Assembly: GCF_009857845.1 (NCBI RefSeq) | Contig: NZ_WWEQ01000020.1 | Span: forward strand, 1-51,728 | DNA: 51,728 nt | Direction: 5' to 3' | DNA from: Brevibacterium rongguiense | Lineage (GTDB): Bacteria > Actinomycetota > Actinomycetes > Actinomycetales > Brevibacteriaceae | Shown: one piece after another, positions 1 to 51,728 of the stretch | Position numbering within the stretch: the first letter of the stretch is position 1 | Layout: each line of letters starts with the position of its first letter | Notes under the pieces: model-generated | The model's input: the letters and a program-made list of their open reading frames with translations, nothing else | Told to the model about the DNA's origin: nothing | The model's database searches: none | Position numbers and translations under genes: made by a program

Positions 1-225
1 CGCCTGCGCGACCGCATCACCTCCGCACCGCCGGCACCGGGCGCCGCGCCCGGCCCCGCAGGCGCGAGCGGTTCGGACCCACAGGACCCACAGGACCCGC
101 AGGACCCGCAGCTCGCGCAGTGGCGCGCCGAGCAGGAGCGCATCGCCGGGCTCGAGCCCGCCGCGGCCGCGGCCGCGGCCCGCACCCTCCTCGATGCCAT
201 GGAGCGCGGGCTGGAGCAGCGGTGA
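1..225 (+). CDS. C-terminal end of an unidentified protein upstream of tlyA (5' partial)
   Basis: An open frame runs in from the left edge and stops with TGA at 223-225. The visible 74 residues are Ala/Pro/Gly rich and hold four Asp-Pro-Gln repeats (residues 26-37), then a short amphipathic stretch ending in Glu-Arg-Gly-Leu-Glu-Gln-Arg. The stop overlaps the GTG of tlyA (GTGA), so the two genes are probably cotranscribed and translationally coupled. In related genomes a HAD-type hydrolase or a small hypothetical gene often precedes tlyA, but nothing visible here identifies the family. That it is coding rests on the open frame, the coupling and the codon pattern. Confidence 0.6.
   Translation, partial: RLRDRITSAPPAPGAAPGPAGASGSDPQDPQDPQDPQLAQWRAEQERIAGLEPAAAAAAARTLLDAMERGLEQR
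76..111 (+). repeat. 9-bp tandem repeat, four copies, inside the partial gene
   Basis: Four direct copies of GACCCRCAG lie end to end (two with A, two with G at the sixth base) and encode Asp-Pro-Gln four times. This is an in-frame minisatellite in a disordered tail. Confidence 0.85.
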
Positions 226-1046
226 CCCGCCTCGACGCGGAGCTCGCCGCCCGCGGGCTCGCCGCCTCGCGCACGCGCGCGGCCCGGGAGATCGCGGCCG
301 GGCGCGTGCGCGTCGACGGCGGCATCGCCGCCAAGGCCTCCCAGCCCGTCACCGCGGACAGCGTCATCGAGCTGCTCGACCCGGACCCGTGGGTCGCCCG
401 CAGCGCCCACAAGCTGCTCGGCGCCCTCGACGCGCTGGGCCTCGCCCCGGCCGTCCGCGGTGCGCGCGCCCTGGACGCCGGGGCCTCCACGGGCGGTTTC
501 ACCCAGGTCCTCCTCGCCGCCGGTGCCGCGCACGTGAGCGCCGTGGACGTGGGCCACGGACAGCTCGACCCGGTGCTCGCCGCCGACCCGCGGGTCGCCG
601 ACCTGCCCGGGACGAACCTGCGCGACCTCGACCTCGCCGTGCTCGGCGGAGCGCCGGTCGACCTCGTCGTCGCCGATGTCTCGTTCATCTCGCTCACCTA
701 CCTCGTGAGCCCGCTGCTGGGCGTCTGCGCCCCCGGGGCCCGCCTGCTGCTCATGGTCAAGCCCCAGTTCGAGGCGGGCCGGGCAGGGTTAGACAAGCAC
801 GGCGTCGTGACCAGCCCCGCCGCGCGCGCCCAGGCCGTGCGCACGGTCGCAGCCGCCCTGACCGCCGCCGGCGCGACGGTGCTCGCCGGCGCCCCCTCGC
901 CGCTGCCGGGTCCCGCGGGCAACCGCGAGTACTTCCTCCTGGCACGGGCCCCGGGCGCGGCGGAGGAGCCGGGCGCGGACAGCGCCCCGCAGGCGGGTTG
1001 GGACCCAGAGGAATTCGCCGCGCAGATCGCGGCCGGTCGCGCCTAG
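222..1046 (+). CDS. tlyA: TlyA family rRNA 2'-O-methyltransferase (cytidine) / putative hemolysin
   Basis: In mycobacteria TlyA methylates cytidines of 16S and 23S rRNA at the 2'-OH using SAM, and its loss gives capreomycin resistance. The 274-residue protein has an N-terminal S4 RNA-binding domain (about 1-60) and an FtsJ-type Rossmann methyltransferase domain. The SAM motif DAGASTGG is at 85-92, and K64, D152, K180 and E236 fit the K-D-K-E catalytic set. The GTG at 222 is preferred over an in-frame GTG at 120 because it gives the canonical MTRLDAELAARG start and a 4-bp overlap with the upstream stop. NAD kinase and recN follow, the standard actinobacterial order. Confidence 0.95.
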   Translation: MTRLDAELAARGLAASRTRAAREIAAGRVRVDGGIAAKASQPVTADSVIELLDPDPWVARSAHKLLGALDALGLAPAVRGARALDAGASTGGFTQVLLAAGAAHVSAVDVGHGQLDPVLAADPRVADLPGTNLRDLDLAVLGGAPVDLVVADVSFISLTYLVSPLLGVCAPGARLLLMVKPQFEAGRAGLDKHGVVTSPAARAQAVRTVAAALTAAGATVLAGAPSPLPGPAGNREYFLLARAPGAAEEPGADSAPQAGWDPEEFAAQIAAGRA

Positions 1047-1092
1047 CCGCACAGCCGGCCCCCGCCTCGGCCCCCCGCGGCGGTCGGATCAG

Positions 1093-1098
1093 TAGAAT
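1093..1098 (+). promoter_or_regulatory. Candidate -10 box for nadK
   Basis: TAGAAT lies in the 87-bp gap after tlyA, 35 bp before the nadK GTG. No clear -35 is seen. The predicted transcript start near 1105 leaves room for the purine-rich ribosome site at 1120-1130. Confidence 0.5.
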
Positions 1099-1133
1099 CG
1101 GGTGCGGATCGCGCCGAGGGGAGAGGAGAGCAC

Positions 1134-2072
1134 GTGGAGGACCCGCACGCCCAGCGCAGCATGGTCGTGGTGCTGCACCCCCACCGCGCCGCCGCCCGCG
1201 CCGCCGCGCTCACCGTGTGCGCGCGGCTCGCCGCGGAGGGCATCGAGGCGCGCATGCTCGAATCGGACTACCGTGCCCTCGTCGAATACGAGGACCAGCC
1301 GGAGGTCCCGATCTCCGTCATCCCCGACTCGGCCCCCAACCCGGACAGCGCCGATGTCGAACTCGTCATGGTGCTGGGCGGCGACGGCACGATCCTGCGC
1401 GCCGCCGAGCACTTCCACGGCTCGCAGGTGCCGATCATGGGCATCAACCTCGGCCACGTGGGGTTCCTGGCCGAGAGCGAGCGCAAGGACCTCGAGCTCG
1501 CCGTGCGGCGGGCCGCGGACCGCGACTACGAGGTCGAGCAGCGCATGGCGCTCGACATCGCCGTGTCGCTGGGCGACGAGGTCATCCACCGCGGCTGGGC
1601 GCTCAACGAGGCGACGATCGAGAAGAGCCGCGACTGCTCGATGATCGAACTCGCGCTCGGCGTCGACGCCCGGCCCGTCACCTCGTTCGGCGCCGATGGC
1701 GTCATCCTCGCCACCCCCACCGGCTCCACCGCCTACGCGTTCTCCGCGGGCGGGCCCATCGTCTGGCCGGAGGTCGAGGCGCTGCTCATGGTCCCCATCA
1801 GCGCCCACGCGCTGTTCGCCAAGCCCATGGTCGTCGCCCCGGATGCGCGCCTCGGAGTCGAGTTCGCCTCCGTCCAGCCCGATGCCTCCGCCGAGCTGTG
1901 GTGCGATGGCCGCCGCATCCTCGACCTGCCGCGCGGTGCGCGCATCGAGGCGGTGAAGTCCGCCACGCCCGTCCCCCTGGCCCGGCTGAACATGGGCGAG
2001 TTCTCCGACCGCCTCGTCGCGAAGTTCCATCTGCCGGTGGCCGGCTGGCGGGGACCGGCGGTCGAGCCGTGA
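1134..2072 (+). CDS. nadK: NAD kinase
   Basis: This is the cytoplasmic ATP (or polyphosphate)-dependent NAD kinase that makes NADP. The 312-residue length is normal for actinobacteria. The GGDGT phosphate-binding motif is at 82-86. It is followed by the GHVGFL segment, an NEATIE motif (the conserved NE/D site) and GSTAYAFSAGGPI. GTG 1134 was chosen because GAGAGGAGAG sits just before it; an ATG at 1161 (MVVVLHP) is the alternative. The stop overlaps the recN GTG by 4 bp, so NadK and RecN are translationally coupled as in Mycobacterium. Confidence 0.96.
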   Translation: MEDPHAQRSMVVVLHPHRAAARAAALTVCARLAAEGIEARMLESDYRALVEYEDQPEVPISVIPDSAPNPDSADVELVMVLGGDGTILRAAEHFHGSQVPIMGINLGHVGFLAESERKDLELAVRRAADRDYEVEQRMALDIAVSLGDEVIHRGWALNEATIEKSRDCSMIELALGVDARPVTSFGADGVILATPTGSTAYAFSAGGPIVWPEVEALLMVPISAHALFAKPMVVAPDARLGVEFASVQPDASAELWCDGRRILDLPRGARIEAVKSATPVPLARLNMGEFSDRLVAKFHLPVAGWRGPAVEP

Positions 2073-3799
2073 TCGAATCGCTCACCATCGAGAACCTCGG
2101 CGTCATCGCCTCCTCCCACATCGACCTGGGCCCCGGCCTCACCGTCGTCACCGGCGAGACCGGCGCCGGCAAGACGATGTTCGTCACCGCGCTCGACCTG
2201 CTCACCGGCTCCCGGGCGGAGGCGCACATGGTCCGCGCCGGGGCCGAGCGAGCCGTCGTCGAGGGCGTCTTCTCCCTGGGCGGCGCGCCCGGGGTCGCCG
2301 AGCGCGTCGGCGAGGCCGGGGGCGAGGCCGACGATGAGGTCATCGTCGCCCGGGTGCTGCCCGCGGCCGGGCGCGCGCGGGCCACGGCGGGCGGGCGCAC
2401 CGTGCCGGTGGGGGTGCTCTCCGACATCGGCGCCGAGCTCGTGAGCATGCACGGCCAGAGCGAGCAGCTGACCCTGCGCCGGGCCGCGCGCCAGCGCGAG
2501 CTGCTCGACCGCTTCGGCGGCCCGCAGCTGGCCGCCGCGCTGGCCGACTACCGCGCCGATTTCGCCGCCTGGACGCGTCTGGAGAAGGAGAACGAGGAGC
2601 TGCGGGCCGGCGCCCAGGAGCGCGCGGCCCGCATCGCCTTCCTCGAGACGGCGCTTGAGGCCATCGAGGCCGTGCGCCCCGTCGCGGGCGAAGACGAACG
2701 GCTGCAGGCCCTCAGCGCCCGGCTGTCCGCGGCCGAGGAGCTCACCGCCGCCGTGGGCCGCGCCCACGACGGGCTGGTGGGCAGCGACTGGGACGAGGCG
2801 CCCAACGCCGTCGACCTCATCAACGCGGCGGCGGCCGAGGTGGGCCGCGCCGCCGAGCGCGATGCCTCCCTGGCCGAGGAGGCCGAGGCGATCACCGGGC
2901 TGGGCCTCCAGCTCGCCGACGCCGCCGAGCGGCTGGGCGGCTACCTCCAGGGCTTCGAGGAGCTCTCCGAGGTCTCCGTCGAGGACACGGAGTCCCGCCG
3001 CGCCGCCCTGGGCTCCCTGTCGGCCTACGGCGCCGACGTCGGCGCCGTCCTCGCGTTCGAGGAGCGCGCGGGCGCGGAGCTGCTGGCCCTGCGCGCCTCG
3101 GACGAGTCCCTCACCGACATGGACGAGCGCCTCACCGCCGCCCGCGCCGCCGTCGAGGCGTCCGGTGAGGTCCTGCGGGCCGCCCGCGGCGGGGCCGCCG
3201 AGGACTTCTCCGCCCAGGTCGCAGCGGAGCTCGCCGCGCTGTCCATGCCGAAGGCCGGTGTCGTGTTCGAGATCGAGCCGGCCGCCCCGCACGCGCTGGG
3301 CGCGGACACGGTGCGCATGCTCTTCTCCGCCCACTCCGCCACGCAGCCCGGCGACATCGGCAAGCTCGCCTCCGGCGGCGAGCTCTCCCGCGTCATGCTC
3401 GCGATCGAGGTCGTCATGGCCCGCACCGAGGCGTTCCCCACGTTCGTCTTCGACGAGGTCGACGCCGGCGTGGGCGGGCGCGCCGCCGGCGAGATCGGCC
3501 GCCGCCTCGCCCTGCTGGCCGAGCGCTCCCAGGTCATCGTCGTCACCCACCTCGCCCAGGTCGCCGCGTGGGCCGATCACCACATCACCGTCGTCAAGGA
3601 CGACGGTGGAGCGGGCGTGGTCTCCGGCGTCCGCGTGCTGGGCGAGGAGGAGCGCGAGGCCGAACTCGCCCGCATGCTCGGCGGCATGTCGGAGTCCGGG
3701 TCCGCGCGCGCCCACGCCCAGGAGCTCATGGCCACCGCCGCGCAGGCCAAGCGCGGGAGCGCGCAGCAGGTCGGCGGGGCACCGCAGCCGGGCAGCTGA
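2069..3799 (+). CDS. recN: DNA repair protein RecN
   Basis: RecN is an SMC-like ATPase acting in double-strand break repair. The 576-residue protein begins with the ABC head half carrying Walker A GETGAGKT at 29-36. A long charged coiled-coil region follows (about 150-400). The second head half has the signature LASGGELSR and Walker B TFVFDEVDAGVGG near residue 460, followed by the VVTHLAQVAAWAD switch region. The GTG at 2069 overlaps the nadK TGA. The reading frame stays open further upstream, but that part lies under nadK and is not conserved protein. Confidence 0.97.
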   Translation: MIESLTIENLGVIASSHIDLGPGLTVVTGETGAGKTMFVTALDLLTGSRAEAHMVRAGAERAVVEGVFSLGGAPGVAERVGEAGGEADDEVIVARVLPAAGRARATAGGRTVPVGVLSDIGAELVSMHGQSEQLTLRRAARQRELLDRFGGPQLAAALADYRADFAAWTRLEKENEELRAGAQERAARIAFLETALEAIEAVRPVAGEDERLQALSARLSAAEELTAAVGRAHDGLVGSDWDEAPNAVDLINAAAAEVGRAAERDASLAEEAEAITGLGLQLADAAERLGGYLQGFEELSEVSVEDTESRRAALGSLSAYGADVGAVLAFEERAGAELLALRASDESLTDMDERLTAARAAVEASGEVLRAARGGAAEDFSAQVAAELAALSMPKAGVVFEIEPAAPHALGADTVRMLFSAHSATQPGDIGKLASGGELSRVMLAIEVVMARTEAFPTFVFDEVDAGVGGRAAGEIGRRLALLAERSQVIVVTHLAQVAAWADHHITVVKDDGGAGVVSGVRVLGEEEREAELARMLGGMSESGSARAHAQELMATAAQAKRGSAQQVGGAPQPGS

Positions 3800-3839
3800 G
3801 GCGGCCCGCTCCCTCAGAGAGCGCTCAGGCGCCGCGTGG

Positions 3840-3845
3840 CACAAT
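3840..3845 (+). promoter_or_regulatory. -10 box for a probably leaderless steA transcript
   Basis: CACAAT ends 7 bp before the ATG at 3853, so transcription would start at or next to the start codon. The alternative ATG at 3844 lies inside this box and has no ribosome site. Confidence 0.5.
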
Positions 3846-3852
3846 GATCCCG

Positions 3853-4854
3853 ATGGACACACCTCCCCCCGAATCCGACCCGGTCGCGCAGATGCGCGCC
3901 GTGCGCGCGGCAGATGTCGCGCGCCGGCGCCGCCGCAGGATCGCCGAGCGCGCCGCCGCCGGGCGGGATTCCGGCGCGGGTCCGGGTGACGGAGCCCCGG
4001 CCGGCTCCACCGCCGCGGGCACCGGCGAGCGCGGCCCAGCCGGCGCCTCGGCGGCGGGCGACGGCTCCACCCGCACGAGCATGAACCGGGCCCTGGCCGG
4101 CCTCGTCGAGACGATGGCCGCGCACGAGCGCGAGGGCCGCGAGCTCGTCGCCGACGACCTCGAGCTGCCGCAGCTGCGGACCTCGTTCGAGGGCCGCCAG
4201 GCGCTCGTCGTCGTGCGCGGCCACCACTACAAGGAGGACCTCGCGATGCTGCGGTCCTACATCCGCGAGTACAAGCCCGTGCTCGTGGGCGTCGACGGCG
4301 GCGGCGACGCCCTCCTCGAGGCCGGCTACACCCCGGACCTCATCGTGGGCAACCTCGACGCGGTCTCCGATGCCGCTCTCAACACGAAGGCCGAGCTCGT
4401 CGTCCATCCGCGCGGCGGCGGGGGCGATGCCGGCGCGGCCCGGCTCGAGCACGCGAACCTCGACTTCGAGCGCGTCGAGGCGCCCGGCACGAACGAGGAC
4501 CTCGCCCTGCTCATGGCCGACACGCTGGGCGCGCAGATGATCGTGGCCGTCGGCACCAACGACACGTTCGTCGAGTTCGCCGACGGCGGGCGCTCGGACA
4601 TGGCCACGACGTTCCTCACCCGGCTGCGGGTGGGCTCCCGGCTCATCGACGCCAAGGGCGTCTCCCTGCTCTACCGCCGCAGCGTGGGCTCCTGGCAGCT
4701 CATCATCCTCGCCATCGCGGGCCTGCTCGCGGTCGCGGCGGCGCTCTTCGCCACCGCGGCCGGCCAGACCCTCATTGGCCTCATCGGCGCCCAGCTCGAC
4801 GGCTTCTTCGGCTGGGTCCACTCGCTCTTCGCCTCCGCACCCGCCAGCGAATAG
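3853..4854 (+). CDS. steA: SteA-like cytokinetic ring protein (thiamine pyrophosphokinase-like fold), short form
   Basis: SteA with SteB affects septation and envelope integrity in Corynebacterium. The conserved core spans about 110-290 of 333 residues (VVVRGHHYKEDL, VLVGVDGGGDALLEAGYTPD, AVGTNDTFVEF, TFLTRLRVGSRLIDAKGVS). A C-terminal hydrophobic helix (about 280-303) and a short tail follow. Residues 1-80 are Arg/Ala/Gly-rich low complexity, and the roughly 150-residue N-terminal domain normal in SteA is not seen. ATG 3853 is chosen for the leaderless promoter; ATG 3844 would add three residues. The order recN-steA-steB supports the call. Confidence 0.85.
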   Translation: MDTPPPESDPVAQMRAVRAADVARRRRRRIAERAAAGRDSGAGPGDGAPAGSTAAGTGERGPAGASAAGDGSTRTSMNRALAGLVETMAAHEREGRELVADDLELPQLRTSFEGRQALVVVRGHHYKEDLAMLRSYIREYKPVLVGVDGGGDALLEAGYTPDLIVGNLDAVSDAALNTKAELVVHPRGGGGDAGAARLEHANLDFERVEAPGTNEDLALLMADTLGAQMIVAVGTNDTFVEFADGGRSDMATTFLTRLRVGSRLIDAKGVSLLYRRSVGSWQLIILAIAGLLAVAAALFATAAGQTLIGLIGAQLDGFFGWVHSLFASAPASE

Positions 4855-4909
4855 CGGCCCACCCGCTCCGGCCCGCGCACCCACCGCCCAGACAAGGACG
4901 CAACCGCCC

Positions 4910-5842
4910 GTGATCGACTTCCGCTACCACCTCGTCTCCCTCATCTCCGTGTTCCTCGCCCTCGCGGTGGGCATCGTGCTGGGCGCGGGGCCGCTCAAGC
5001 AGCCCATCGGCGAATCGCTGCAGAGCCAGGTGGAGAGCCTGCGCACGGACCGCGACAAGCTGCGCGGCGAGCTCGACACCGCCCACGGCGATGTGCAGAA
5101 GCTCAACGACTTCGTCGTCGCCGAGGCGCCCAGCCAGCTGCGCGGGGCCCTCAAGGGCCGCACGGTGGCCGTCGTGCACGCCGCGGATGCGGATGCGGAC
5201 CAGCTCGCGGCGGTGCAGCAGCGGCTGCGGGAGGCGAACGCGAAGACGGTTGACGCCGGGGGGCTAACCGCCAAGACCTTCGCCTCCCAGGAGCGCGACG
5301 ACCTCGTCGCGAAGCTGCGCGAGCTCGACACCGCGCTGCCCAAGGACCCCGGGACCGCGCTGACGACCGCCCTGGCCAAGGCGCTGAGCGCCGAGCGCGG
5401 CTCGCAGCCCTACAGCGCCCAGACCGCCAAGGACGTGCTGACCGCGTTCCAGGACGCCGGCCGCTTCAAAGGCGGGCAGGCGCAGAAGGCCGATGCCGTC
5501 GTCTTCGTCGCCGGGGCGCAGACCGCCGCGCAGGACGAGGGGGCCACGCCCACCGCCGGGGCCGCACAGTCGATCCCGGAGGACCTCGTGGCCTTCGCCG
5601 CGGGCCTCGGCACCCGCATTGCCACGGTGGTCGAGGGCACCTCCGGCAACGCCTCCAGCGGCCTCGTCGCCACCCTGCGGGCGGACAACGCGGACGTGAC
5701 GACCACCGACGGCCTCGAACTGGGCGCGGGCCCCGTGATCGGCGCGCTCGCCGTCAAGGAGCGCCTCGCGACGAACAAGAACCAGGCGTACGGCTTCGCC
5801 GACGGCACCGCCTCCCTCGTCCCGGGCATCGCGAAGAGCTGA
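4910..5842 (+). CDS. steB: SteB / MctB family membrane-anchored protein (annotated copper transporter)
   Basis: This 310-residue protein begins VIDFRYHLVSLISVFLALAV, typical of the MctB family (Rv1698-like). One N-terminal membrane helix (about 7-26) is followed by a coiled coil (about 38-66) and a large extracytoplasmic Ala-rich domain. Mycobacterial MctB has been linked to copper export or tolerance, and corynebacterial SteB to cell division with SteA. The GTG at 4910 follows a 55-bp gap after steA; the open frame further upstream overlaps steA and is not conserved. The gene is likely in the steA operon. Confidence 0.9.
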   Translation: MIDFRYHLVSLISVFLALAVGIVLGAGPLKQPIGESLQSQVESLRTDRDKLRGELDTAHGDVQKLNDFVVAEAPSQLRGALKGRTVAVVHAADADADQLAAVQQRLREANAKTVDAGGLTAKTFASQERDDLVAKLRELDTALPKDPGTALTTALAKALSAERGSQPYSAQTAKDVLTAFQDAGRFKGGQAQKADAVVFVAGAQTAAQDEGATPTAGAAQSIPEDLVAFAAGLGTRIATVVEGTSGNASSGLVATLRADNADVTTTDGLELGAGPVIGALAVKERLATNKNQAYGFADGTASLVPGIAKS

Positions 5843-5858
5843 GGCCGAACAGCCGAGG

Positions 5859-5899
5859 CCGGGCGCGCGCCGCCCGCCCCCGGCGGCGGGTGCGCCCGG
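5859..5899 (+). terminator. GC-rich hairpin after steB
   Basis: CCGGGCGC at 5859-5866 pairs with GCGCCCGG at 5892-5899, and a second inner CGCC/GGCG pairing shortens the loop. There is no U-tract, as is usual in high-GC actinobacteria. Confidence 0.45.
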
Positions 5900-5949
5900 G
5901 ACCGCGGCCGGTGCGTCAGGGCCGGCGACCGGTGCGCCGGTGCCTGCCG

Positions 5950-5955
5950 TAAGGT
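5950..5955 (+). promoter_or_regulatory. Candidate -10 box for the glycosyltransferase-like gene
   Basis: TAAGGT matches TAnnnT and lies downstream of the steB hairpin. It leaves a leader of about 40 nt that carries AGGAAGAGG before ATG 6004. Confidence 0.4.
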
Positions 5956-6003
5956 AGGGCCAGACCGGCCGTGCACGGCCCGACACGCTGCAGGAAGAGG
6001 ACC

Positions 6004-7134
6004 ATGAGCTCACCCGACGCCGCGCTTGCCCTCGACGGGCGCACGCGCATCCTCCACGTCCTCACGAGCGCGCACACCGCCATCGGCGAGGTCGCCCGCG
6101 CCGCGATCGCAGCCCAGCTCGAGGCGGGCCTGGCCGTGGCCGTCGCCGCCCGGCCCGAGGTGCTCGCCGCGCTCGAGCTGCCGGCCTCCGAGCTGCTGCG
6201 CACCGTGCCGATCGCGGCCGCCCCCGGCGTGCGGCCCAGCGACGCCGAATCCGCGCTCGCCCTGCACAAGCGCTACCGCTTCGTCGACGTCGTCCACGCC
6301 CACGGCCTCCACGCCGCCGCACTCGCGGGCCTCGCGTGCACGGGACTGCCGCAGCGCCTGCGGCCCGCGCTCGTCGCGACGCTCGGCCACGACGAGCAGA
6401 CGGGGCCGATCGGGTCGCTCGAGGGCGCCGTCGTCGCCCGCACCGCCACCGCGGTGCTCGGCACCACCGAGCCCATCTGCGAGCACTACGAGGACCGCGT
6501 GCCCCTGGTGCGCCGGGCCCGCCTGCTGCGCTCCGAACTCGCCCGCGAGGTCGCCCCGCGGCTGAGCCGTGCCCGCGTGCGCGAGGACCTCGACGTCCCC
6601 GCCGGGGCCGTGCTCATCGCCGTGCCCGTGCGCATGGCCGACACCCCGGAGTTCACCGCGATCCTCGAAGCCGCCGCGCGGCTGCCCGAGGCGCGCGGCG
6701 ACCGGCGCTGGGTCGTGGCGTTCACCGGCGGCGGCCGCGCCGCGGACACCGTGGCCCGGGAGTTCCTGCCCCGCTTCGACCACCTGCGCGTCGAGCCCCA
6801 GGTCAGCACCGTGGACACCGCGGCGGCGGCGGACATCGTCGTGGCCGGGACGAAGCTGGGCGGCATCGACGCGGCCGGCCTCATGCAGCTGCGCCGGCCC
6901 GTGGTCTTCGTGGGCTCGGAGCAGGAGGCCCGGGTGTGGGGTCCCTCCATCCCGCGCGCGGCACCGGGGGACACCCGCGGGCTGCTGCACGAACTCGAGG
7001 AGCTCTCCGACCATCCGGCCCAGCGCGTCCAGGACGGCTTCGCCGCCCGCCGCCGGGTCGTCGCCGATGAGCGCTTCGACCCCGCCGCGCTCGACGACGT
7101 CTACGCGCGGGCGCGCATCGCCGCCGCCCTGTAG
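6004..7134 (+). CDS. Glycosyltransferase-like (GT-B fold) protein of unknown substrate
   Basis: The 376-residue protein starts with ILHVLTSAHTAIGEVARA, resembling the N-terminal lobe of family-4 glycosyltransferases. It has an HAHGLHAAALAG segment near 98 and a C-terminal lobe with LIAVPVRM and VAFTGGG. The classical E-x7-E donor-site motif is not evident, so it may be a degenerate or divergent transferase. A gene of this kind often sits between steB and pyrG in Micrococcales and Streptomyces, suggesting a conserved envelope role; that is inference. ATG 6004 follows a good ribosome site (GGAAGAGG, 5992-5999). Confidence 0.75.
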   Translation: MSSPDAALALDGRTRILHVLTSAHTAIGEVARAAIAAQLEAGLAVAVAARPEVLAALELPASELLRTVPIAAAPGVRPSDAESALALHKRYRFVDVVHAHGLHAAALAGLACTGLPQRLRPALVATLGHDEQTGPIGSLEGAVVARTATAVLGTTEPICEHYEDRVPLVRRARLLRSELAREVAPRLSRARVREDLDVPAGAVLIAVPVRMADTPEFTAILEAAARLPEARGDRRWVVAFTGGGRAADTVAREFLPRFDHLRVEPQVSTVDTAAAADIVVAGTKLGGIDAAGLMQLRRPVVFVGSEQEARVWGPSIPRAAPGDTRGLLHELEELSDHPAQRVQDGFAARRRVVADERFDPAALDDVYARARIAAAL

Positions 7135-7253
7135 CCGGCGTGGTCGGCCCAGCCCGGCGCCCGTATTCCCGCGCCGAGCCGCCCCGGCCCGCCCGGTGCG
7201 CGCCGGGCGCTAAGCTCGAATCCCCAGCGACTGCCGCCGGCCCGCGGCTCTGT

Positions 7254-7259
7254 TAGAAT
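7254..7259 (+). promoter_or_regulatory. -10 box for a leaderless pyrG transcript
   Basis: TAGAAT ends 8 bp before the GTG at 7268, the spacing expected when transcription starts on the start codon. No -35 is recognisable. Confidence 0.6.
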
Positions 7260-7267
7260 CGAGGTCC

Positions 7268-8947
7268 GTGGTGCAACGACTGAGTTCAAGCGGAAAACAC
7301 AAGACCCGACACATCTTCGTCACCGGCGGAGTCGTGTCCTCACTGGGGAAGGGCCTGACCGCTTCGTCGCTCGGCCACCTCCTCGCAGAGCGCGGCCTCA
7401 AGGTCGCCATGCAGAAGCTCGATCCCTACCTCAACGTGGATCCGGGCACGATGAACCCGTTCCAGCACGGCGAGGTCTTCGTCACCGACGACGGCGCGGA
7501 GACGGACCTCGACATCGGCCACTACGAGCGCTTCCTCGACACGAACCTCGACGCCAGCGCCAACGTCACGACGGGCCAGGTGTACTCCGAGGTCATCGCC
7601 AAGGAGCGGCGCGGCGCGTATCTGGGCGACACCGTCCAGGTCATCCCGCACATCACCGATGAGATCAAGGCGCGCATGCGCGCCCAGGCCGACCGCACCG
7701 ACGGCGGCGCCCCCGATGTCATCATCACCGAGGTGGGCGGCACGGTGGGCGACATCGAATCCCAGCCGTTCCTCGAGGCGGCCCGGCAGATCCGCCACGA
7801 CGTGGGCCGCGACAGCGTCTTCTTCATCCACGTCTCGCTCGTGCCCTTCATCGGCCCCTCGGGCGAGCTCAAGACGAAGCCCACCCAGCACTCGGTGGCC
7901 GCGCTGCGCTCGATCGGCATCCAGCCCGATGCGATCGTGCTGCGCTCCGACCGGGAGCTGCCCGGCTCCATCCGGGCGAAGATCGCCTCGTCCTGCGACG
8001 TCGACTACGAGGCCGTCGTGTCCTGCGTCGACGCGCCGAGCATCTACGACATCCCCAAGGTCCTCCACGACGGCGGGCTCGACGTCTACGTCATCCGCCG
8101 GCTCAACCTGCCCTTCCGCGACGTCGACTGGTCCGAGTGGGACCGGGTCCTCGACCGGGTGCACCGGCCCTCGGCGGAGATCGAGGTGGGCCTCGTGGGC
8201 AAGTACATCGACCTGCCCGACGCCTACCTCTCCGTCACGGAGGCGCTGCGCCACGGCGGGTTCGCCAACGACGCGAAGGTGAGCATCCGCTGGATCCTCT
8301 CCGATGACTGCGAGACGCCAGAGGGCGCGGCCGAGCAGCTCGCGGGCCTCGATGCGATCTGCGTGCCCGGCGGCTTCGGGGTGCGCGGCATCGAGGGCAA
8401 GATCGGCGCGCTGGGCTATGCCCGCGCCCACGGCATCCCCACCCTGGGCCTGTGCCTGGGCCTCCAGTGCATGGTCATCGAGTACGCCCGCGCCGAGGCG
8501 GGGGTCGAGGGCGCCTCGTCCACCGAGTTCGACCCGGAGGCCGCCGAGCCCGTTGTCGCGACGATGGAGGAGCAGCTCGAGATCGTCGACGGCGAGGGCG
8601 ACCTGGGCGGCACCATGCGCCTGGGCCTCTACACCGCCGAGCTCCTGCCGGGCTCCGTGACCGCCGCGGTTTACGGCTCGGACAGTGTCGAGGAGCGCCA
8701 TCGCCACCGCTACGAGGTCAACAACGCCTACCGGCAGCGCCTCGAGGACGCCGGCCTCGTCATCTCCGGGACCTCGCCGAACGGCCAGCTCGTGGAGAAC
8801 GTCGAGCTGCCCGCCGAGGTCCACCCGTACTACGTCGCCACGCAGGCCCACCCGGAGCTGCGCTCGCGGCCCACCGACCCGCACCCGCTCTTCGCCGGCC
8901 TCATCCGGGCCGGGCTCGACCACCAGCGCGCGGCCGGCGGGGCGTAG
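7268..8947 (+). CDS. pyrG: CTP synthase (glutamine hydrolysing)
   Basis: CTP synthase converts UTP to CTP with ATP and glutamine. The 559-residue protein has an N-terminal synthase domain with the [14 protein letters not shown]-loop near 18-30 and the conserved [20 protein letters not shown] segment. A C-terminal class-I glutamine amidotransferase carries the nucleophile in [10 protein letters not shown] and the His-Glu pair in AHPEL. GTG 7268 fits a leaderless start; GTG 7271, one codon later, is 6 nt from a GAGG and is the alternative. The NUDIX gene follows by 2 bp, as in Mycobacterium (Rv1699-Rv1700). Confidence 0.98.
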
Positions 8948-8949
8948 GC

Positions 8950-9582
8950 GTGCTGCGCGACCAGCCCGTCGACGTCGAGGTCTCCGACTCCCAGACCGTC
9001 TTCCGGGGCAAGGTCTGGGACGTCCAGCGCGAGACGTTCACGCTGCCGGAGGCGCAGCGGCCCATGGTGCGCGACTTCGTGAGGCACACCGGGGCCGTGG
9101 CGATCGCCGCGCTCGACGCGCACGACCGGATCTTCCTCATGCGCCAGTACCGCCACCCCATCCGCACCCGCGACTGGGAGATCCCGGCCGGGCTGCTCGA
9201 TGTCGACGGGGAGGACCCGGCGGCCGCCGCGCGCCGCGAACTCGCCGAGGAGGCGGACCTGCGGGCCGCCGACTGGCACGTGCTCGCGGACTACGTCTCC
9301 TCGCCCGGCGGGATGGACGAGACCCTGCGCATCTACCTGGCCAGGGAGCTGAGCGAGGTCCCGGATGCCGAGCGCTTCGCCCGCGCGGACGAGGAGAGCG
9401 GCATCGAGCCGCGCTGGACACCGCTGGCCGAGGCCCGCGAGGCCGTCATCGCCGGGGGCATCGGCAACGCCACGACCCAGCTGGCCGTGCTCCACGCGTG
9501 CGCGGCCCGGGAGCGCGGCTGGGAGGACCTGCGCCCGGCCGATGCGCCGTGGCCGGCCCGCGAGCACCTGCGGGGACGCTGA
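8950..9582 (+). CDS. NUDIX hydrolase, ADP-ribose pyrophosphatase type
   Basis: The 210-residue protein hydrolyses nucleoside diphosphate-X compounds; by context and length it is ADP-ribose pyrophosphatase-like (Rv1700 position). The NUDIX box covers [12 protein letters not shown] and [12 protein letters not shown] (about 78-102). The near-final Gly of the consensus is Asp here, a mild departure. [17 protein letters not shown] just before it is typical of ADP-ribose-class enzymes. GTG 8950 starts 2 bp after the pyrG stop and the xerD GTG follows 4 bp after its stop, so the three genes form one operon. Confidence 0.9.
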
Positions 9583-9586
9583 GCCC

Positions 9587-10540
9587 GTGGCCCGCCACGG
9601 CGCGCAGCTGCTGCCCGACGGGCCGCCCGCCCTGCGCGCCGCGGCCGCCGACTACCTCACCCACCTCCGGCTCGAGCGCGGCCTGTCCGCGAACTCCATC
9701 GACGCCTACGCCCGCGACATCGCCAAATACGTGGCGGTGCTCGCGGCCCGGGGCGTGAGCGACTTCGCCGCGGCCACCGCCGAGGACATCCGCGCGTTCG
9801 CCGCGGCTCTCGAGGCCGACGGCCTTGCCGTGCGCTCGCGGGCGCGGGCCACCGTGGCCGTGCGCCGGCTCCACCGCTTCCTGCTGGCCGAAGGCCAGGC
9901 CGCCGACGACCCCGGGGCGGACGTGGCCCCCGCCTCCGGGGCCGAGCGGCTGCCCAAGGCGCTCACGGTGGCCGAGGTCGAGGCGCTCATCGACTCCGTC
10001 AGCGGCGAGAGCCCCGGCGAGCTGCGCGACCGCGCCGTCCTCGAGTTCCTCTACGCCACGGGGGCGCGCATCAGCGAGGCCGTCGGCCTCGACGTCGACG
10101 ACCTCGACCTGGGCCAGGGCGTGGCGCGCCTCTACGGCAAGGGCAGCAAGGAGCGGCTCGTGCCGGTGGGCTCGCTCGCCGCGGCCGCCCTCGAGGCCTG
10201 GCTGGTGCGCGGACGCCCCGGATTCGCCGCCAAGGGGGCCGGCGCCTCGGGCGAGCGGGCCGGCGCCGTCTTCCTCAACGCGCGCGGGGGCCGGCTGAGC
10301 CGGCAGAGCGCCTGGGCGATCGTCACCCGCGCCGCCGAGCGCGCCGGTCTGGCCTCCCACGTCACCGCCCACTCCCTGCGGCACTCGTTCGCCACCCACC
10401 TGCTGGAGGGGGGCGCGGACATCCGCGTCGTCCAGGAGCTGCTGGGCCACGCCTCGGTCACCACGACGCAGATCTACACGCGCGTCACCGCCGAGAGCCT
10501 CCGCGAGGTCTACGCGACTGCCCACCCGAGGGCGCGGTAG
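9587..10540 (+). CDS. xerD: Tyrosine recombinase XerD
   Basis: XerD with XerC resolves chromosome dimers at dif. This 317-residue protein has the SAM-like N-terminal DNA-binding domain (about 15-105) and the catalytic domain with R161, K187, H262, R265, H288 and nucleophile Y297. The GTG at 9587 lies 4 bp after the NUDIX stop. The last 66 bp, from the Tyr297 codon to the stop, plus 6 bp beyond, are repeated directly downstream. The gene is intact and the second copy lies outside its frame. Confidence 0.95.
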
Positions 10541-10621
10541 CGCGGGTCATACACGCGCGTCACCGCCGAGAGCCTCCGCGAGGTCTACGCGACTGCCCAC
10601 CCGAGGGCGCGGTAGCGCGGG
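10475..10621 (+). repeat. Perfect 72-bp tandem duplication of the xerD 3' end
   Basis: Bases 10475-10546 and 10550-10621 are identical over 72 bp, separated by TCA. The unit starts exactly at the TAC codon of the catalytic tyrosine and includes the stop TAG and six further bases. The second copy is untranslated remnant sequence upstream of parA. The short motif GGGCGCGGTAG at the end of each unit recurs at 10630-10640, inside the parA promoter. Confidence 0.95.
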
Positions 10622-10637
10622 GCTCCTGCGGGCGCGG

Positions 10638-10643
10638 TAGTCT
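10638..10643 (+). promoter_or_regulatory. Candidate -10 box for parA-scpA-scpB
   Basis: TAGTCT lies 37 bp before the parA GTG, leaving a leader with GAAAGG at 10663-10668. It sits directly after the duplicated xerD end. Confidence 0.45.
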
Positions 10644-10680
10644 GGTCCCGATCCGCCCCGACGAAAGGTGAGAGCTCCCC

Positions 10681-11562
10681 GTGGCCGACTCCCAGCAGCA
10701 ACTCGACATCCCCGCCTCCGAGCAGATCGGCCCCACCGGCCGGCCCCTCGTCGAGTTCCCGGAGCCCGCGCCGCTCGACGAGCACGGTCCCGCGCGCATC
10801 ATCGCGATGGTCAACCAGAAGGGCGGGGTGGGCAAGACCACCTCGACGATCAACCTGGGCGCTGCGCTGGCCGCCTACGGCCGCCGCGTCCTCCTCGTCG
10901 ACTTCGACCCGCAGGGTGCGCTGTCCGTCGGCCTGGGGCTCAACCCCCACGACCTGGAGCTCAGCGTCTACAACGTCCTCATGCAGTCCCGCTTGGATCC
11001 GCACGAGGTGATCGCGACGACGGCCGTGGACAACATCGACGTGCTGCCTGCCAACATCGACCTCTCGGCCGCGGAGGTCCAGCTCGTCGGCGAGGTCGCC
11101 CGCGAGCAGGTGCTCGCCCGCGCGCTCGCCAAGGTCGCCGACGAGTACGACGTCATCCTCATCGACTGCCAGCCCTCCCTGGGCCTGCTCACGGTCAACG
11201 CCCTCACCGCCTCCCACGGCGTCATCATCCCGCTCGAGACCGAGTTCTTCGCCCTGCGCGGCGTGGCGCTGCTCGTCGAGACGATCGAGAAGGTCCAGGA
11301 CCGCCTCAACCCGGGCCTGCAGATCGACGGGATCCTCGCGACGATGTTCGACGGGCGCACGCTCCACGCCCGCGAGGTCATCGCCCGCGTCGTCGAGGCG
11401 TTCGGCGATCGGGTCTTCGACACCGTCATCAATCGCACCGTGAAGTTCCCCGATGCCTCCGTCGCCGCCGAGCCCATCACCTCCTACGCGCCCACCCACC
11501 CGGGCGCGGAGGCCTATCGGCGGCTGGCCCGGGAGCTCATCAGCCGCGGCGGCGCCCCCTGA
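10681..11562 (+). CDS. parA: ParA family ATPase linked to scpAB
   Basis: This is a 293-residue Walker-type partition ATPase. The deviant Walker A KGGVGKT covers 47-53, with signature Lys47 and P-loop Lys52. LLVDFDPQGALSVGLG and VILIDCQPSLGLLTVNAL are the A' and Walker B segments. The N-terminal 38 residues are an unconserved extension. No parB or parS-like site is seen nearby, so this is the actinobacterial ParA paralogue that always neighbours scpA (Rv1708 position) and not the oriC-proximal one. It probably links chromosome positioning to condensin; that role is inference. Symbols in use vary (parA, soj). Confidence 0.93.
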   Translation: MADSQQQLDIPASEQIGPTGRPLVEFPEPAPLDEHGPARIIAMVNQKGGVGKTTSTINLGAALAAYGRRVLLVDFDPQGALSVGLGLNPHDLELSVYNVLMQSRLDPHEVIATTAVDNIDVLPANIDLSAAEVQLVGEVAREQVLARALAKVADEYDVILIDCQPSLGLLTVNALTASHGVIIPLETEFFALRGVALLVETIEKVQDRLNPGLQIDGILATMFDGRTLHAREVIARVVEAFGDRVFDTVINRTVKFPDASVAAEPITSYAPTHPGAEAYRRLARELISRGGAP

Positions 11563-11579
11563 GCGCGGACACCCTCGCG

Positions 11580-12437
11580 GTGGCAGCCGCGCACCCGGGC
11601 GCCGGGGAGCGCGAGGCCGCCGAGGCGGTGGCCGGGTTCGTCGTCGAACTCGGCAACTTCTCCGGGCCCTTCGACGTGCTGCTGGCCCTCATCGGCAAGC
11701 GCCGCCTCGACATCACCGAGGTCGCGCTGGCCGAGGTGACCGACGAGTTCATCGCCTACGTGGGCACCCTGCGCGACCGCGGGGCGGCCAGCCTGGCCGA
11801 GCTGTCCCACTTCCTCCTCGTCGCGGCCACCCTGCTCGACCTCAAGACCGCCCGGCTGCTGCCGCGCGGCGAGGTCGACGACGAGCTCGACCTCGAGCTC
11901 CTCGAGGCCCGCGACCTGCTCTTCGCCCGCCTCCTCCAGTACCGCGCCTACAAGGGCGTGTCCGCGGTGCTGGGCGCGGCGATGCGCCAGGCCGCGCGCC
12001 GCACTCCGCGCGCCGTGCCGCTGCCGCCGGAGTTCCACGACATCCTGCCCCCGCTGGACTTCACGACGAGCCCCCAGGCGCTCGCCGCGCTGTTCGCGGC
12101 CATCATCAGCCGGGACCGCACCCCGCCCAGCGTCGCGCTCGACCACCTCCACCTGCCGCAGGTCAGCGTGGCCGAGCAGCGCGCCCGCATCGTCGCGCTC
12201 CTCGAGTCGCACGGCGGGGCCGCCGAGTTCGCGCAGCTGACCGCGGATGCCGAATCCGGCCTCGTGGTCGTCGCCCGCTTCCTCGCGCTGCTCGAGCTGT
12301 TCAAGGCCGGGGTGTGCGCGCTCGACCAGGACGAGCCGCTCGGGGCGCTCCACGCCCGGCTGCGCCCGGGCGCGCCCGGCGCCGCGGCGCTCGGCCCGCC
12401 CAGCGCGGACACGGCGGGGGAGGATCCCGATGCCTAA
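11580..12437 (+). CDS. scpA: Segregation and condensation protein ScpA (kleisin)
   Basis: ScpA bridges the SMC heads with ScpB. The N-terminal helical domain is clear (FVVELGNFSGPFDVLLALIG, RLDITEVALAEVTDEFIAYV). A winged-helix C-terminus follows (AEFAQLTADAESGLVVVARFLALLELFK). GTG 11580, 17 bp after the parA stop, gives 285 residues; GTG 11628 is an alternative that would remove a non-conserved lead of 16 residues. The TAA overlaps the scpB ATG region by 8 bp. Confidence 0.95.
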   Translation: MAAAHPGAGEREAAEAVAGFVVELGNFSGPFDVLLALIGKRRLDITEVALAEVTDEFIAYVGTLRDRGAASLAELSHFLLVAATLLDLKTARLLPRGEVDDELDLELLEARDLLFARLLQYRAYKGVSAVLGAAMRQAARRTPRAVPLPPEFHDILPPLDFTTSPQALAALFAAIISRDRTPPSVALDHLHLPQVSVAEQRARIVALLESHGGAAEFAQLTADAESGLVVVARFLALLELFKAGVCALDQDEPLGALHARLRPGAPGAAALGPPSADTAGEDPDA

Positions 12438-13074
12438 GCCGCCGCGCCCGGACGGCTCCGCGGACCCGGCCGCGGAGCCCCGTGACGGCGGACCGGCGGC
12501 CGCGCGGGAGCCGGTGGCCGAACCGGCACCCGAGCTGCGCGCGGCACTCGAGGCGATCCTCGCCGTCGCCGCCGAGCCCGTCGCCCCCGCCCAGCTCGCG
12601 GATGCCCTCGGAGCGGATGCGGGCGAGGTCGCCGCTGCGCTCGCCCACCTCGGCGCGGACTACGACGGGCAGCTGGCCGGCCCGCGCCGCGGCTTCGAGC
12701 TGCGCGAGGGCCCCGGCGGCTTCCGGCTCTACTCCCGCGCGGCGCACCACGAGGCGGTGCGCGAGTTCCTCACCGCGGGCCAGACGGCCCGGCTGTCGCA
12801 GGCAGCGCTCGAGACCCTGGCCGTCATCGCCTATCGCCAGCCCGTCACCCGCGCCCGGATCGCCGCGATCCGCGGCGTCAACGTCGACGGGGTCGTGCGC
12901 ACCCTGCTCATGCGCGGGCTCATCGTGGAGGCGGGCGAGGACGGCGCCTCGGGCGCCCAGCAGTTCGTCACGACCGACGAGTTCCTCGCCGCCGCGGGCC
13001 TCGACGCCCTCGACCAGCTGCCGGACATCGCCCCGTTCCTGCCCGAGGGCGACGACGTGCCCACGGCCGACTGA
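12430..13074 (+). CDS. scpB: Segregation and condensation protein ScpB
   Basis: ScpB is the winged-helix partner of ScpA in the SMC complex. The 214-residue protein has an Ala/Pro-rich leader (about 1-35), then two winged-helix domains. LRAALEAILAVAAEPVAPAQ opens the first, and LAVIAYRQPVTRARIAAIRG and VNVDGVVRTLLMRGLIVEAG mark the second. ATG 12430 overlaps scpA by 8 bp with GGAGGATC just before it. In most actinobacteria rluB follows directly; here a 1.1-kb lower-GC insert separates them. Confidence 0.95.
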   Translation: MPKPPRPDGSADPAAEPRDGGPAAAREPVAEPAPELRAALEAILAVAAEPVAPAQLADALGADAGEVAAALAHLGADYDGQLAGPRRGFELREGPGGFRLYSRAAHHEAVREFLTAGQTARLSQAALETLAVIAYRQPVTRARIAAIRGVNVDGVVRTLLMRGLIVEAGEDGASGAQQFVTTDEFLAAAGLDALDQLPDIAPFLPEGDDVPTAD

Positions 13075-13205
13075 GGTCGGGAATACATTCGTTTTTCGGT
13101 GTACTGTTTCCGAAGTGGCTATCTGCTGCTCCGGGTTGGTGTCAGTGATCCGCCTACGTTTCCAATCGCGACCGAGTGCTCGCGGTGTCACAAAGGATTC
13201 TCCGC

Positions 13206-14090
13206 ATGAATCGTATCCTTCGGTCCGCAGCGCTCTTGTCGATCGTCGGGTTGAGCATGTCCGGTTGTTCGCACAAGGAAGAAGGAGGTTCTTCCACTTC
13301 TGCTACTCCTAGCTCAGAGTCGCAGGCAGACGCGGCATTGGTTCACGAGAAGGCCGCGGACTGGGGAAGCGTGGATCAGCTTGAGATCCCGAAGCTGACG
13401 CAGTCGACAAAGCGCTATACGGCACAGGACCTCGTCAGCATGGAGGAAGCCGCGTCTTCCATCATGCGCGCGATGTCGATACCCCACAAGAATCTCGACA
13501 CAAACGAGGCCGTTCAGCAGACACTGAACTCGGCTCCCGGTCAGCTTCGCAGTTATATGCGAGGTTTTGTGAAGTGGGATAAGAAGCATGAAGATTTTTG
13601 GCCCCTGGGATATGCGACCGACCTGGCTGACGGGTGGTCGGTCACAGGTAGCGGGCAGTCGACATCTGGGTGGCAGGTGAAAGATGTCAAGTTGCGCGGG
13701 GAGCCTGCGGTCGAGGTTTCACTCGCGACTCGTTCTATCTATCCCCTGGTCCGGAACGGTGAGTCTGAGCCGGCGCTGGTTCCGATGGTGCGGTGGGTGT
13801 CGTTGACCACCGTCAACCCCGAATATGCGGCTACTAGTGGCGATTACTACTACAGGGGTCTGATGAGAGCATCTGGTGCGGACGTGTGTACTGCCCAACG
13901 TGGCCGTGTAGCTCCGTACGTTGAAAAATCCTCTCCTTCCGCAACATCTACAGCAACTGCGAGTTCAGATGGCAGTAGCTTTCTAAGACGCTTCTTTTCC
14001 GCTCCGAAAGGTGAATATATCGGAAAATCAAAGTTCCGGTATTCCAAGAAGGAATTGGCGGACATGAAAAAGCAGGTTGCCGCCTGCTAG
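13206..14090 (+). CDS. Uncharacterised secreted lipoprotein on a lower-GC insert
   Basis: The 294-residue protein begins with a Lys/Arg-poor but typical lipoprotein signal (MNRILRSAALLSIVGL) and a lipobox-like SMSGC with Cys near 20. A Ser/Thr-rich linker comes next. The mature part has YTAQDLVSMEEAASSIMRAM, WDKKHEDFWPLGYATD and RGEPAVEVSLATRSIYPLV; no family is recognised. Codons such as TCT, ATA, GTA and AAA are common and the gene is visibly far less GC-rich than scpB or rluB, which suggests horizontal acquisition. The ribosome site AAAGGA (13192-13197) supports ATG 13206. The 131-bp leader before it is also AT-richer; TACTGT at 13102-13107 is a weak -10 candidate. Confidence 0.85.
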   Translation: MNRILRSAALLSIVGLSMSGCSHKEEGGSSTSATPSSESQADAALVHEKAADWGSVDQLEIPKLTQSTKRYTAQDLVSMEEAASSIMRAMSIPHKNLDTNEAVQQTLNSAPGQLRSYMRGFVKWDKKHEDFWPLGYATDLADGWSVTGSGQSTSGWQVKDVKLRGEPAVEVSLATRSIYPLVRNGESEPALVPMVRWVSLTTVNPEYAATSGDYYYRGLMRASGADVCTAQRGRVAPYVEKSSPSATSTATASSDGSSFLRRFFSAPKGEYIGKSKFRYSKKELADMKKQVAAC

Positions 14091-14096
14091 CTAGCA
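14085..14096. repeat. 12-bp perfect palindrome over the lipoprotein stop codon
   Basis: TGCTAGCTAGCA is self-complementary and marks the point where base composition returns from AT-richer to GC-rich. It may be a trace of the insertion junction or chance. Confidence 0.4.
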
Positions 14097-14158
14097 CCCG
14101 GTGCGCGCTCGACAGCCAGGGTACCTGCACCGTCGTACTCTCACCCGTCGGCATCTGG

Positions 14159-14164
14159 GACAAT
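14159..14164 (+). promoter_or_regulatory. -10 box for a probably leaderless rluB transcript
   Basis: GACAAT ends 6 bp before ATG 14171. The G-run between them touches the start codon, so it cannot work as a normally spaced ribosome site. Confidence 0.45.
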
Positions 14165-14170
14165 GGGGGA

Positions 14171-15004
14171 ATGAATTCCCACGACAGCCGCGCCCCCGGC
14201 CACCGGTCCAAGCGCCCCACCCGCCGCCAGCGCGCGCAGACCGCCAAGTCCGGCCCCGCGGGCGCCGATGTCCACACCCCCGACGGCGTGCGCCTGCAGA
14301 AGGTGCTCGCGGAGGCCGGCCTGGGCTCGCGGCGCGCCTGCGAGCAGCTCATCGCCGACGGCCGGGTGGCCGTGGACGGCGAGATCGTCACGGAGCTCGG
14401 GACCCGCGTGGACCCGCGCACCCAGCGCGTCGAGGTCGACACCATGCCCATCACGGCCCAGACGGGCCGGGTCTACCTCGCCTTCAACAAGCCCGCGCGC
14501 ATGGTCACCTCGATGGACGACCCGGAGGGCCGGCGCGATCTCAGCGAGGTGGTCCGCGACCGCCCCGAGCGGCTCTTCCACGTGGGCCGGCTCGACTTCG
14601 ACACCGAGGGCCTGCTGCTGCTGACGAACGACGGTGACGTCGCCAACCGCCTCACCCATCCCCGCTACGAGATCCAGAAGACCTACCTGGCACAGGTCAA
14701 GGGCCCGGTGGCCCGCGACGTCGGTGCCCGCCTGCGCGAGGGCATCGAGCTCGAGGACGGCCTGGCCCGCGTCGACTCGTTCAAGCTGCTCGACTCCACG
14801 CCGGGCACCGCGCTGGTCGAGGTGACGCTGCACTCGGGGCGCAACCGGATCGTCCGGCGCCTCTTCGACGCGGTGGGCAACCCGGTCGAGCGGCTCGTGC
14901 GCACGAAGTTCGGCCCGATCGAGCTGGCCGAGCAGCGCCAGGGCAAGCTGCGCGACCTGCGGCCCGACGAGGTCGCGAAGCTCTTCGAGGCCGTGGGGCT
15001 GTGA
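14171..15004 (+). CDS. rluB: 23S rRNA pseudouridine synthase RluB/RsuA family
   Basis: This enzyme makes pseudouridine in 23S rRNA near position 2605. The 277-residue protein has a basic N-terminal tail (1-38), an S4 domain (VRLQKVLAEAGLGSRRACEQ, 40-59) and the catalytic domain with GRLDFDTEGLLLLTNDG (nucleophile Asp142). It ends with the GRNRIVRRLFDAVG segment. The tail before the S4 domain is long for the family, so a later start is possible. The stop overlaps the tyrA GTG (GTGA). rluB-tyrA-cmk-der is a standard Micrococcales operon. Confidence 0.95.
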   Translation: MNSHDSRAPGHRSKRPTRRQRAQTAKSGPAGADVHTPDGVRLQKVLAEAGLGSRRACEQLIADGRVAVDGEIVTELGTRVDPRTQRVEVDTMPITAQTGRVYLAFNKPARMVTSMDDPEGRRDLSEVVRDRPERLFHVGRLDFDTEGLLLLTNDGDVANRLTHPRYEIQKTYLAQVKGPVARDVGARLREGIELEDGLARVDSFKLLDSTPGTALVEVTLHSGRNRIVRRLFDAVGNPVERLVRTKFGPIELAEQRQGKLRDLRPDEVAKLFEAVGL

Positions 15005-16197
15005 GGGTCCACATCATCGGCGCGGGGCTGCTCGGCACCTCGCTGGGCCTCGCGCTCACCCGCCGCGGCCACGCGGTCACGCTCGACGACGCCTCGCCCA
15101 CCGTCAGGCGGCTGGCCGCGGACATGGGCGCGGGCCGGGCAGACGATCCTGAGGCCCCCGACGTCGTCGTCGTCGCCACGCCGCCGGACGTGGCGGGGGA
15201 GACGATCGTGGGCGCCCTGCGCCGCTGGCCGCGCGCCACGGTCACCGACGTCGCGAGCGTCAAGGGCGCGATCCTCGAGCGCGTCCGCGCCGCCGCCACG
15301 GGCCCCGAGCTCGACCGCTACATCGGTTGCCACCCCATGGCCGGGCGGGAGAAGTCCGGTGCGGCCGCGGCCCGCGCCGATCTCTTCGCCGCCCGGCCGT
15401 GGGTCATCTGCTCGGACGCGGACACCCCGCCGGAGCGCCTCGACGAGGTCATCGCGCTCGCCCGCGATGCCGGCGGCAGCGTCGTCCACCTCGACCCGGA
15501 CTTCCACGACTCCTCCGTCGCGCGGGTCTCCCACGCCCCGCAGGTGCTCGCGACGCTGCTGGCCGCCCGGTTGCGCGCCATGCCCGCCGAGGGCATCGCC
15601 CTGGCGGGCCAGGGACTGCGCGACACCACGCGCATCGCGGCCTCCGATCCCGGCCTGTGGACCCAGATCCTCGCCGGCAACGCCGCCGAGGTGCGCGCGG
15701 TGCTCGCCGAGGTTCGCGCCGACCTCGACGAGGTCATCGCGGCCCTCGGGCTGGGCCCGGGTGCGCTCGCCGTCATCGCCGGCGCGCTCACGGCCGGCAA
15801 CGAGGGCCACGAGCGGATCCCCGGCAAGCACGGCGCGGCGCCCACGAAGTACGCCGATGTCACGGTCTTCCTCGACGACCGGCCGGGCACGCTCGCCCGC
15901 CTCTTCGCCGACATCGGGGAGCTCGGCATCAACGTCGAGGACATCCGGATGGAGCACGCCACCGGCATTAAGCTCGGCAGCGTGGAGGTCGCCGTCCTCC
16001 CCGCAGCGCAGGCCGCCCTCGAGGAGGGCCTCGCCGAGCGCGGCTGGTGGATCCCCGCCGCCGCGCTGTCCGAGGAGCCCGCCCGCGAGCCCCGCCGGGC
16101 CGGGGGCGCCGGCGCACAGCCGGCCGACGCCGACTCGGCGCCACAGCCACAGCAAGCCCAGCACGCAGCACAGCACGCAGGAGAAGGAGCGCCATGA
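15001..16197 (+). CDS. tyrA: Prephenate dehydrogenase
   Basis: The enzyme oxidises prephenate to 4-hydroxyphenylpyruvate (tyrosine pathway) with NAD(P). The 398-residue protein has the Rossmann motif [10 protein letters not shown] at 7-16, [10 protein letters not shown] (the conserved substrate-binding His segment near 110) and the helical dimer domain. A C-terminal ACT domain follows (about 284-355, [16 protein letters not shown]), which probably senses an aromatic amino acid. The last 40 residues are a low-complexity Ala/Pro/Gln tail encoded by CAGCAC-type repeats. Both ends are coupled by 4-bp overlaps (rluB GTGA, cmk ATGA). Confidence 0.95.
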
Positions 16198-16859
16198 CCG
16201 CCACCGTCATCGCCATCGACGGCCCCAGCGGGGTCGGCAAGTCGAGCGTGTCGAAGGAGACCGCGCGCCGGCTGGGCTTCGGCTACCTCGACACCGGCGC
16301 GATGTACCGCGCCATGGCCTGGCTGGCCCACCAGCGCGGCGTCGGCGACCCCGGCGACGTCGTCGAGCTGGTGCGCGGCGCGGAACTGGAGATCTCGACG
16401 GACCCGGATGCGTTCGCCATCGAGGTCGACGGCATCGACGTGACCGACGACATCCGCGACCCGGAGGTGGCCCAGTTCGTCCAGACCGTCTCCGCGGTGC
16501 CCGAGGCGCGCAGCGAGCTCATCGAGCGCCAGCGCGAGATCATCGCCGCGGCCTCGCCCGGCATCGTCGTCGAGGGCCGGGACATCACCACCGTCGTCGC
16601 GCCGCAGGCCCCGGTGCGCATCCTCATGACCGCCGACGAGGCAGTGCGCATCGCCCGCCGCGCCGCGGAGCTGCACGGCGCGGCCGATGCCGCGCACGTG
16701 GACTCCACCCGCGCGCAGATCTCCGACCGCGACGCCCGCGACGCGCAGACGACGAACTTCACGACCGCCGCGGACGGCGTCGTCACCCTCGACACCACGC
16801 ACATCGGCTTCGACGAGTCCGTCGCCGCCGTCCTCGAGCTGATCGGAGACCGCACATGA
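16194..16859 (+). CDS. cmk: (d)CMP kinase
   Basis: Cmk phosphorylates CMP and dCMP with ATP. The 221-residue protein carries the P-loop GPSGVGKSS at 10-18, [15 protein letters not shown] and [13 protein letters not shown], all canonical; the C-terminal region has the usual [14 protein letters not shown] segment. AAGGAG (16184-16189) precedes ATG 16194, which overlaps the tyrA stop. Its own TGA overlaps the der ATG. Confidence 0.97.
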
Positions 16860-18376
16860 GCGCACCGGACCCCGAGGGCTTCGTCGAGGCCCCGGACGAG
16901 GAGCTGGGCCGGCGCGTCGCCGGCATCGACGACGCGGAGGCCGAGCAGCGCGCCCAGACCCTGCGCGCGGGCCTGTCGGACTACGAGCTCGAGGACGAGG
17001 ACCGCAGCCTGCTCGACACCGCGCTCGCCGACGAGTTCGACGACGAGGAGACGGGCCCCGCGCCGGTCCTCGCCGTCGTCGGCCGGCCGAACGTGGGCAA
17101 GTCGACGCTCATCAACCGCATCCTCGGCCGCCGCGAGGCGGTCGTCGAGGACGTGCCCGGGGTCACCCGCGACCGCGTGAGCTACCCCGCGGAGTGGAAC
17201 GGGCGCCCGTTCACCCTCGTCGACACCGGGGGCTGGGACATCGACGTGCGGGGCATGGCCTCGCGCATCGCCGACCAGGCCGAGATCGCGGTGGACATGG
17301 CCGATGCCGCCATCTTCGTCGTCGACGCCCGCACCGGCGTGACGTCGACGGACGAGCACGTCGTGCGGATGCTGCGCCGCGCCGCGCGCCCCGTCGTCCT
17401 CGCCGTCAACAAGGTCGACGACGAGCGCGGCGAGCTGCAGGCCGCCGAGTTCTGGTCCCTCGGGCTGGGCGAGCCGCACACGGTGTCGGCCATGCACGGG
17501 CGCGGGGTCGCCGACCTCCTCGACACCGTCCTCGAGGTCCTCCCGGAGGTCTCCGCCGTCGACCAGAAGCTCGAGGTGGGCGGCCCGCGCCGGGTGGCGC
17601 TGCTGGGCCGGCCGAACGTCGGCAAGTCCTCGCTGCTCAACCGGCTCGTCGGCAGCGAGCGCGTCCTCGTCGACAACGTCGCTGGCACCACCCGCGACCC
17701 GGTCGACGAGCTCGTCGAGCTGGGCGGGCGCCAGTGGCGCTTCGTCGACACGGCGGGCATCCGCAAGCGCGCCCGGCAGGCCTCCGGCGCGGACTTCTAC
17801 GCCGCGCTGCGCACGCAGACGGCGCTCGAGCGCGCCGAGGTGGCCGTCATCCTCCTCGAGGCCGATCAGGTGATCTCCGAGCAGGACGTGCGCATCGTCA
17901 AGACCGCCGTCGAGGCGGGCCGGGCGATCGTGCTCGCGTTCAACAAGTGGGACCTCATCGACGAGGAACGCCGCCACCAGCTCGAGGGCGAGATCCAGCG
18001 CGACCTCGCCCATGTGGCGTGGGCCCCGCGGGTCAACCTGTCCGCCAAGACGGGCCGCCACGCGGACAAGCTCGTGCCGGCGATGGAGCGGGCCCTCGAG
18101 TCCTGGGACACCCGCATCCCCACCGGCCGGCTCAACGCGTTCCTCGGCGAGCTCGTCGCGGCCAACCCCCACCCCCTGCGCGGGGGCAAGCAGCCGCGGA
18201 TCCTCTTCGGCACCCAGGCGTCGAACCGGCCGCCGCGGTTCGTGCTCTTCACCACCGGCTTCCTGGACCCCGGCTACCGCCGCTTCATCGCCCGCCGGCT
18301 GCGCGAGACCTTCGGCTTCGAGGGCACCCCCATCGACATCAGCATGCGCATCCGCGAGAAGAGGAAGCGCAAGTGA
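16856..18376 (+). CDS. der: Ribosome-assembly GTPase Der (EngA)
   Basis: Der is a tandem-GTPase needed for 50S assembly. The 506-residue protein has an acidic 65-residue N-terminal extension common in actinobacteria. The first G domain (P-loop GRPNVGKS at 76-83, DTGG, NKVD) and the second (GRPNVGKSS near 250, DTAG, NKWD) follow, and a C-terminal KH-like domain ends in [12 protein letters not shown]. It is coupled to cmk by ATGA and to the next gene by GTGA. Confidence 0.97.
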
Positions 18377-19770
18377 GCGCCGGCGCCGCGCAGGCGCCGG
18401 CGCCCGCTGCGCACGGGGACCGGCCCGAGTCCGGCGCGCGCTGGCCGCGCTTCCTCGTCGTCGTGCTGGGGATCGCGGGCCTGGCGTTCGCGCTCCAGTT
18501 CTTCCGCGGGCTGCAGGACATCGTGGCGCCGGTGTTCCTGGCCGTCAACCTCGTCATCGTCGTCTACCCCGTCCAGCGCTGGCTCGTCGCCCGCCGGGTC
18601 CCCGCCTTCGTCGCCGCGATGGTGACGGTGGTCCTCGTCCTCGTGCTCGTCGTCGGCTTCTTCGGGCTCACGGCGTGGTCGATCGCGCAGTTCGTCACCG
18701 TGCTGCCCGGCTACAGCCAGAAGATCAGCGTGCTCTACGGCCAGGCGGTGCAGGCGCTCGGCCAGCTCGGCATCACCCCGGACCTCGTGGGCCGGCAGCT
18801 GTCCGGGCTGTCGTTCACATCGATCTTCAACGCCGCGATGTCGCTGGCGCAGAACCTCTCGCTGGGCCTCTCGCTCATGGTCACCGCGGTCATGGCCGTG
18901 TTCTTCGTGGCGCTGGACTCGATGTCCTTCCCCCAGCGCATGGCACGCGCGGGCATCCTGCGACCGCGCTTCGCCGCGGCCCTGACGTCGTTCGGCGCCG
19001 GCGTGCGCCGCTACTGGGTGGTCGCGACGATCTTCGGCCTCATCGTCGCGGTGCTCGACGTGGCGGCGCTCTACGTCATCGGGGTGCCGCTGGCCATCGT
19101 CTGGGGCATCCTGTCGTTCCTCACGAACTACATCCCCAACATCGGCTTCGTCCTGGGCGTCATCCCGCCCGCGCTCATGGCCCTCGTCGACGGCGGCTGG
19201 GCCGATGCCGTGTGGGTCATCGTCGCCTACTCCGCGCTCAACTTCGTCATCCAGTCGATCATCCAGCCCAAGTTCACCGGCGAGTCCGTGGGCGTGACCC
19301 CGTTCGTTTCGTTCGTCTCCCTGCTGTTCTGGTACTGGGTGCTCGGCTGGCTGGGGGCCCTGCTCGCGCTGCCCGCGACGCTGCTGCTCAAGGCCCTCCT
19401 CGTGGACGCCGACCCGCGCGCCTCCTGGGTCAACCTCCTCATCGCCTCCGATCCGCCCGCAGCGCCGGCGGCACCCGGGCGGTCGGGCGCGGGCACCGCG
19501 GCCGAGGACCGTGCCGAGCCGCCCGCCGAGGCGCCCGCCGCCCGCGTCACCGAGGCCACGAGCACTGCCGCCGAGGGCTCCGGCGCCGCCGGCGCGCCCA
19601 CGGGCGGCACCACCGGGGGCAGCACCCCCGCGAGCGGCCCCGCCCCCGAGGCGCGTGGGACCCAGGCGCGTGGGGCCGGGGAGCCTCGGGCAGGGGCTTC
19701 GGGGGAGCACGGGGACCCGGACGCGCCCGCGGGCTCTGCGCAGCCGGGCAGGGCCGACCAGGGCTCCTGA
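18373..19770 (+). CDS. AI-2E family transporter-like membrane protein (PerM family)
   Basis: The 465-residue protein has about seven or eight membrane segments between residues 20 and 350. The family hallmarks are present: [44 protein letters not shown] and [18 protein letters not shown]. Proteins of this family are permeases or antiporters of poorly known substrate; the AI-2 name is historical. The last 110 residues are a cytoplasmic Ala/Gly/Pro-rich low-complexity tail. GTG 18373 overlaps the der stop. The operon ends here, with a hairpin immediately after the stop. Confidence 0.9.
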
Positions 19771-19771
19771 C

Positions 19772-19790
19772 GCGCGGGCCCGGCCCGCGC
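19772..19790 (+). terminator. Hairpin ending the rluB-to-AI-2E operon
   Basis: GCGCGGGCC and GGCCCGCGC form nested complementary arms around a single C; about 7 bp can pair with a 5-nt loop. CCCTTTTC follows at 19805-19812. Confidence 0.5.
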
Positions 19791-19831
19791 CTCGGGCCCA
19801 TCCGCCCTTTTCAGCGCCGCCGCGCGGTGCT

Positions 19832-19837
19832 TAGCAT
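19832..19837 (+). promoter_or_regulatory. -10 box for a leaderless yciO transcript
   Basis: TAGCAT ends 5 bp before ATG 19843. No ribosome site is present between them. Confidence 0.5.
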
Positions 19838-19842
19838 GGGGT

Positions 19843-20463
19843 ATGGCCGAACTCGTTGAGATCCACCCGGACAACCCCCAGCCCCGCCTCATCCGCAGGG
19901 TCGCGCAGACGATCGCGGACGGCGGCCTCGTCGCCTATCCCACGGACTCCTGCTACGCACTGGGGTGCGCGCTGGAGAACAAGGACGGCATCGAGCGCAT
20001 CATCCGCATCCGCCAGCTCGACTCCAAGCACCACTTCACCCTCATGTGCCACGACTTCGCCCAGCTGGGCCAATTCGTCATCGTCGACAACTCCGCGTTC
20101 CGCACGATCAAGTCGCTGACCCCGGGGCCCTACACGTTCATCATGAAGGCGACGAAGGAGGTGCCGCGGCGCATGATGCACGCCAAGAAGCACTCGGTCG
20201 GCGCCCGCATCCCGCAGAACACCACGGCGCTCGAGCTCGTCGCGGAGGTGGGGGAGCCGCTGCTGTCCTCGACCCTCCTGCTGCCCGGCGACGACGATCC
20301 GCTCACCCACGCGGAGGACGTCATGGACCGCCTCGGCAACGACGTGGACATCGTCATCGACTCCGGCGTGCCCGGCACCGTGCCCACCTCCGTCATCGAC
20401 TTCACCGGCGGCGATCCGGTCGTCGCCCGTGCCGGGGCCGGGGACGTCTCCCGCTTCGAGTGA
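19843..20463 (+). CDS. yciO: YciO family (Sua5/YciO/YrdC fold) protein
   Basis: The 206-residue protein is YciO-like throughout: YPTDSCYALGCALENKDG, IRIRQLDSKHHFTLMCHDF, GPYTFIMKATKEVPRRM and GTVPTSVIDFTGGDPVVAR. The fold binds ATP and nucleic acid; relatives YrdC/Sua5 make threonylcarbamoyl-AMP for tRNA t6A, but YciO members do not simply replace them. It is a stand-alone gene between a terminator and the MFS promoter. Confidence 0.92.
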   Translation: MAELVEIHPDNPQPRLIRRVAQTIADGGLVAYPTDSCYALGCALENKDGIERIIRIRQLDSKHHFTLMCHDFAQLGQFVIVDNSAFRTIKSLTPGPYTFIMKATKEVPRRMMHAKKHSVGARIPQNTTALELVAEVGEPLLSSTLLLPGDDDPLTHAEDVMDRLGNDVDIVIDSGVPGTVPTSVIDFTGGDPVVARAGAGDVSRFE

Positions 20464-20506
20464 GGCGCGGGGCCCGGGTGAGGCCGTCCTGTCCGACACG
20501 CGAACA

Positions 20507-20540
20507 TGTGATTGACACCACAGTGCGAGCCGGGCATAGT
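20507..20540 (+). promoter_or_regulatory. Sigma-70 promoter of MFS gene 1 with a CRP/GlxR-like palindrome over the -35
   Basis: The -35 TTGACA (20512-20517) and -10 CATAGT (20535-20540) are spaced by 17 bp. The -35 forms the six central bases of TGTGA-TTGACA-CCACA (20507-20522), which matches the CRP-type pattern TGTGA-N6-TCACA except for one base. A CRP-type protein bound there would cover the -35, so repression is expected. The gene before MFS 2 has a nearly identical arrangement. Confidence 0.75.
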
Positions 20541-20611
20541 GAACGCTCGTGCGGTTGCTTTAAAGGCCCCTGGGCGGCGCCGCGAGTTCGTCAATGGAGA
20601 TGGAGTCGTTC

Positions 20612-22030
20612 ATGTCAGTGTCCTCTTCGCCCGCCCGCGGGTCGTCCGCGCAGGCCGGCGCCGCGCGGCCGCCGGCCGCCTCGCCGGAGAGCGCGCTCAA
20701 GCGCCACCGCGGCCTGCTCGTCTCGGGCATCATCGGCTCCTCGATCGAGTGGTACGACTTCTTCCTCTACGGCACCGCCGCGGCGCTCATCTTCCCCCAT
20801 GTCTTCTTCCCGGAGAGCTCCGCGCTGACCGGCACGCTGCTGTCGTTCTCGACCTTCTGGGCCGGTTTCATCGCTCGCCCCATCGGCGGCATCATCGCCG
20901 GCCACTACGGGGACAAGATCGGCCGCAAGCCCATGGTCGTCATCTCGCTGCTCGGCATGGCGGTCTCCACGTTCGCGATCGGCTGCCTGCCGGGCGCCCA
21001 CACCGTGGGCGCGATCGCGCCGGTCCTGCTCGTCCTGTGCCGCTTCATCCAGGGCATCGCGTGCGGCGGCCAGTGGGGCGGCCTCGCCCTCCTCATGACG
21101 GAGTCCGCGGGCCCCAAGCACCGCGCGTTCGCCGGCTCCTTCATGCAGACCGGGGTGCCCGCCGGCGCGCTGCTGGGCAACCTCATCTTCGTCGGGACAT
21201 CCGTGCTGGCGGGCGAGGAGGCGTTCGCCGCCTGGGCCTGGCGCGTGCCGTTCTGGTTCACCGCGGTGCTGCTGCCGGTCGTGCTCTACATCCAGCTCAA
21301 GGTCGAGGACAGCCCGGAGTTCAAGCAGCTCGAGGCCGAGGTCTCCGATGAGCTGCCCAAGGTCGTCCAGGCCCCGCTCGTCGAGGCGGTGCGCAGCCAC
21401 TGGAAGACGATCCTCCTGGCCGCCGGCGTCCTCGCGTCGACGAACTGCATCTTCTACATCTCGATCTCCGGCATCCTGTCCTACGGCTCGACGCACCTGG
21501 GCATGAAGCGCGACGAGATGATGATCGCCACGATGGCCTCGTGCGCGGTCGGCATCCTCACGACGTTCCTCTGGGCGAAGATCGCCGACGCCTACGGCCG
21601 GCGGCCCATCATCATCATCGGCGGGGTGGGCATCGCGCTGTGGGTGCCGTTCTACTTCATGCTCGTCAACACCGGCTCGGTCCTGCTGCTCGGCGTCGCC
21701 GTGTGCGTGTCCTCCGTCTTCCAGTGCATGGTCTACGCACCGCTGGCCGCGTACTTCGGCGAGCTGTTCCCGCCCAACATCCGCTTCTCCGGCGCCTCAC
21801 TGGCCTACCAGCTCGCGGCGATCACGATCTCCGGGGGCACCCCGTTCCTCATGACCTGGCTCATCGCCACGACCGGCGGCACGAACGGCGTGGTGGGCAT
21901 GGTCATCGTCACCGCCGTCATCACGGTCGGCTGCACCCTGGCGCTCAAGGAGACGAACCCGCGCGCGATCCGCGAGGACCCGCACGCCGTGCCCGGCACC
22001 AACCTGTATCCGGACGTGCTGGCGCGCTGA
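20612..22030 (+). CDS. MFS permease, metabolite:H+ symporter family (copy 1)
   Basis: The 472-residue permease has 12 predicted membrane segments. The metabolite:H+ symporter family (KgtP, ProP and ShiA relatives) is indicated by GSSIEWYDFFLYG at 42-54 and the loop 2-3 motif GHYGDKIGRKP at 97-107. Substrates of the family are carboxylates, betaines or shikimate; by context a carboxylic acid is likely. ATG 20612 is chosen because GGAG at 20602-20605 is 6 nt upstream; in-frame ATGs at 20594 and 20600 lie before or over that site. It is closely similar to the next MFS gene, a probable tandem duplicate. Confidence 0.92.
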   Translation: MSVSSSPARGSSAQAGAARPPAASPESALKRHRGLLVSGIIGSSIEWYDFFLYGTAAALIFPHVFFPESSALTGTLLSFSTFWAGFIARPIGGIIAGHYGDKIGRKPMVVISLLGMAVSTFAIGCLPGAHTVGAIAPVLLVLCRFIQGIACGGQWGGLALLMTESAGPKHRAFAGSFMQTGVPAGALLGNLIFVGTSVLAGEEAFAAWAWRVPFWFTAVLLPVVLYIQLKVEDSPEFKQLEAEVSDELPKVVQAPLVEAVRSHWKTILLAAGVLASTNCIFYISISGILSYGSTHLGMKRDEMMIATMASCAVGILTTFLWAKIADAYGRRPIIIIGGVGIALWVPFYFMLVNTGSVLLLGVAVCVSSVFQCMVYAPLAAYFGELFPPNIRFSGASLAYQLAAITISGGTPFLMTWLIATTGGTNGVVGMVIVTAVITVGCTLALKETNPRAIREDPHAVPGTNLYPDVLAR

Positions 22031-22127
22031 GCGCGCAGCGTTGGGCTGCGCAAGGCCCGGTGGGCCCGTGGGACAGCGGGGCCTGCGGAGCGTGCAAGGC
22101 TTGCCGGGCCTGCGCGGCCGCGTGTGC

Positions 22128-22162
22128 GATGGCCCGGGTGCCCGATGGGCGCTCGGGCCATC
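22128..22162 (+). terminator. Hairpin after MFS gene 1
   Basis: GATGGCCCG (22128-22136) pairs with CGGGCCATC (22154-22162), with an extra inner GCCCG/GGGC pairing. The rest of the 372-bp gap between the two MFS genes holds only GC-rich sequence without a credible frame, then an AT-richer promoter stretch from about 22235. Confidence 0.45.
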
Positions 22163-22279
22163 GCGCGCCTCCGGGCGATGCTCCGGGCGAGGAGCTGCAC
22201 GGGGTGTGCTGCTGCGCGCGGCGCAGTCCCGCGAAAATCGTCGGATGTTGCGCAAAAGAGCGATACCCATACCTTAAAT

Positions 22280-22313
22280 AGTGATTGACATCACATTTAG
22301 GTTCAGGCAGAGT
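22280..22313 (+). promoter_or_regulatory. Sigma-70 promoter of MFS gene 2 with a CRP/GlxR-like palindrome over the -35
   Basis: TTGACA (22285-22290) and CAGAGT (22308-22313) are 17 bp apart. The -35 is the centre of AGTGA-TTGACA-TCACA (22280-22295), one base from the perfect CRP-type palindrome. The stretch after the -10 (22311-22327) also matches the copy-1 promoter (20538-20554) at 14 of 17 bases. Confidence 0.75.
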
Positions 22314-22402
22314 GAGCGCTTGTACGGCGCACTGAAACGCGTGCCCGTGCCCCGGCCGGCACCGCGCGGCCGGGCCCGTCAACGACGATGGAGCATTCGA
22401 CT

Positions 22403-23812
22403 ATGGCAGTGACCGACCCCGCGATCCCCACCTCGCGGCCCACGACATCCGCCCACGGCGCCGCGGCCCACCGCAAGCTGCTCACCGCGGGGCTCATCGG
22501 ATCGTCGATCGAGTGGTACGACTTCTTCCTCTACGGCACGGCGGCAGCGCTCGTCTTCCCGCACGTGTTCTTCCCCCACAGCAGCCCGCTCATGGGCACG
22601 CTGCTGTCGTTCTCCACGTTCTGGGCCGGCTTCATCGCCCGCCCGATCGGCGGCCTCGTGGCCGGCCACTACGGGGACAAGGTGGGCCGCAAGCCGGTCG
22701 TCGTCGCCGCGCTCATCGGCATGGCGGTCTCCACCTTCGTCATCGGCTGCCTGCCCGGCGCCGGCACGATCGGCGAGATCGCGGCGGTCCTGCTCGTGAG
22801 CTGCCGCTTCGTCCAGGGCTTCGCCTGCGGCGGCCAGTGGGGCGGCCTCGCCCTGCTCATGACGGAGTCGGCCGGCCCCAAGCGCCGCGCCTTCTCCGGC
22901 TCGTTCATGCAGCTGGGCGTGCCCGCCGGCGCCCTGCTCGGCAGCCTCGTGTTCACCTCCACCTCGCTCATCTTCGGCAGCGAGGCGCTCATCGCGTGGG
23001 CGTGGCGCGTGCCGTTCTGGTTCACCGCGGCGCTCGTGCCCGTCGTGCTCTACATCCAGCTCAAGGTCGAGGACAGCCCGGAGTTCAAGCAGCTCGAGGC
23101 CGAGGTCGCCTCGGAGCGCCCCGCGGTCGCCCAGGCCCCGCTCGTCGAGGCGCTGCGCGGGCACTGGAAGACGATCGTGCTGGCCTGCGGCGTCATGGCG
23201 TCGACGAACTGCATCTTCTACATCTCGATCTCCGGCATCCTGTCCTACGGCACGGTGGCGCTGCACATGAACCGCAACGAGATGATGGTCGCCTCGATGC
23301 TCTCGTGCCTCGTCGGCATCGCGACGACCCCGCTGGCCGCGCTGGCCAGCGACCGCTTCGGGCGCCGCCCGATCATCCTCATCGGCGGCCTGGGCATCGG
23401 ACTCTGGGCGCCGGCGTACTTCGCGCTCGTCAACACGGGCAACCTCGTGCTCTTCGGCGTGGCGCTGTGCGTGGCCTCGGTCTTCCAGTCGATGGTCTAC
23501 GCGCCGCTGGCGGCGTACTTCGGCGAGCTGTTCGCCCCGCACATCCGGTTCTCCGGCGCCTCGATGTCCTACCAACTGGCCGCGATCACGATCTCCGGCG
23601 GCACGCCGTTCCTCATGACGTGGCTCATCGCCTCGTTCGGCAACACGAACGGGGTCGTCGCGATGGTCGTCGTGACCTCGGTCATCACGATCGCCTGCAC
23701 GCTGGCGCTCAAGGAGACGAACCCGCGCGCGGTCCGGGACGACCCGCACGCCGTGCCCGGCACCAACCTCTACCCGCAGGAGCCCACGAAGGTGCTCGTG
23801 GCCGACGCCTGA
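22403..23812 (+). CDS. MFS permease, metabolite:H+ symporter family (copy 2)
   Basis: The 469-residue paralogue of copy 1 shares long identical stretches (for example GSSIEWYDFFLYGTAAAL at 33-50, PFWFTAALVPVVLYIQLKVE). Its GHYGDKVGRKP motif is at 88-98, and both proteins end in the same HAVPGTNLYP tail. ATG 22403 has GGAG 9 nt upstream; ATG 22388 overlaps that site. Divergence is concentrated in the N-terminus and the loop after the sixth membrane segment. Substrate range probably differs slightly, under the same control. Confidence 0.92.
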   Translation: MAVTDPAIPTSRPTTSAHGAAAHRKLLTAGLIGSSIEWYDFFLYGTAAALVFPHVFFPHSSPLMGTLLSFSTFWAGFIARPIGGLVAGHYGDKVGRKPVVVAALIGMAVSTFVIGCLPGAGTIGEIAAVLLVSCRFVQGFACGGQWGGLALLMTESAGPKRRAFSGSFMQLGVPAGALLGSLVFTSTSLIFGSEALIAWAWRVPFWFTAALVPVVLYIQLKVEDSPEFKQLEAEVASERPAVAQAPLVEALRGHWKTIVLACGVMASTNCIFYISISGILSYGTVALHMNRNEMMVASMLSCLVGIATTPLAALASDRFGRRPIILIGGLGIGLWAPAYFALVNTGNLVLFGVALCVASVFQSMVYAPLAAYFGELFAPHIRFSGASMSYQLAAITISGGTPFLMTWLIASFGNTNGVVAMVVVTSVITIACTLALKETNPRAVRDDPHAVPGTNLYPQEPTKVLVADA

Positions 23813-23831
23813 GCCCGTTCGGCCACCGCGC

Positions 23832-23876
23832 AGGGCCCGCGGCCCGCACCCGTGACGGGTGCGGACCGCGGGCCCT
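23832..23876 (+). terminator. Strong hairpin terminating MFS gene 2
   Basis: AGGGCCCGCGG-C-CCGCACCC pairs with GGGTGCGG-A-CCGCGGGCCCT across the loop GTGAC, about 19 bp with one mismatch, 20 bp after the stop. It can also act on the minus strand. Confidence 0.8.
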
Positions 23877-23898
23877 TCCGCTGCGGGTGCTGGCCGCC

Positions 23899-23952
23899 GC
23901 GGGGCGGCGCACGGCCGGCCGCAGCCCAGCTCCCGGCCGTGCGCCGCCCCGC
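23899..23952 (-). terminator. 20-bp perfect hairpin terminating the minus-strand acyl-CoA ligase
   Basis: The arms 23899-23918 and 23933-23952 are perfectly complementary over 20 bp, with a 14-nt loop. They begin 3 bp after the ligase stop. With the preceding hairpin they form two back-to-back terminators between convergent genes. Confidence 0.85.
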
Positions 23953-23955
23953 GCG

Positions 23956-25470
23956 TCAGTCCAGGGCGATCTCGCGCTTCTGGATCTTGCCCGTGGCGCC
24001 CTTGGGCAGCGCCTCGAGGAACCGGATGATGCGGGGGATCTTGTAGGCCGAGAGGCGCTCGCGGCAGAAAGCCTCGATCTCCGCGGCGGTGAGCTCGACA
24101 CCCGGCATGGGCGTGATCGCGGCGGCGACGATCTGACCGTAGTGCTCATCCGGCGAGCCGATGACCGCGGCCTCGAGGACGCCCGGGTGCTCGTAGAGGA
24201 CCTCCTCGATCTCCCGCGGGTAGACGTTGTAGCCGCCGTGGATGATCATCTCCTTGAGGCGGTCGACGATCGACAGGTAGCCGTCGGCGTCCTTGCTGCC
24301 CAGATCCCCGGTGCGGAACCAGCCGTCGGCGTCGATAGCCTCCGCCGTGGCCTCGGGGCGATTCCAGTAGCCGGCCATGACGATCGAGCCGCGCACGCAC
24401 ACCTCGCCGACCTCGTCCACGTCGGCGTCCGTGCCGTCGAGGGCCACGATCTTCGTCTCGATGTTGGGCAGGTCCGTGCCCACGGTGCCCGGCTTGATGA
24501 CGCCGTCCCAGCGGTTGAGGGTGGCCTGGGCGGTCGTCTCCGTGAGCCCATAGCCCTCCGCGATCCGCGCGCCGAAGCGCTCCTCGAAGCGGCGCATGAG
24601 GCCCACGGCGATCGAGGCGCCGCCGGACAGGGCGAACCGCAGGCTGGAGAAGTCGTACTCGCCCTCCGGCGCATGGGTGATGGCGTTCCACATCGTCGGC
24701 ACTCCCGCCACCAGCGTCAGCCGGTCGGTGTCCATCACCCTCATGAGCTCCACCGCATCGAAGCGGGGCAGCAGGGTGAGCTGGCCGCCGGCCGCGACGG
24801 CGCAGATGAGCACGGACGCCAGGCCGAACACGTGGAACAGGGGCAGGGCGGTGCCGGAGCGGTCGTCCGTCGTCAGGCCCGAGGCCTCGACGCCGTTGCG
24901 CCCGGAGTCCAGGAGGTTGCGCACCGTGAGCATGGCGCCCTTGGGCCGCCCGGTCGTGCCCGAGGTGTAGAGCAGTGTGGCTACGTGCTCGGCCGGCAGG
25001 CGGGCGGGGGAGAGGGCGCCCAGGTCCTCCCGTGCCGCGGCGGCGACGGACTCGGCGCCCACGGTCGTCAGCGCGGCGAACGGGATGCCCGCCTCGCGCG
25101 CGGCGGTCTCACCTGCCTCGGCCGTGGCGGGATGGGCGTGGATCGCGCTGGCCCCCGAGTCCGCGATGTAGTAGGCGAGCTCGCGCGGCGTGGACAGCGG
25201 GTTGACCGCGACCACCGTGAGGCCCGCGGCCTGGGCCGCGTAGTACTCGATGACGAACTCCGCCGTCGTGGGCGCGATGAGGATTACGCGCTCGCCCTGG
25301 GCGTAGAGCGCCGCGAGCTCCCGGGCGCGGGGCGCGATGAGCCCCGCCAGCTGCGCCCAGGTGAGCTCCAGGCGCGGCTCGCTGAGCGGCCCCCGCAGGA
25401 AGACCTCGTCCGGCCGGGTGCGCGCGTGCTCCAGCAGGGGGTCGATGAGGTTGTGAGAGCTCTGCTCCAC
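23956..25470 (-). CDS. Long-chain or medium-chain acyl-CoA ligase (AMP-binding)
   Basis: This adenylate-forming enzyme activates a carboxylic acid to its CoA thioester. The 504-residue protein has LLYTSGTTGRPKGAML (P-loop), GYGLTETTA, the TGDLG hinge region and the catalytic C-terminal lysine in LPKGATGKIQKREI. The start is GTG at 25470, with AAGGAG 4 nt upstream (plus-strand 25475-25480); an ATG at 25488 lies before that site and the longer open frame beyond it is not conserved. It is transcribed divergently from the SDR/acyl-CoA dehydrogenase operon and shares its control region. Confidence 0.93.
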   Translation of the reverse strand: MEQSSHNLIDPLLEHARTRPDEVFLRGPLSEPRLELTWAQLAGLIAPRARELAALYAQGERVILIAPTTAEFVIEYYAAQAAGLTVVAVNPLSTPRELAYYIADSGASAIHAHPATAEAGETAAREAGIPFAALTTVGAESVAAAAREDLGALSPARLPAEHVATLLYTSGTTGRPKGAMLTVRNLLDSGRNGVEASGLTTDDRSGTALPLFHVFGLASVLICAVAAGGQLTLLPRFDAVELMRVMDTDRLTLVAGVPTMWNAITHAPEGEYDFSSLRFALSGGASIAVGLMRRFEERFGARIAEGYGLTETTAQATLNRWDGVIKPGTVGTDLPNIETKIVALDGTDADVDEVGEVCVRGSIVMAGYWNRPEATAEAIDADGWFRTGDLGSKDADGYLSIVDRLKEMIIHGGYNVYPREIEEVLYEHPGVLEAAVIGSPDEHYGQIVAAAITPMPGVELTAAEIEAFCRERLSAYKIPRIIRFLEALPKGATGKIQKREIALD

Positions 25471-25535
25471 GATGCTCCTTCGGATCATGGGAGTGCCGAC
25501 GGCCCGGCGGGCCGCCGCGTCTTCCAATCTGGGCG

Positions 25536-25545
25536 AACGATTGTT
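25536..25545. promoter_or_regulatory. Near-palindrome in the divergent control region
   Basis: AACGATTGTT matches its reverse complement at 8 of 10 bases and sits between the ligase start and the SDR -35. It is a possible second operator for a TetR-type regulator, but the match is weak. Confidence 0.3.
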
Positions 25546-25554
25546 TGGTCTGAC

Positions 25555-25589
25555 TTGAAAACTCCGGTGCGGTCCACTATAGATAGTGG
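25555..25589 (+). promoter_or_regulatory. Promoter of the beta-oxidation operon with an operator palindrome over the -10
   Basis: TTGAAA (25555-25560) and TATAGA (25578-25583) are spaced by 17 bp. The palindrome CCACTAT-AG-ATAGTGG (25574-25589) has two perfect 7-bp arms and covers the -10 box, a classic repressor position. No regulator gene lies within the window near it. Confidence 0.75.
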
Positions 25590-25631
25590 TGAACCCGGTC
25601 ACAAGAACGGCAAGCGGAAGGCATCGCACGC

Positions 25632-26519
25632 ATGGACATCCGCGGCACGCGCGCCATCGTCACCGGCGGCGCGGGAGGCATCGGCTCGGCCCTCGGGGCG
25701 GCCCTGGCCCAGCGCGGGGCGCACGTCGTCCTCGCCGACATCGACCCCGGAGTCGCCGCGGTCGCCGAGGGAATCGGCGCGGGCTCGTTCACCGGCGACA
25801 CCGCCACGAGCGAGGGCATCGCCGCCCTGCTCGATTCCGCGCGCGAGCAGCTGGGCGGCATCGACGCGTACTTCGCCAACGCCGGCATCATGGGCCCGCG
25901 CGGCATCGGCGAGGACGAGGCAGATTGGGACCGCATCTTCGAGACCAACGTCCGAGCCCACATCCGCGCGGCCAAGGCCCTCCTGCCCGAGTGGACGGAG
26001 CGCGGCTCGGGCTGCTTCGTCACCACCGCCTCGGCGGCGGGCCTGCTCACCCAGCTTGGCCAGGCCGGCTACTCCGTGACCAAGCACGCAGCCGTCGGCT
26101 TCGCCGAATGGCTGTCCATCACCTACGGCGATGCCGGCGTCCAGGTCACGTGCCTGTGCCCGATGGCCGTCGACACCGCCATGCTGCAGGCCGGTGCGCA
26201 GGCCGCGGACCCCGTGGACCGCGCGGCGGCAGCCGCCGTGACCTCCGCGGGCGCCGTACTCGCCCCGGCCGAGGTCGCCGAGTGCGTCCTCGCCGCGGTC
26301 GAGGCCGGCCAGTTCCTGGCCCTGCCCCACCCCGAGGTGCTCGAGATGTACCGGATGAAGGGCTCCGACTACGACCGCTGGCTGCGCGGCATGCGCCGCT
26401 ACCAGCGCCAGCTGCTCACCGCCGCCCAGGCCGGCGAGCGCGGCTGCGACCCGACCCGGCGGGGCACGGCAGGGCAGCCGCGCCGCCGCCAGCCCAGCGC
26501 CAGCGAAACGAAGGAGTGA
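25632..26519 (+). CDS. SDR family oxidoreductase, probable hydroxyacyl-CoA or alcohol dehydrogenase
   Basis: The 295-residue classical short-chain dehydrogenase has the cofactor motif TGGAGGIG at 11-18, ANAG at 82-85 and the tetrad N106, S134, Y147, K151. Asp36 after the second strand (LADIDPG) suggests NAD(H) preference. The last 25 residues are a basic Arg/Pro/Gln-rich tail beyond the fold. GGAAGG about 10 nt upstream supports ATG 25632. It is the first gene of the plus-strand operon, and AAGGAG at its 3' end serves the next gene. Confidence 0.92.
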
Positions 26520-26521
26520 CA

Positions 26522-27733
26522 GTGTTCGAAGAATCCGACCGCGCCCGGGACTACCGGGAGCGCCTCGAGGCATTCATGGACGAGTACGTCTACCCGGCCG
26601 AGCCCGTCTACGAGGAGCAGATGGCCGCGGCCCCCAGCCCGCACTTCCAGCCGCAGATCCTCGAGGACCTCAAGGCCGAGGCGAAGCGCCAGGGCCTGTG
26701 GAACCTCTTCCACCCCCACAAGGAATGGGGCCCGGGGCTGACGAACCTCGAATACGCGCCCCTCGCGGAGATCATGGGCCGCTCCATCGAGATCGCCCCG
26801 GAGGCCACGAACTGCAACGCCCCGGACACCGGCAACATGGAGGTGCTCACCCTCTACGGCACGGACGAGCACAAGGAGAAGTACCTGCGCCCCCTGCTCG
26901 AGGGCGAGATGGCCTCCGCCTTCGCGATGACGGAGCCCGCCGTCGCGTCCTCCGATGCGACGAACATCGAGATGCTCATGAAGCCCGAGGGCGAGGAGTA
27001 CATCCTCGACGGCCGCAAGTGGTTCGCCTCGAACGCCATGCACCCCAACTGCAAGGTCCTCATCGTCATGGGCAAGACGGACCCCAACGCGGAGGTCCAC
27101 CGCCAGCAGTCCATGATGGTCGTGCCCATCGACGCCCCCGGTGTGACCGTCAAGCGCAACCTGCCGGTCTTCGGCTACGACGACCGCGAGGGCCACGCGG
27201 AGATCGTCTTCGACCAGGTCCGCGTGCCCAAGAAGGACGTGCTCAAGGGCGAGGGCGAGGGCTTCGCCATCAGCCAGGCCCGCCTGGGCCCCGGCCGCAT
27301 CCACCACTGCATGCGCGCCATCGGCGTCGCGGAGCGCGCCCTCGAGCTCATGGTCAAGCGCGCGGAGTCGCGCACGACCTTCGGCGAGCCGCTGTCCTCC
27401 CGCGCCAACATCCAGGACTGGATCGCCGAATCGCGCATCGAGATCGACCAGGCGCGCCTGCTCACCCTCGAGGCCGCTGACATGATGGACAAGCACGGCA
27501 ACAAGGTCGCCAAGAACGCGATCGCCGCGATCAAGGTTGTGGCCCCCTCGATGGCCCTCAAGGTCCTCGACCGGGCCATCCAGGTCCACGGCGGCGGCGG
27601 CGTGACCGACGACTTCCCGCTCGCGCGGTTCTGGGCGCACATGCGCACCCTGCGCCTGGCCGACGGCCCGGACGAGGTGCACAAGCGCTCGATCGCGCGC
27701 AACGAGATCAAGAAGCACCGCAAGCAGAAGTGA
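26522..27733 (+). CDS. Acyl-CoA dehydrogenase (ACAD11-like)
   Basis: The 403-residue FAD-dependent dehydrogenase introduces the alpha,beta double bond in an acyl-CoA. Seen motifs are [17 protein letters not shown] (flavin and substrate contact), [29 protein letters not shown] and the C-terminal [35 protein letters not shown], typical of the ACAD10/11-like branch. GTG 26522 is 5 nt after GGAG and 2 nt after the SDR stop. Codon use matches its neighbours. Confidence 0.94.
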
Positions 27734-27789
27734 CCCCGCCCCGCACGGGGCGCAGTACCGGCCCCATCCGGGGCAGCGAAGGAGAGAAC

Positions 27790-28542
27790 ATGGCACAGCG
27801 CACGGCAATCGTCACCGGCGGCGCCCGCGGCATCGGCGCGGCGATCGCGAAGAAGCTGGCCGCCGACGGCATGAGCGTCGCGGTCCTCGACATCCGCGAG
27901 GACCAGACGGCCGACGTCGTCGGCGAGATCGAGCAGGCCGGTGGCCGGGCGGTCGGCATCGGCGCGGACATCACCGACCCCGCGGCCGTCGAGGCGGCCG
28001 TGGACCGCGTGGCGAGCGAACTGGGCGCGCCCACCGTGCTCGTCAACAACGCCGGCATCATCAAGGACGACATGCTGTTCAAGATGACGCTCGAGGAGTT
28101 CAACGCGGTCCTCAACGTCCACCTGTCCGGCAACTTCCTCATGACGAAGGCCTGCCAGAAGCACATGGTGGAGCAGAAGTTCGGCCGCATCATCTCGATG
28201 TCGTCGACGTCGGCGCTGGGCAACCGCGGCCAGACGAACTACTCGGCGGCCAAGGCCGGCATCCAGGGCATGACGAAGACCTACGCGATCGAGCTCGGCA
28301 AGTTCGGCGTCACCGCGAACGCGATCGCCCCGGGCTTCATCGAGACGGACATGACGAAGGCCACCGCCGAGCGCGTGGGCGTGCCCTTCGAGCAGTTCGT
28401 CGAGGCGGCCATCAAGACGATCCCCGTCGCCCGCTCCGGCAAGCCCGAGGACATCGCGAACACCGCGTCCTTCCTGGCCAGCGAGGGCGCCGGGTTCGTC
28501 TCGGGGCAGGTCATCTACGTCGCGGGCGGGCCGAAGAATTGA
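27790..28542 (+). CDS. SDR family oxidoreductase, FabG-like 3-oxoacyl reductase / 3-hydroxyacyl-CoA dehydrogenase
   Basis: The 250-residue protein has TGGARGIG at 9-16, Asp34 after the second strand, NNAG at 86-89 and the tetrad N109, S138, Y151, K155. It ends in FVSGQVIYVAGGP, as FabG relatives do. The Asp suggests NAD preference and so an oxidative (degradative) role in this operon; that is inference. AAGGAG before ATG 27790 is 6 nt upstream. Its stop overlaps the TTG of the next gene. Confidence 0.94.
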   Translation: MAQRTAIVTGGARGIGAAIAKKLAADGMSVAVLDIREDQTADVVGEIEQAGGRAVGIGADITDPAAVEAAVDRVASELGAPTVLVNNAGIIKDDMLFKMTLEEFNAVLNVHLSGNFLMTKACQKHMVEQKFGRIISMSSTSALGNRGQTNYSAAKAGIQGMTKTYAIELGKFGVTANAIAPGFIETDMTKATAERVGVPFEQFVEAAIKTIPVARSGKPEDIANTASFLASEGAGFVSGQVIYVAGGPKN

Positions 28543-29738
28543 GTCCCGCACCGCAGCGCACCGCCGCCGCCGAGCGCGAGCTCGTCGCGGCGGCGGTCGC
28601 CGCGGCCGCCCGGCGGCTCGCGGGCTCCCAGGACGACGCGCAGGTCCGCGCCGTCCTCTACGACGAGGGCCTGGCCTGGGTCGACTTCCCCGCAGGCTGG
28701 GGCGGCCTGGGCGTGTCCGCCGGCCTGCGCGCCTTCGCCGCCGAGGCGCTGGCCGCCGCCGGCGTGCCGGTGCCGGACCCGCACGCCAATGCAATCGGCA
28801 TGGGCATGGCGGCCCCCACGATCGTGGAGTACGGCACGGACGAGCAGAAGGCGCTGCTGGCCCGGATCTACACGCTCGAGACGATCTTCTGCCAGCTGTT
28901 CTCCGAGCCCGGCGCCGGCTCCGATCTCGCCGCCGTCGCCACGCGCGCCGTGCGCTCCGGCGACGAGTGGACCGTCAACGGCCAGAAGGTCTGGACCTCC
29001 GGGGCGCAGAACGCGGACATGGCCATCCTCGTGGCGCGCACCGACCCCACCGTGCCCAAGCACCGCGGGCTGAGCTACTTCCTCATCGACATGCACCAGC
29101 CGGGTGTCGAGACCCGCGGGCTGCGCCAGATCACCGGCGAATCGGAGTTCAACGAGGTCTTTCTCACCGACGCCCGGGTGCCCGATGCCATGCGCCTGGG
29201 ACCCGAGGGCGCCGGCTGGCAGGTGGCGAACACGACGCTGAACTCCGAGCGCGTCTCGATCGGCGGGGGAGCCGCGCGCGAGGCCGGCATGATCGGCGTC
29301 GTGGCCGCGGCCTGGCGCGCCCACCCCGAATACCGCAGCCCGGCGGCCCGTGCCGAGCTCATGGACCTGTGGATCGAGTCCGAGGTCGCGCGCCTCGCCG
29401 GTGAGCTCCAGCGCCAGCAGGCGGCCGCCGGCCGGCCCGGCCCGGAGGGGTCCGGGGCGAAGATCTCGTTCGCCCGCAACGCCCAGGCGCTCTCCGCGCT
29501 CGATGTGCGGATGCGCGGCGCCGCCGGCCTGCGCTACGACGACTGGGCCGACCGCCGCCCCGAGCACTACTCCATGACCGGCCGCAACCCCGTCTACCGC
29601 TACCTGCGGGCGAAGGGGAACTCGATCGAGGGCGGCACCACGGAGATCATCCGCAACATCATCGCCGAACGCGTGCTCGGCCTGCCCGGCGAGCACCGCG
29701 TCGACAAGGACATCCCCTTCGAGGACCTGCCGAGATGA
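28539..29738 (+). CDS. Acyl-CoA dehydrogenase, larger/catalytic-type partner (FadE-like)
   Basis: The 399-residue protein starts with TTG overlapping the upstream stop (TTGA); no better ATG or GTG is near. It has FCQLFSEPGAGSDLA, NGQKVWTSGAQNADMAILVARTD, and a C-terminus RYLRAKGNSIEGGTTEII ending in AERVLGLP, all of the FadE branch that includes mycobacterial side-chain dehydrogenases. A second, divergent FadE overlaps its stop, so the two may form a heteromeric enzyme like the ChsE1-ChsE2 type of M. tuberculosis. Confidence 0.92.
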   Translation: MSPAPQRTAAAERELVAAAVAAAARRLAGSQDDAQVRAVLYDEGLAWVDFPAGWGGLGVSAGLRAFAAEALAAAGVPVPDPHANAIGMGMAAPTIVEYGTDEQKALLARIYTLETIFCQLFSEPGAGSDLAAVATRAVRSGDEWTVNGQKVWTSGAQNADMAILVARTDPTVPKHRGLSYFLIDMHQPGVETRGLRQITGESEFNEVFLTDARVPDAMRLGPEGAGWQVANTTLNSERVSIGGGAAREAGMIGVVAAAWRAHPEYRSPAARAELMDLWIESEVARLAGELQRQQAAAGRPGPEGSGAKISFARNAQALSALDVRMRGAAGLRYDDWADRRPEHYSMTGRNPVYRYLRAKGNSIEGGTTEIIRNIIAERVLGLPGEHRVDKDIPFEDLPR

Positions 29739-30949
29739 CGACGACCGACCTGCTGCCCGACGCGGACGAAGAGGCGCTGCGCCAGGCCGTCCGCGCCCTC
29801 CTCGCCGACCACTGCGATGCGCCGACCGCGCTGTCGGCCTTCGCCCAGCCCCGCCCGGACTTCGCCGCGCTGCGCGCGGCCCTGCTCGCGGACATGGGGC
29901 TGGGGGAGCTGCTCGCCGGCCCGGGCGGACGGGACCCCGCCGGCGCCGCGAGCGCTGCGCCTGCCGAGCCCGAACCCGGCCCGGCGCTGGCCGGCGCCGC
30001 GGCCCACGAGCTCGGCCGCGCCGTCGCGCCCGTGCCCTTCCTCACCTTCGCCGTCGCCATGGCAGCGGTCGGGGCGCTGGGCGCCGATGAGCTGGTCGAG
30101 CGCCTGGCCGGCGGTGCCGTGGGCATCGTCGCCGCCCCGTTCGACTCCGCCGATCTCGCCGTGACGACCGTCGAGGCCAGCGGCTCGGCCAGCACGGTCT
30201 CCGTGACCGGGACGATCACGGCGGTGCCCGACGCCCAGGCCGCCGACGTCCTGGTGGTCCCGGCCCGCTGCGGGGAGGACTTCGTGCTCGTCGCAGTCGA
30301 GGCCGCCGCCGCGCGCATCGAGGGCTTCCCCGGCCTCGACGAGACGCGCCCGCTGGCGGATGTGTCCTTCGACGGCGCGGCGGGCGCGGTCCTGGGCACC
30401 GGCGACGCCGCCGGCGAGGCGTGCGAGGCCGCCCGCCTCCTGGGCCTTGCGCTGCTGGCCTGCGAGTGCGCGGGCCTGGCCGAGCGCGTCCTCGAGATCG
30501 GGCTCGACTACATCCGGCAGCGCCGGCAGTTCGGCCGCACGCTGGGCTCGTTCCAGGCGCTCAAGCACCGCGCGGCCGATGCGTGGATCGCCGTCATGCA
30601 GCTGCGCGCCGCGGCGCTCGCCGCCGTGCGCTCGCTGTCCGCGGCCCCCGCCGTGCCCGCCGGGGGCGAGCCCGGTGCCGGTGAAACGGAGGCCGGCGAT
30701 AGGGCTGCCGACGATCCGGCCGCCGAACACGCCGATGCCGCGATCGCGGTCCTCACCGCGGCGGCCTACGGTAAGAAGGTCGCCGTCCACGTCGCCGAGG
30801 AGATGCTCCAGTTCCACGGCGGCAACGGCATGACCTGGGAGTACCCCATCCACCTGTACCTCAAGCGCGCGAAGGCCGACGAGCTGCTGCTGGGCAGCCG
30901 CGAGGCCCTCGAGCGCGAACTGGCCACCATCATCGACATCGAGGAATGA
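29735..30949 (+). CDS. Acyl-CoA dehydrogenase, divergent partner subunit
   Basis: The 404-residue protein has a recognisable C-terminal helical domain ([21 protein letters not shown] near 255, [20 protein letters not shown] near 365). Its N-terminal and middle parts are degenerate, and the clear FAD/substrate motifs of the upstream gene are missing. That fits the non-catalytic or half-site subunit of heteromeric FadE enzymes. A Gly/Ala/Glu-rich insert lies at about 305-330. ATG 29735 overlaps the previous stop (ATGA), and the thiolase begins 1 bp after its own stop. Confidence 0.9.
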
Positions 30950-30950
30950 C

Positions 30951-32150
30951 ATGACCGACGCAGTGATCGTCTCCACCGCCCGCACGCCCATCGGCAAGGC
31001 CTACCGCGGGGCCTTCAACAACACACAGTCCCAGGAGCTCGCCGGCCACGCGATCCGCCACGCGGTCAAGCGCGCCGGGATCGAGGGCTCCGAGGTCGAG
31101 GACGTCATCCTGGGCGCCGCGCTCCAGCAGGGCGCGCAGGGCGGCAACATCGGCCGCCAGGCGGCCGTCCGCGCCGAGCTGGGCGTCGAGGTGCCCGGCA
31201 TGAGCGTCGACCGTCAGTGCGCCTCGGGCCTCATGGCGATCGCGACGGCCGCCAAGCAGATCATCGTCGACGGCCAGACGATCGCCGTGGGCGGCGGCGT
31301 CGAGTCGATCTCGCTCGTCCAGAACGACAAGATGAACAGCTACCGCGCCGCGGACCCGTGGTTCAAGGAGCACGAGCCGGACATGTACATGCCCATGCTC
31401 CAGACCGCGGAGATCGTCGCCGAGCGCTACGGCATCAGCCGCGAGGCGCAGGACGAGTACGCCTACCAGTCGCAGATGCGCACCGCCGCCGCCCAGGAGG
31501 CCGGCCGGTTCGATGCGGAGATCGTGCCGCTGCCCACCACCAAGCTCGTCCAGGACAAGGAGACCGGGAAGGTCTCCGAGGTCGAGGTGACCCTGGAGAA
31601 GGACGAGGGCAACCGGCCGCAGACCACCCTCGAGGGCCTGCAGAGCCTCCAGCCGGTCGTCGAGCCCGGCCTCGTGACGAAGGACGTGACGATCACGGCG
31701 GGCAACGCCTCCCAGCTGTCCGATGGCGCCTCGGCCTGCGTGCTCATGGCCGACGACGAGGCCAGCCGGCGCGGGCTCGAGCCGCTGGGCGTCTACCGTG
31801 GCATGGCCGTGGCCGGCGTCAAGCCCGACGAGATGGGCATCGGCCCGGTCTACGCCGTGCCCAAGCTGCTCAAGCGCCACGGCCTGACGGTCGACGACAT
31901 CGGCCTGTGGGAGCTCAACGAGGCCTTCGCCTCCCAGACGCTCTACTGCCGCGACACCCTGGGCATCGACCCGGAGAAGTACAACGTCGACGGCGGCGGG
32001 ATCTCGATCGGCCACCCCTACGGCATGTCCGGCGCCCGCCTGACCGGCCACGCGCTCATCGAGGGCAAGCGCCGCGGCGTCAAGTACGTCGTCGTGACGA
32101 TGTGCATCGGCGGCGGCCAGGGCGCCGCCGGCCTCTTCGAGGTCCTCTGA
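30951..32150 (+). CDS. Acetyl-CoA acyltransferase (thiolase)
   Basis: The 399-residue degradative-type thiolase cleaves 3-oxoacyl-CoA. The catalytic residues are the nucleophile Cys90 (DRQCASGLM), His355 ([14 protein letters not shown]) and Cys385 (TMCIGGGQG), with NEAFA in between. Length and motifs are complete. It ends the first transcription unit of the beta-oxidation genes; a long hairpin follows 27 bp after the stop. Confidence 0.96.
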
Positions 32151-32177
32151 GCCCCGCCCTGCGCCCCTGAGGGCGCT

Positions 32178-32223
32178 CACCGCCGCCGAGGCGCGGGTCA
32201 GCGCCCGCGCCTCGGCGGCGGTG
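32178..32223 (+). terminator. 20-bp perfect hairpin after the thiolase gene
   Basis: The arms 32178-32197 and 32204-32223 pair perfectly across a 6-nt loop (TCAGCG). The remaining gap to 32360 is GC-rich and holds a degenerate run of CCCGCA-type 9-bp repeats at about 32293-32333, then the ribosome site TGAGGAAG. Confidence 0.85.
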
Positions 32224-32360
32224 CCGGGGCACGGGCGCCCGCCCGCCCCGGCGTCGGGCCGCCCGGCCCCCGCGGCACCCGAAGCCCAGCAGCACCCGCA
32301 GTACCCGCACGGCCCGCAGCACCCGCACAGCTGATCAACGACGACAGTGAGGAAGCGCCC

Positions 32361-34075
32361 ATGAGCTGGTTCGACGACAGGCCCTGGCTGCAGACGCTCG
32401 AGCAGAGCCCGGACAGCCTGCGCGAGATCCCGGAATCCACGATGCCCGCGCTCTTCGACGAGACGGTGCGCAACCACCCCGAGGCCGCGGCGCTCGCGTA
32501 CTTCGGCTACCGGCCCACCTTCGCGCAGGTCGACGAGATGGCCGAGGCGCTGGCGGCCTACCTGGCCGCGCAGGGCTTCGGGGAGGGCGACCGGCTGGGC
32601 ATCTACCTGCAGAACGTCCCGCACTACATGATCGCCGTGTTCGCGGTGTGGAAGCTCGGCGGGATCGTCGTCCCGCTCAATCCCATGTACCGCGATGAGC
32701 TCGACCACGTCTTCGCGGACGCGAACGTCACCGCCCTCGTCGTCTCCGCCGCCGCGTGGACGACCGGGTCCGCCCTCACGGCGAGCACCTGCCCATCGTC
32801 CTCACCTGCGGGGAGCGCGACTTCGCGGTGGAGCAGCCGGAGGCGGTGTTCGGCCCGGCAGGCGCCGAGGCGGGGGCGGACACGGGGCGCCAGGACTTCC
32901 TCGCAGCGCTCGAGGCCCACCGCGGGCAGCGCGTGCCCCACCGCGAGACGAGCCCGGACGACCCGGGCATCATCGGCTACACGTCCGGGACCTCGGGCCG
33001 TTCGAAGGGCGCCCTCGTGCTCCAGCGGGGCCTCGCCGCGAACGCGCAGATGCTCAAGGTGCTGCGCGGTTACGGGCCGGACTCCGCGATCTTCGCGCTC
33101 GCTCCCGTCTTCCACATCACGGGCTTCGTGTGCCTGTTCCTCGCGGCGGTCGCCGCCGGCGCCCGGCTCGTGCTCAACGGCCGCTTCGAGCCGGCCACCG
33201 CGCTCGCGCTCTTCCGCACGGAGCGGCCCACCTACATGGCCGGCCCGGCCACCGCCTACCTCGCGCTGCTCGCCCACCCGGACTTCCAGGGCGACGAGTT
33301 CGACTCGTTCGACGAGATCATGTCCGGCGGGGCGCCGCTGCCCGAGGGCGTCGTGCGCCGCTTCGAGGACCGCACGGGCTACTACATCGGCCAGGGCTAC
33401 GGGCTCACGGAGACCACCGCCCAGTGCATCGTGGTCCCGCGCGGGCTGCGCGCACCCGTCGACCCGGACTCCGGCAACCTGTCCTGCGGGCTGCCGCTGG
33501 CCTCCACCGTCGTGCGCGTCCTCGACGACGAGGGCGCCCCGGTGGGCCCCGGCGAGGTGGGCGAGATCTGCGTGCGCGGCCCCATGGTGGTCCGCGAGTA
33601 CATCAACAACCCCGAGGCCACGGCGCGGGAGATCCCGGACGGAGAGCTGCACACGGGCGACGTGGGGTTCATGGACGCGGACGGCTGGGTCTTCATCGTC
33701 GACCGCAAGAAGGACATGATCAACGCCTCGGGCTACAAGGTCTGGCCGCGCGAGGTCGAGGACGTCCTCTTCACCCACCCGGCGGTCCAGGAGGCCGCGG
33801 TCGTGGGGGTGCCCGACGACTACCGCGGCGAGTCCGTCGCGGCCTTCGTCACCCTCCACCGCGGCGCGCAGGCCACGGAGCGGGAGATCATCGACTACTG
33901 CCGCGAGCACTTGGCGAGCTACAAGGCCCCGCGGACCGTGACGTTCATCGACGAGCTGCCCAAGACCGCCTCGGGCAAGGTGCTGCGGCGCGAGATCCGC
34001 GCCGACGCCGCCGAGTCCGCGGACGCAGCGGAGCCGGTCGACGCCGCCGAATCCGCTCCGGGGGCGGGCGCATGA
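32361..34075 (+). pseudogene. Acyl-CoA ligase broken by a single-base frameshift
   Basis: The first frame from ATG 32361 encodes a normal ligase N-terminus (YLQNVPHYMIAVFAVWKLGG, VPLNPMYRDELDHVFADA) up to about 32757. After that, homology continues only in the -1 frame: DDRVRPHGEHLPIVLT, IIGYTSGTSGRSKGAL, GYGLTETTAQ and LPKTASGKVLRREI up to TGA 34075. Adding one G at the GG of 32758-32759 would restore a protein of about 571 residues. The rest is well conserved with no other break, so the mutation is recent or a sequencing error. TGAGGAAG precedes the ATG. The stop overlaps the next ligase ATG. Confidence 0.85.
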
Positions 34076-35886
34076 GCGGGCGCAGCGCGGCCTGGGACGC
34101 CGCCGCGGCCGAGCTCGAGGGCCTGCGCGACCTCTGGCCCGCCGATGTGCCACAGGCGCTCGACCCCGCCGCGTGGGCCGGCACGCTGGGCGATCGCCTG
34201 GACCGCTGGGCCCGCGAGCGCCCGGAGACCACCGCGATCCACTTCTACGGCGCGGACACGACGTATGCCGAGCTCGAGCGCCAGGTCGCGGCCTGTGCGG
34301 GCTGGCTGGCCGCGCGCGGCGTGCGTCCGGGCGACCGGGTGGGCGTCTACCTGGCCAACTGCCCGCAGTTCATCGTCGCGTTCCTCGCCATCCTGCGCCT
34401 GCGCGCGGTGCACGTGCCGGTCAACCCCATGTTCAAGGCCGCCGAGCTCGCCCACGAGCTCGACGATGCCCGGCCCCGCGCGCTGCTCGCGCAGGCGGAG
34501 TTCCGGCCCGTCGTGCAGGCCGCGGCCGCGGAGCTCGGACTGCGCCTCGAGGACGCACAGGGCGCCCCGGCCGGAGATGCGGGCGCGGCCGGGGATGCCG
34601 CGCAGGCCCAGGGGACCCAGGCCCGGGATGCCGCGCAGCCCTCCGAACCGCTGTGCGTGGGCTACACCCAGCTGGGCGATGCGCTGCCCGGGCCCGCGGT
34701 GCCCGCGGCGCCGTTCGGCCCCGCCGACCCCGCGCTGGGCTCGGACTGGGCGGCCATCCTCGCCAGCCCTCCCGCCCCGGCGGCGCAGGCGGATCCGGAC
34801 GCGCTCGCGGCGCTCAACTACACGGGCGGCACCACGGGCCTGCCCAAGGGCTGCGAGCACACGCAGGCCCACATGCTCTACACCGCCGTGAGCTCGCTGG
34901 CCGGCATGGGCCTGCAGCCCGGGGCCGGGGGCCAGAGCGTCCTGGGGTTCCTGCCGATCTTCTGGATCGCCGGCGAGGACTTCTGCATCCTCAACCCGAT
35001 CGTGGACGGCTCGACCCTCGTCCTCATGACGCGCTGGCACCCCGAGGCGGCGCTCGCGCTCATCGAATCCCAGGCAGTCACGACCACCGTGGCGATGGCC
35101 GACAACTACGTCGAGCTCATGGAGCTGCCGGGCTTCGCCGCGGCGCGCACCGACTCCCTGGCCGAGTGCATGGCCATCTCGTTCGTGCGCAAGCTCGACC
35201 CCCAGCTGCGCGCGCAGTGGCGGGCGGCCACGGGCACCGTGCTCCACGAGGCCTCGTTCGGCATGACGGAGACCCACACGGCGGACACGACGACGCACGG
35301 CCTGGACGCGGACGACCAGGACCTGCGCGCCGAGCCCATCTACTGCGGCTACCCCGTCCCCGGCACGCGGATCCTCGTCGTCGACGACGACCTGGTCCCC
35401 GTGCCGGCCGGGACGCCCGGGCAGATCATCGAGTCCTCGCCCTCCGTGCTCACCCGCTACTTCAACCGGCCGGAGGCCACCGCGCAGCAGCTCGTGGACG
35501 GCTGGCTGCTCACGGGCGACACCGGCCGCTTCGACGACCACGGCGCCCTCACCTACCTCAGCCGCACGAAGGAGATGATCAAGGTCAGCGGCATGAGCGT
35601 CTTCCCGGCCGAGGTCGAGTCCCTCTTCAAGGACCATCCCGACATCGTGCGCATCGCCGTGGCCCCGCGCGAGGACGCGGCGGCGGGCCAGATCCCGGTC
35701 GCCTTCATCGAGGCCGCACCCGGGTCGACGACGAGCGCGGAGCAGTTCCGCGCGTGGGCGGCGCAGCGCATGGCGGTCTACAAGGTGCCCGAGGTCCACC
35801 TCGTCGACGCGATGCCCATGACCGCGACCGGCAAGATCCGCAAGGTCGAGCTCATCGCGGGCCTCGAGGAGGCGGAGGGCGCATGA
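34072..35886 (+). CDS. Acyl-CoA ligase (AMP-binding), second copy in the operon
   Basis: The 604-residue adenylate-forming enzyme has LNYTGGTTGLPKGCEH, SFGMTETHTAD, the hinge segment WLLTGDTGRFDDHG and the catalytic lysine in MPMTATGKIRKVEL. An Ala/Gln/Gly-rich insert at about 163-190 lengthens it over the usual 500-560. ATG 34072 overlaps the broken ligase stop; its own TGA overlaps the carboxylase ATG. If the upstream ligase is truly dead, this enzyme and the minus-strand ligase at 23956 could supply the CoA esters. Confidence 0.93.
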   Translation: MSGRSAAWDAAAAELEGLRDLWPADVPQALDPAAWAGTLGDRLDRWARERPETTAIHFYGADTTYAELERQVAACAGWLAARGVRPGDRVGVYLANCPQFIVAFLAILRLRAVHVPVNPMFKAAELAHELDDARPRALLAQAEFRPVVQAAAAELGLRLEDAQGAPAGDAGAAGDAAQAQGTQARDAAQPSEPLCVGYTQLGDALPGPAVPAAPFGPADPALGSDWAAILASPPAPAAQADPDALAALNYTGGTTGLPKGCEHTQAHMLYTAVSSLAGMGLQPGAGGQSVLGFLPIFWIAGEDFCILNPIVDGSTLVLMTRWHPEAALALIESQAVTTTVAMADNYVELMELPGFAAARTDSLAECMAISFVRKLDPQLRAQWRAATGTVLHEASFGMTETHTADTTTHGLDADDQDLRAEPIYCGYPVPGTRILVVDDDLVPVPAGTPGQIIESSPSVLTRYFNRPEATAQQLVDGWLLTGDTGRFDDHGALTYLSRTKEMIKVSGMSVFPAEVESLFKDHPDIVRIAVAPREDAAAGQIPVAFIEAAPGSTTSAEQFRAWAAQRMAVYKVPEVHLVDAMPMTATGKIRKVELIAGLEEAEGA

Positions 35887-38800
35887 GCACGGTCCTCGTC
35901 GCCAACCGCGGCGAGATCGCCGTGCGCGTCATCGCGACCGCCCAGGCCCTGGGCCACCGCGCCGTCGCGGTCCATTCCGCCGACGACGCCACGAGCCTGC
36001 ACGTGAGCGCGGCGGACCTCGCCATCGAGCTGCCGGGCACCGGCCCCGCGGCCTACCTCGACATCGCCGCGCTGACCGCCGCGATCGAGGAAGCCGGCGC
36101 AGACATCGTCCACCCCGGCTACGGCTTCCTCGCCGAGTCCGCCGCGTTCGCCCGCGCGTGCGCCGCCGCCGGGGCCGCGTTCGCCGGGCCCTCCCCGGAG
36201 GCGCTCGAAGCAACCGGGGACAAGGCGCGCACCGCGGCGCTCGCCCGCGAGCTCGGGATCCCCCTGGGCGCCTCGACTCCGGTGCTCGACGGCGCGGACG
36301 GCGCCCGCGAGCTGCTGGCGGCATCCCCGCAGGGCATCGCGCTCAAGGCCGTGGCCGGCGGCGGGGGCCGCGGCATCGCCGTCGTGACGGAGCCCGGGGA
36401 GCTCGAGGCCGCGTTCGCCCGCTGCGCCGCCGAGGCGCGCGCCGGGTTCGGCGACGACCGCGTCTTCGCGGAGGAGTGGTTCGCCGGCGCCCGGCACATC
36501 GAGGTGCAGTGCGCGGGCCTGGGCGATGGCCGCGTCGTCGCCGTGGGTGACCGCGACTGCTCCCTGCAGCGCCGGCGCCAGAAGGTCATCGAGATCGCGC
36601 CCGCACCGGGGCTCGACCCGGGCCTGCGCGCGCGGCTGTGGGAGGCCGCCGAACGGCTGCTCGCCGCCCTCGACTACGCCTCGCTGGCCACCGTCGAATT
36701 CCTCGTCGCGGGCGACCGGTGGGTGCTGCTCGAGGTCAACCCGCGCATCCAGGTCGAGCACACCGTCACGGAGGAGGTCACGGGCCTCGACCTCGTGGCC
36801 GTGCAGCTCGCGCTCGCCTCCGGGGAGCCCGTGGACCTGCCGCGCGGTGATCCCGGGGGCGTGCCGGGCCGCTTCGCCGTCGAGGCGCGCGTGGGCGCCG
36901 AGGCGCTGCGCGCCGATGGGGCCGTGGAGCCGGCCGTGGGCCGCGTCGAGGGCCTCGAGCTGCCGTTCGGGCCGGGGGTGCGCGTGGACTCGTGGCTGCG
37001 CCCGGGCACGCAGGTGGGCGCCCTCTACGACTCGCTGCTGGCCAAGGTCACGGTGAGCGGGGCGGATCTCACCGGGGCCGTGCGCGCTCTGACCGGGGCA
37101 CTCGCCCGCACGCGGATCCGCGGGGTCGACACGACGCTGCCGCTCCTGCGGGCCATCCTCGCGGCGGGCCTGGCGGGGGAGGCCACGACCACCGCGCTGG
37201 ACGAGCGGCTGGGCGAACTGCTCGAGGCCGCGGCGGGGATCGCCGCGGCCGCGGAGCCGGGGGCACGGGGGAGTTCGGACGGAGACCCGGGTAGCGCCTT
37301 GGGTTCGGGTCCGGACGGTCAACCGGCTGGCGCCTCGGGCCCGGGTGGGACCGGGGCACCGGTGTCGGGTGCGGCACTGCCGGAGCCTGGGCCGGGCGAG
37401 GAGTATGTCCGCGCGCCGCTGACCGGCACCGTCATCGCCCTCGGCGAGGGCAGCGAGCTCGCGGTCATCGAGGCGATGAAGATGCACCACCCGGTCACCG
37501 CGCCGCCCCACGCACGGGCGCGCGCGCTCGTCGCGGTGGGCCAGACGGTCCGCGCGGGCGAGCCCCTGTTCCTCATCGAGACGGCCGAACCGGGCGCCGG
37601 CGCGGTGGACGCGGAGGCGGCCGCGGAGCATCCCGGCATCGCCGAGGCGCGCGAGCGCCACGCGGGCACGGGCGACGAGGCGCGCCCCGAGGCGGTGGCG
37701 AAGGTCCACGCCCGCGGCCGGCGCACGGCGCGGGAAAACCTCGCCGACCTCGTCGTCGCGGGCACGTTCGTCGAATACGGCCCGCTGGCCATCGCCGCGC
37801 AGCGGGCCCGGCGCAGCCGCGCCGACCTCATCGCCCGCACCCCGGGCGATGGCCTGGTGGGCGGGATCGGGCGGATCGCAACGCCGGCCGGCGAGGTCGA
37901 GGCGGTCGTCATGAGCTACGACTACATGGTGCTCGCCGGCACGCAGGGCGCCCGGAACCACGCGAAGACGGACCGGCTCATCCACGTGGCCCGGGAGCGC
38001 GGGCTGCCCGTCGTCCTCTTCGCCGAGGGCGGGGGCGGGCGGCCCGGGGACACGGACATCCCGCCCGGTGCGCAGCTCGACGTCACGACGTTCGCCGCGC
38101 TCGCCGGGCTGCGCGGGCGCGTGCCGCTCGTCGCGATCGCCTCCGGCCGGTGCTTCGCCGGCAACGCGGCCCTGGCGGGGGTGTGCGATGTCATCATCGC
38201 CACGGCAGACGCGAACATCGGCATGGGCGGGCCGGCGATGATTGAGGGCGGCGGGCTGGGGCGCTTCGCCCCCGAGGACGTGGGCCCGGCCGCCCTGCAC
38301 GCCCGCACGGGCGCCATCGACGTGCTCGCCGCCGACGATGCCGCGGCCGTCGCCCGGGCCAGGGAGTACCTGGGCTTCGCCGCCGGGGGGAGGGCCGCCG
38401 AGGGGAGTGCGGCGAACCGCGGTGCTGTCGATGGCGGCGCTGCTGGGGCCGGTGCCCCTGCGGCTGGGACGCGGGAGACTAAGGCGCTGACAGTCGAGGC
38501 GCTGGAAAGCGAGGGGCCAGCAGCCGGGGCGCCCGAAGCCGGGGACGCCGGGGCCGCGGAGGGCCAGGGGGCGCGCCCCGATCCGCGCACCCTTGTGCCC
38601 GCCGACCGGCTGCGGGCCTTCGACATGCGCGAGGTCATCGCGGCGGTGGCCGACCCGGCGACCGTGTTCGAGCTGCGCGCGGACCATGCGGACGGCGCGA
38701 TCGTGGGCTTCGCCCGCGTTCAGGGGCGGCCGTTCGGGTTCATCGCGAACGCCAACCGCCACCAGGGCGGAGCGATCGACGTGGATGCCGCGCGGTCCTT

Positions 38801-39272
38801 CACCGCGCATCTGCGGCTCGTGCAGGCGCTGGGCCTGCCGCTCATGAGCTTCGTCGACACCCCGGGGTTCATGGTGGGGCCGCAGGCGGAGGAGGAGCCG
38901 GGCGTGCGGGTGTTCGGCGAGCTGTTCGCCGCCGGGGCCGCGCTCACGGTGCCCGTGGGCGCGATCATCGTGCGCAAGGCCTACGGCCTGGGTGCCATGG
39001 CGATGACGGCCGGGCACCTGCGCGCCACGCAATTCACGGTGGCGTGGCCCAGCGGCGAGATGGGGCCCATGGGCCTCGAGGGCGCCGTGCGCCTGGGCTT
39101 CGCCAAGGAGCTTGCGGCCATCGCCGATGCCGACGAGCGCGAGGCCGCGTTCCGGGAGCGCCTCGACGCGCTCTACGAGCAGGGCCGGGCAATGAGCGCG
39201 GCCGAGGTCTTCGACGTCGACGACGTCATCGACCCCGCCGACACCGCGCGCTGGATCGCGACGCTGGGCTGA
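35883..39272 (+). CDS. Single-chain biotin-dependent acyl-CoA carboxylase (BC-BCCP-CT fusion)
   Basis: The 1129-residue protein joins all activities of an acyl-CoA carboxylase. The biotin carboxylase covers about 1-440 (VLVANRGEIAVRVI at the start, the ATP-grasp loop VAGGGGRG near 158, EVNPRIQVEHTVTEEVTG near 285). A Gly/Pro/Ser-rich linker leads to a biotinyl domain with EAMKM, biotinylated at Lys533. The carboxyltransferase (about 575-1129) has VKVHARGRRTARENLADL-type and LMSFVDTPGFMVGPQAEE motifs. The carboxyltransferase is interrupted near 835-900 by an Ala/Gly-rich linker. The layout resembles the single-chain long-chain acyl-CoA carboxylases of mycobacteria. Substrate is unknown. Confidence 0.93.
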   Translation: MSTVLVANRGEIAVRVIATAQALGHRAVAVHSADDATSLHVSAADLAIELPGTGPAAYLDIAALTAAIEEAGADIVHPGYGFLAESAAFARACAAAGAAFAGPSPEALEATGDKARTAALARELGIPLGASTPVLDGADGARELLAASPQGIALKAVAGGGGRGIAVVTEPGELEAAFARCAAEARAGFGDDRVFAEEWFAGARHIEVQCAGLGDGRVVAVGDRDCSLQRRRQKVIEIAPAPGLDPGLRARLWEAAERLLAALDYASLATVEFLVAGDRWVLLEVNPRIQVEHTVTEEVTGLDLVAVQLALASGEPVDLPRGDPGGVPGRFAVEARVGAEALRADGAVEPAVGRVEGLELPFGPGVRVDSWLRPGTQVGALYDSLLAKVTVSGADLTGAVRALTGALARTRIRGVDTTLPLLRAILAAGLAGEATTTALDERLGELLEAAAGIAAAAEPGARGSSDGDPGSALGSGPDGQPAGASGPGGTGAPVSGAALPEPGPGEEYVRAPLTGTVIALGEGSELAVIEAMKMHHPVTAPPHARARALVAVGQTVRAGEPLFLIETAEPGAGAVDAEAAAEHPGIAEARERHAGTGDEARPEAVAKVHARGRRTARENLADLVVAGTFVEYGPLAIAAQRARRSRADLIARTPGDGLVGGIGRIATPAGEVEAVVMSYDYMVLAGTQGARNHAKTDRLIHVARERGLPVVLFAEGGGGRPGDTDIPPGAQLDVTTFAALAGLRGRVPLVAIASGRCFAGNAALAGVCDVIIATADANIGMGGPAMIEGGGLGRFAPEDVGPAALHARTGAIDVLAADDAAAVARAREYLGFAAGGRAAEGSAANRGAVDGGAAGAGAPAAGTRETKALTVEALESEGPAAGAPEAGDAGAAEGQGARPDPRTLVPADRLRAFDMREVIAAVADPATVFELRADHADGAIVGFARVQGRPFGFIANANRHQGGAIDVDAARSFTAHLRLVQALGLPLMSFVDTPGFMVGPQAEEEPGVRVFGELFAAGAALTVPVGAIIVRKAYGLGAMAMTAGHLRATQFTVAWPSGEMGPMGLEGAVRLGFAKELAAIADADEREAAFRERLDALYEQGRAMSAAEVFDVDDVIDPADTARWIATLG

Positions 39273-39347
39273 GCCGGGCCGCCGGCACCCTCGGTGCCGC
39301 GAACCGGCGTTGGCGCAGCGGACCGGGGTGCGCCTCGGGAGCGGGCT

Positions 39348-39510
39348 GGTTGCGCGCACGGGGAGCGGCGCGCCTGCGCACCTTGCGACAATGGGCAGCC
39401 GTGCACCGGAAGCGGCGCCCGCGCACCTCGGCAGACCGGGCAGTTGTGCACCGGGAGCGGTGCGCCTGCGCGAGCCGGAACGGGGCGGCCGTGCACCTCG
39501 GCGACCGGAC
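39348..39510. repeat. Degenerate 45-bp tandem repeat, about 3.5 copies
   Basis: Units aligned on GTGCA at 39401, 39446 and 39491 recur every 45 bp, with an older unit before them (GCAC at 39356). They fill the gap between the carboxylase and the MATE gene. The period is a multiple of three, but no start, ribosome site or family supports translation. Confidence 0.7.
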
Positions 39511-39533
39511 ACTGAGCCGCGCGCCCTGCCGCG

Positions 39534-39539
39534 TAGACT
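39534..39539 (+). promoter_or_regulatory. -10 box for a leaderless MATE gene transcript
   Basis: TAGACT ends 8 bp before ATG 39548, so transcription should start at the ATG. It lies just after the 45-bp repeats. Confidence 0.55.
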
Positions 39540-39547
39540 GCGTGACC

Positions 39548-40858
39548 ATGCGCGCACTCGACCGACGGATCTGGGGCCTTGCGCTGCCGGCCCTGGGCGC
39601 GCTCGCCGCCGAGCCGGTCTTCCTCCTCGCCGACACCGCCATGGTCGGCCATCTGGGCGCCGGGGCGCTGGGCGCACTCGCCATCGCCGGGACCATCGTG
39701 CAGACGGTCCTGGGCCTCATGGTCTTCCTCGCCTATGCGACGACCCCGCGCGTGGCCCGCCACCTGGGCTCGGGCGATCAGCGCGCCGCCGTCGGCGCGG
39801 GCTTCGACGGCATCTGGCTGGCCCTCGTGTGCTCGGCCGTGCTCGTGGCCGGCGGACTGCCGCTGCTGGGCTGGCTGCTGGGCCTCTTCCATCCCGCGCC
39901 CGAGGTGGCCGCCGGCGCCCTGTCCTACCTCACCATCTCCTGGTGGGGGCTGCCGTTCATGCTCGTCGTCGTCGCGGCGACGGGTCTGCTGCGGGGCCTG
40001 CAGGACACGAAGACGCCGCTCTTCGTCGCGGCCGGCGGGTTCGGGCTCAACATCGCGCTCAACGCGCTGTTCATCTACGGGCTGGGGATGGGGGTGGCCG
40101 GCTCCGCGCTCGGCACCGTGTGCGCCCACGCCGCGATGTGCGCGGTCTACATCGTCATCGCAATCCGCGCGGCGCGGCGCTTCGGGGCAGACCTCCGCCC
40201 GGACTGGGCGGGCGTGCTCGCCGCGGCCCGCACCTCGGGCTGGCTGCTCGTGCGCAATGCCTCGCTGCGTGGTGGCCTCATCGTCCTCATCGCCGCGGCC
40301 ACCGCGCTGGGGACGGCGCAGCTGGCCGCCCTGCAGGTGGCCCAGACGCTGTTCAATTCGCTCGCACTCGTGCTCGACTCCATTGCGATTGCGGGCCAGG
40401 CGCTCATCGGCCTGGAGCTGGGCCGCCGGGATCGCGCAGGCGTGGCCGCCGTGCAGCGTCGGCTGCTGCTGTGGGGGACCGGTTTCGGAGTCGTCGTGGG
40501 CGTGCCGCTCGCGTGCGCCTCGCCGTGGGTGGGTGCCGCGTTCACCTCGGACGGTGCCGTGCGCGCGCTGCTCGCGCCGCTTGTGCTCGTCCTGGCGCTG
40601 TGCATGCCCATCGCCGGCTGGGTGTTCACCCTGGATGGCATCCTCATGGGCGCCGAGGATGCCCGCTACCTCGCGCTTGCCCAGGTGGTCTCGTTCCTCG
40701 TGCTCGCCGCGTGCGCGTGGGCGGCGATGGCCGCGTTCGGATCGCTCACCGCGCTCTGGGCGAGCTTCTGCTTCGGCTTCATGGGCGCCCGGGCGGTGAC
40801 GCTGGGCCTGCGCATGCGCGGCCAGGGGTGGATCGAGCGCGCCGAGGCGCGAGCCTGA
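39548..40858 (+). CDS. MATE family efflux transporter (DinF-like)
   Basis: The 436-residue membrane protein has 12 predicted helices. MATE hallmarks are ALPALGALAAEPVFLLADTA at the N-terminus (about 11-30), MVGHLGAGALGALAIAG and GLLRGLQDTKTPL in the loop near 150. The family exports drugs or metabolites by H+ or Na+ exchange; the DinF branch is common next to unrelated genes and the substrate is not predictable. ATG 39548 fits the leaderless promoter. Confidence 0.93.
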   Translation: MRALDRRIWGLALPALGALAAEPVFLLADTAMVGHLGAGALGALAIAGTIVQTVLGLMVFLAYATTPRVARHLGSGDQRAAVGAGFDGIWLALVCSAVLVAGGLPLLGWLLGLFHPAPEVAAGALSYLTISWWGLPFMLVVVAATGLLRGLQDTKTPLFVAAGGFGLNIALNALFIYGLGMGVAGSALGTVCAHAAMCAVYIVIAIRAARRFGADLRPDWAGVLAAARTSGWLLVRNASLRGGLIVLIAAATALGTAQLAALQVAQTLFNSLALVLDSIAIAGQALIGLELGRRDRAGVAAVQRRLLLWGTGFGVVVGVPLACASPWVGAAFTSDGAVRALLAPLVLVLALCMPIAGWVFTLDGILMGAEDARYLALAQVVSFLVLAACAWAAMAAFGSLTALWASFCFGFMGARAVTLGLRMRGQGWIERAEARA

Positions 40859-40879
40859 CCACACGGGACCTCCGCCGCG

Positions 40880-41130
40880 ACTGCGCTGGGCGGGCTGGTT
40901 GGGCTGGCTGGGGTGCTTGCGCTGGCAGCGTTCGCCGGGGTGGTTGTCTGGGCTGATTGGGCTGACTGCACGGGCAGTGTTTGGCGGCGGTGCTTGCTGG
41001 GCTGGCTGCGCTGCTTGCGCTGGCTGTGCTGACTGTGCGAACGGTGCCGTCTGGGTTGCTGGGCTGGTTCCGTTGCCGGTGCTGGGTGGGCTGGTTGCGC
41101 TGACCGTGCTCGACGGCGCTGGATGCACAG
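40880..41130. repeat. Low-complexity GCTGGTTGSGCTG-type repeat array
   Basis: Most of the 483-bp gap between the MATE and HNH genes is made of degenerate 9- to 13-bp units around GGGCTGGTTG and GCGCTG. It can be read as Gly/Cys/Trp/Leu-rich on plus or Gln/Pro/Ala-rich on minus, but neither frame has a start site or known family, so it is taken as non-coding. Confidence 0.6.
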
Positions 41131-41190
41131 GTTTCGCCGGTTGAGCCCGGTGCGCTCCCTTTGACGGGTGTACGGGGTCGACTTTCACCC

Positions 41191-41219
41191 TTGCGCCACA
41201 GAAAATCGAAGAGTATTAG
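41191..41219 (+). promoter_or_regulatory. Candidate promoter upstream of the HNH gene
   Basis: TTGCGC (41191-41196) and TATTAG (41214-41219) are 17 bp apart in an AT-richer stretch. An in-frame ATG at 41225 is close enough for a leaderless longer HNH protein. Confidence 0.4.
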
Positions 41220-41272
41220 TTCGCATGGGATTTACGGAGTCCTTTCCATGCTCTCGTGTCCGTGCCTCGTTC

Positions 41273-41278
41273 TATCCT
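41273..41278 (+). promoter_or_regulatory. Candidate -10 box closer to the HNH start
   Basis: TATCCT is a good TAnnnT box 63 bp before ATG 41342. The leader carries AGAGGGGGCGAG just before the start. Confidence 0.4.
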
Positions 41279-41341
41279 GGACCCACAGCCGAAACATCCA
41301 GTCGGCGGGGCCGGCGGACATGCGCAGAGGGGGCGAGTGGC

Positions 41342-44185
41342 ATGGCGGATCATCGGAATGCGGGCAGCGGAACCCCTGCGGGTCCCGGTGGTCCCAGACG
41401 CTCCGGCAGCCCCGGAGACGACCACCTCCGACCACAGGCCTACGATGCCGCTGTCTTCGCGGCGCTGGCCGAGGAAGCCACCGTCATCAGCACGCACAGC
41501 CTGCGCCGCATGCTCGGCCCCGGCCTCACGGCACTGCAGAGCATGGTCGACCACGGGGTGCTCCGCACCCTCGGCGTCGACGATGGTGCACTGCTCGATT
41601 CCTCCGGTGACTGCGCGGGGATCGGCGAGGTGTGCACGGGGTGCGGTCTGCTCGCCCCCGCTCCGGATGCGCACCGCTCATCCGACCAGGCGACTGGCCG
41701 CGGACTCGACTGCGTCGGAGTCGACGCTCCAGCTGTGGGGGCACCGACAGTCGATCGCACATGGAGAGCTCGGCCGGGCCCCGGAGGAGCCGAGGGGCAC
41801 GGTGGGTGTAGGGGTGAGGGCGCCGGTACACGTGAGGGGGCGGTGGGCCTCTGCCGCTGCCCGGTGGCGTCGCCGGCCGAGGAGCCTGTGACCGTCGAAC
41901 CGCGTCGTCTCTTCGACCTTCCCGGCCTCGGTGCCCCGGTCAGCCCGGTTCCCGACGACATTGCCTGGGCCGATGCGATCCCCGTGGATGCCGAGCTCAT
42001 TCCGGTTACGCGTATCACCCGCCTGCTCACCCTCCACGCGCCTGGTCGAGTCCCCGGCCAGCTCTACGACGGCGGGAAGCTGCGCTTGGGGATGACCGTG
42101 GGCGCGGTGCTCGACATCAGCGAATACTCTGCCCACCGGCTCATTGCCCAGGCGCTGACCGCGCTGCTCGGTCTGCCCCGCCTCGTGGCGCAGGTGCGGT
42201 GCGGGCTCATCGACTTCCGCAAGCTCGCACTCGCCGCGGACCTCGTAGGCGACTTCCCGCTGCTGCGGCTGCGGCGCATCGACCAGCAGTTGGCCGCCCT
42301 GCGCCCGAGCATGCGCCTTGCCGACTTCCGTCGGCACCTCGTGCGACTCGTCGCAGCGGCCCAGGATCCGACGGAGCTGGCCGAGCTCGCGCGCAGCCGG
42401 CGGCGCGTCGAATACAGGCCGCAGGCGGACGGGACCGCCGTACTCTCGCTCATCGGCCCCAGTGCCGAACTCGACGCGCTGCATCGGCGCCTCTACGCGG
42501 TTGCACGGGCCGTGCGGCGCAGCGAACTCGGTGCGTTCGGCCAGCAGGTGCCGCCCGGGGTGCGCGTCATCGATGAGCGCAGCCTCGACCAGCTCTGCTT
42601 CGACATGCTCTCCTCGTATCTGCCGCAGGTGAGTGTGCAGGCCGTGCTCCCCATCGAAGCGGGAGCCAGTGCCGGCGCTGCTGCATCCCGCGGGTTCCGT
42701 CCCGCCGCTGCCGCTGATGACGCGCGTGCGCATCGCACCGCTTCGCACCTGCAGCGCGAGTCCGGGGCCTCCGGGAGGCTGCAGTGCGTCCCCGGTACGG
42801 GCAACGGGGACACGGCTCGCGGACACCCCGCACCCGGCACCGGAGCGGCGCAGGCGGTTCACCCTCCGAGCGAGGTGGATGGTCACGGGGCCGGCCCCGC
42901 CGGGTCCCGAGTGCCCGACTCTCACACCCAGGATGCCCACGAGCAGGGTGTGCGAACGCAATCCGGTTCGCCGCGAGTTCCGGGGCCCATTGACTGCCCG
43001 CACGACGGTAGCTGTCCGCATCGCGCCTGCGGGCCCGGCATCGCAGAAGGAGCTGGGAGAGGTGCCGACGAAGGTGGTACCTGCAACCGTTGCAGCGCGA
43101 TGAGCAGGGAAAACAGGCCGGGAGTTCCCTGGCAGGGGCGCAGTGTGCCCACTGTCCGGGCACGCGACCAACTGGACCGACCGGACCGGTCGGACAGGCC
43201 AGGTCGACCAGACCGGTCGGACAGGCCTAACGGGACAGGTGTGCCGGATGAGGCAGGCGGGCCGTTCGGGGCAGACGAACCGGATGGGCCAGGTTGGCCG
43301 GGTGGATCCAACGGATCGGTCGGGCTGGACGGCAGCACGGTCGACGGTGAGGCCGGACAGCTCGTCACCCTCACGCTCACGTGCCCGACGAACACGCAAT
43401 GGCTGCGCGCCCAGGCTCGGGTCGCTCTCACCGTCCCGGCACTCACCGCCCTCGGACTCAGCGAGCTGCCCGGAGAGCTCGCAGACGGGGCGCCCGTGCC
43501 GGCGGATGCCGTGCGCCGGATCCCCGGTGGCCTCGATTCGGTGGTCCGCATCCTCACGGATCCCGTCGACGGCCACGTGCTCGATGCCGCAGCGCGCACC
43601 TACGCGATCCCGGCGCCCATGCGCACGGCCATCGAGGCGAAGTGGCAGCACTGCACGGCACCCGGTTGCTCACGACGGGCCGGATCCTGCGAGCTCGACC
43701 ATCGGGTTCCGTTCGACCACGAGAATCCCGGTTCCGGTGGGCGCACCGACTTCGAGAACCTCCATCCGCTGTGCAAGCGGCACCACCAGATGAAGACCGA
43801 CGACAGGCTCGTGCCGACGAGGACCGCTGAGGGCATGCTCGCCTGGAGCCTCAACGGTGGGATCTCCGCGGTCACCGAGGTTCCCGGCAACCCTGTGTCG
43901 GCCCAGCACGCGAGCGAATTCACGGCCCTCCTCACTGCGCTCGCTGAACCCAGCGGAACGGTCGGAGAGGGCGCGGACGGCAGGGTCGGGGCGGAGTGCG
44001 AACGAGATGCGGCAGCGGGCCACGATGTTCGCCTCGGGAGCACCGGTCAGCTCAGAAGCGGTGGTCGGCCCAGGAGCGGTGGTCACCTCGGAGGCGGCAG
44101 CGACCGCGGGGCCAGTGGTCGTCCCGGGGGCAGTGGTCATCCCGGAAGCGCTGAGACGCCCCACGTCGAGCCTCCGCCCTTTTGA
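41342..44185 (+). CDS. DUF222 / HNH endonuclease with a long low-complexity insert
   Basis: The 947-residue protein has a DUF222 domain (about 215-435: RLGMTVGAVLDISEYSAHRL, LIDFRKLALAADLVGD) and a C-terminal HNH nuclease. The nuclease motif is CELDHRVPF with His787, then GGRTDFENLHPLCKRHHQMK, a complete HNH site. Family members are usually 400-600 residues. The excess is an insert at about 440-665 and a Gly/Ser-rich tail of 80 residues. The insert includes a 27-bp repeat (43184-43227) giving DRPDRSDRPGRPDRSDRP. Such genes are multi-copy in actinobacteria, often mobile or recombination-prone; the role is unknown. ATG 41225 is an alternative start. Confidence 0.88.
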   Translation: MADHRNAGSGTPAGPGGPRRSGSPGDDHLRPQAYDAAVFAALAEEATVISTHSLRRMLGPGLTALQSMVDHGVLRTLGVDDGALLDSSGDCAGIGEVCTGCGLLAPAPDAHRSSDQATGRGLDCVGVDAPAVGAPTVDRTWRARPGPGGAEGHGGCRGEGAGTREGAVGLCRCPVASPAEEPVTVEPRRLFDLPGLGAPVSPVPDDIAWADAIPVDAELIPVTRITRLLTLHAPGRVPGQLYDGGKLRLGMTVGAVLDISEYSAHRLIAQALTALLGLPRLVAQVRCGLIDFRKLALAADLVGDFPLLRLRRIDQQLAALRPSMRLADFRRHLVRLVAAAQDPTELAELARSRRRVEYRPQADGTAVLSLIGPSAELDALHRRLYAVARAVRRSELGAFGQQVPPGVRVIDERSLDQLCFDMLSSYLPQVSVQAVLPIEAGASAGAAASRGFRPAAAADDARAHRTASHLQRESGASGRLQCVPGTGNGDTARGHPAPGTGAAQAVHPPSEVDGHGAGPAGSRVPDSHTQDAHEQGVRTQSGSPRVPGPIDCPHDGSCPHRACGPGIAEGAGRGADEGGTCNRCSAMSRENRPGVPWQGRSVPTVRARDQLDRPDRSDRPGRPDRSDRPNGTGVPDEAGGPFGADEPDGPGWPGGSNGSVGLDGSTVDGEAGQLVTLTLTCPTNTQWLRAQARVALTVPALTALGLSELPGELADGAPVPADAVRRIPGGLDSVVRILTDPVDGHVLDAAARTYAIPAPMRTAIEAKWQHCTAPGCSRRAGSCELDHRVPFDHENPGSGGRTDFENLHPLCKRHHQMKTDDRLVPTRTAEGMLAWSLNGGISAVTEVPGNPVSAQHASEFTALLTALAEPSGTVGEGADGRVGAECERDAAAGHDVRLGSTGQLRSGGRPRSGGHLGGGSDRGASGRPGGSGHPGSAETPHVEPPPF
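43184..43227 (+). repeat. 27-bp direct repeat inside the HNH gene insert
   Basis: The 17-bp core GACCGGTCGGACAGGCC occurs at 43184-43200 and 43211-43227, one 27-bp period apart, within a longer GACCGR-rich stretch. Confidence 0.8.
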
Positions 44186-44254
44186 CGAGCCTCAGCCCAC
44201 TTTCACGAGTCTCTGCCCACTTTCGCGAGTCTCTGCCGTTCTGACGGGCCTCCT
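44176..44254. repeat. 20-bp tandem repeat, four copies, over the HNH gene end
   Basis: Units at 44176-44194, 44195-44214, 44215-44234 and 44235-44254 follow GCCCACTTTCRCGAGTCTCT with few changes. The two middle units differ at one base. The first unit contains the HNH stop codon. Confidence 0.85.
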
Positions 44255-44359
44255 CCCAATTGAGGGGGCGCTGCCCAGGACCGTGCCCTTCTTCGGACCT
44301 CCCCGGGGGCGAATCCTCACCCGTCGTGTGTCCGCACGCCGGTGGTCAAGCGGCCTCGC

Positions 44360-44365
44360 TACGCT
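44360..44365 (+). promoter_or_regulatory. -10 box for a leaderless GNAT transcript
   Basis: TACGCT ends 6 bp before ATG 44372; the GGGAG between is too close to the ATG to be a normal ribosome site. Confidence 0.45.
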
Positions 44366-44371
44366 GGGAGC

Positions 44372-44872
44372 ATGGCAACAATCCGCCCCCTGACCGACGA
44401 CGCCGCGACCCAACAACTGCTCGAGCCGTTCCTCCTGCTGGCCGTCAACTGGTCGATGGACAAGCCGGAACTCTCGCGTGACGAGGCCATGAGCCGGCCC
44501 GAGCTCGCCCGCTACGTCACGGGGTGGGGTCAGGCCGGCGACCTCGCGCTCGGGGCGTACGAGGGCAACGGTGCGGATCGGCTCATCGGCGCGGCGTGGC
44601 TGCGGCGGCTGCCGGACTCGCCCGGCTATGGCTGGGTTGCCGACGACATCCCCGAGCTCACCATCGCGGTGCACCCGGACAGGCAAGGCGAGGGGATCGG
44701 CACCGCGCTGCTGCGGGCGCTCAAGGGCACGGCGCGCGTCGCGGGGGAGCGGGCCATCAGCCTGTCGGTCGAGGATGGAAACGGCGCCGCCCACCTCTAC
44801 GCCGCCGCCGGCTTCCGCACCGTCGGCGCCGATGGCGACGCCTCGATCATGCTGCTCGACCTGCGCGCGTAA
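44372..44872 (+). CDS. GNAT family N-acetyltransferase
   Basis: The 166-residue protein has the GNAT acetyl-CoA motif in LTIAVHPDRQGEGIGTALLRAL (about 91-112; the R/Q-x-x-G-x-G core is RQGEGIG) and the C-terminal NGAAHLYAAAGFRTVG segment. The substrate is not predictable. ATG 44372 fits the -10 box; a GTG at 44342 in the same frame is an alternative but lacks support. It is a single-gene unit. Confidence 0.88.
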   Translation: MATIRPLTDDAATQQLLEPFLLLAVNWSMDKPELSRDEAMSRPELARYVTGWGQAGDLALGAYEGNGADRLIGAAWLRRLPDSPGYGWVADDIPELTIAVHPDRQGEGIGTALLRALKGTARVAGERAISLSVEDGNGAAHLYAAAGFRTVGADGDASIMLLDLRA

Positions 44873-45050
44873 CCCGCACGCGCTGCAGCGTGGCACCGTT
44901 GTTCGCGCACCCGCGCTCCACCGCTGCGCAAGCCCCGAACACGGCCTCGAGATGCGCCGGCACGGCCGGCAACGGCGGTTGCAAACCGGATCGAACGTGC
45001 TCGGTGCCAGGATGAGTGCCGGCTCGTGAGCGCCCAATGTTCGGGTACGC

Positions 45051-45184
45051 GCCGGAACGGGTGACACCGCGTTGAGCCGGAACGGGTGACCAGTGTGCTG
45101 AGCCGGAACGGGGGCGCCGTGCTGAGCTGCAGACAGGATCGGGGGCACCCCGTCGAGTGAGATCGGGGGCACCCGGTCTGGTGA
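45051..45184. repeat. Degenerate ~25-bp tandem repeat
   Basis: Units beginning GCCGGAACGGG at 45051, 45076 and 45102 recur every 25-26 bp. More diverged GATCGGGGGCAC units follow at about 45137 and 45161. Confidence 0.7.
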
Positions 45185-45234
45185 GAAGGCGGATGAGGAC
45201 CAGAACGGTTACGGGTGGATGGGTGCGGGGCGGC

Positions 45235-45336
45235 GTGGGAGCGGGCCTGAGCCCGTGCGCCCGCTCGGTGCGAGCGTGGGAGCGGGCCTGAACCCGTGCG
45301 CCGCTCGGTGCGGGGGCAGGCCTCAGTCCGTGCCCT
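45235..45336. repeat. 41-bp tandem repeat, about 2.5 copies
   Basis: Units starting GTGGGAGCGGGCCTGA at 45235 and 45276 are nearly identical, followed by a partial third copy (GCAGGCCTCAGTCCGTG). Confidence 0.75.
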
Positions 45337-45383
45337 GACCACCGCGGCGCTTGTCCATCCCTGACCGTTCAATGCATACGCTT

Positions 45384-45423
45384 GCCCGTGCCTGTACCCG
45401 TGCCTGTGCCCGTGCCCGTGCCC
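45384..45423. repeat. Hexamer GCCCGT/GCCTGT microsatellite
   Basis: Six or seven consecutive 6-bp units of CCCGTG/CCTGTG type occur. This is a likely slippage site. Confidence 0.75.
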
Positions 45424-45481
45424 GCCGCCACAGTCCATGCACCGGCCCGTGAGCGCGCCAGCCGGAGCCCGCGCACCCGTC

Positions 45482-47242
45482 TCAGCCGACCTGCGGCAGC
45501 GGCGGCAGTTCGGCTGCGAAGAGCCAGGGGGTGAGAGCCTCGCGCGCCTCGGCTCCCGCGCGCTCCTCGACGAGGCCGAGGAAGTCATCGGTAATGACGT
45601 TGCCGAGCCGGTAGCGCGCCGTCCACTCGCGCAGCAGGCCGAAGAACGCTTCGTCGCCCACGGCGGCGCGCAGCGCATGCAGCGTGAGTGCACCGCGCTT
45701 GTAGACCTCATCGTCGAACATGTCGTCGGGCCCCGGATTGGCGAGGACACCGCTGGCTGCCTGGGAAGGCTCCGCCCGGGGCGAACCCGCATCTCCGGCG
45801 GTGGCGCTCATCGTGCCTTTCGCACCGCCGGTGGATTCAACGCCGCCCTCGGAACCAGCGCCACCTGCGGAAGGACCCAAACCAGCGGAACTGTCCCCGC
45901 CGTCGGAACCGGCGCTACCCGCGGAACCGGCCCCGCCGTCGGAACCTGCTGGACGACCGGCACCGCGTGCTCCGCGTGCCCCCTCGGTCACGTCGCTCCC
46001 CTCGCGAACCCCCGCATCCGGGTCGCCAGCGCCGCCTGCGCCGCCTGAGCTACCTGCGCCGTCTGCACCGCCAGCACTACCAGCGCTGTCTGCATCCTCA
46101 GCGCCAACCGACCCGCTCGCGTCCGCACCGCGTGCCCCCGCCGCGCGGGAGACGATGCCGCCGACGGCCTCGCCCACCCGCTCGGCCGCGCGCCGGAGGA
46201 ACCCCGGCCGCAGCGAGTCGTAGTGCGCCTTGGCCTGCTCATCGGCCGAACCTCGCTCCGAGGCCTCGGACCACAGCCACTCGGCGTAGCAGGCGAAGCC
46301 CTCGTTGAGCCAGATGTCGCGCCAACGGGCGGGCGTGACGGAGTTGCCGAACCACTGATGGGCCAGCTCGTGGGCCACCAGCCGCTCGGCCTGCCACGTG
46401 CGGTGGAGGTGATTGGGGCCCAGGATGGACAGCGGCTGGGACTCCAGCGGGATGTCCAGCACGTCATCGGTGACGACGACCCCGTACGCGTCGAACGGGA
46501 ACGGGCCGAAGCGCTCCTCGAACGCGCGCATCATGCCGTGCTGACGGCTCAGGGCCCGCTCCGCGTGCGCCCACCGCTCCGGCGGGCACGCCAGGCGCAG
46601 CGGCACGCGAGAGACATCAGAGCCCGCGGGGGCGGGAATCTCGCCGCGCCGATACCGGCCGATCTGCATGGTCGCCAGGTAGGTTGCCACCGGCACATCG
46701 GAGCGCCACGTCCACTGCGTGCGCCCGGCCTTGCGCCGCTCGCCCACGAGCTCGCCGTTCGAGATCGCGGTGTACTCCGACTCGACGAGGATGGAGATCT
46801 GGAACGTCGCCTTGTCCGAGGGATGGTCGTTGCAGGGGAACCACGTCGCGGCGCCATTGGGCTGGCCCGCCACGAGCACCCCGTCCTCGAGCTCCTCCCA
46901 GCCCACATCGCCCCACGTGCCCATCGCGGGCTCCGGATTGCCCGAGTAGTAGACGTCGAGCGCGAACTCCTGACCCTCCTTGAGCGCCTTCCCCGGGCGA
47001 AGCACGAGCTTCGAGCCCACCGTCTTGTAGCGGCAGCGCTGGCCGTCGAACTGGGCGCGATCGCAGCGCAGGCCCACGAAGTCCAGCTCGATGGCATCCG
47101 CAGCGGCGCGCATGACACCGCGCAGCGTGGCGTGCCCGCTCAGCCGATTGGGCACGATCCGGTAGTCGAGGACGAGCTCGTAGTGGTCGATGCGCACGGC
47201 GGCGGTGCCGGATTCGGGGGTATACGGGTCGAGCACTGTCAT
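45482..47242 (-). CDS. M1 family zinc metallopeptidase (aminopeptidase) with a low-complexity insert
   Basis: The 586-residue cytoplasmic-type peptidase has no signal peptide. It has the N-terminal beta domain (1-210), the substrate-site segment DIPLESQPLSILG in place of GAMEN, and the zinc site HELAHQ near 288 with WLNEGFACYAEW about 20 residues later. The catalytic tyrosine in DDEVYKRGALTLHALR (near 508) is separated from the zinc site by an insert of about 130 Gly/Ala/Ser/Asp residues (about 365-495). ATG 47242 follows AAAGGA at a rather long 13 nt. It lies 66 bp downstream of the NRPS on the same strand, so both are probably one operon. Removal of terminal residues from the NRPS product is a reasonable guess. 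Confidence 0.9.
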   Translation of the reverse strand: MTVLDPYTPESGTAAVRIDHYELVLDYRIVPNRLSGHATLRGVMRAAADAIELDFVGLRCDRAQFDGQRCRYKTVGSKLVLRPGKALKEGQEFALDVYYSGNPEPAMGTWGDVGWEELEDGVLVAGQPNGAATWFPCNDHPSDKATFQISILVESEYTAISNGELVGERRKAGRTQWTWRSDVPVATYLATMQIGRYRRGEIPAPAGSDVSRVPLRLACPPERWAHAERALSRQHGMMRAFEERFGPFPFDAYGVVVTDDVLDIPLESQPLSILGPNHLHRTWQAERLVAHELAHQWFGNSVTPARWRDIWLNEGFACYAEWLWSEASERGSADEQAKAHYDSLRPGFLRRAAERVGEAVGGIVSRAAGARGADASGSVGAEDADSAGSAGGADGAGSSGGAGGAGDPDAGVREGSDVTEGARGARGAGRPAGSDGGAGSAGSAGSDGGDSSAGLGPSAGGAGSEGGVESTGGAKGTMSATAGDAGSPRAEPSQAASGVLANPGPDDMFDDEVYKRGALTLHALRAAVGDEAFFGLLREWTARYRLGNVITDDFLGLVEERAGAEAREALTPWLFAAELPPLPQVG

Positions 47243-47308
47243 GCGCGGGTGCCGCGTCCTTTCGCTGGGTGCGGGCCGGCCGCACGGAAGGGTGGGGATA
47301 GGGGAATG

Positions 47309-50300
47309 CTACGCGCCGGGCGGCGCAGGGGGCTCCGCAGCCGAGGCGCGGGACGGCGCAGCGGCATCGGGCGCGGGGCCGTGTGCTGCAGAGGCTGCGC
47401 GCCCATGAGCGGGGCTCGGCTGCTCCTCGTGGGCAGGCGCCTCGCGCGCGACCGCGTCCCGCGCATCCTCGGCCGCCAGCGGGGCATCGAGCCACGGGAC
47501 CACGGGGTTGCCGGTGAAGTACGCGTGCGGCGGAACGAACTCGCCGCGCATGACGAGCGAGGCGGGCCCCACGGTGGCCGAGCGGCCCAGCTGGGCCGCC
47601 GGGAGGATGACGCTGTTGGGCCCCAGCGTGGAGCCCTCGTCCAGGGTGACCGAGTCGAGCGCCATGACCCGGTCGTGGAAGAGGTGGGTCTGGACGACGC
47701 AGCCCCGGTTGACGGTCGAGTTGTCACCCAGCTCCACGAGGTCGGCCTCGGGCAGCCAGTAGGTCTCGCACCACACCCCGTGGCCGATCTTCGCACCGAG
47801 GGCCCGCAGGTACCAGACGAGGGCGGGCGTGCCGACGGCCGTGCGCGCGAACCAGGGCGCGGTGATGAGCTCGACGAACGTGTCGGCCACCTCGTTGCGC
47901 CAGATGAAGGCCGACCAGAGGGGGTGCTCACCGGTCCGGATGGGCCCGACGAACAGCCACTTCGCCGCGACCGCGATCCCCGCGGCAACCGCACCGGCGG
48001 CCATCATGACGAGGCCGGAGAGGACGGCGGCGAAGAGCGCGGCGCCGAGCCCGCCTGGCCGGCCGGTGAGCTGCCCGCCGGCCCCGAGCAGCCAGCACAG
48101 GGCCAGGAGAACCCCGGAGACGAGCACCCCCTCCACGGCGACTGCGAGCAGGCGCAGCGTCTCCCACGCCCCGCGGGCCGCGCGCAGCCGGGCCGGCGGC
48201 GCGTACGTGAGCGACTCATCGGCGGCCACCTCGCTGCGGCGCAGCTCCACCGGCGGCGAGCCGATCCACGATGAGCCCTTGCGCGACTTCCTGGGCGCGG
48301 CGGAGAGCACCGCGACGAGCGCGTTCTTGGGCACGCGGCGCCCGGCGGCGGTGATGCCCGAATTGCCCAGGAAGGCCCGCTTGCCCACCTTCGCCCGGCC
48401 GATGCGCATCCAGCCGCGGCCCATCTCGTACGAGGCGACCATCGTGTCGTCGGCGAGGAATGCGCCGGCGGCGATCTGCGTCATCTTCGGCACGAGCAGC
48501 ACGGTCGAGGCCTCGACACCGCGGCCCACCCTGGCGCCCAGCAGCCGCAGCCACACGGGGGTGATGAGGCCCGCGTAGAGCGGGAAGAGCAGGTCGCGGG
48601 CCATGTCCATGACCCGCTCGGTGGCCCAGATCCGGTAGCCCATGGCCGAGCGGACGGGGAACTCGCCCTCGCGCAGCCCGGCCCCCAGCGCCCGCACGAC
48701 CGCGAGGATGAGCAGCGCGGTGCACGCAAACCACGCGAGCGCCTGGAACGGCGCCCACGCGAGCAGCGCCAGCGGCCGGGTGGCGACCTCGGGCCCGGAG
48801 ACGGCGACCATGAGCGCGAGCCCCGGCACGGCCGCAAGGTAGGGGATCGTCGCCTGCCCCAGCGAGCCGAGCGCGTAGAGGAGGAACGGGGCGTGGCGGC
48901 GCGTGCGCGGGGGCGGCGGCCAGTGACGACGCGCCTTGCCCACCCGCACCGCCGGCGAGCCGGAGTACACCTGGTTCTTGCGCACCTTCCCGGTGACCGC
49001 AGAACCGGGTTCCACATGGGCCCCCGCGCCCACCTGCGCGCCGGGCATGAGCGTGGAGCGGGCTCCCACGGTGGCGCCGCGGCCCACCCGGATCGCGCCG
49101 ATGCGCAGCAGGTCGCCGTCGACCCACCAGCCGCGCAGATCGACCTCCGGCTCGATCGCCGCACCCGCCTCCAGCGTGAGCAGGCCGGTCACCGGGGGCA
49201 CGGAGTGCAGGTCCACGCCGGGCCCCACCCGGTTGCCCAGCAGCCGGGAGTACCAGGTCACCCACGGTGCGCTCGCGACGGACACCGCGGCGGCGAGGTC
49301 CGCGATGTGTTCGGCGAGCCACAGGCGCAGGTGCACCCCGCCCGAGCGCGGATAGACACCCGGGCCCACCCCGGCCAGCAGCGCCCGGGCCACGCCGGCG
49401 GAGACGAGCATGCGCCCCCAGGGCGTGACGAACGCGGCGAAGAGGGCCAGCGTGAGCCAGCCCGGTGCGGTGGGCACGCGGGCGCCCAGCAGGGCCGCGG
49501 CCTCGAGGACGAGGAAGGCGATGACGAGCCAGCGCATGCCCGCGAGGATGTGGACGGGAATCCCGAGCAGGGTCTGCAGGGCCTGCATCGAGCGCTTCGT
49601 GCGCACCACGGTGCGCGCGGCCCGGGCCGCCGGGGCCTGTGATTCCGCGCCCAGGCACAGGTCGACGAGCGCGCCGAAGCGCGGGTGGGCGTAGACGTCG
49701 CCGACGGTCACGGCCGAGTGCCGGGCGCGCAGCCGCGAGACGAGCTGCGCGGCCGCGAGCGAGCCCCCGCCGGCGGAGAAGAAGTCGGTCGCCTCCCCGG
49801 GGACGGCCCCGAGCACCGCCGCCCACTGCTGCGCGATCCACTCGGCCTCCGGGGGCAGCGGGCTGCCGTCCGCCGGCTCGGCCGCGGCGGCACCGGGCAG
49901 CGGCCACGGCAGGGCGGCGCGGTCGACCTTGCCCGAGGTCTTCGTCGGCAGCTCGTCGACGAGCGCCAGGCGCGGCACGAGCGCGGGCGGCAGGGACTCG
50001 CGCAGCCGCGCGGCCCAGCCCTCGATCGCCGCCTCCGCCTGCGGGCTGCCGGCGGACGCGCCCAGGGCGGGGTCGTCCGGGGCGAGGTAGCCGATGAGCA
50101 GCTGCGTGCCGCCCGGGGTGGACTTCACCGCGGCGGCGGCCCCGCGCACGTCCGGCAGGGCCTGCAGCGCGGCATCGACCTCGCCCAGCTCGATGCGCCG
50201 GCCCCCGAGCTTCACCTGCTCGTCCGCGCGGCCAACGAACAGCAGCCCCGCCGGGTCGTTGACGACGATGTCGCCGGAGCGGTACGCCCGCTCCCAGCCC

Positions 50301-51451
50301 AGCGACGCCATGGGCGCGTACTTCTCCGCATCCTTGGCCGGATCGAGGTAGCGCGCCAACCCGGCGCCGCCGATGATGAGCTCACCGGAGGCGCCCTCGG
50401 GCACCGGGAAGCCCGTGGCGGGGTCGACGATCGCGAGGCTCCAGCCGCGCAGCGGCAGCCCGATGCGCACGGGTCCCGCACCCAGCTGTGCGGCGCACGC
50501 GACGACCGTGGCCTCGGTGGGCCCGTAGGTGTTCCACACCTCGCGCTCACCGTCGGCCAGGCGGGCCGCGAGCTCGGGCGGGCACGCCTCGCCGCCGAAG
50601 ATGAGCAGGCGCACCGAGTCGAGCGTCTCGGCCGGCCACAGCGCGGCCAGCGTCGGCACGGTGGACACGATCGTGATGCGGCGGCTGGCCAGCCACGGGC
50701 CCAGGTCCATCCCGGACTTCACGAGCGCCCGCGGGGCCGGGACGAGGCAGGCACCGTGGCCCCAGGCCAGCCACATCTCCTCGCAGCTCGCGTCGAAGGC
50801 GACGGACAGGCCGGCGAGCACGCGGTCGCCCGGCCCGATCGGATCCTCGGCGAGGAAGAGCTCCGCCTCCGCAGCGACGAACGCGGCCGCCGAGGCGTGC
50901 GAGACGGCCACGCCTTTGGGCTTGCCGGTAGAGCCCGAGGTGAAGATGATCCAGCAGTCGTCGTCCGGCCGCGGCTCGCGCAGGGCCGGCGGCGCGGTGC
51001 GCTCCGCCCGGCTCTCGATGGCAAGGCCAGGGAAGCCGGGCACCGACTGGGCCCCCGCGCTCGCGCCGGGTGCGCCCTCGGGGCCCATGATGACCGCTGC
51101 CACCGCGGCCTCGCCGAAGACCGTCGCTGCGCGCTCCTCCGGATCATCCACGTCGACCGGCACATAGGCCGCCCCGATCATGAGCGCGCCGAGGATCGCG
51201 GTGTAGAGCTCGGCGGTGCCGCTGGGCACGCGCACGCCCACCCGGTCGCCGGGGCCCACGCCCGCGGCGTTGAGGGCGAGCCCGACGTCGCGCACCTGCG
51301 CGATGAGCTCTTCGTAGCTGAGCACGCGCCGCCCGTCGTCGAGCGCCGGGGCGTGCGGGTGCGCGGCCGTCGTGGCGAGGAGGATGTCGATGAGGGTGCG
51401 GGGAGGGCCGGCGAGCGGCGCGGCGGGGAACTGCGGGGGATGAACGGTCAC
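47309..51451 (-). CDS. Pls/PosA family membrane NRPS (poly-amino-acid synthetase type)
   Basis: The 1380-residue single-module synthetase has an adenylation domain (about 20-520: IIFTSGSTGKPKG near 168, AFDASCEEMWLAWGHGA, YRSGDIVVNDPAG, LPTKTSGKVDRAALP). A carrier domain follows with phosphopantetheine Ser564 (DFFSAGGGSLAAAQL). The C-terminal half has six membrane helices (about 632-655, 664-693, 853-885, 893-917, 1098-1125, 1133-1160) that divide three hexapeptide-repeat, acyltransferase-like domains. This is the layout of epsilon-poly-lysine synthetase Pls (A-T-TM-C1-TM-C2-TM-C3, about 1,320 residues), with no thioesterase. The monomer cannot be read. GTG 51451 is the start; GAAAG is a weak ribosome site. 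Confidence 0.92.
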   Translation of the reverse strand: MTVHPPQFPAAPLAGPPRTLIDILLATTAAHPHAPALDDGRRVLSYEELIAQVRDVGLALNAAGVGPGDRVGVRVPSGTAELYTAILGALMIGAAYVPVDVDDPEERAATVFGEAAVAAVIMGPEGAPGASAGAQSVPGFPGLAIESRAERTAPPALREPRPDDDCWIIFTSGSTGKPKGVAVSHASAAAFVAAEAELFLAEDPIGPGDRVLAGLSVAFDASCEEMWLAWGHGACLVPAPRALVKSGMDLGPWLASRRITIVSTVPTLAALWPAETLDSVRLLIFGGEACPPELAARLADGEREVWNTYGPTEATVVACAAQLGAGPVRIGLPLRGWSLAIVDPATGFPVPEGASGELIIGGAGLARYLDPAKDAEKYAPMASLGWERAYRSGDIVVNDPAGLLFVGRADEQVKLGGRRIELGEVDAALQALPDVRGAAAAVKSTPGGTQLLIGYLAPDDPALGASAGSPQAEAAIEGWAARLRESLPPALVPRLALVDELPTKTSGKVDRAALPWPLPGAAAAEPADGSPLPPEAEWIAQQWAAVLGAVPGEATDFFSAGGGSLAAAQLVSRLRARHSAVTVGDVYAHPRFGALVDLCLGAESQAPAARAARTVVRTKRSMQALQTLLGIPVHILAGMRWLVIAFLVLEAAALLGARVPTAPGWLTLALFAAFVTPWGRMLVSAGVARALLAGVGPGVYPRSGGVHLRLWLAEHIADLAAAVSVASAPWVTWYSRLLGNRVGPGVDLHSVPPVTGLLTLEAGAAIEPEVDLRGWWVDGDLLRIGAIRVGRGATVGARSTLMPGAQVGAGAHVEPGSAVTGKVRKNQVYSGSPAVRVGKARRHWPPPPRTRRHAPFLLYALGSLGQATIPYLAAVPGLALMVAVSGPEVATRPLALLAWAPFQALAWFACTALLILAVVRALGAGLREGEFPVRSAMGYRIWATERVMDMARDLLFPLYAGLITPVWLRLLGARVGRGVEASTVLLVPKMTQIAAGAFLADDTMVASYEMGRGWMRIGRAKVGKRAFLGNSGITAAGRRVPKNALVAVLSAAPRKSRKGSSWIGSPPVELRRSEVAADESLTYAPPARLRAARGAWETLRLLAVAVEGVLVSGVLLALCWLLGAGGQLTGRPGGLGAALFAAVLSGLVMMAAGAVAAGIAVAAKWLFVGPIRTGEHPLWSAFIWRNEVADTFVELITAPWFARTAVGTPALVWYLRALGAKIGHGVWCETYWLPEADLVELGDNSTVNRGCVVQTHLFHDRVMALDSVTLDEGSTLGPNSVILPAAQLGRSATVGPASLVMRGEFVPPHAYFTGNPVVPWLDAPLAAEDARDAVAREAPAHEEQPSPAHGRAASAAHGPAPDAAAPSRASAAEPPAPPGA

Positions 51452-51621
51452 GGCAGGCTTTCGTGGGGTGCGTGAGAGCGGAATCGGCGCAGAGCGGGCC
51501 GCGGGCCGCGGCCGTGGACGACAATGGTCATGACGATGGTACGTCGAAACCGGGACTGCCCGGACCGCCGCCGGTGGGCCGGGGCTGGCGGGTGTGATCG
51601 GCTGCCGGTGGGAGGGTGCGA
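51452..51621. promoter_or_regulatory. Divergent control region between the NRPS and the right-edge gene
   Basis: The 170 bp contain ACAATGGT (51521-51528) and ACGATGGT (51533-51540), a 12-bp-spaced direct repeat around the palindrome GTCATGAC (51527-51534). TACCAT read on the minus strand (51541-51536) is a possible NRPS -10. A GGGCCGCGG-rich block lies at 51506-51525. No firm -35 is seen. Confidence 0.35.
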
Positions 51622-51728
51622 ATGCGCTGGTGGGCGGGGCATGACGGGGACGCCGAGGCGCGCCTGCGTGCGCTTGCCGCCCGCGCGTGGGGCGCGGGCC
51701 GGGCGGGCATCGCGCACACCGCCGGCCC
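51622..51728 (+). CDS. N-terminus of an unidentified protein (3' partial), possibly a phosphopantetheinyl transferase
   Basis: ATG 51622 has a strong ribosome site GGAGGG (51611-51616) 5 nt upstream, and the frame stays open to the window edge. The 35 residues begin MRWWAGHDGDAEARL. A Trp-Trp near the start and an Arg/Ala-rich first helix occur in 4'-phosphopantetheinyl transferases, which would suit a gene divergent from a carrier-domain synthetase. The visible part is too short to identify the family. Without the rest, the call is a lead only. Confidence 0.55.
   Translation, partial: MRWWAGHDGDAEARLRALAARAWGAGRAGIAHTAG

Follow-up and report, generated by a model that had tools for sequence, protein, structure and literature searches.

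The stretch of DNA considered here (the window) is the entire contig C92, 51728 bases long, of a 179-contig draft genome (3.12 Mb, 99% complete) of Brevibacterium rongguiense. At its right end lies a locus comprising the gene of a Pls-type synthetase, the gene of a M1 zinc peptidase following it on the same strand, and the 5' end of a divergent gene (Table 1). The gap of 66 bases between the first two genes, both on the (-) strand, agrees with the original prediction as judged from ORF coordinates. As the window corresponds to the whole contig, it is the end of the assembled contig, and not the choice of window, that truncates the right-edge gene. Further to the left, a 1005-aa ORF (41168-44185) combines a HNH endonuclease domain with long low-complexity stretches. 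Other AMP-binding genes of the contig were discarded as candidates, i.e., a group at 32-36 kb adjoining thiolase, acyl-CoA dehydrogenase and biotin carboxylase genes and having no carrier domain, and the gene at 23959-25629 (-), a stand-alone ligase equally devoid of a carrier domain. No RNA element was found in the window by Rfam at gathering score, and a defence role was set aside, neither the synthetase nor the M1 protein matching PADLOC at E <= 0.001.

Table 1. Features of the pls locus in the window, with the basis of each assignment.
Feature	Position	Strand	Basis and remarks
pls, predicted Pls-type epsilon-poly-L-lysine synthetase; layout A-T-C1-C2-C3 with membrane helices	47309..51451	(-)	1380 aa, GTG start; TIGR02353, PDB 7wew_A match
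Adenylation domain, aa ~29-514, pocket DAESIGTVVK	49910..51367	(-)	PF00501; AMP-binding_C below curated cut-off
Thiolation (carrier) domain, phosphopantetheine Ser564	49658..49843	(-)	PF00550; Ser564 in GGGS motif
Membrane-embedded condensing part at the C-terminus, with three acetyltransferase-like domains in tandem	47501..49582	(-)	TIGR02353, mutual domain similarity
PldII-like M1 zinc peptidase, 586 aa	45482..47242	(-)	PF01433/PF17900, HEXXH-18-E, conserved position after pls
M1 zinc-binding motif HELAH...E, aa 291-314	46301..46372	(-)	
147-residue G/A/S/D-rich M1 insert, approximate place	45758..46210	(-)	Absent from 31/31 relatives
5' end of divergent gene, probably Sfp-type phosphopantetheinyl transferase	51622..51728	(+)	Inferred from C148 piece and alignment with congener PPTases
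Intergenic region between pls and divergent gene, 170 bp, presumed to hold both promoters	51452..51621		Function presumed from coordinates

The synthetase, initially described as a single-module A-T enzyme of the Pls/PosA type, proved to match TIGR02353 ("Pls/PosA family") over the full length of the model (aa 624-1317 of the protein, model 1-695/695) with 645.5 bits against a cut-off of 423.1. Pfam recognises AMP-binding (aa 29-367), PP-binding (aa 537-598) and a Hexapep stretch (aa 788-821), with neither a C nor a TE domain among the matches, and the whole presents the organisation of Pls, namely an A-T module followed by three acetyltransferase-like domains together with membrane helices. 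Two details of the original prediction stand in part. The three C-terminal domains called hexapeptide-type are indeed three and mutually related (blastp E 1.7e-12, 1.3e-9 and 8e-6), but Pfam calls the hexapeptide in one of them. Similarly, the count of six membrane helices fits a Kyte-Doolittle scan, in which five hydrophobic clusters are clear and one more, at aa 659-677, is weaker (score 1.28), but this weak cluster, the second helix, is not independently proven; hydropathy peaks as high are also present in the soluble adenylation domain. The nearest solved structure by sequence is 7wew_A, a 509-aa chain of epsilon-poly-L-lysine (epsilon-PL) synthase (E 9e-187).

At what we take to be the ten pocket positions, assigned from motifs following GrsA numbering, the adenylation domain is identical to that of the Streptomyces albulus epsilon-PL synthase (7wew_A) at 10/10 positions. 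The same code, DAESIGTVVK, occurs in 30 of the 31 canonical relatives (L069-L099), the A domain of the remaining one (L092) being cut off by a contig end, as well as in all of 80 named loci, the highest-ranking among at least 584. According to PMC10522769, code position 2 is Ala in lysine-activating members of the family, Phe in the PDAP/PDAB enzymes and Met in the enzyme for ornithine; in the window, it is Ala and not the Met of PosA. Given this residue and the identity with the S. albulus enzyme, lysine is the predicted monomer and epsilon-PL the predicted product. None of the three outcomes named beforehand as refuting the original prediction was observed, the pocket code being that of a known enzyme of this kind, and the "cationic or other homopolymer" first proposed is narrowed to a specific prediction of epsilon-PL.

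The peptidase is classified as PldII-like from its M1 domain, its zinc motif and the position of its gene after pls. Among 32 pls-linked M1 proteins, including that of the window, HEXXH-18-E is intact in all and IPLE(S/A) invariably replaces GXMEN, the motif of classical M1 aminopeptidases. A hydrophobic segment was found in the first 60 residues of none of these 32 proteins, so that classical export is not expected. The window's protein stands out by the distance from the zinc-binding Glu to the MFDD block, i.e., 193 residues vs 45 or 46 in 31/31 relatives. The difference corresponds to an in-frame insert of some 147 residues, flanked by conserved blocks, with a high content of Gly, Ala, Ser and Asp and with degenerate 9/18/27/36-bp repeats in the underlying DNA. 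Such an insert could impair the peptidase. By sequence, the closest solved relative is PDB 6a8z/6iff ("Zinc metalloprotease, putative"; E 1.7e-57), the best stretch of the match being limited to aa 3-332; its chain of 474 aa resembles in length the insert-free pls-linked M1 proteins (434-491 aa).

The pairing of both genes is a conserved trait, as the original prediction had supposed. Within the genus, TIGR02353 was matched above the cut-off in 28 of the 36 congeners searched, one of which (G031) has a diverged synthetase, and the M1 gene comes next downstream of canonical pls in 27/27 Brevibacterium genomes vs 0/9 with a PldII-type M1 among the remaining congeners (the eight without Pls plus G031), where distant M1 relatives alone were recovered (best E 1e-8 to 1e-17). 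The 80 named loci, being the top-ranking ones among at least 584, are biased to close relatives and do not represent independent cases; in 79 of them, the M1 gene lies downstream of pls in the same orientation and no more than 1.5 kb away, namely within 0.13 kb in 75 and at 0.62-0.67 kb in four; at L151 (Tsukamurella), it lies about 2.2 kb downstream. The pair is also annotated on a Kitasatospora plasmid record. Next to pls on plasmid pROB01 of Rhodococcus opacus B4 (L187), no M1 gene is annotated within 6 kb in a gene table that describes itself as incomplete; MarR and response-regulator genes lie upstream of this pls.

Regarding the right-edge gene, which runs off the contig after 35 codons, it had been suggested that it could encode the phosphopantetheinyl transferase (PPTase) activating the synthetase. 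The genome contains two matches to PF01648, i.e., an AcpS-like protein on contig C119 and a Sfp-type piece on contig C148, the latter (43.2 bits, with GIDIE and WxxKE motifs) having its 5' part missing at the contig end. This piece resembles the PPTases encoded divergently to pls in several congeners, with identities of 56% over 112 aa (G003), 50% over 117 aa (G032) and 48% over 121 aa (G016), and of about 40% for G004 and G026. The N-terminal part absent from C148 aligns, by eye and with no statistic attached, with roughly the first 28 residues of the edge peptide. The search for the full gene has yielded a complementary PPTase piece ending a contig, and a Sfp-type PPTase gene probably begins at the right edge, as had been suggested, with the join to C148 drawn across a contig gap. 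As for its possible clients, PF00550 matches twice in the genome at E <= 0.001, in Pls and in a protein on contig C168 that is presumably an acyl carrier protein; Pls is the sole recognised NRPS carrier in the genome, bearing in mind that diverged carriers would escape PF00550. Two further observations concern contig C148. A gene of an OpgC/Acyl_transf_3 membrane acyltransferase (L106:1-1044, (+)) adjoins the PPTase piece, and the latter bears a low-complexity C-terminal extension absent from four aligned congener PPTases; in this it is comparable to the insert of the peptidase, and a tendency of the species to low-complexity expansions is conceivable.

The association of a PPTase gene with pls was surveyed with a purpose-built profile (E <= 1e-6) in the ORFs of the fetched stretches around pls. 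It was detected in 35 of the 80 named loci, 28 with WxxKE and seven without, the best-domain scores being poor at L133 (8.4) and L185 (7.1), in 7/31 canonical loci of L069-L099 (L071, L072, L082, L089, L091 at about 5 kb from pls, L097 and L098) and in two of the five diverged loci of L100-L104 (L102 and L104). G032 is also positive, the 5' end of its pls being located with the PPTase gene on another contig (L192). When PF01648 was searched in 39 genomes bearing such named loci, 22 of them profile positives, 19/22 had a match inside the pls coordinate range, judged by eye and with contig identity assumed, leaving L133, L163 and L186 as profile calls that may be false; L144, an in-range match by number alone on a short, AcpS-sized frame, was not counted. 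As to orientation, 5/27 congeners (G003, G004, G016, G026 and G032) have the gene upstream of pls and divergent from it, at a distance of up to about 0.6 kb. It is also divergent upstream in two Micrococcaceae loci, but in other families it is mostly convergent and downstream of the peptidase, as in many Micrococcaceae and Microbacteriaceae. Since the loci are related and partly contig-cut, the linkage is a tendency, not a rule. It was not found in a full-text literature search, which weakly hints that it is unreported.

A different neighbourhood characterises diverged members of the family. A HGSNAT/DUF418 membrane acetyltransferase adjoins the diverged synthetase at L100 (G031), L101 (G045) and L102 (the second copy of G020), and such a neighbour is also annotated for two Rhodococcus plasmid synthetases (L193 and L194; 31 and 32% identity), the only rows of such low identity among the 20 matches listed; none is found at the diverged loci L103 (broken-up pieces on a 7.7-kb contig) and L104 (G041), hence 5/7 diverged loci examined. 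The HGSNAT family being common (54/59 genomes), it is position that counts and not presence, and in 116 pls loci scanned the sole occurrence besides these three diverged loci is a partial match about 3 kb upstream at L099. A PldII-type M1 was recovered at none of the seven diverged loci, by tblastn or annotation. HGSNAT enzymes acetylate amines across a membrane, which makes acetylation or capping of the polymer, instead of its hydrolysis, a testable idea; the diverged HGSNAT-linked synthetases are perhaps a branch acetylating its own polymer. At L102, the second copy contains an internal TGA and is followed on the same strand by the HGSNAT-type gene and a PPTase gene. At L101, the synthetase (2689-6636) has the pocket DFEYNGTVTK, whose second residue, Phe, is the one given for PDAP/PDAB enzymes in PMC10522769, and a M1-domain gene lies convergently downstream.

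Much of this has precedents. Pls in Brevibacterium and a Pls-peptidase operon in Corynebacterium are known already, and the locus is in that respect mostly ordinary; what is added here consists of the probable PPTase at the right edge, the 147-residue M1 insert and HGSNAT beside diverged synthetases. Degradation of epsilon-PL in S. albulus is attributed chiefly to PldII (PMC9223678). The S. albulus Pls and PldII share with the Brevibacterium pair the domain order, the pocket code and a tandem peptidase gene on the same strand, but pldII overlaps pls by 4 bp and is coupled to it (PMC4361855) where 66 bp separate the two genes here, PldII is placed outside the membrane (PMC9223678) vs no export signal in the present M1 proteins, and the probable divergent PPTase gene and the peptidase insert are further differences. 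The Pls-peptidase operon of Corynebacterium variabile (Jiang et al., 2021; PMC8117764) is of the same family, from a host group including Brevibacterium, and of the same operon kind; a PPTase neighbour is not mentioned in the Results and Discussion of that paper. According to the same source, C. variabile pls expressed in Streptomyces coelicolor led to epsilon-PL, no epsilon-PL was detectable in culture of C. variabile or of C. glutamicum expressing its Pls, and the majority of Brevibacterium isolates examined have Pls. The view of an organism not known for such a polymer thus needs qualification: Pls genes of Brevibacterium are in print, but the Results and Discussion of PMC8117764 present no epsilon-PL production by a Brevibacterium. 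A Brevibacterium genome paper of 2025 also lists an epsilon-PL cluster (PMC12467314).

Three other explanations deserve weighing, of which a different cationic isopeptide polymer, i.e., delta-poly-ornithine, gamma-poly-diaminobutyrate or beta-poly-diaminopropionate, is the least probable. TIGR02353 is named for Pls and PosA jointly, and pocket codes are a prediction and not a proof; the pocket, however, is that of the lysine enzyme at all ten positions, and PosA, the delta-poly-L-ornithine synthetase of Acinetobacter baumannii and a member of the same synthetase family, is reported to read DMEHNGTVSK, with PDAP/PDAB enzymes further set apart by Phe at position 2 (PMC10522769). The gene context points the same way, the peptidase distinguishing Pls from the three other synthetases compared by Jiang et al. 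(2021; PMC8117764). The main text of the PosA paper contains no word beginning with "peptidase" (PMC10522769). A non-lysine product was accordingly rejected on the pocket code, and epsilon-PL retained as the predicted product.

It is also unlikely that the locus is decayed or silent, with synthetase and peptidase as relics and the latter broken by its low-complexity insert. The lengthened M1 loop, unmatched in 31/31 relatives, would suit such an explanation, as would the lack of Pls above the cut-off in 8/36 congeners and the internal stop in one congener's second, diverged copy. Both frames, however, are open from start to stop, which at this high G+C is weak evidence alone, the pocket, carrier and zinc-motif residues are all kept, and the insert sits in frame between conserved blocks. 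A little less probable still is that the right-edge ORF is an unrelated short frame and that the truncated PPTase of C148 belongs elsewhere. The visible part of the ORF is 35 residues long, of which the last seven are scattered by the aligner; alone, this peptide gives weak tblastn matches, and the best of them (E 0.001), at L071, is not in the reading frame of the PPTase. The ends of C92 and C148 do not overlap (longest shared word, 10 bases), no ORF of C148 beyond the PPTase matches the fetched pls regions of G003, G016 and G032, and 22/27 congeners, some contig-cut, have no divergent PPTase within 1 kb of pls. Against this stand the complementarity of the two pieces, C148 wanting just the N-terminal part with which the edge residues align, and its identity to the divergent PPTases of three congeners, which favour a split PPTase gene.

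We are highly confident that the locus encodes a pair for epsilon-PL synthesis and breakdown, i.e., Pls with a PldII-type M1, a reading that brings together the domain layout, pocket identity, conserved pairing and intact zinc motif of the locus itself with papers on homologues, in which Pls polymerises lysine and PldII hydrolyses epsilon-PL. The adenylation domain would activate L-lysine and load it onto the carrier domain, the phosphopantetheine arm of which would be attached by the Sfp-type transferase, probably the product of the divergent gene beginning at 51622. The three tandem membrane-anchored domains would then link lysines via their epsilon-amino groups, and the resulting chain, short and cationic, would leave the cell. 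The PldII-type M1 would hydrolyse epsilon-PL; as it has neither a signal peptide nor a membrane segment, its most likely substrate is intracellular polymer, in self-protection or recycling and perhaps in setting chain length. We infer that the strain makes epsilon-PL and that the right-edge gene encodes the transferase priming Pls, keeping in mind that such a locus may be silent, as C. variabile and C. glutamicum with its Pls gave no epsilon-PL.

With slightly less than an even chance of being correct, the synthetase, the degrading peptidase and a dedicated PPTase would form a self-contained three-gene epsilon-PL cassette, to which the PPTase was joined at two different places, the M1 insert being a species-specific tether or spacer. 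Since Pls is the only recognised NRPS carrier here, the sole Sfp-type enzyme found would serve one polymer. Epsilon-PL, a natural antimicrobial polymer, is produced with Streptomyces and has approval as a food preservative. For the transfer of such a Pls to a new host, the PPTase link points to a candidate for co-expression; as the product in S. coelicolor came without a PPTase mentioned as added, however, priming is only one possible cause of the failure in C. glutamicum.
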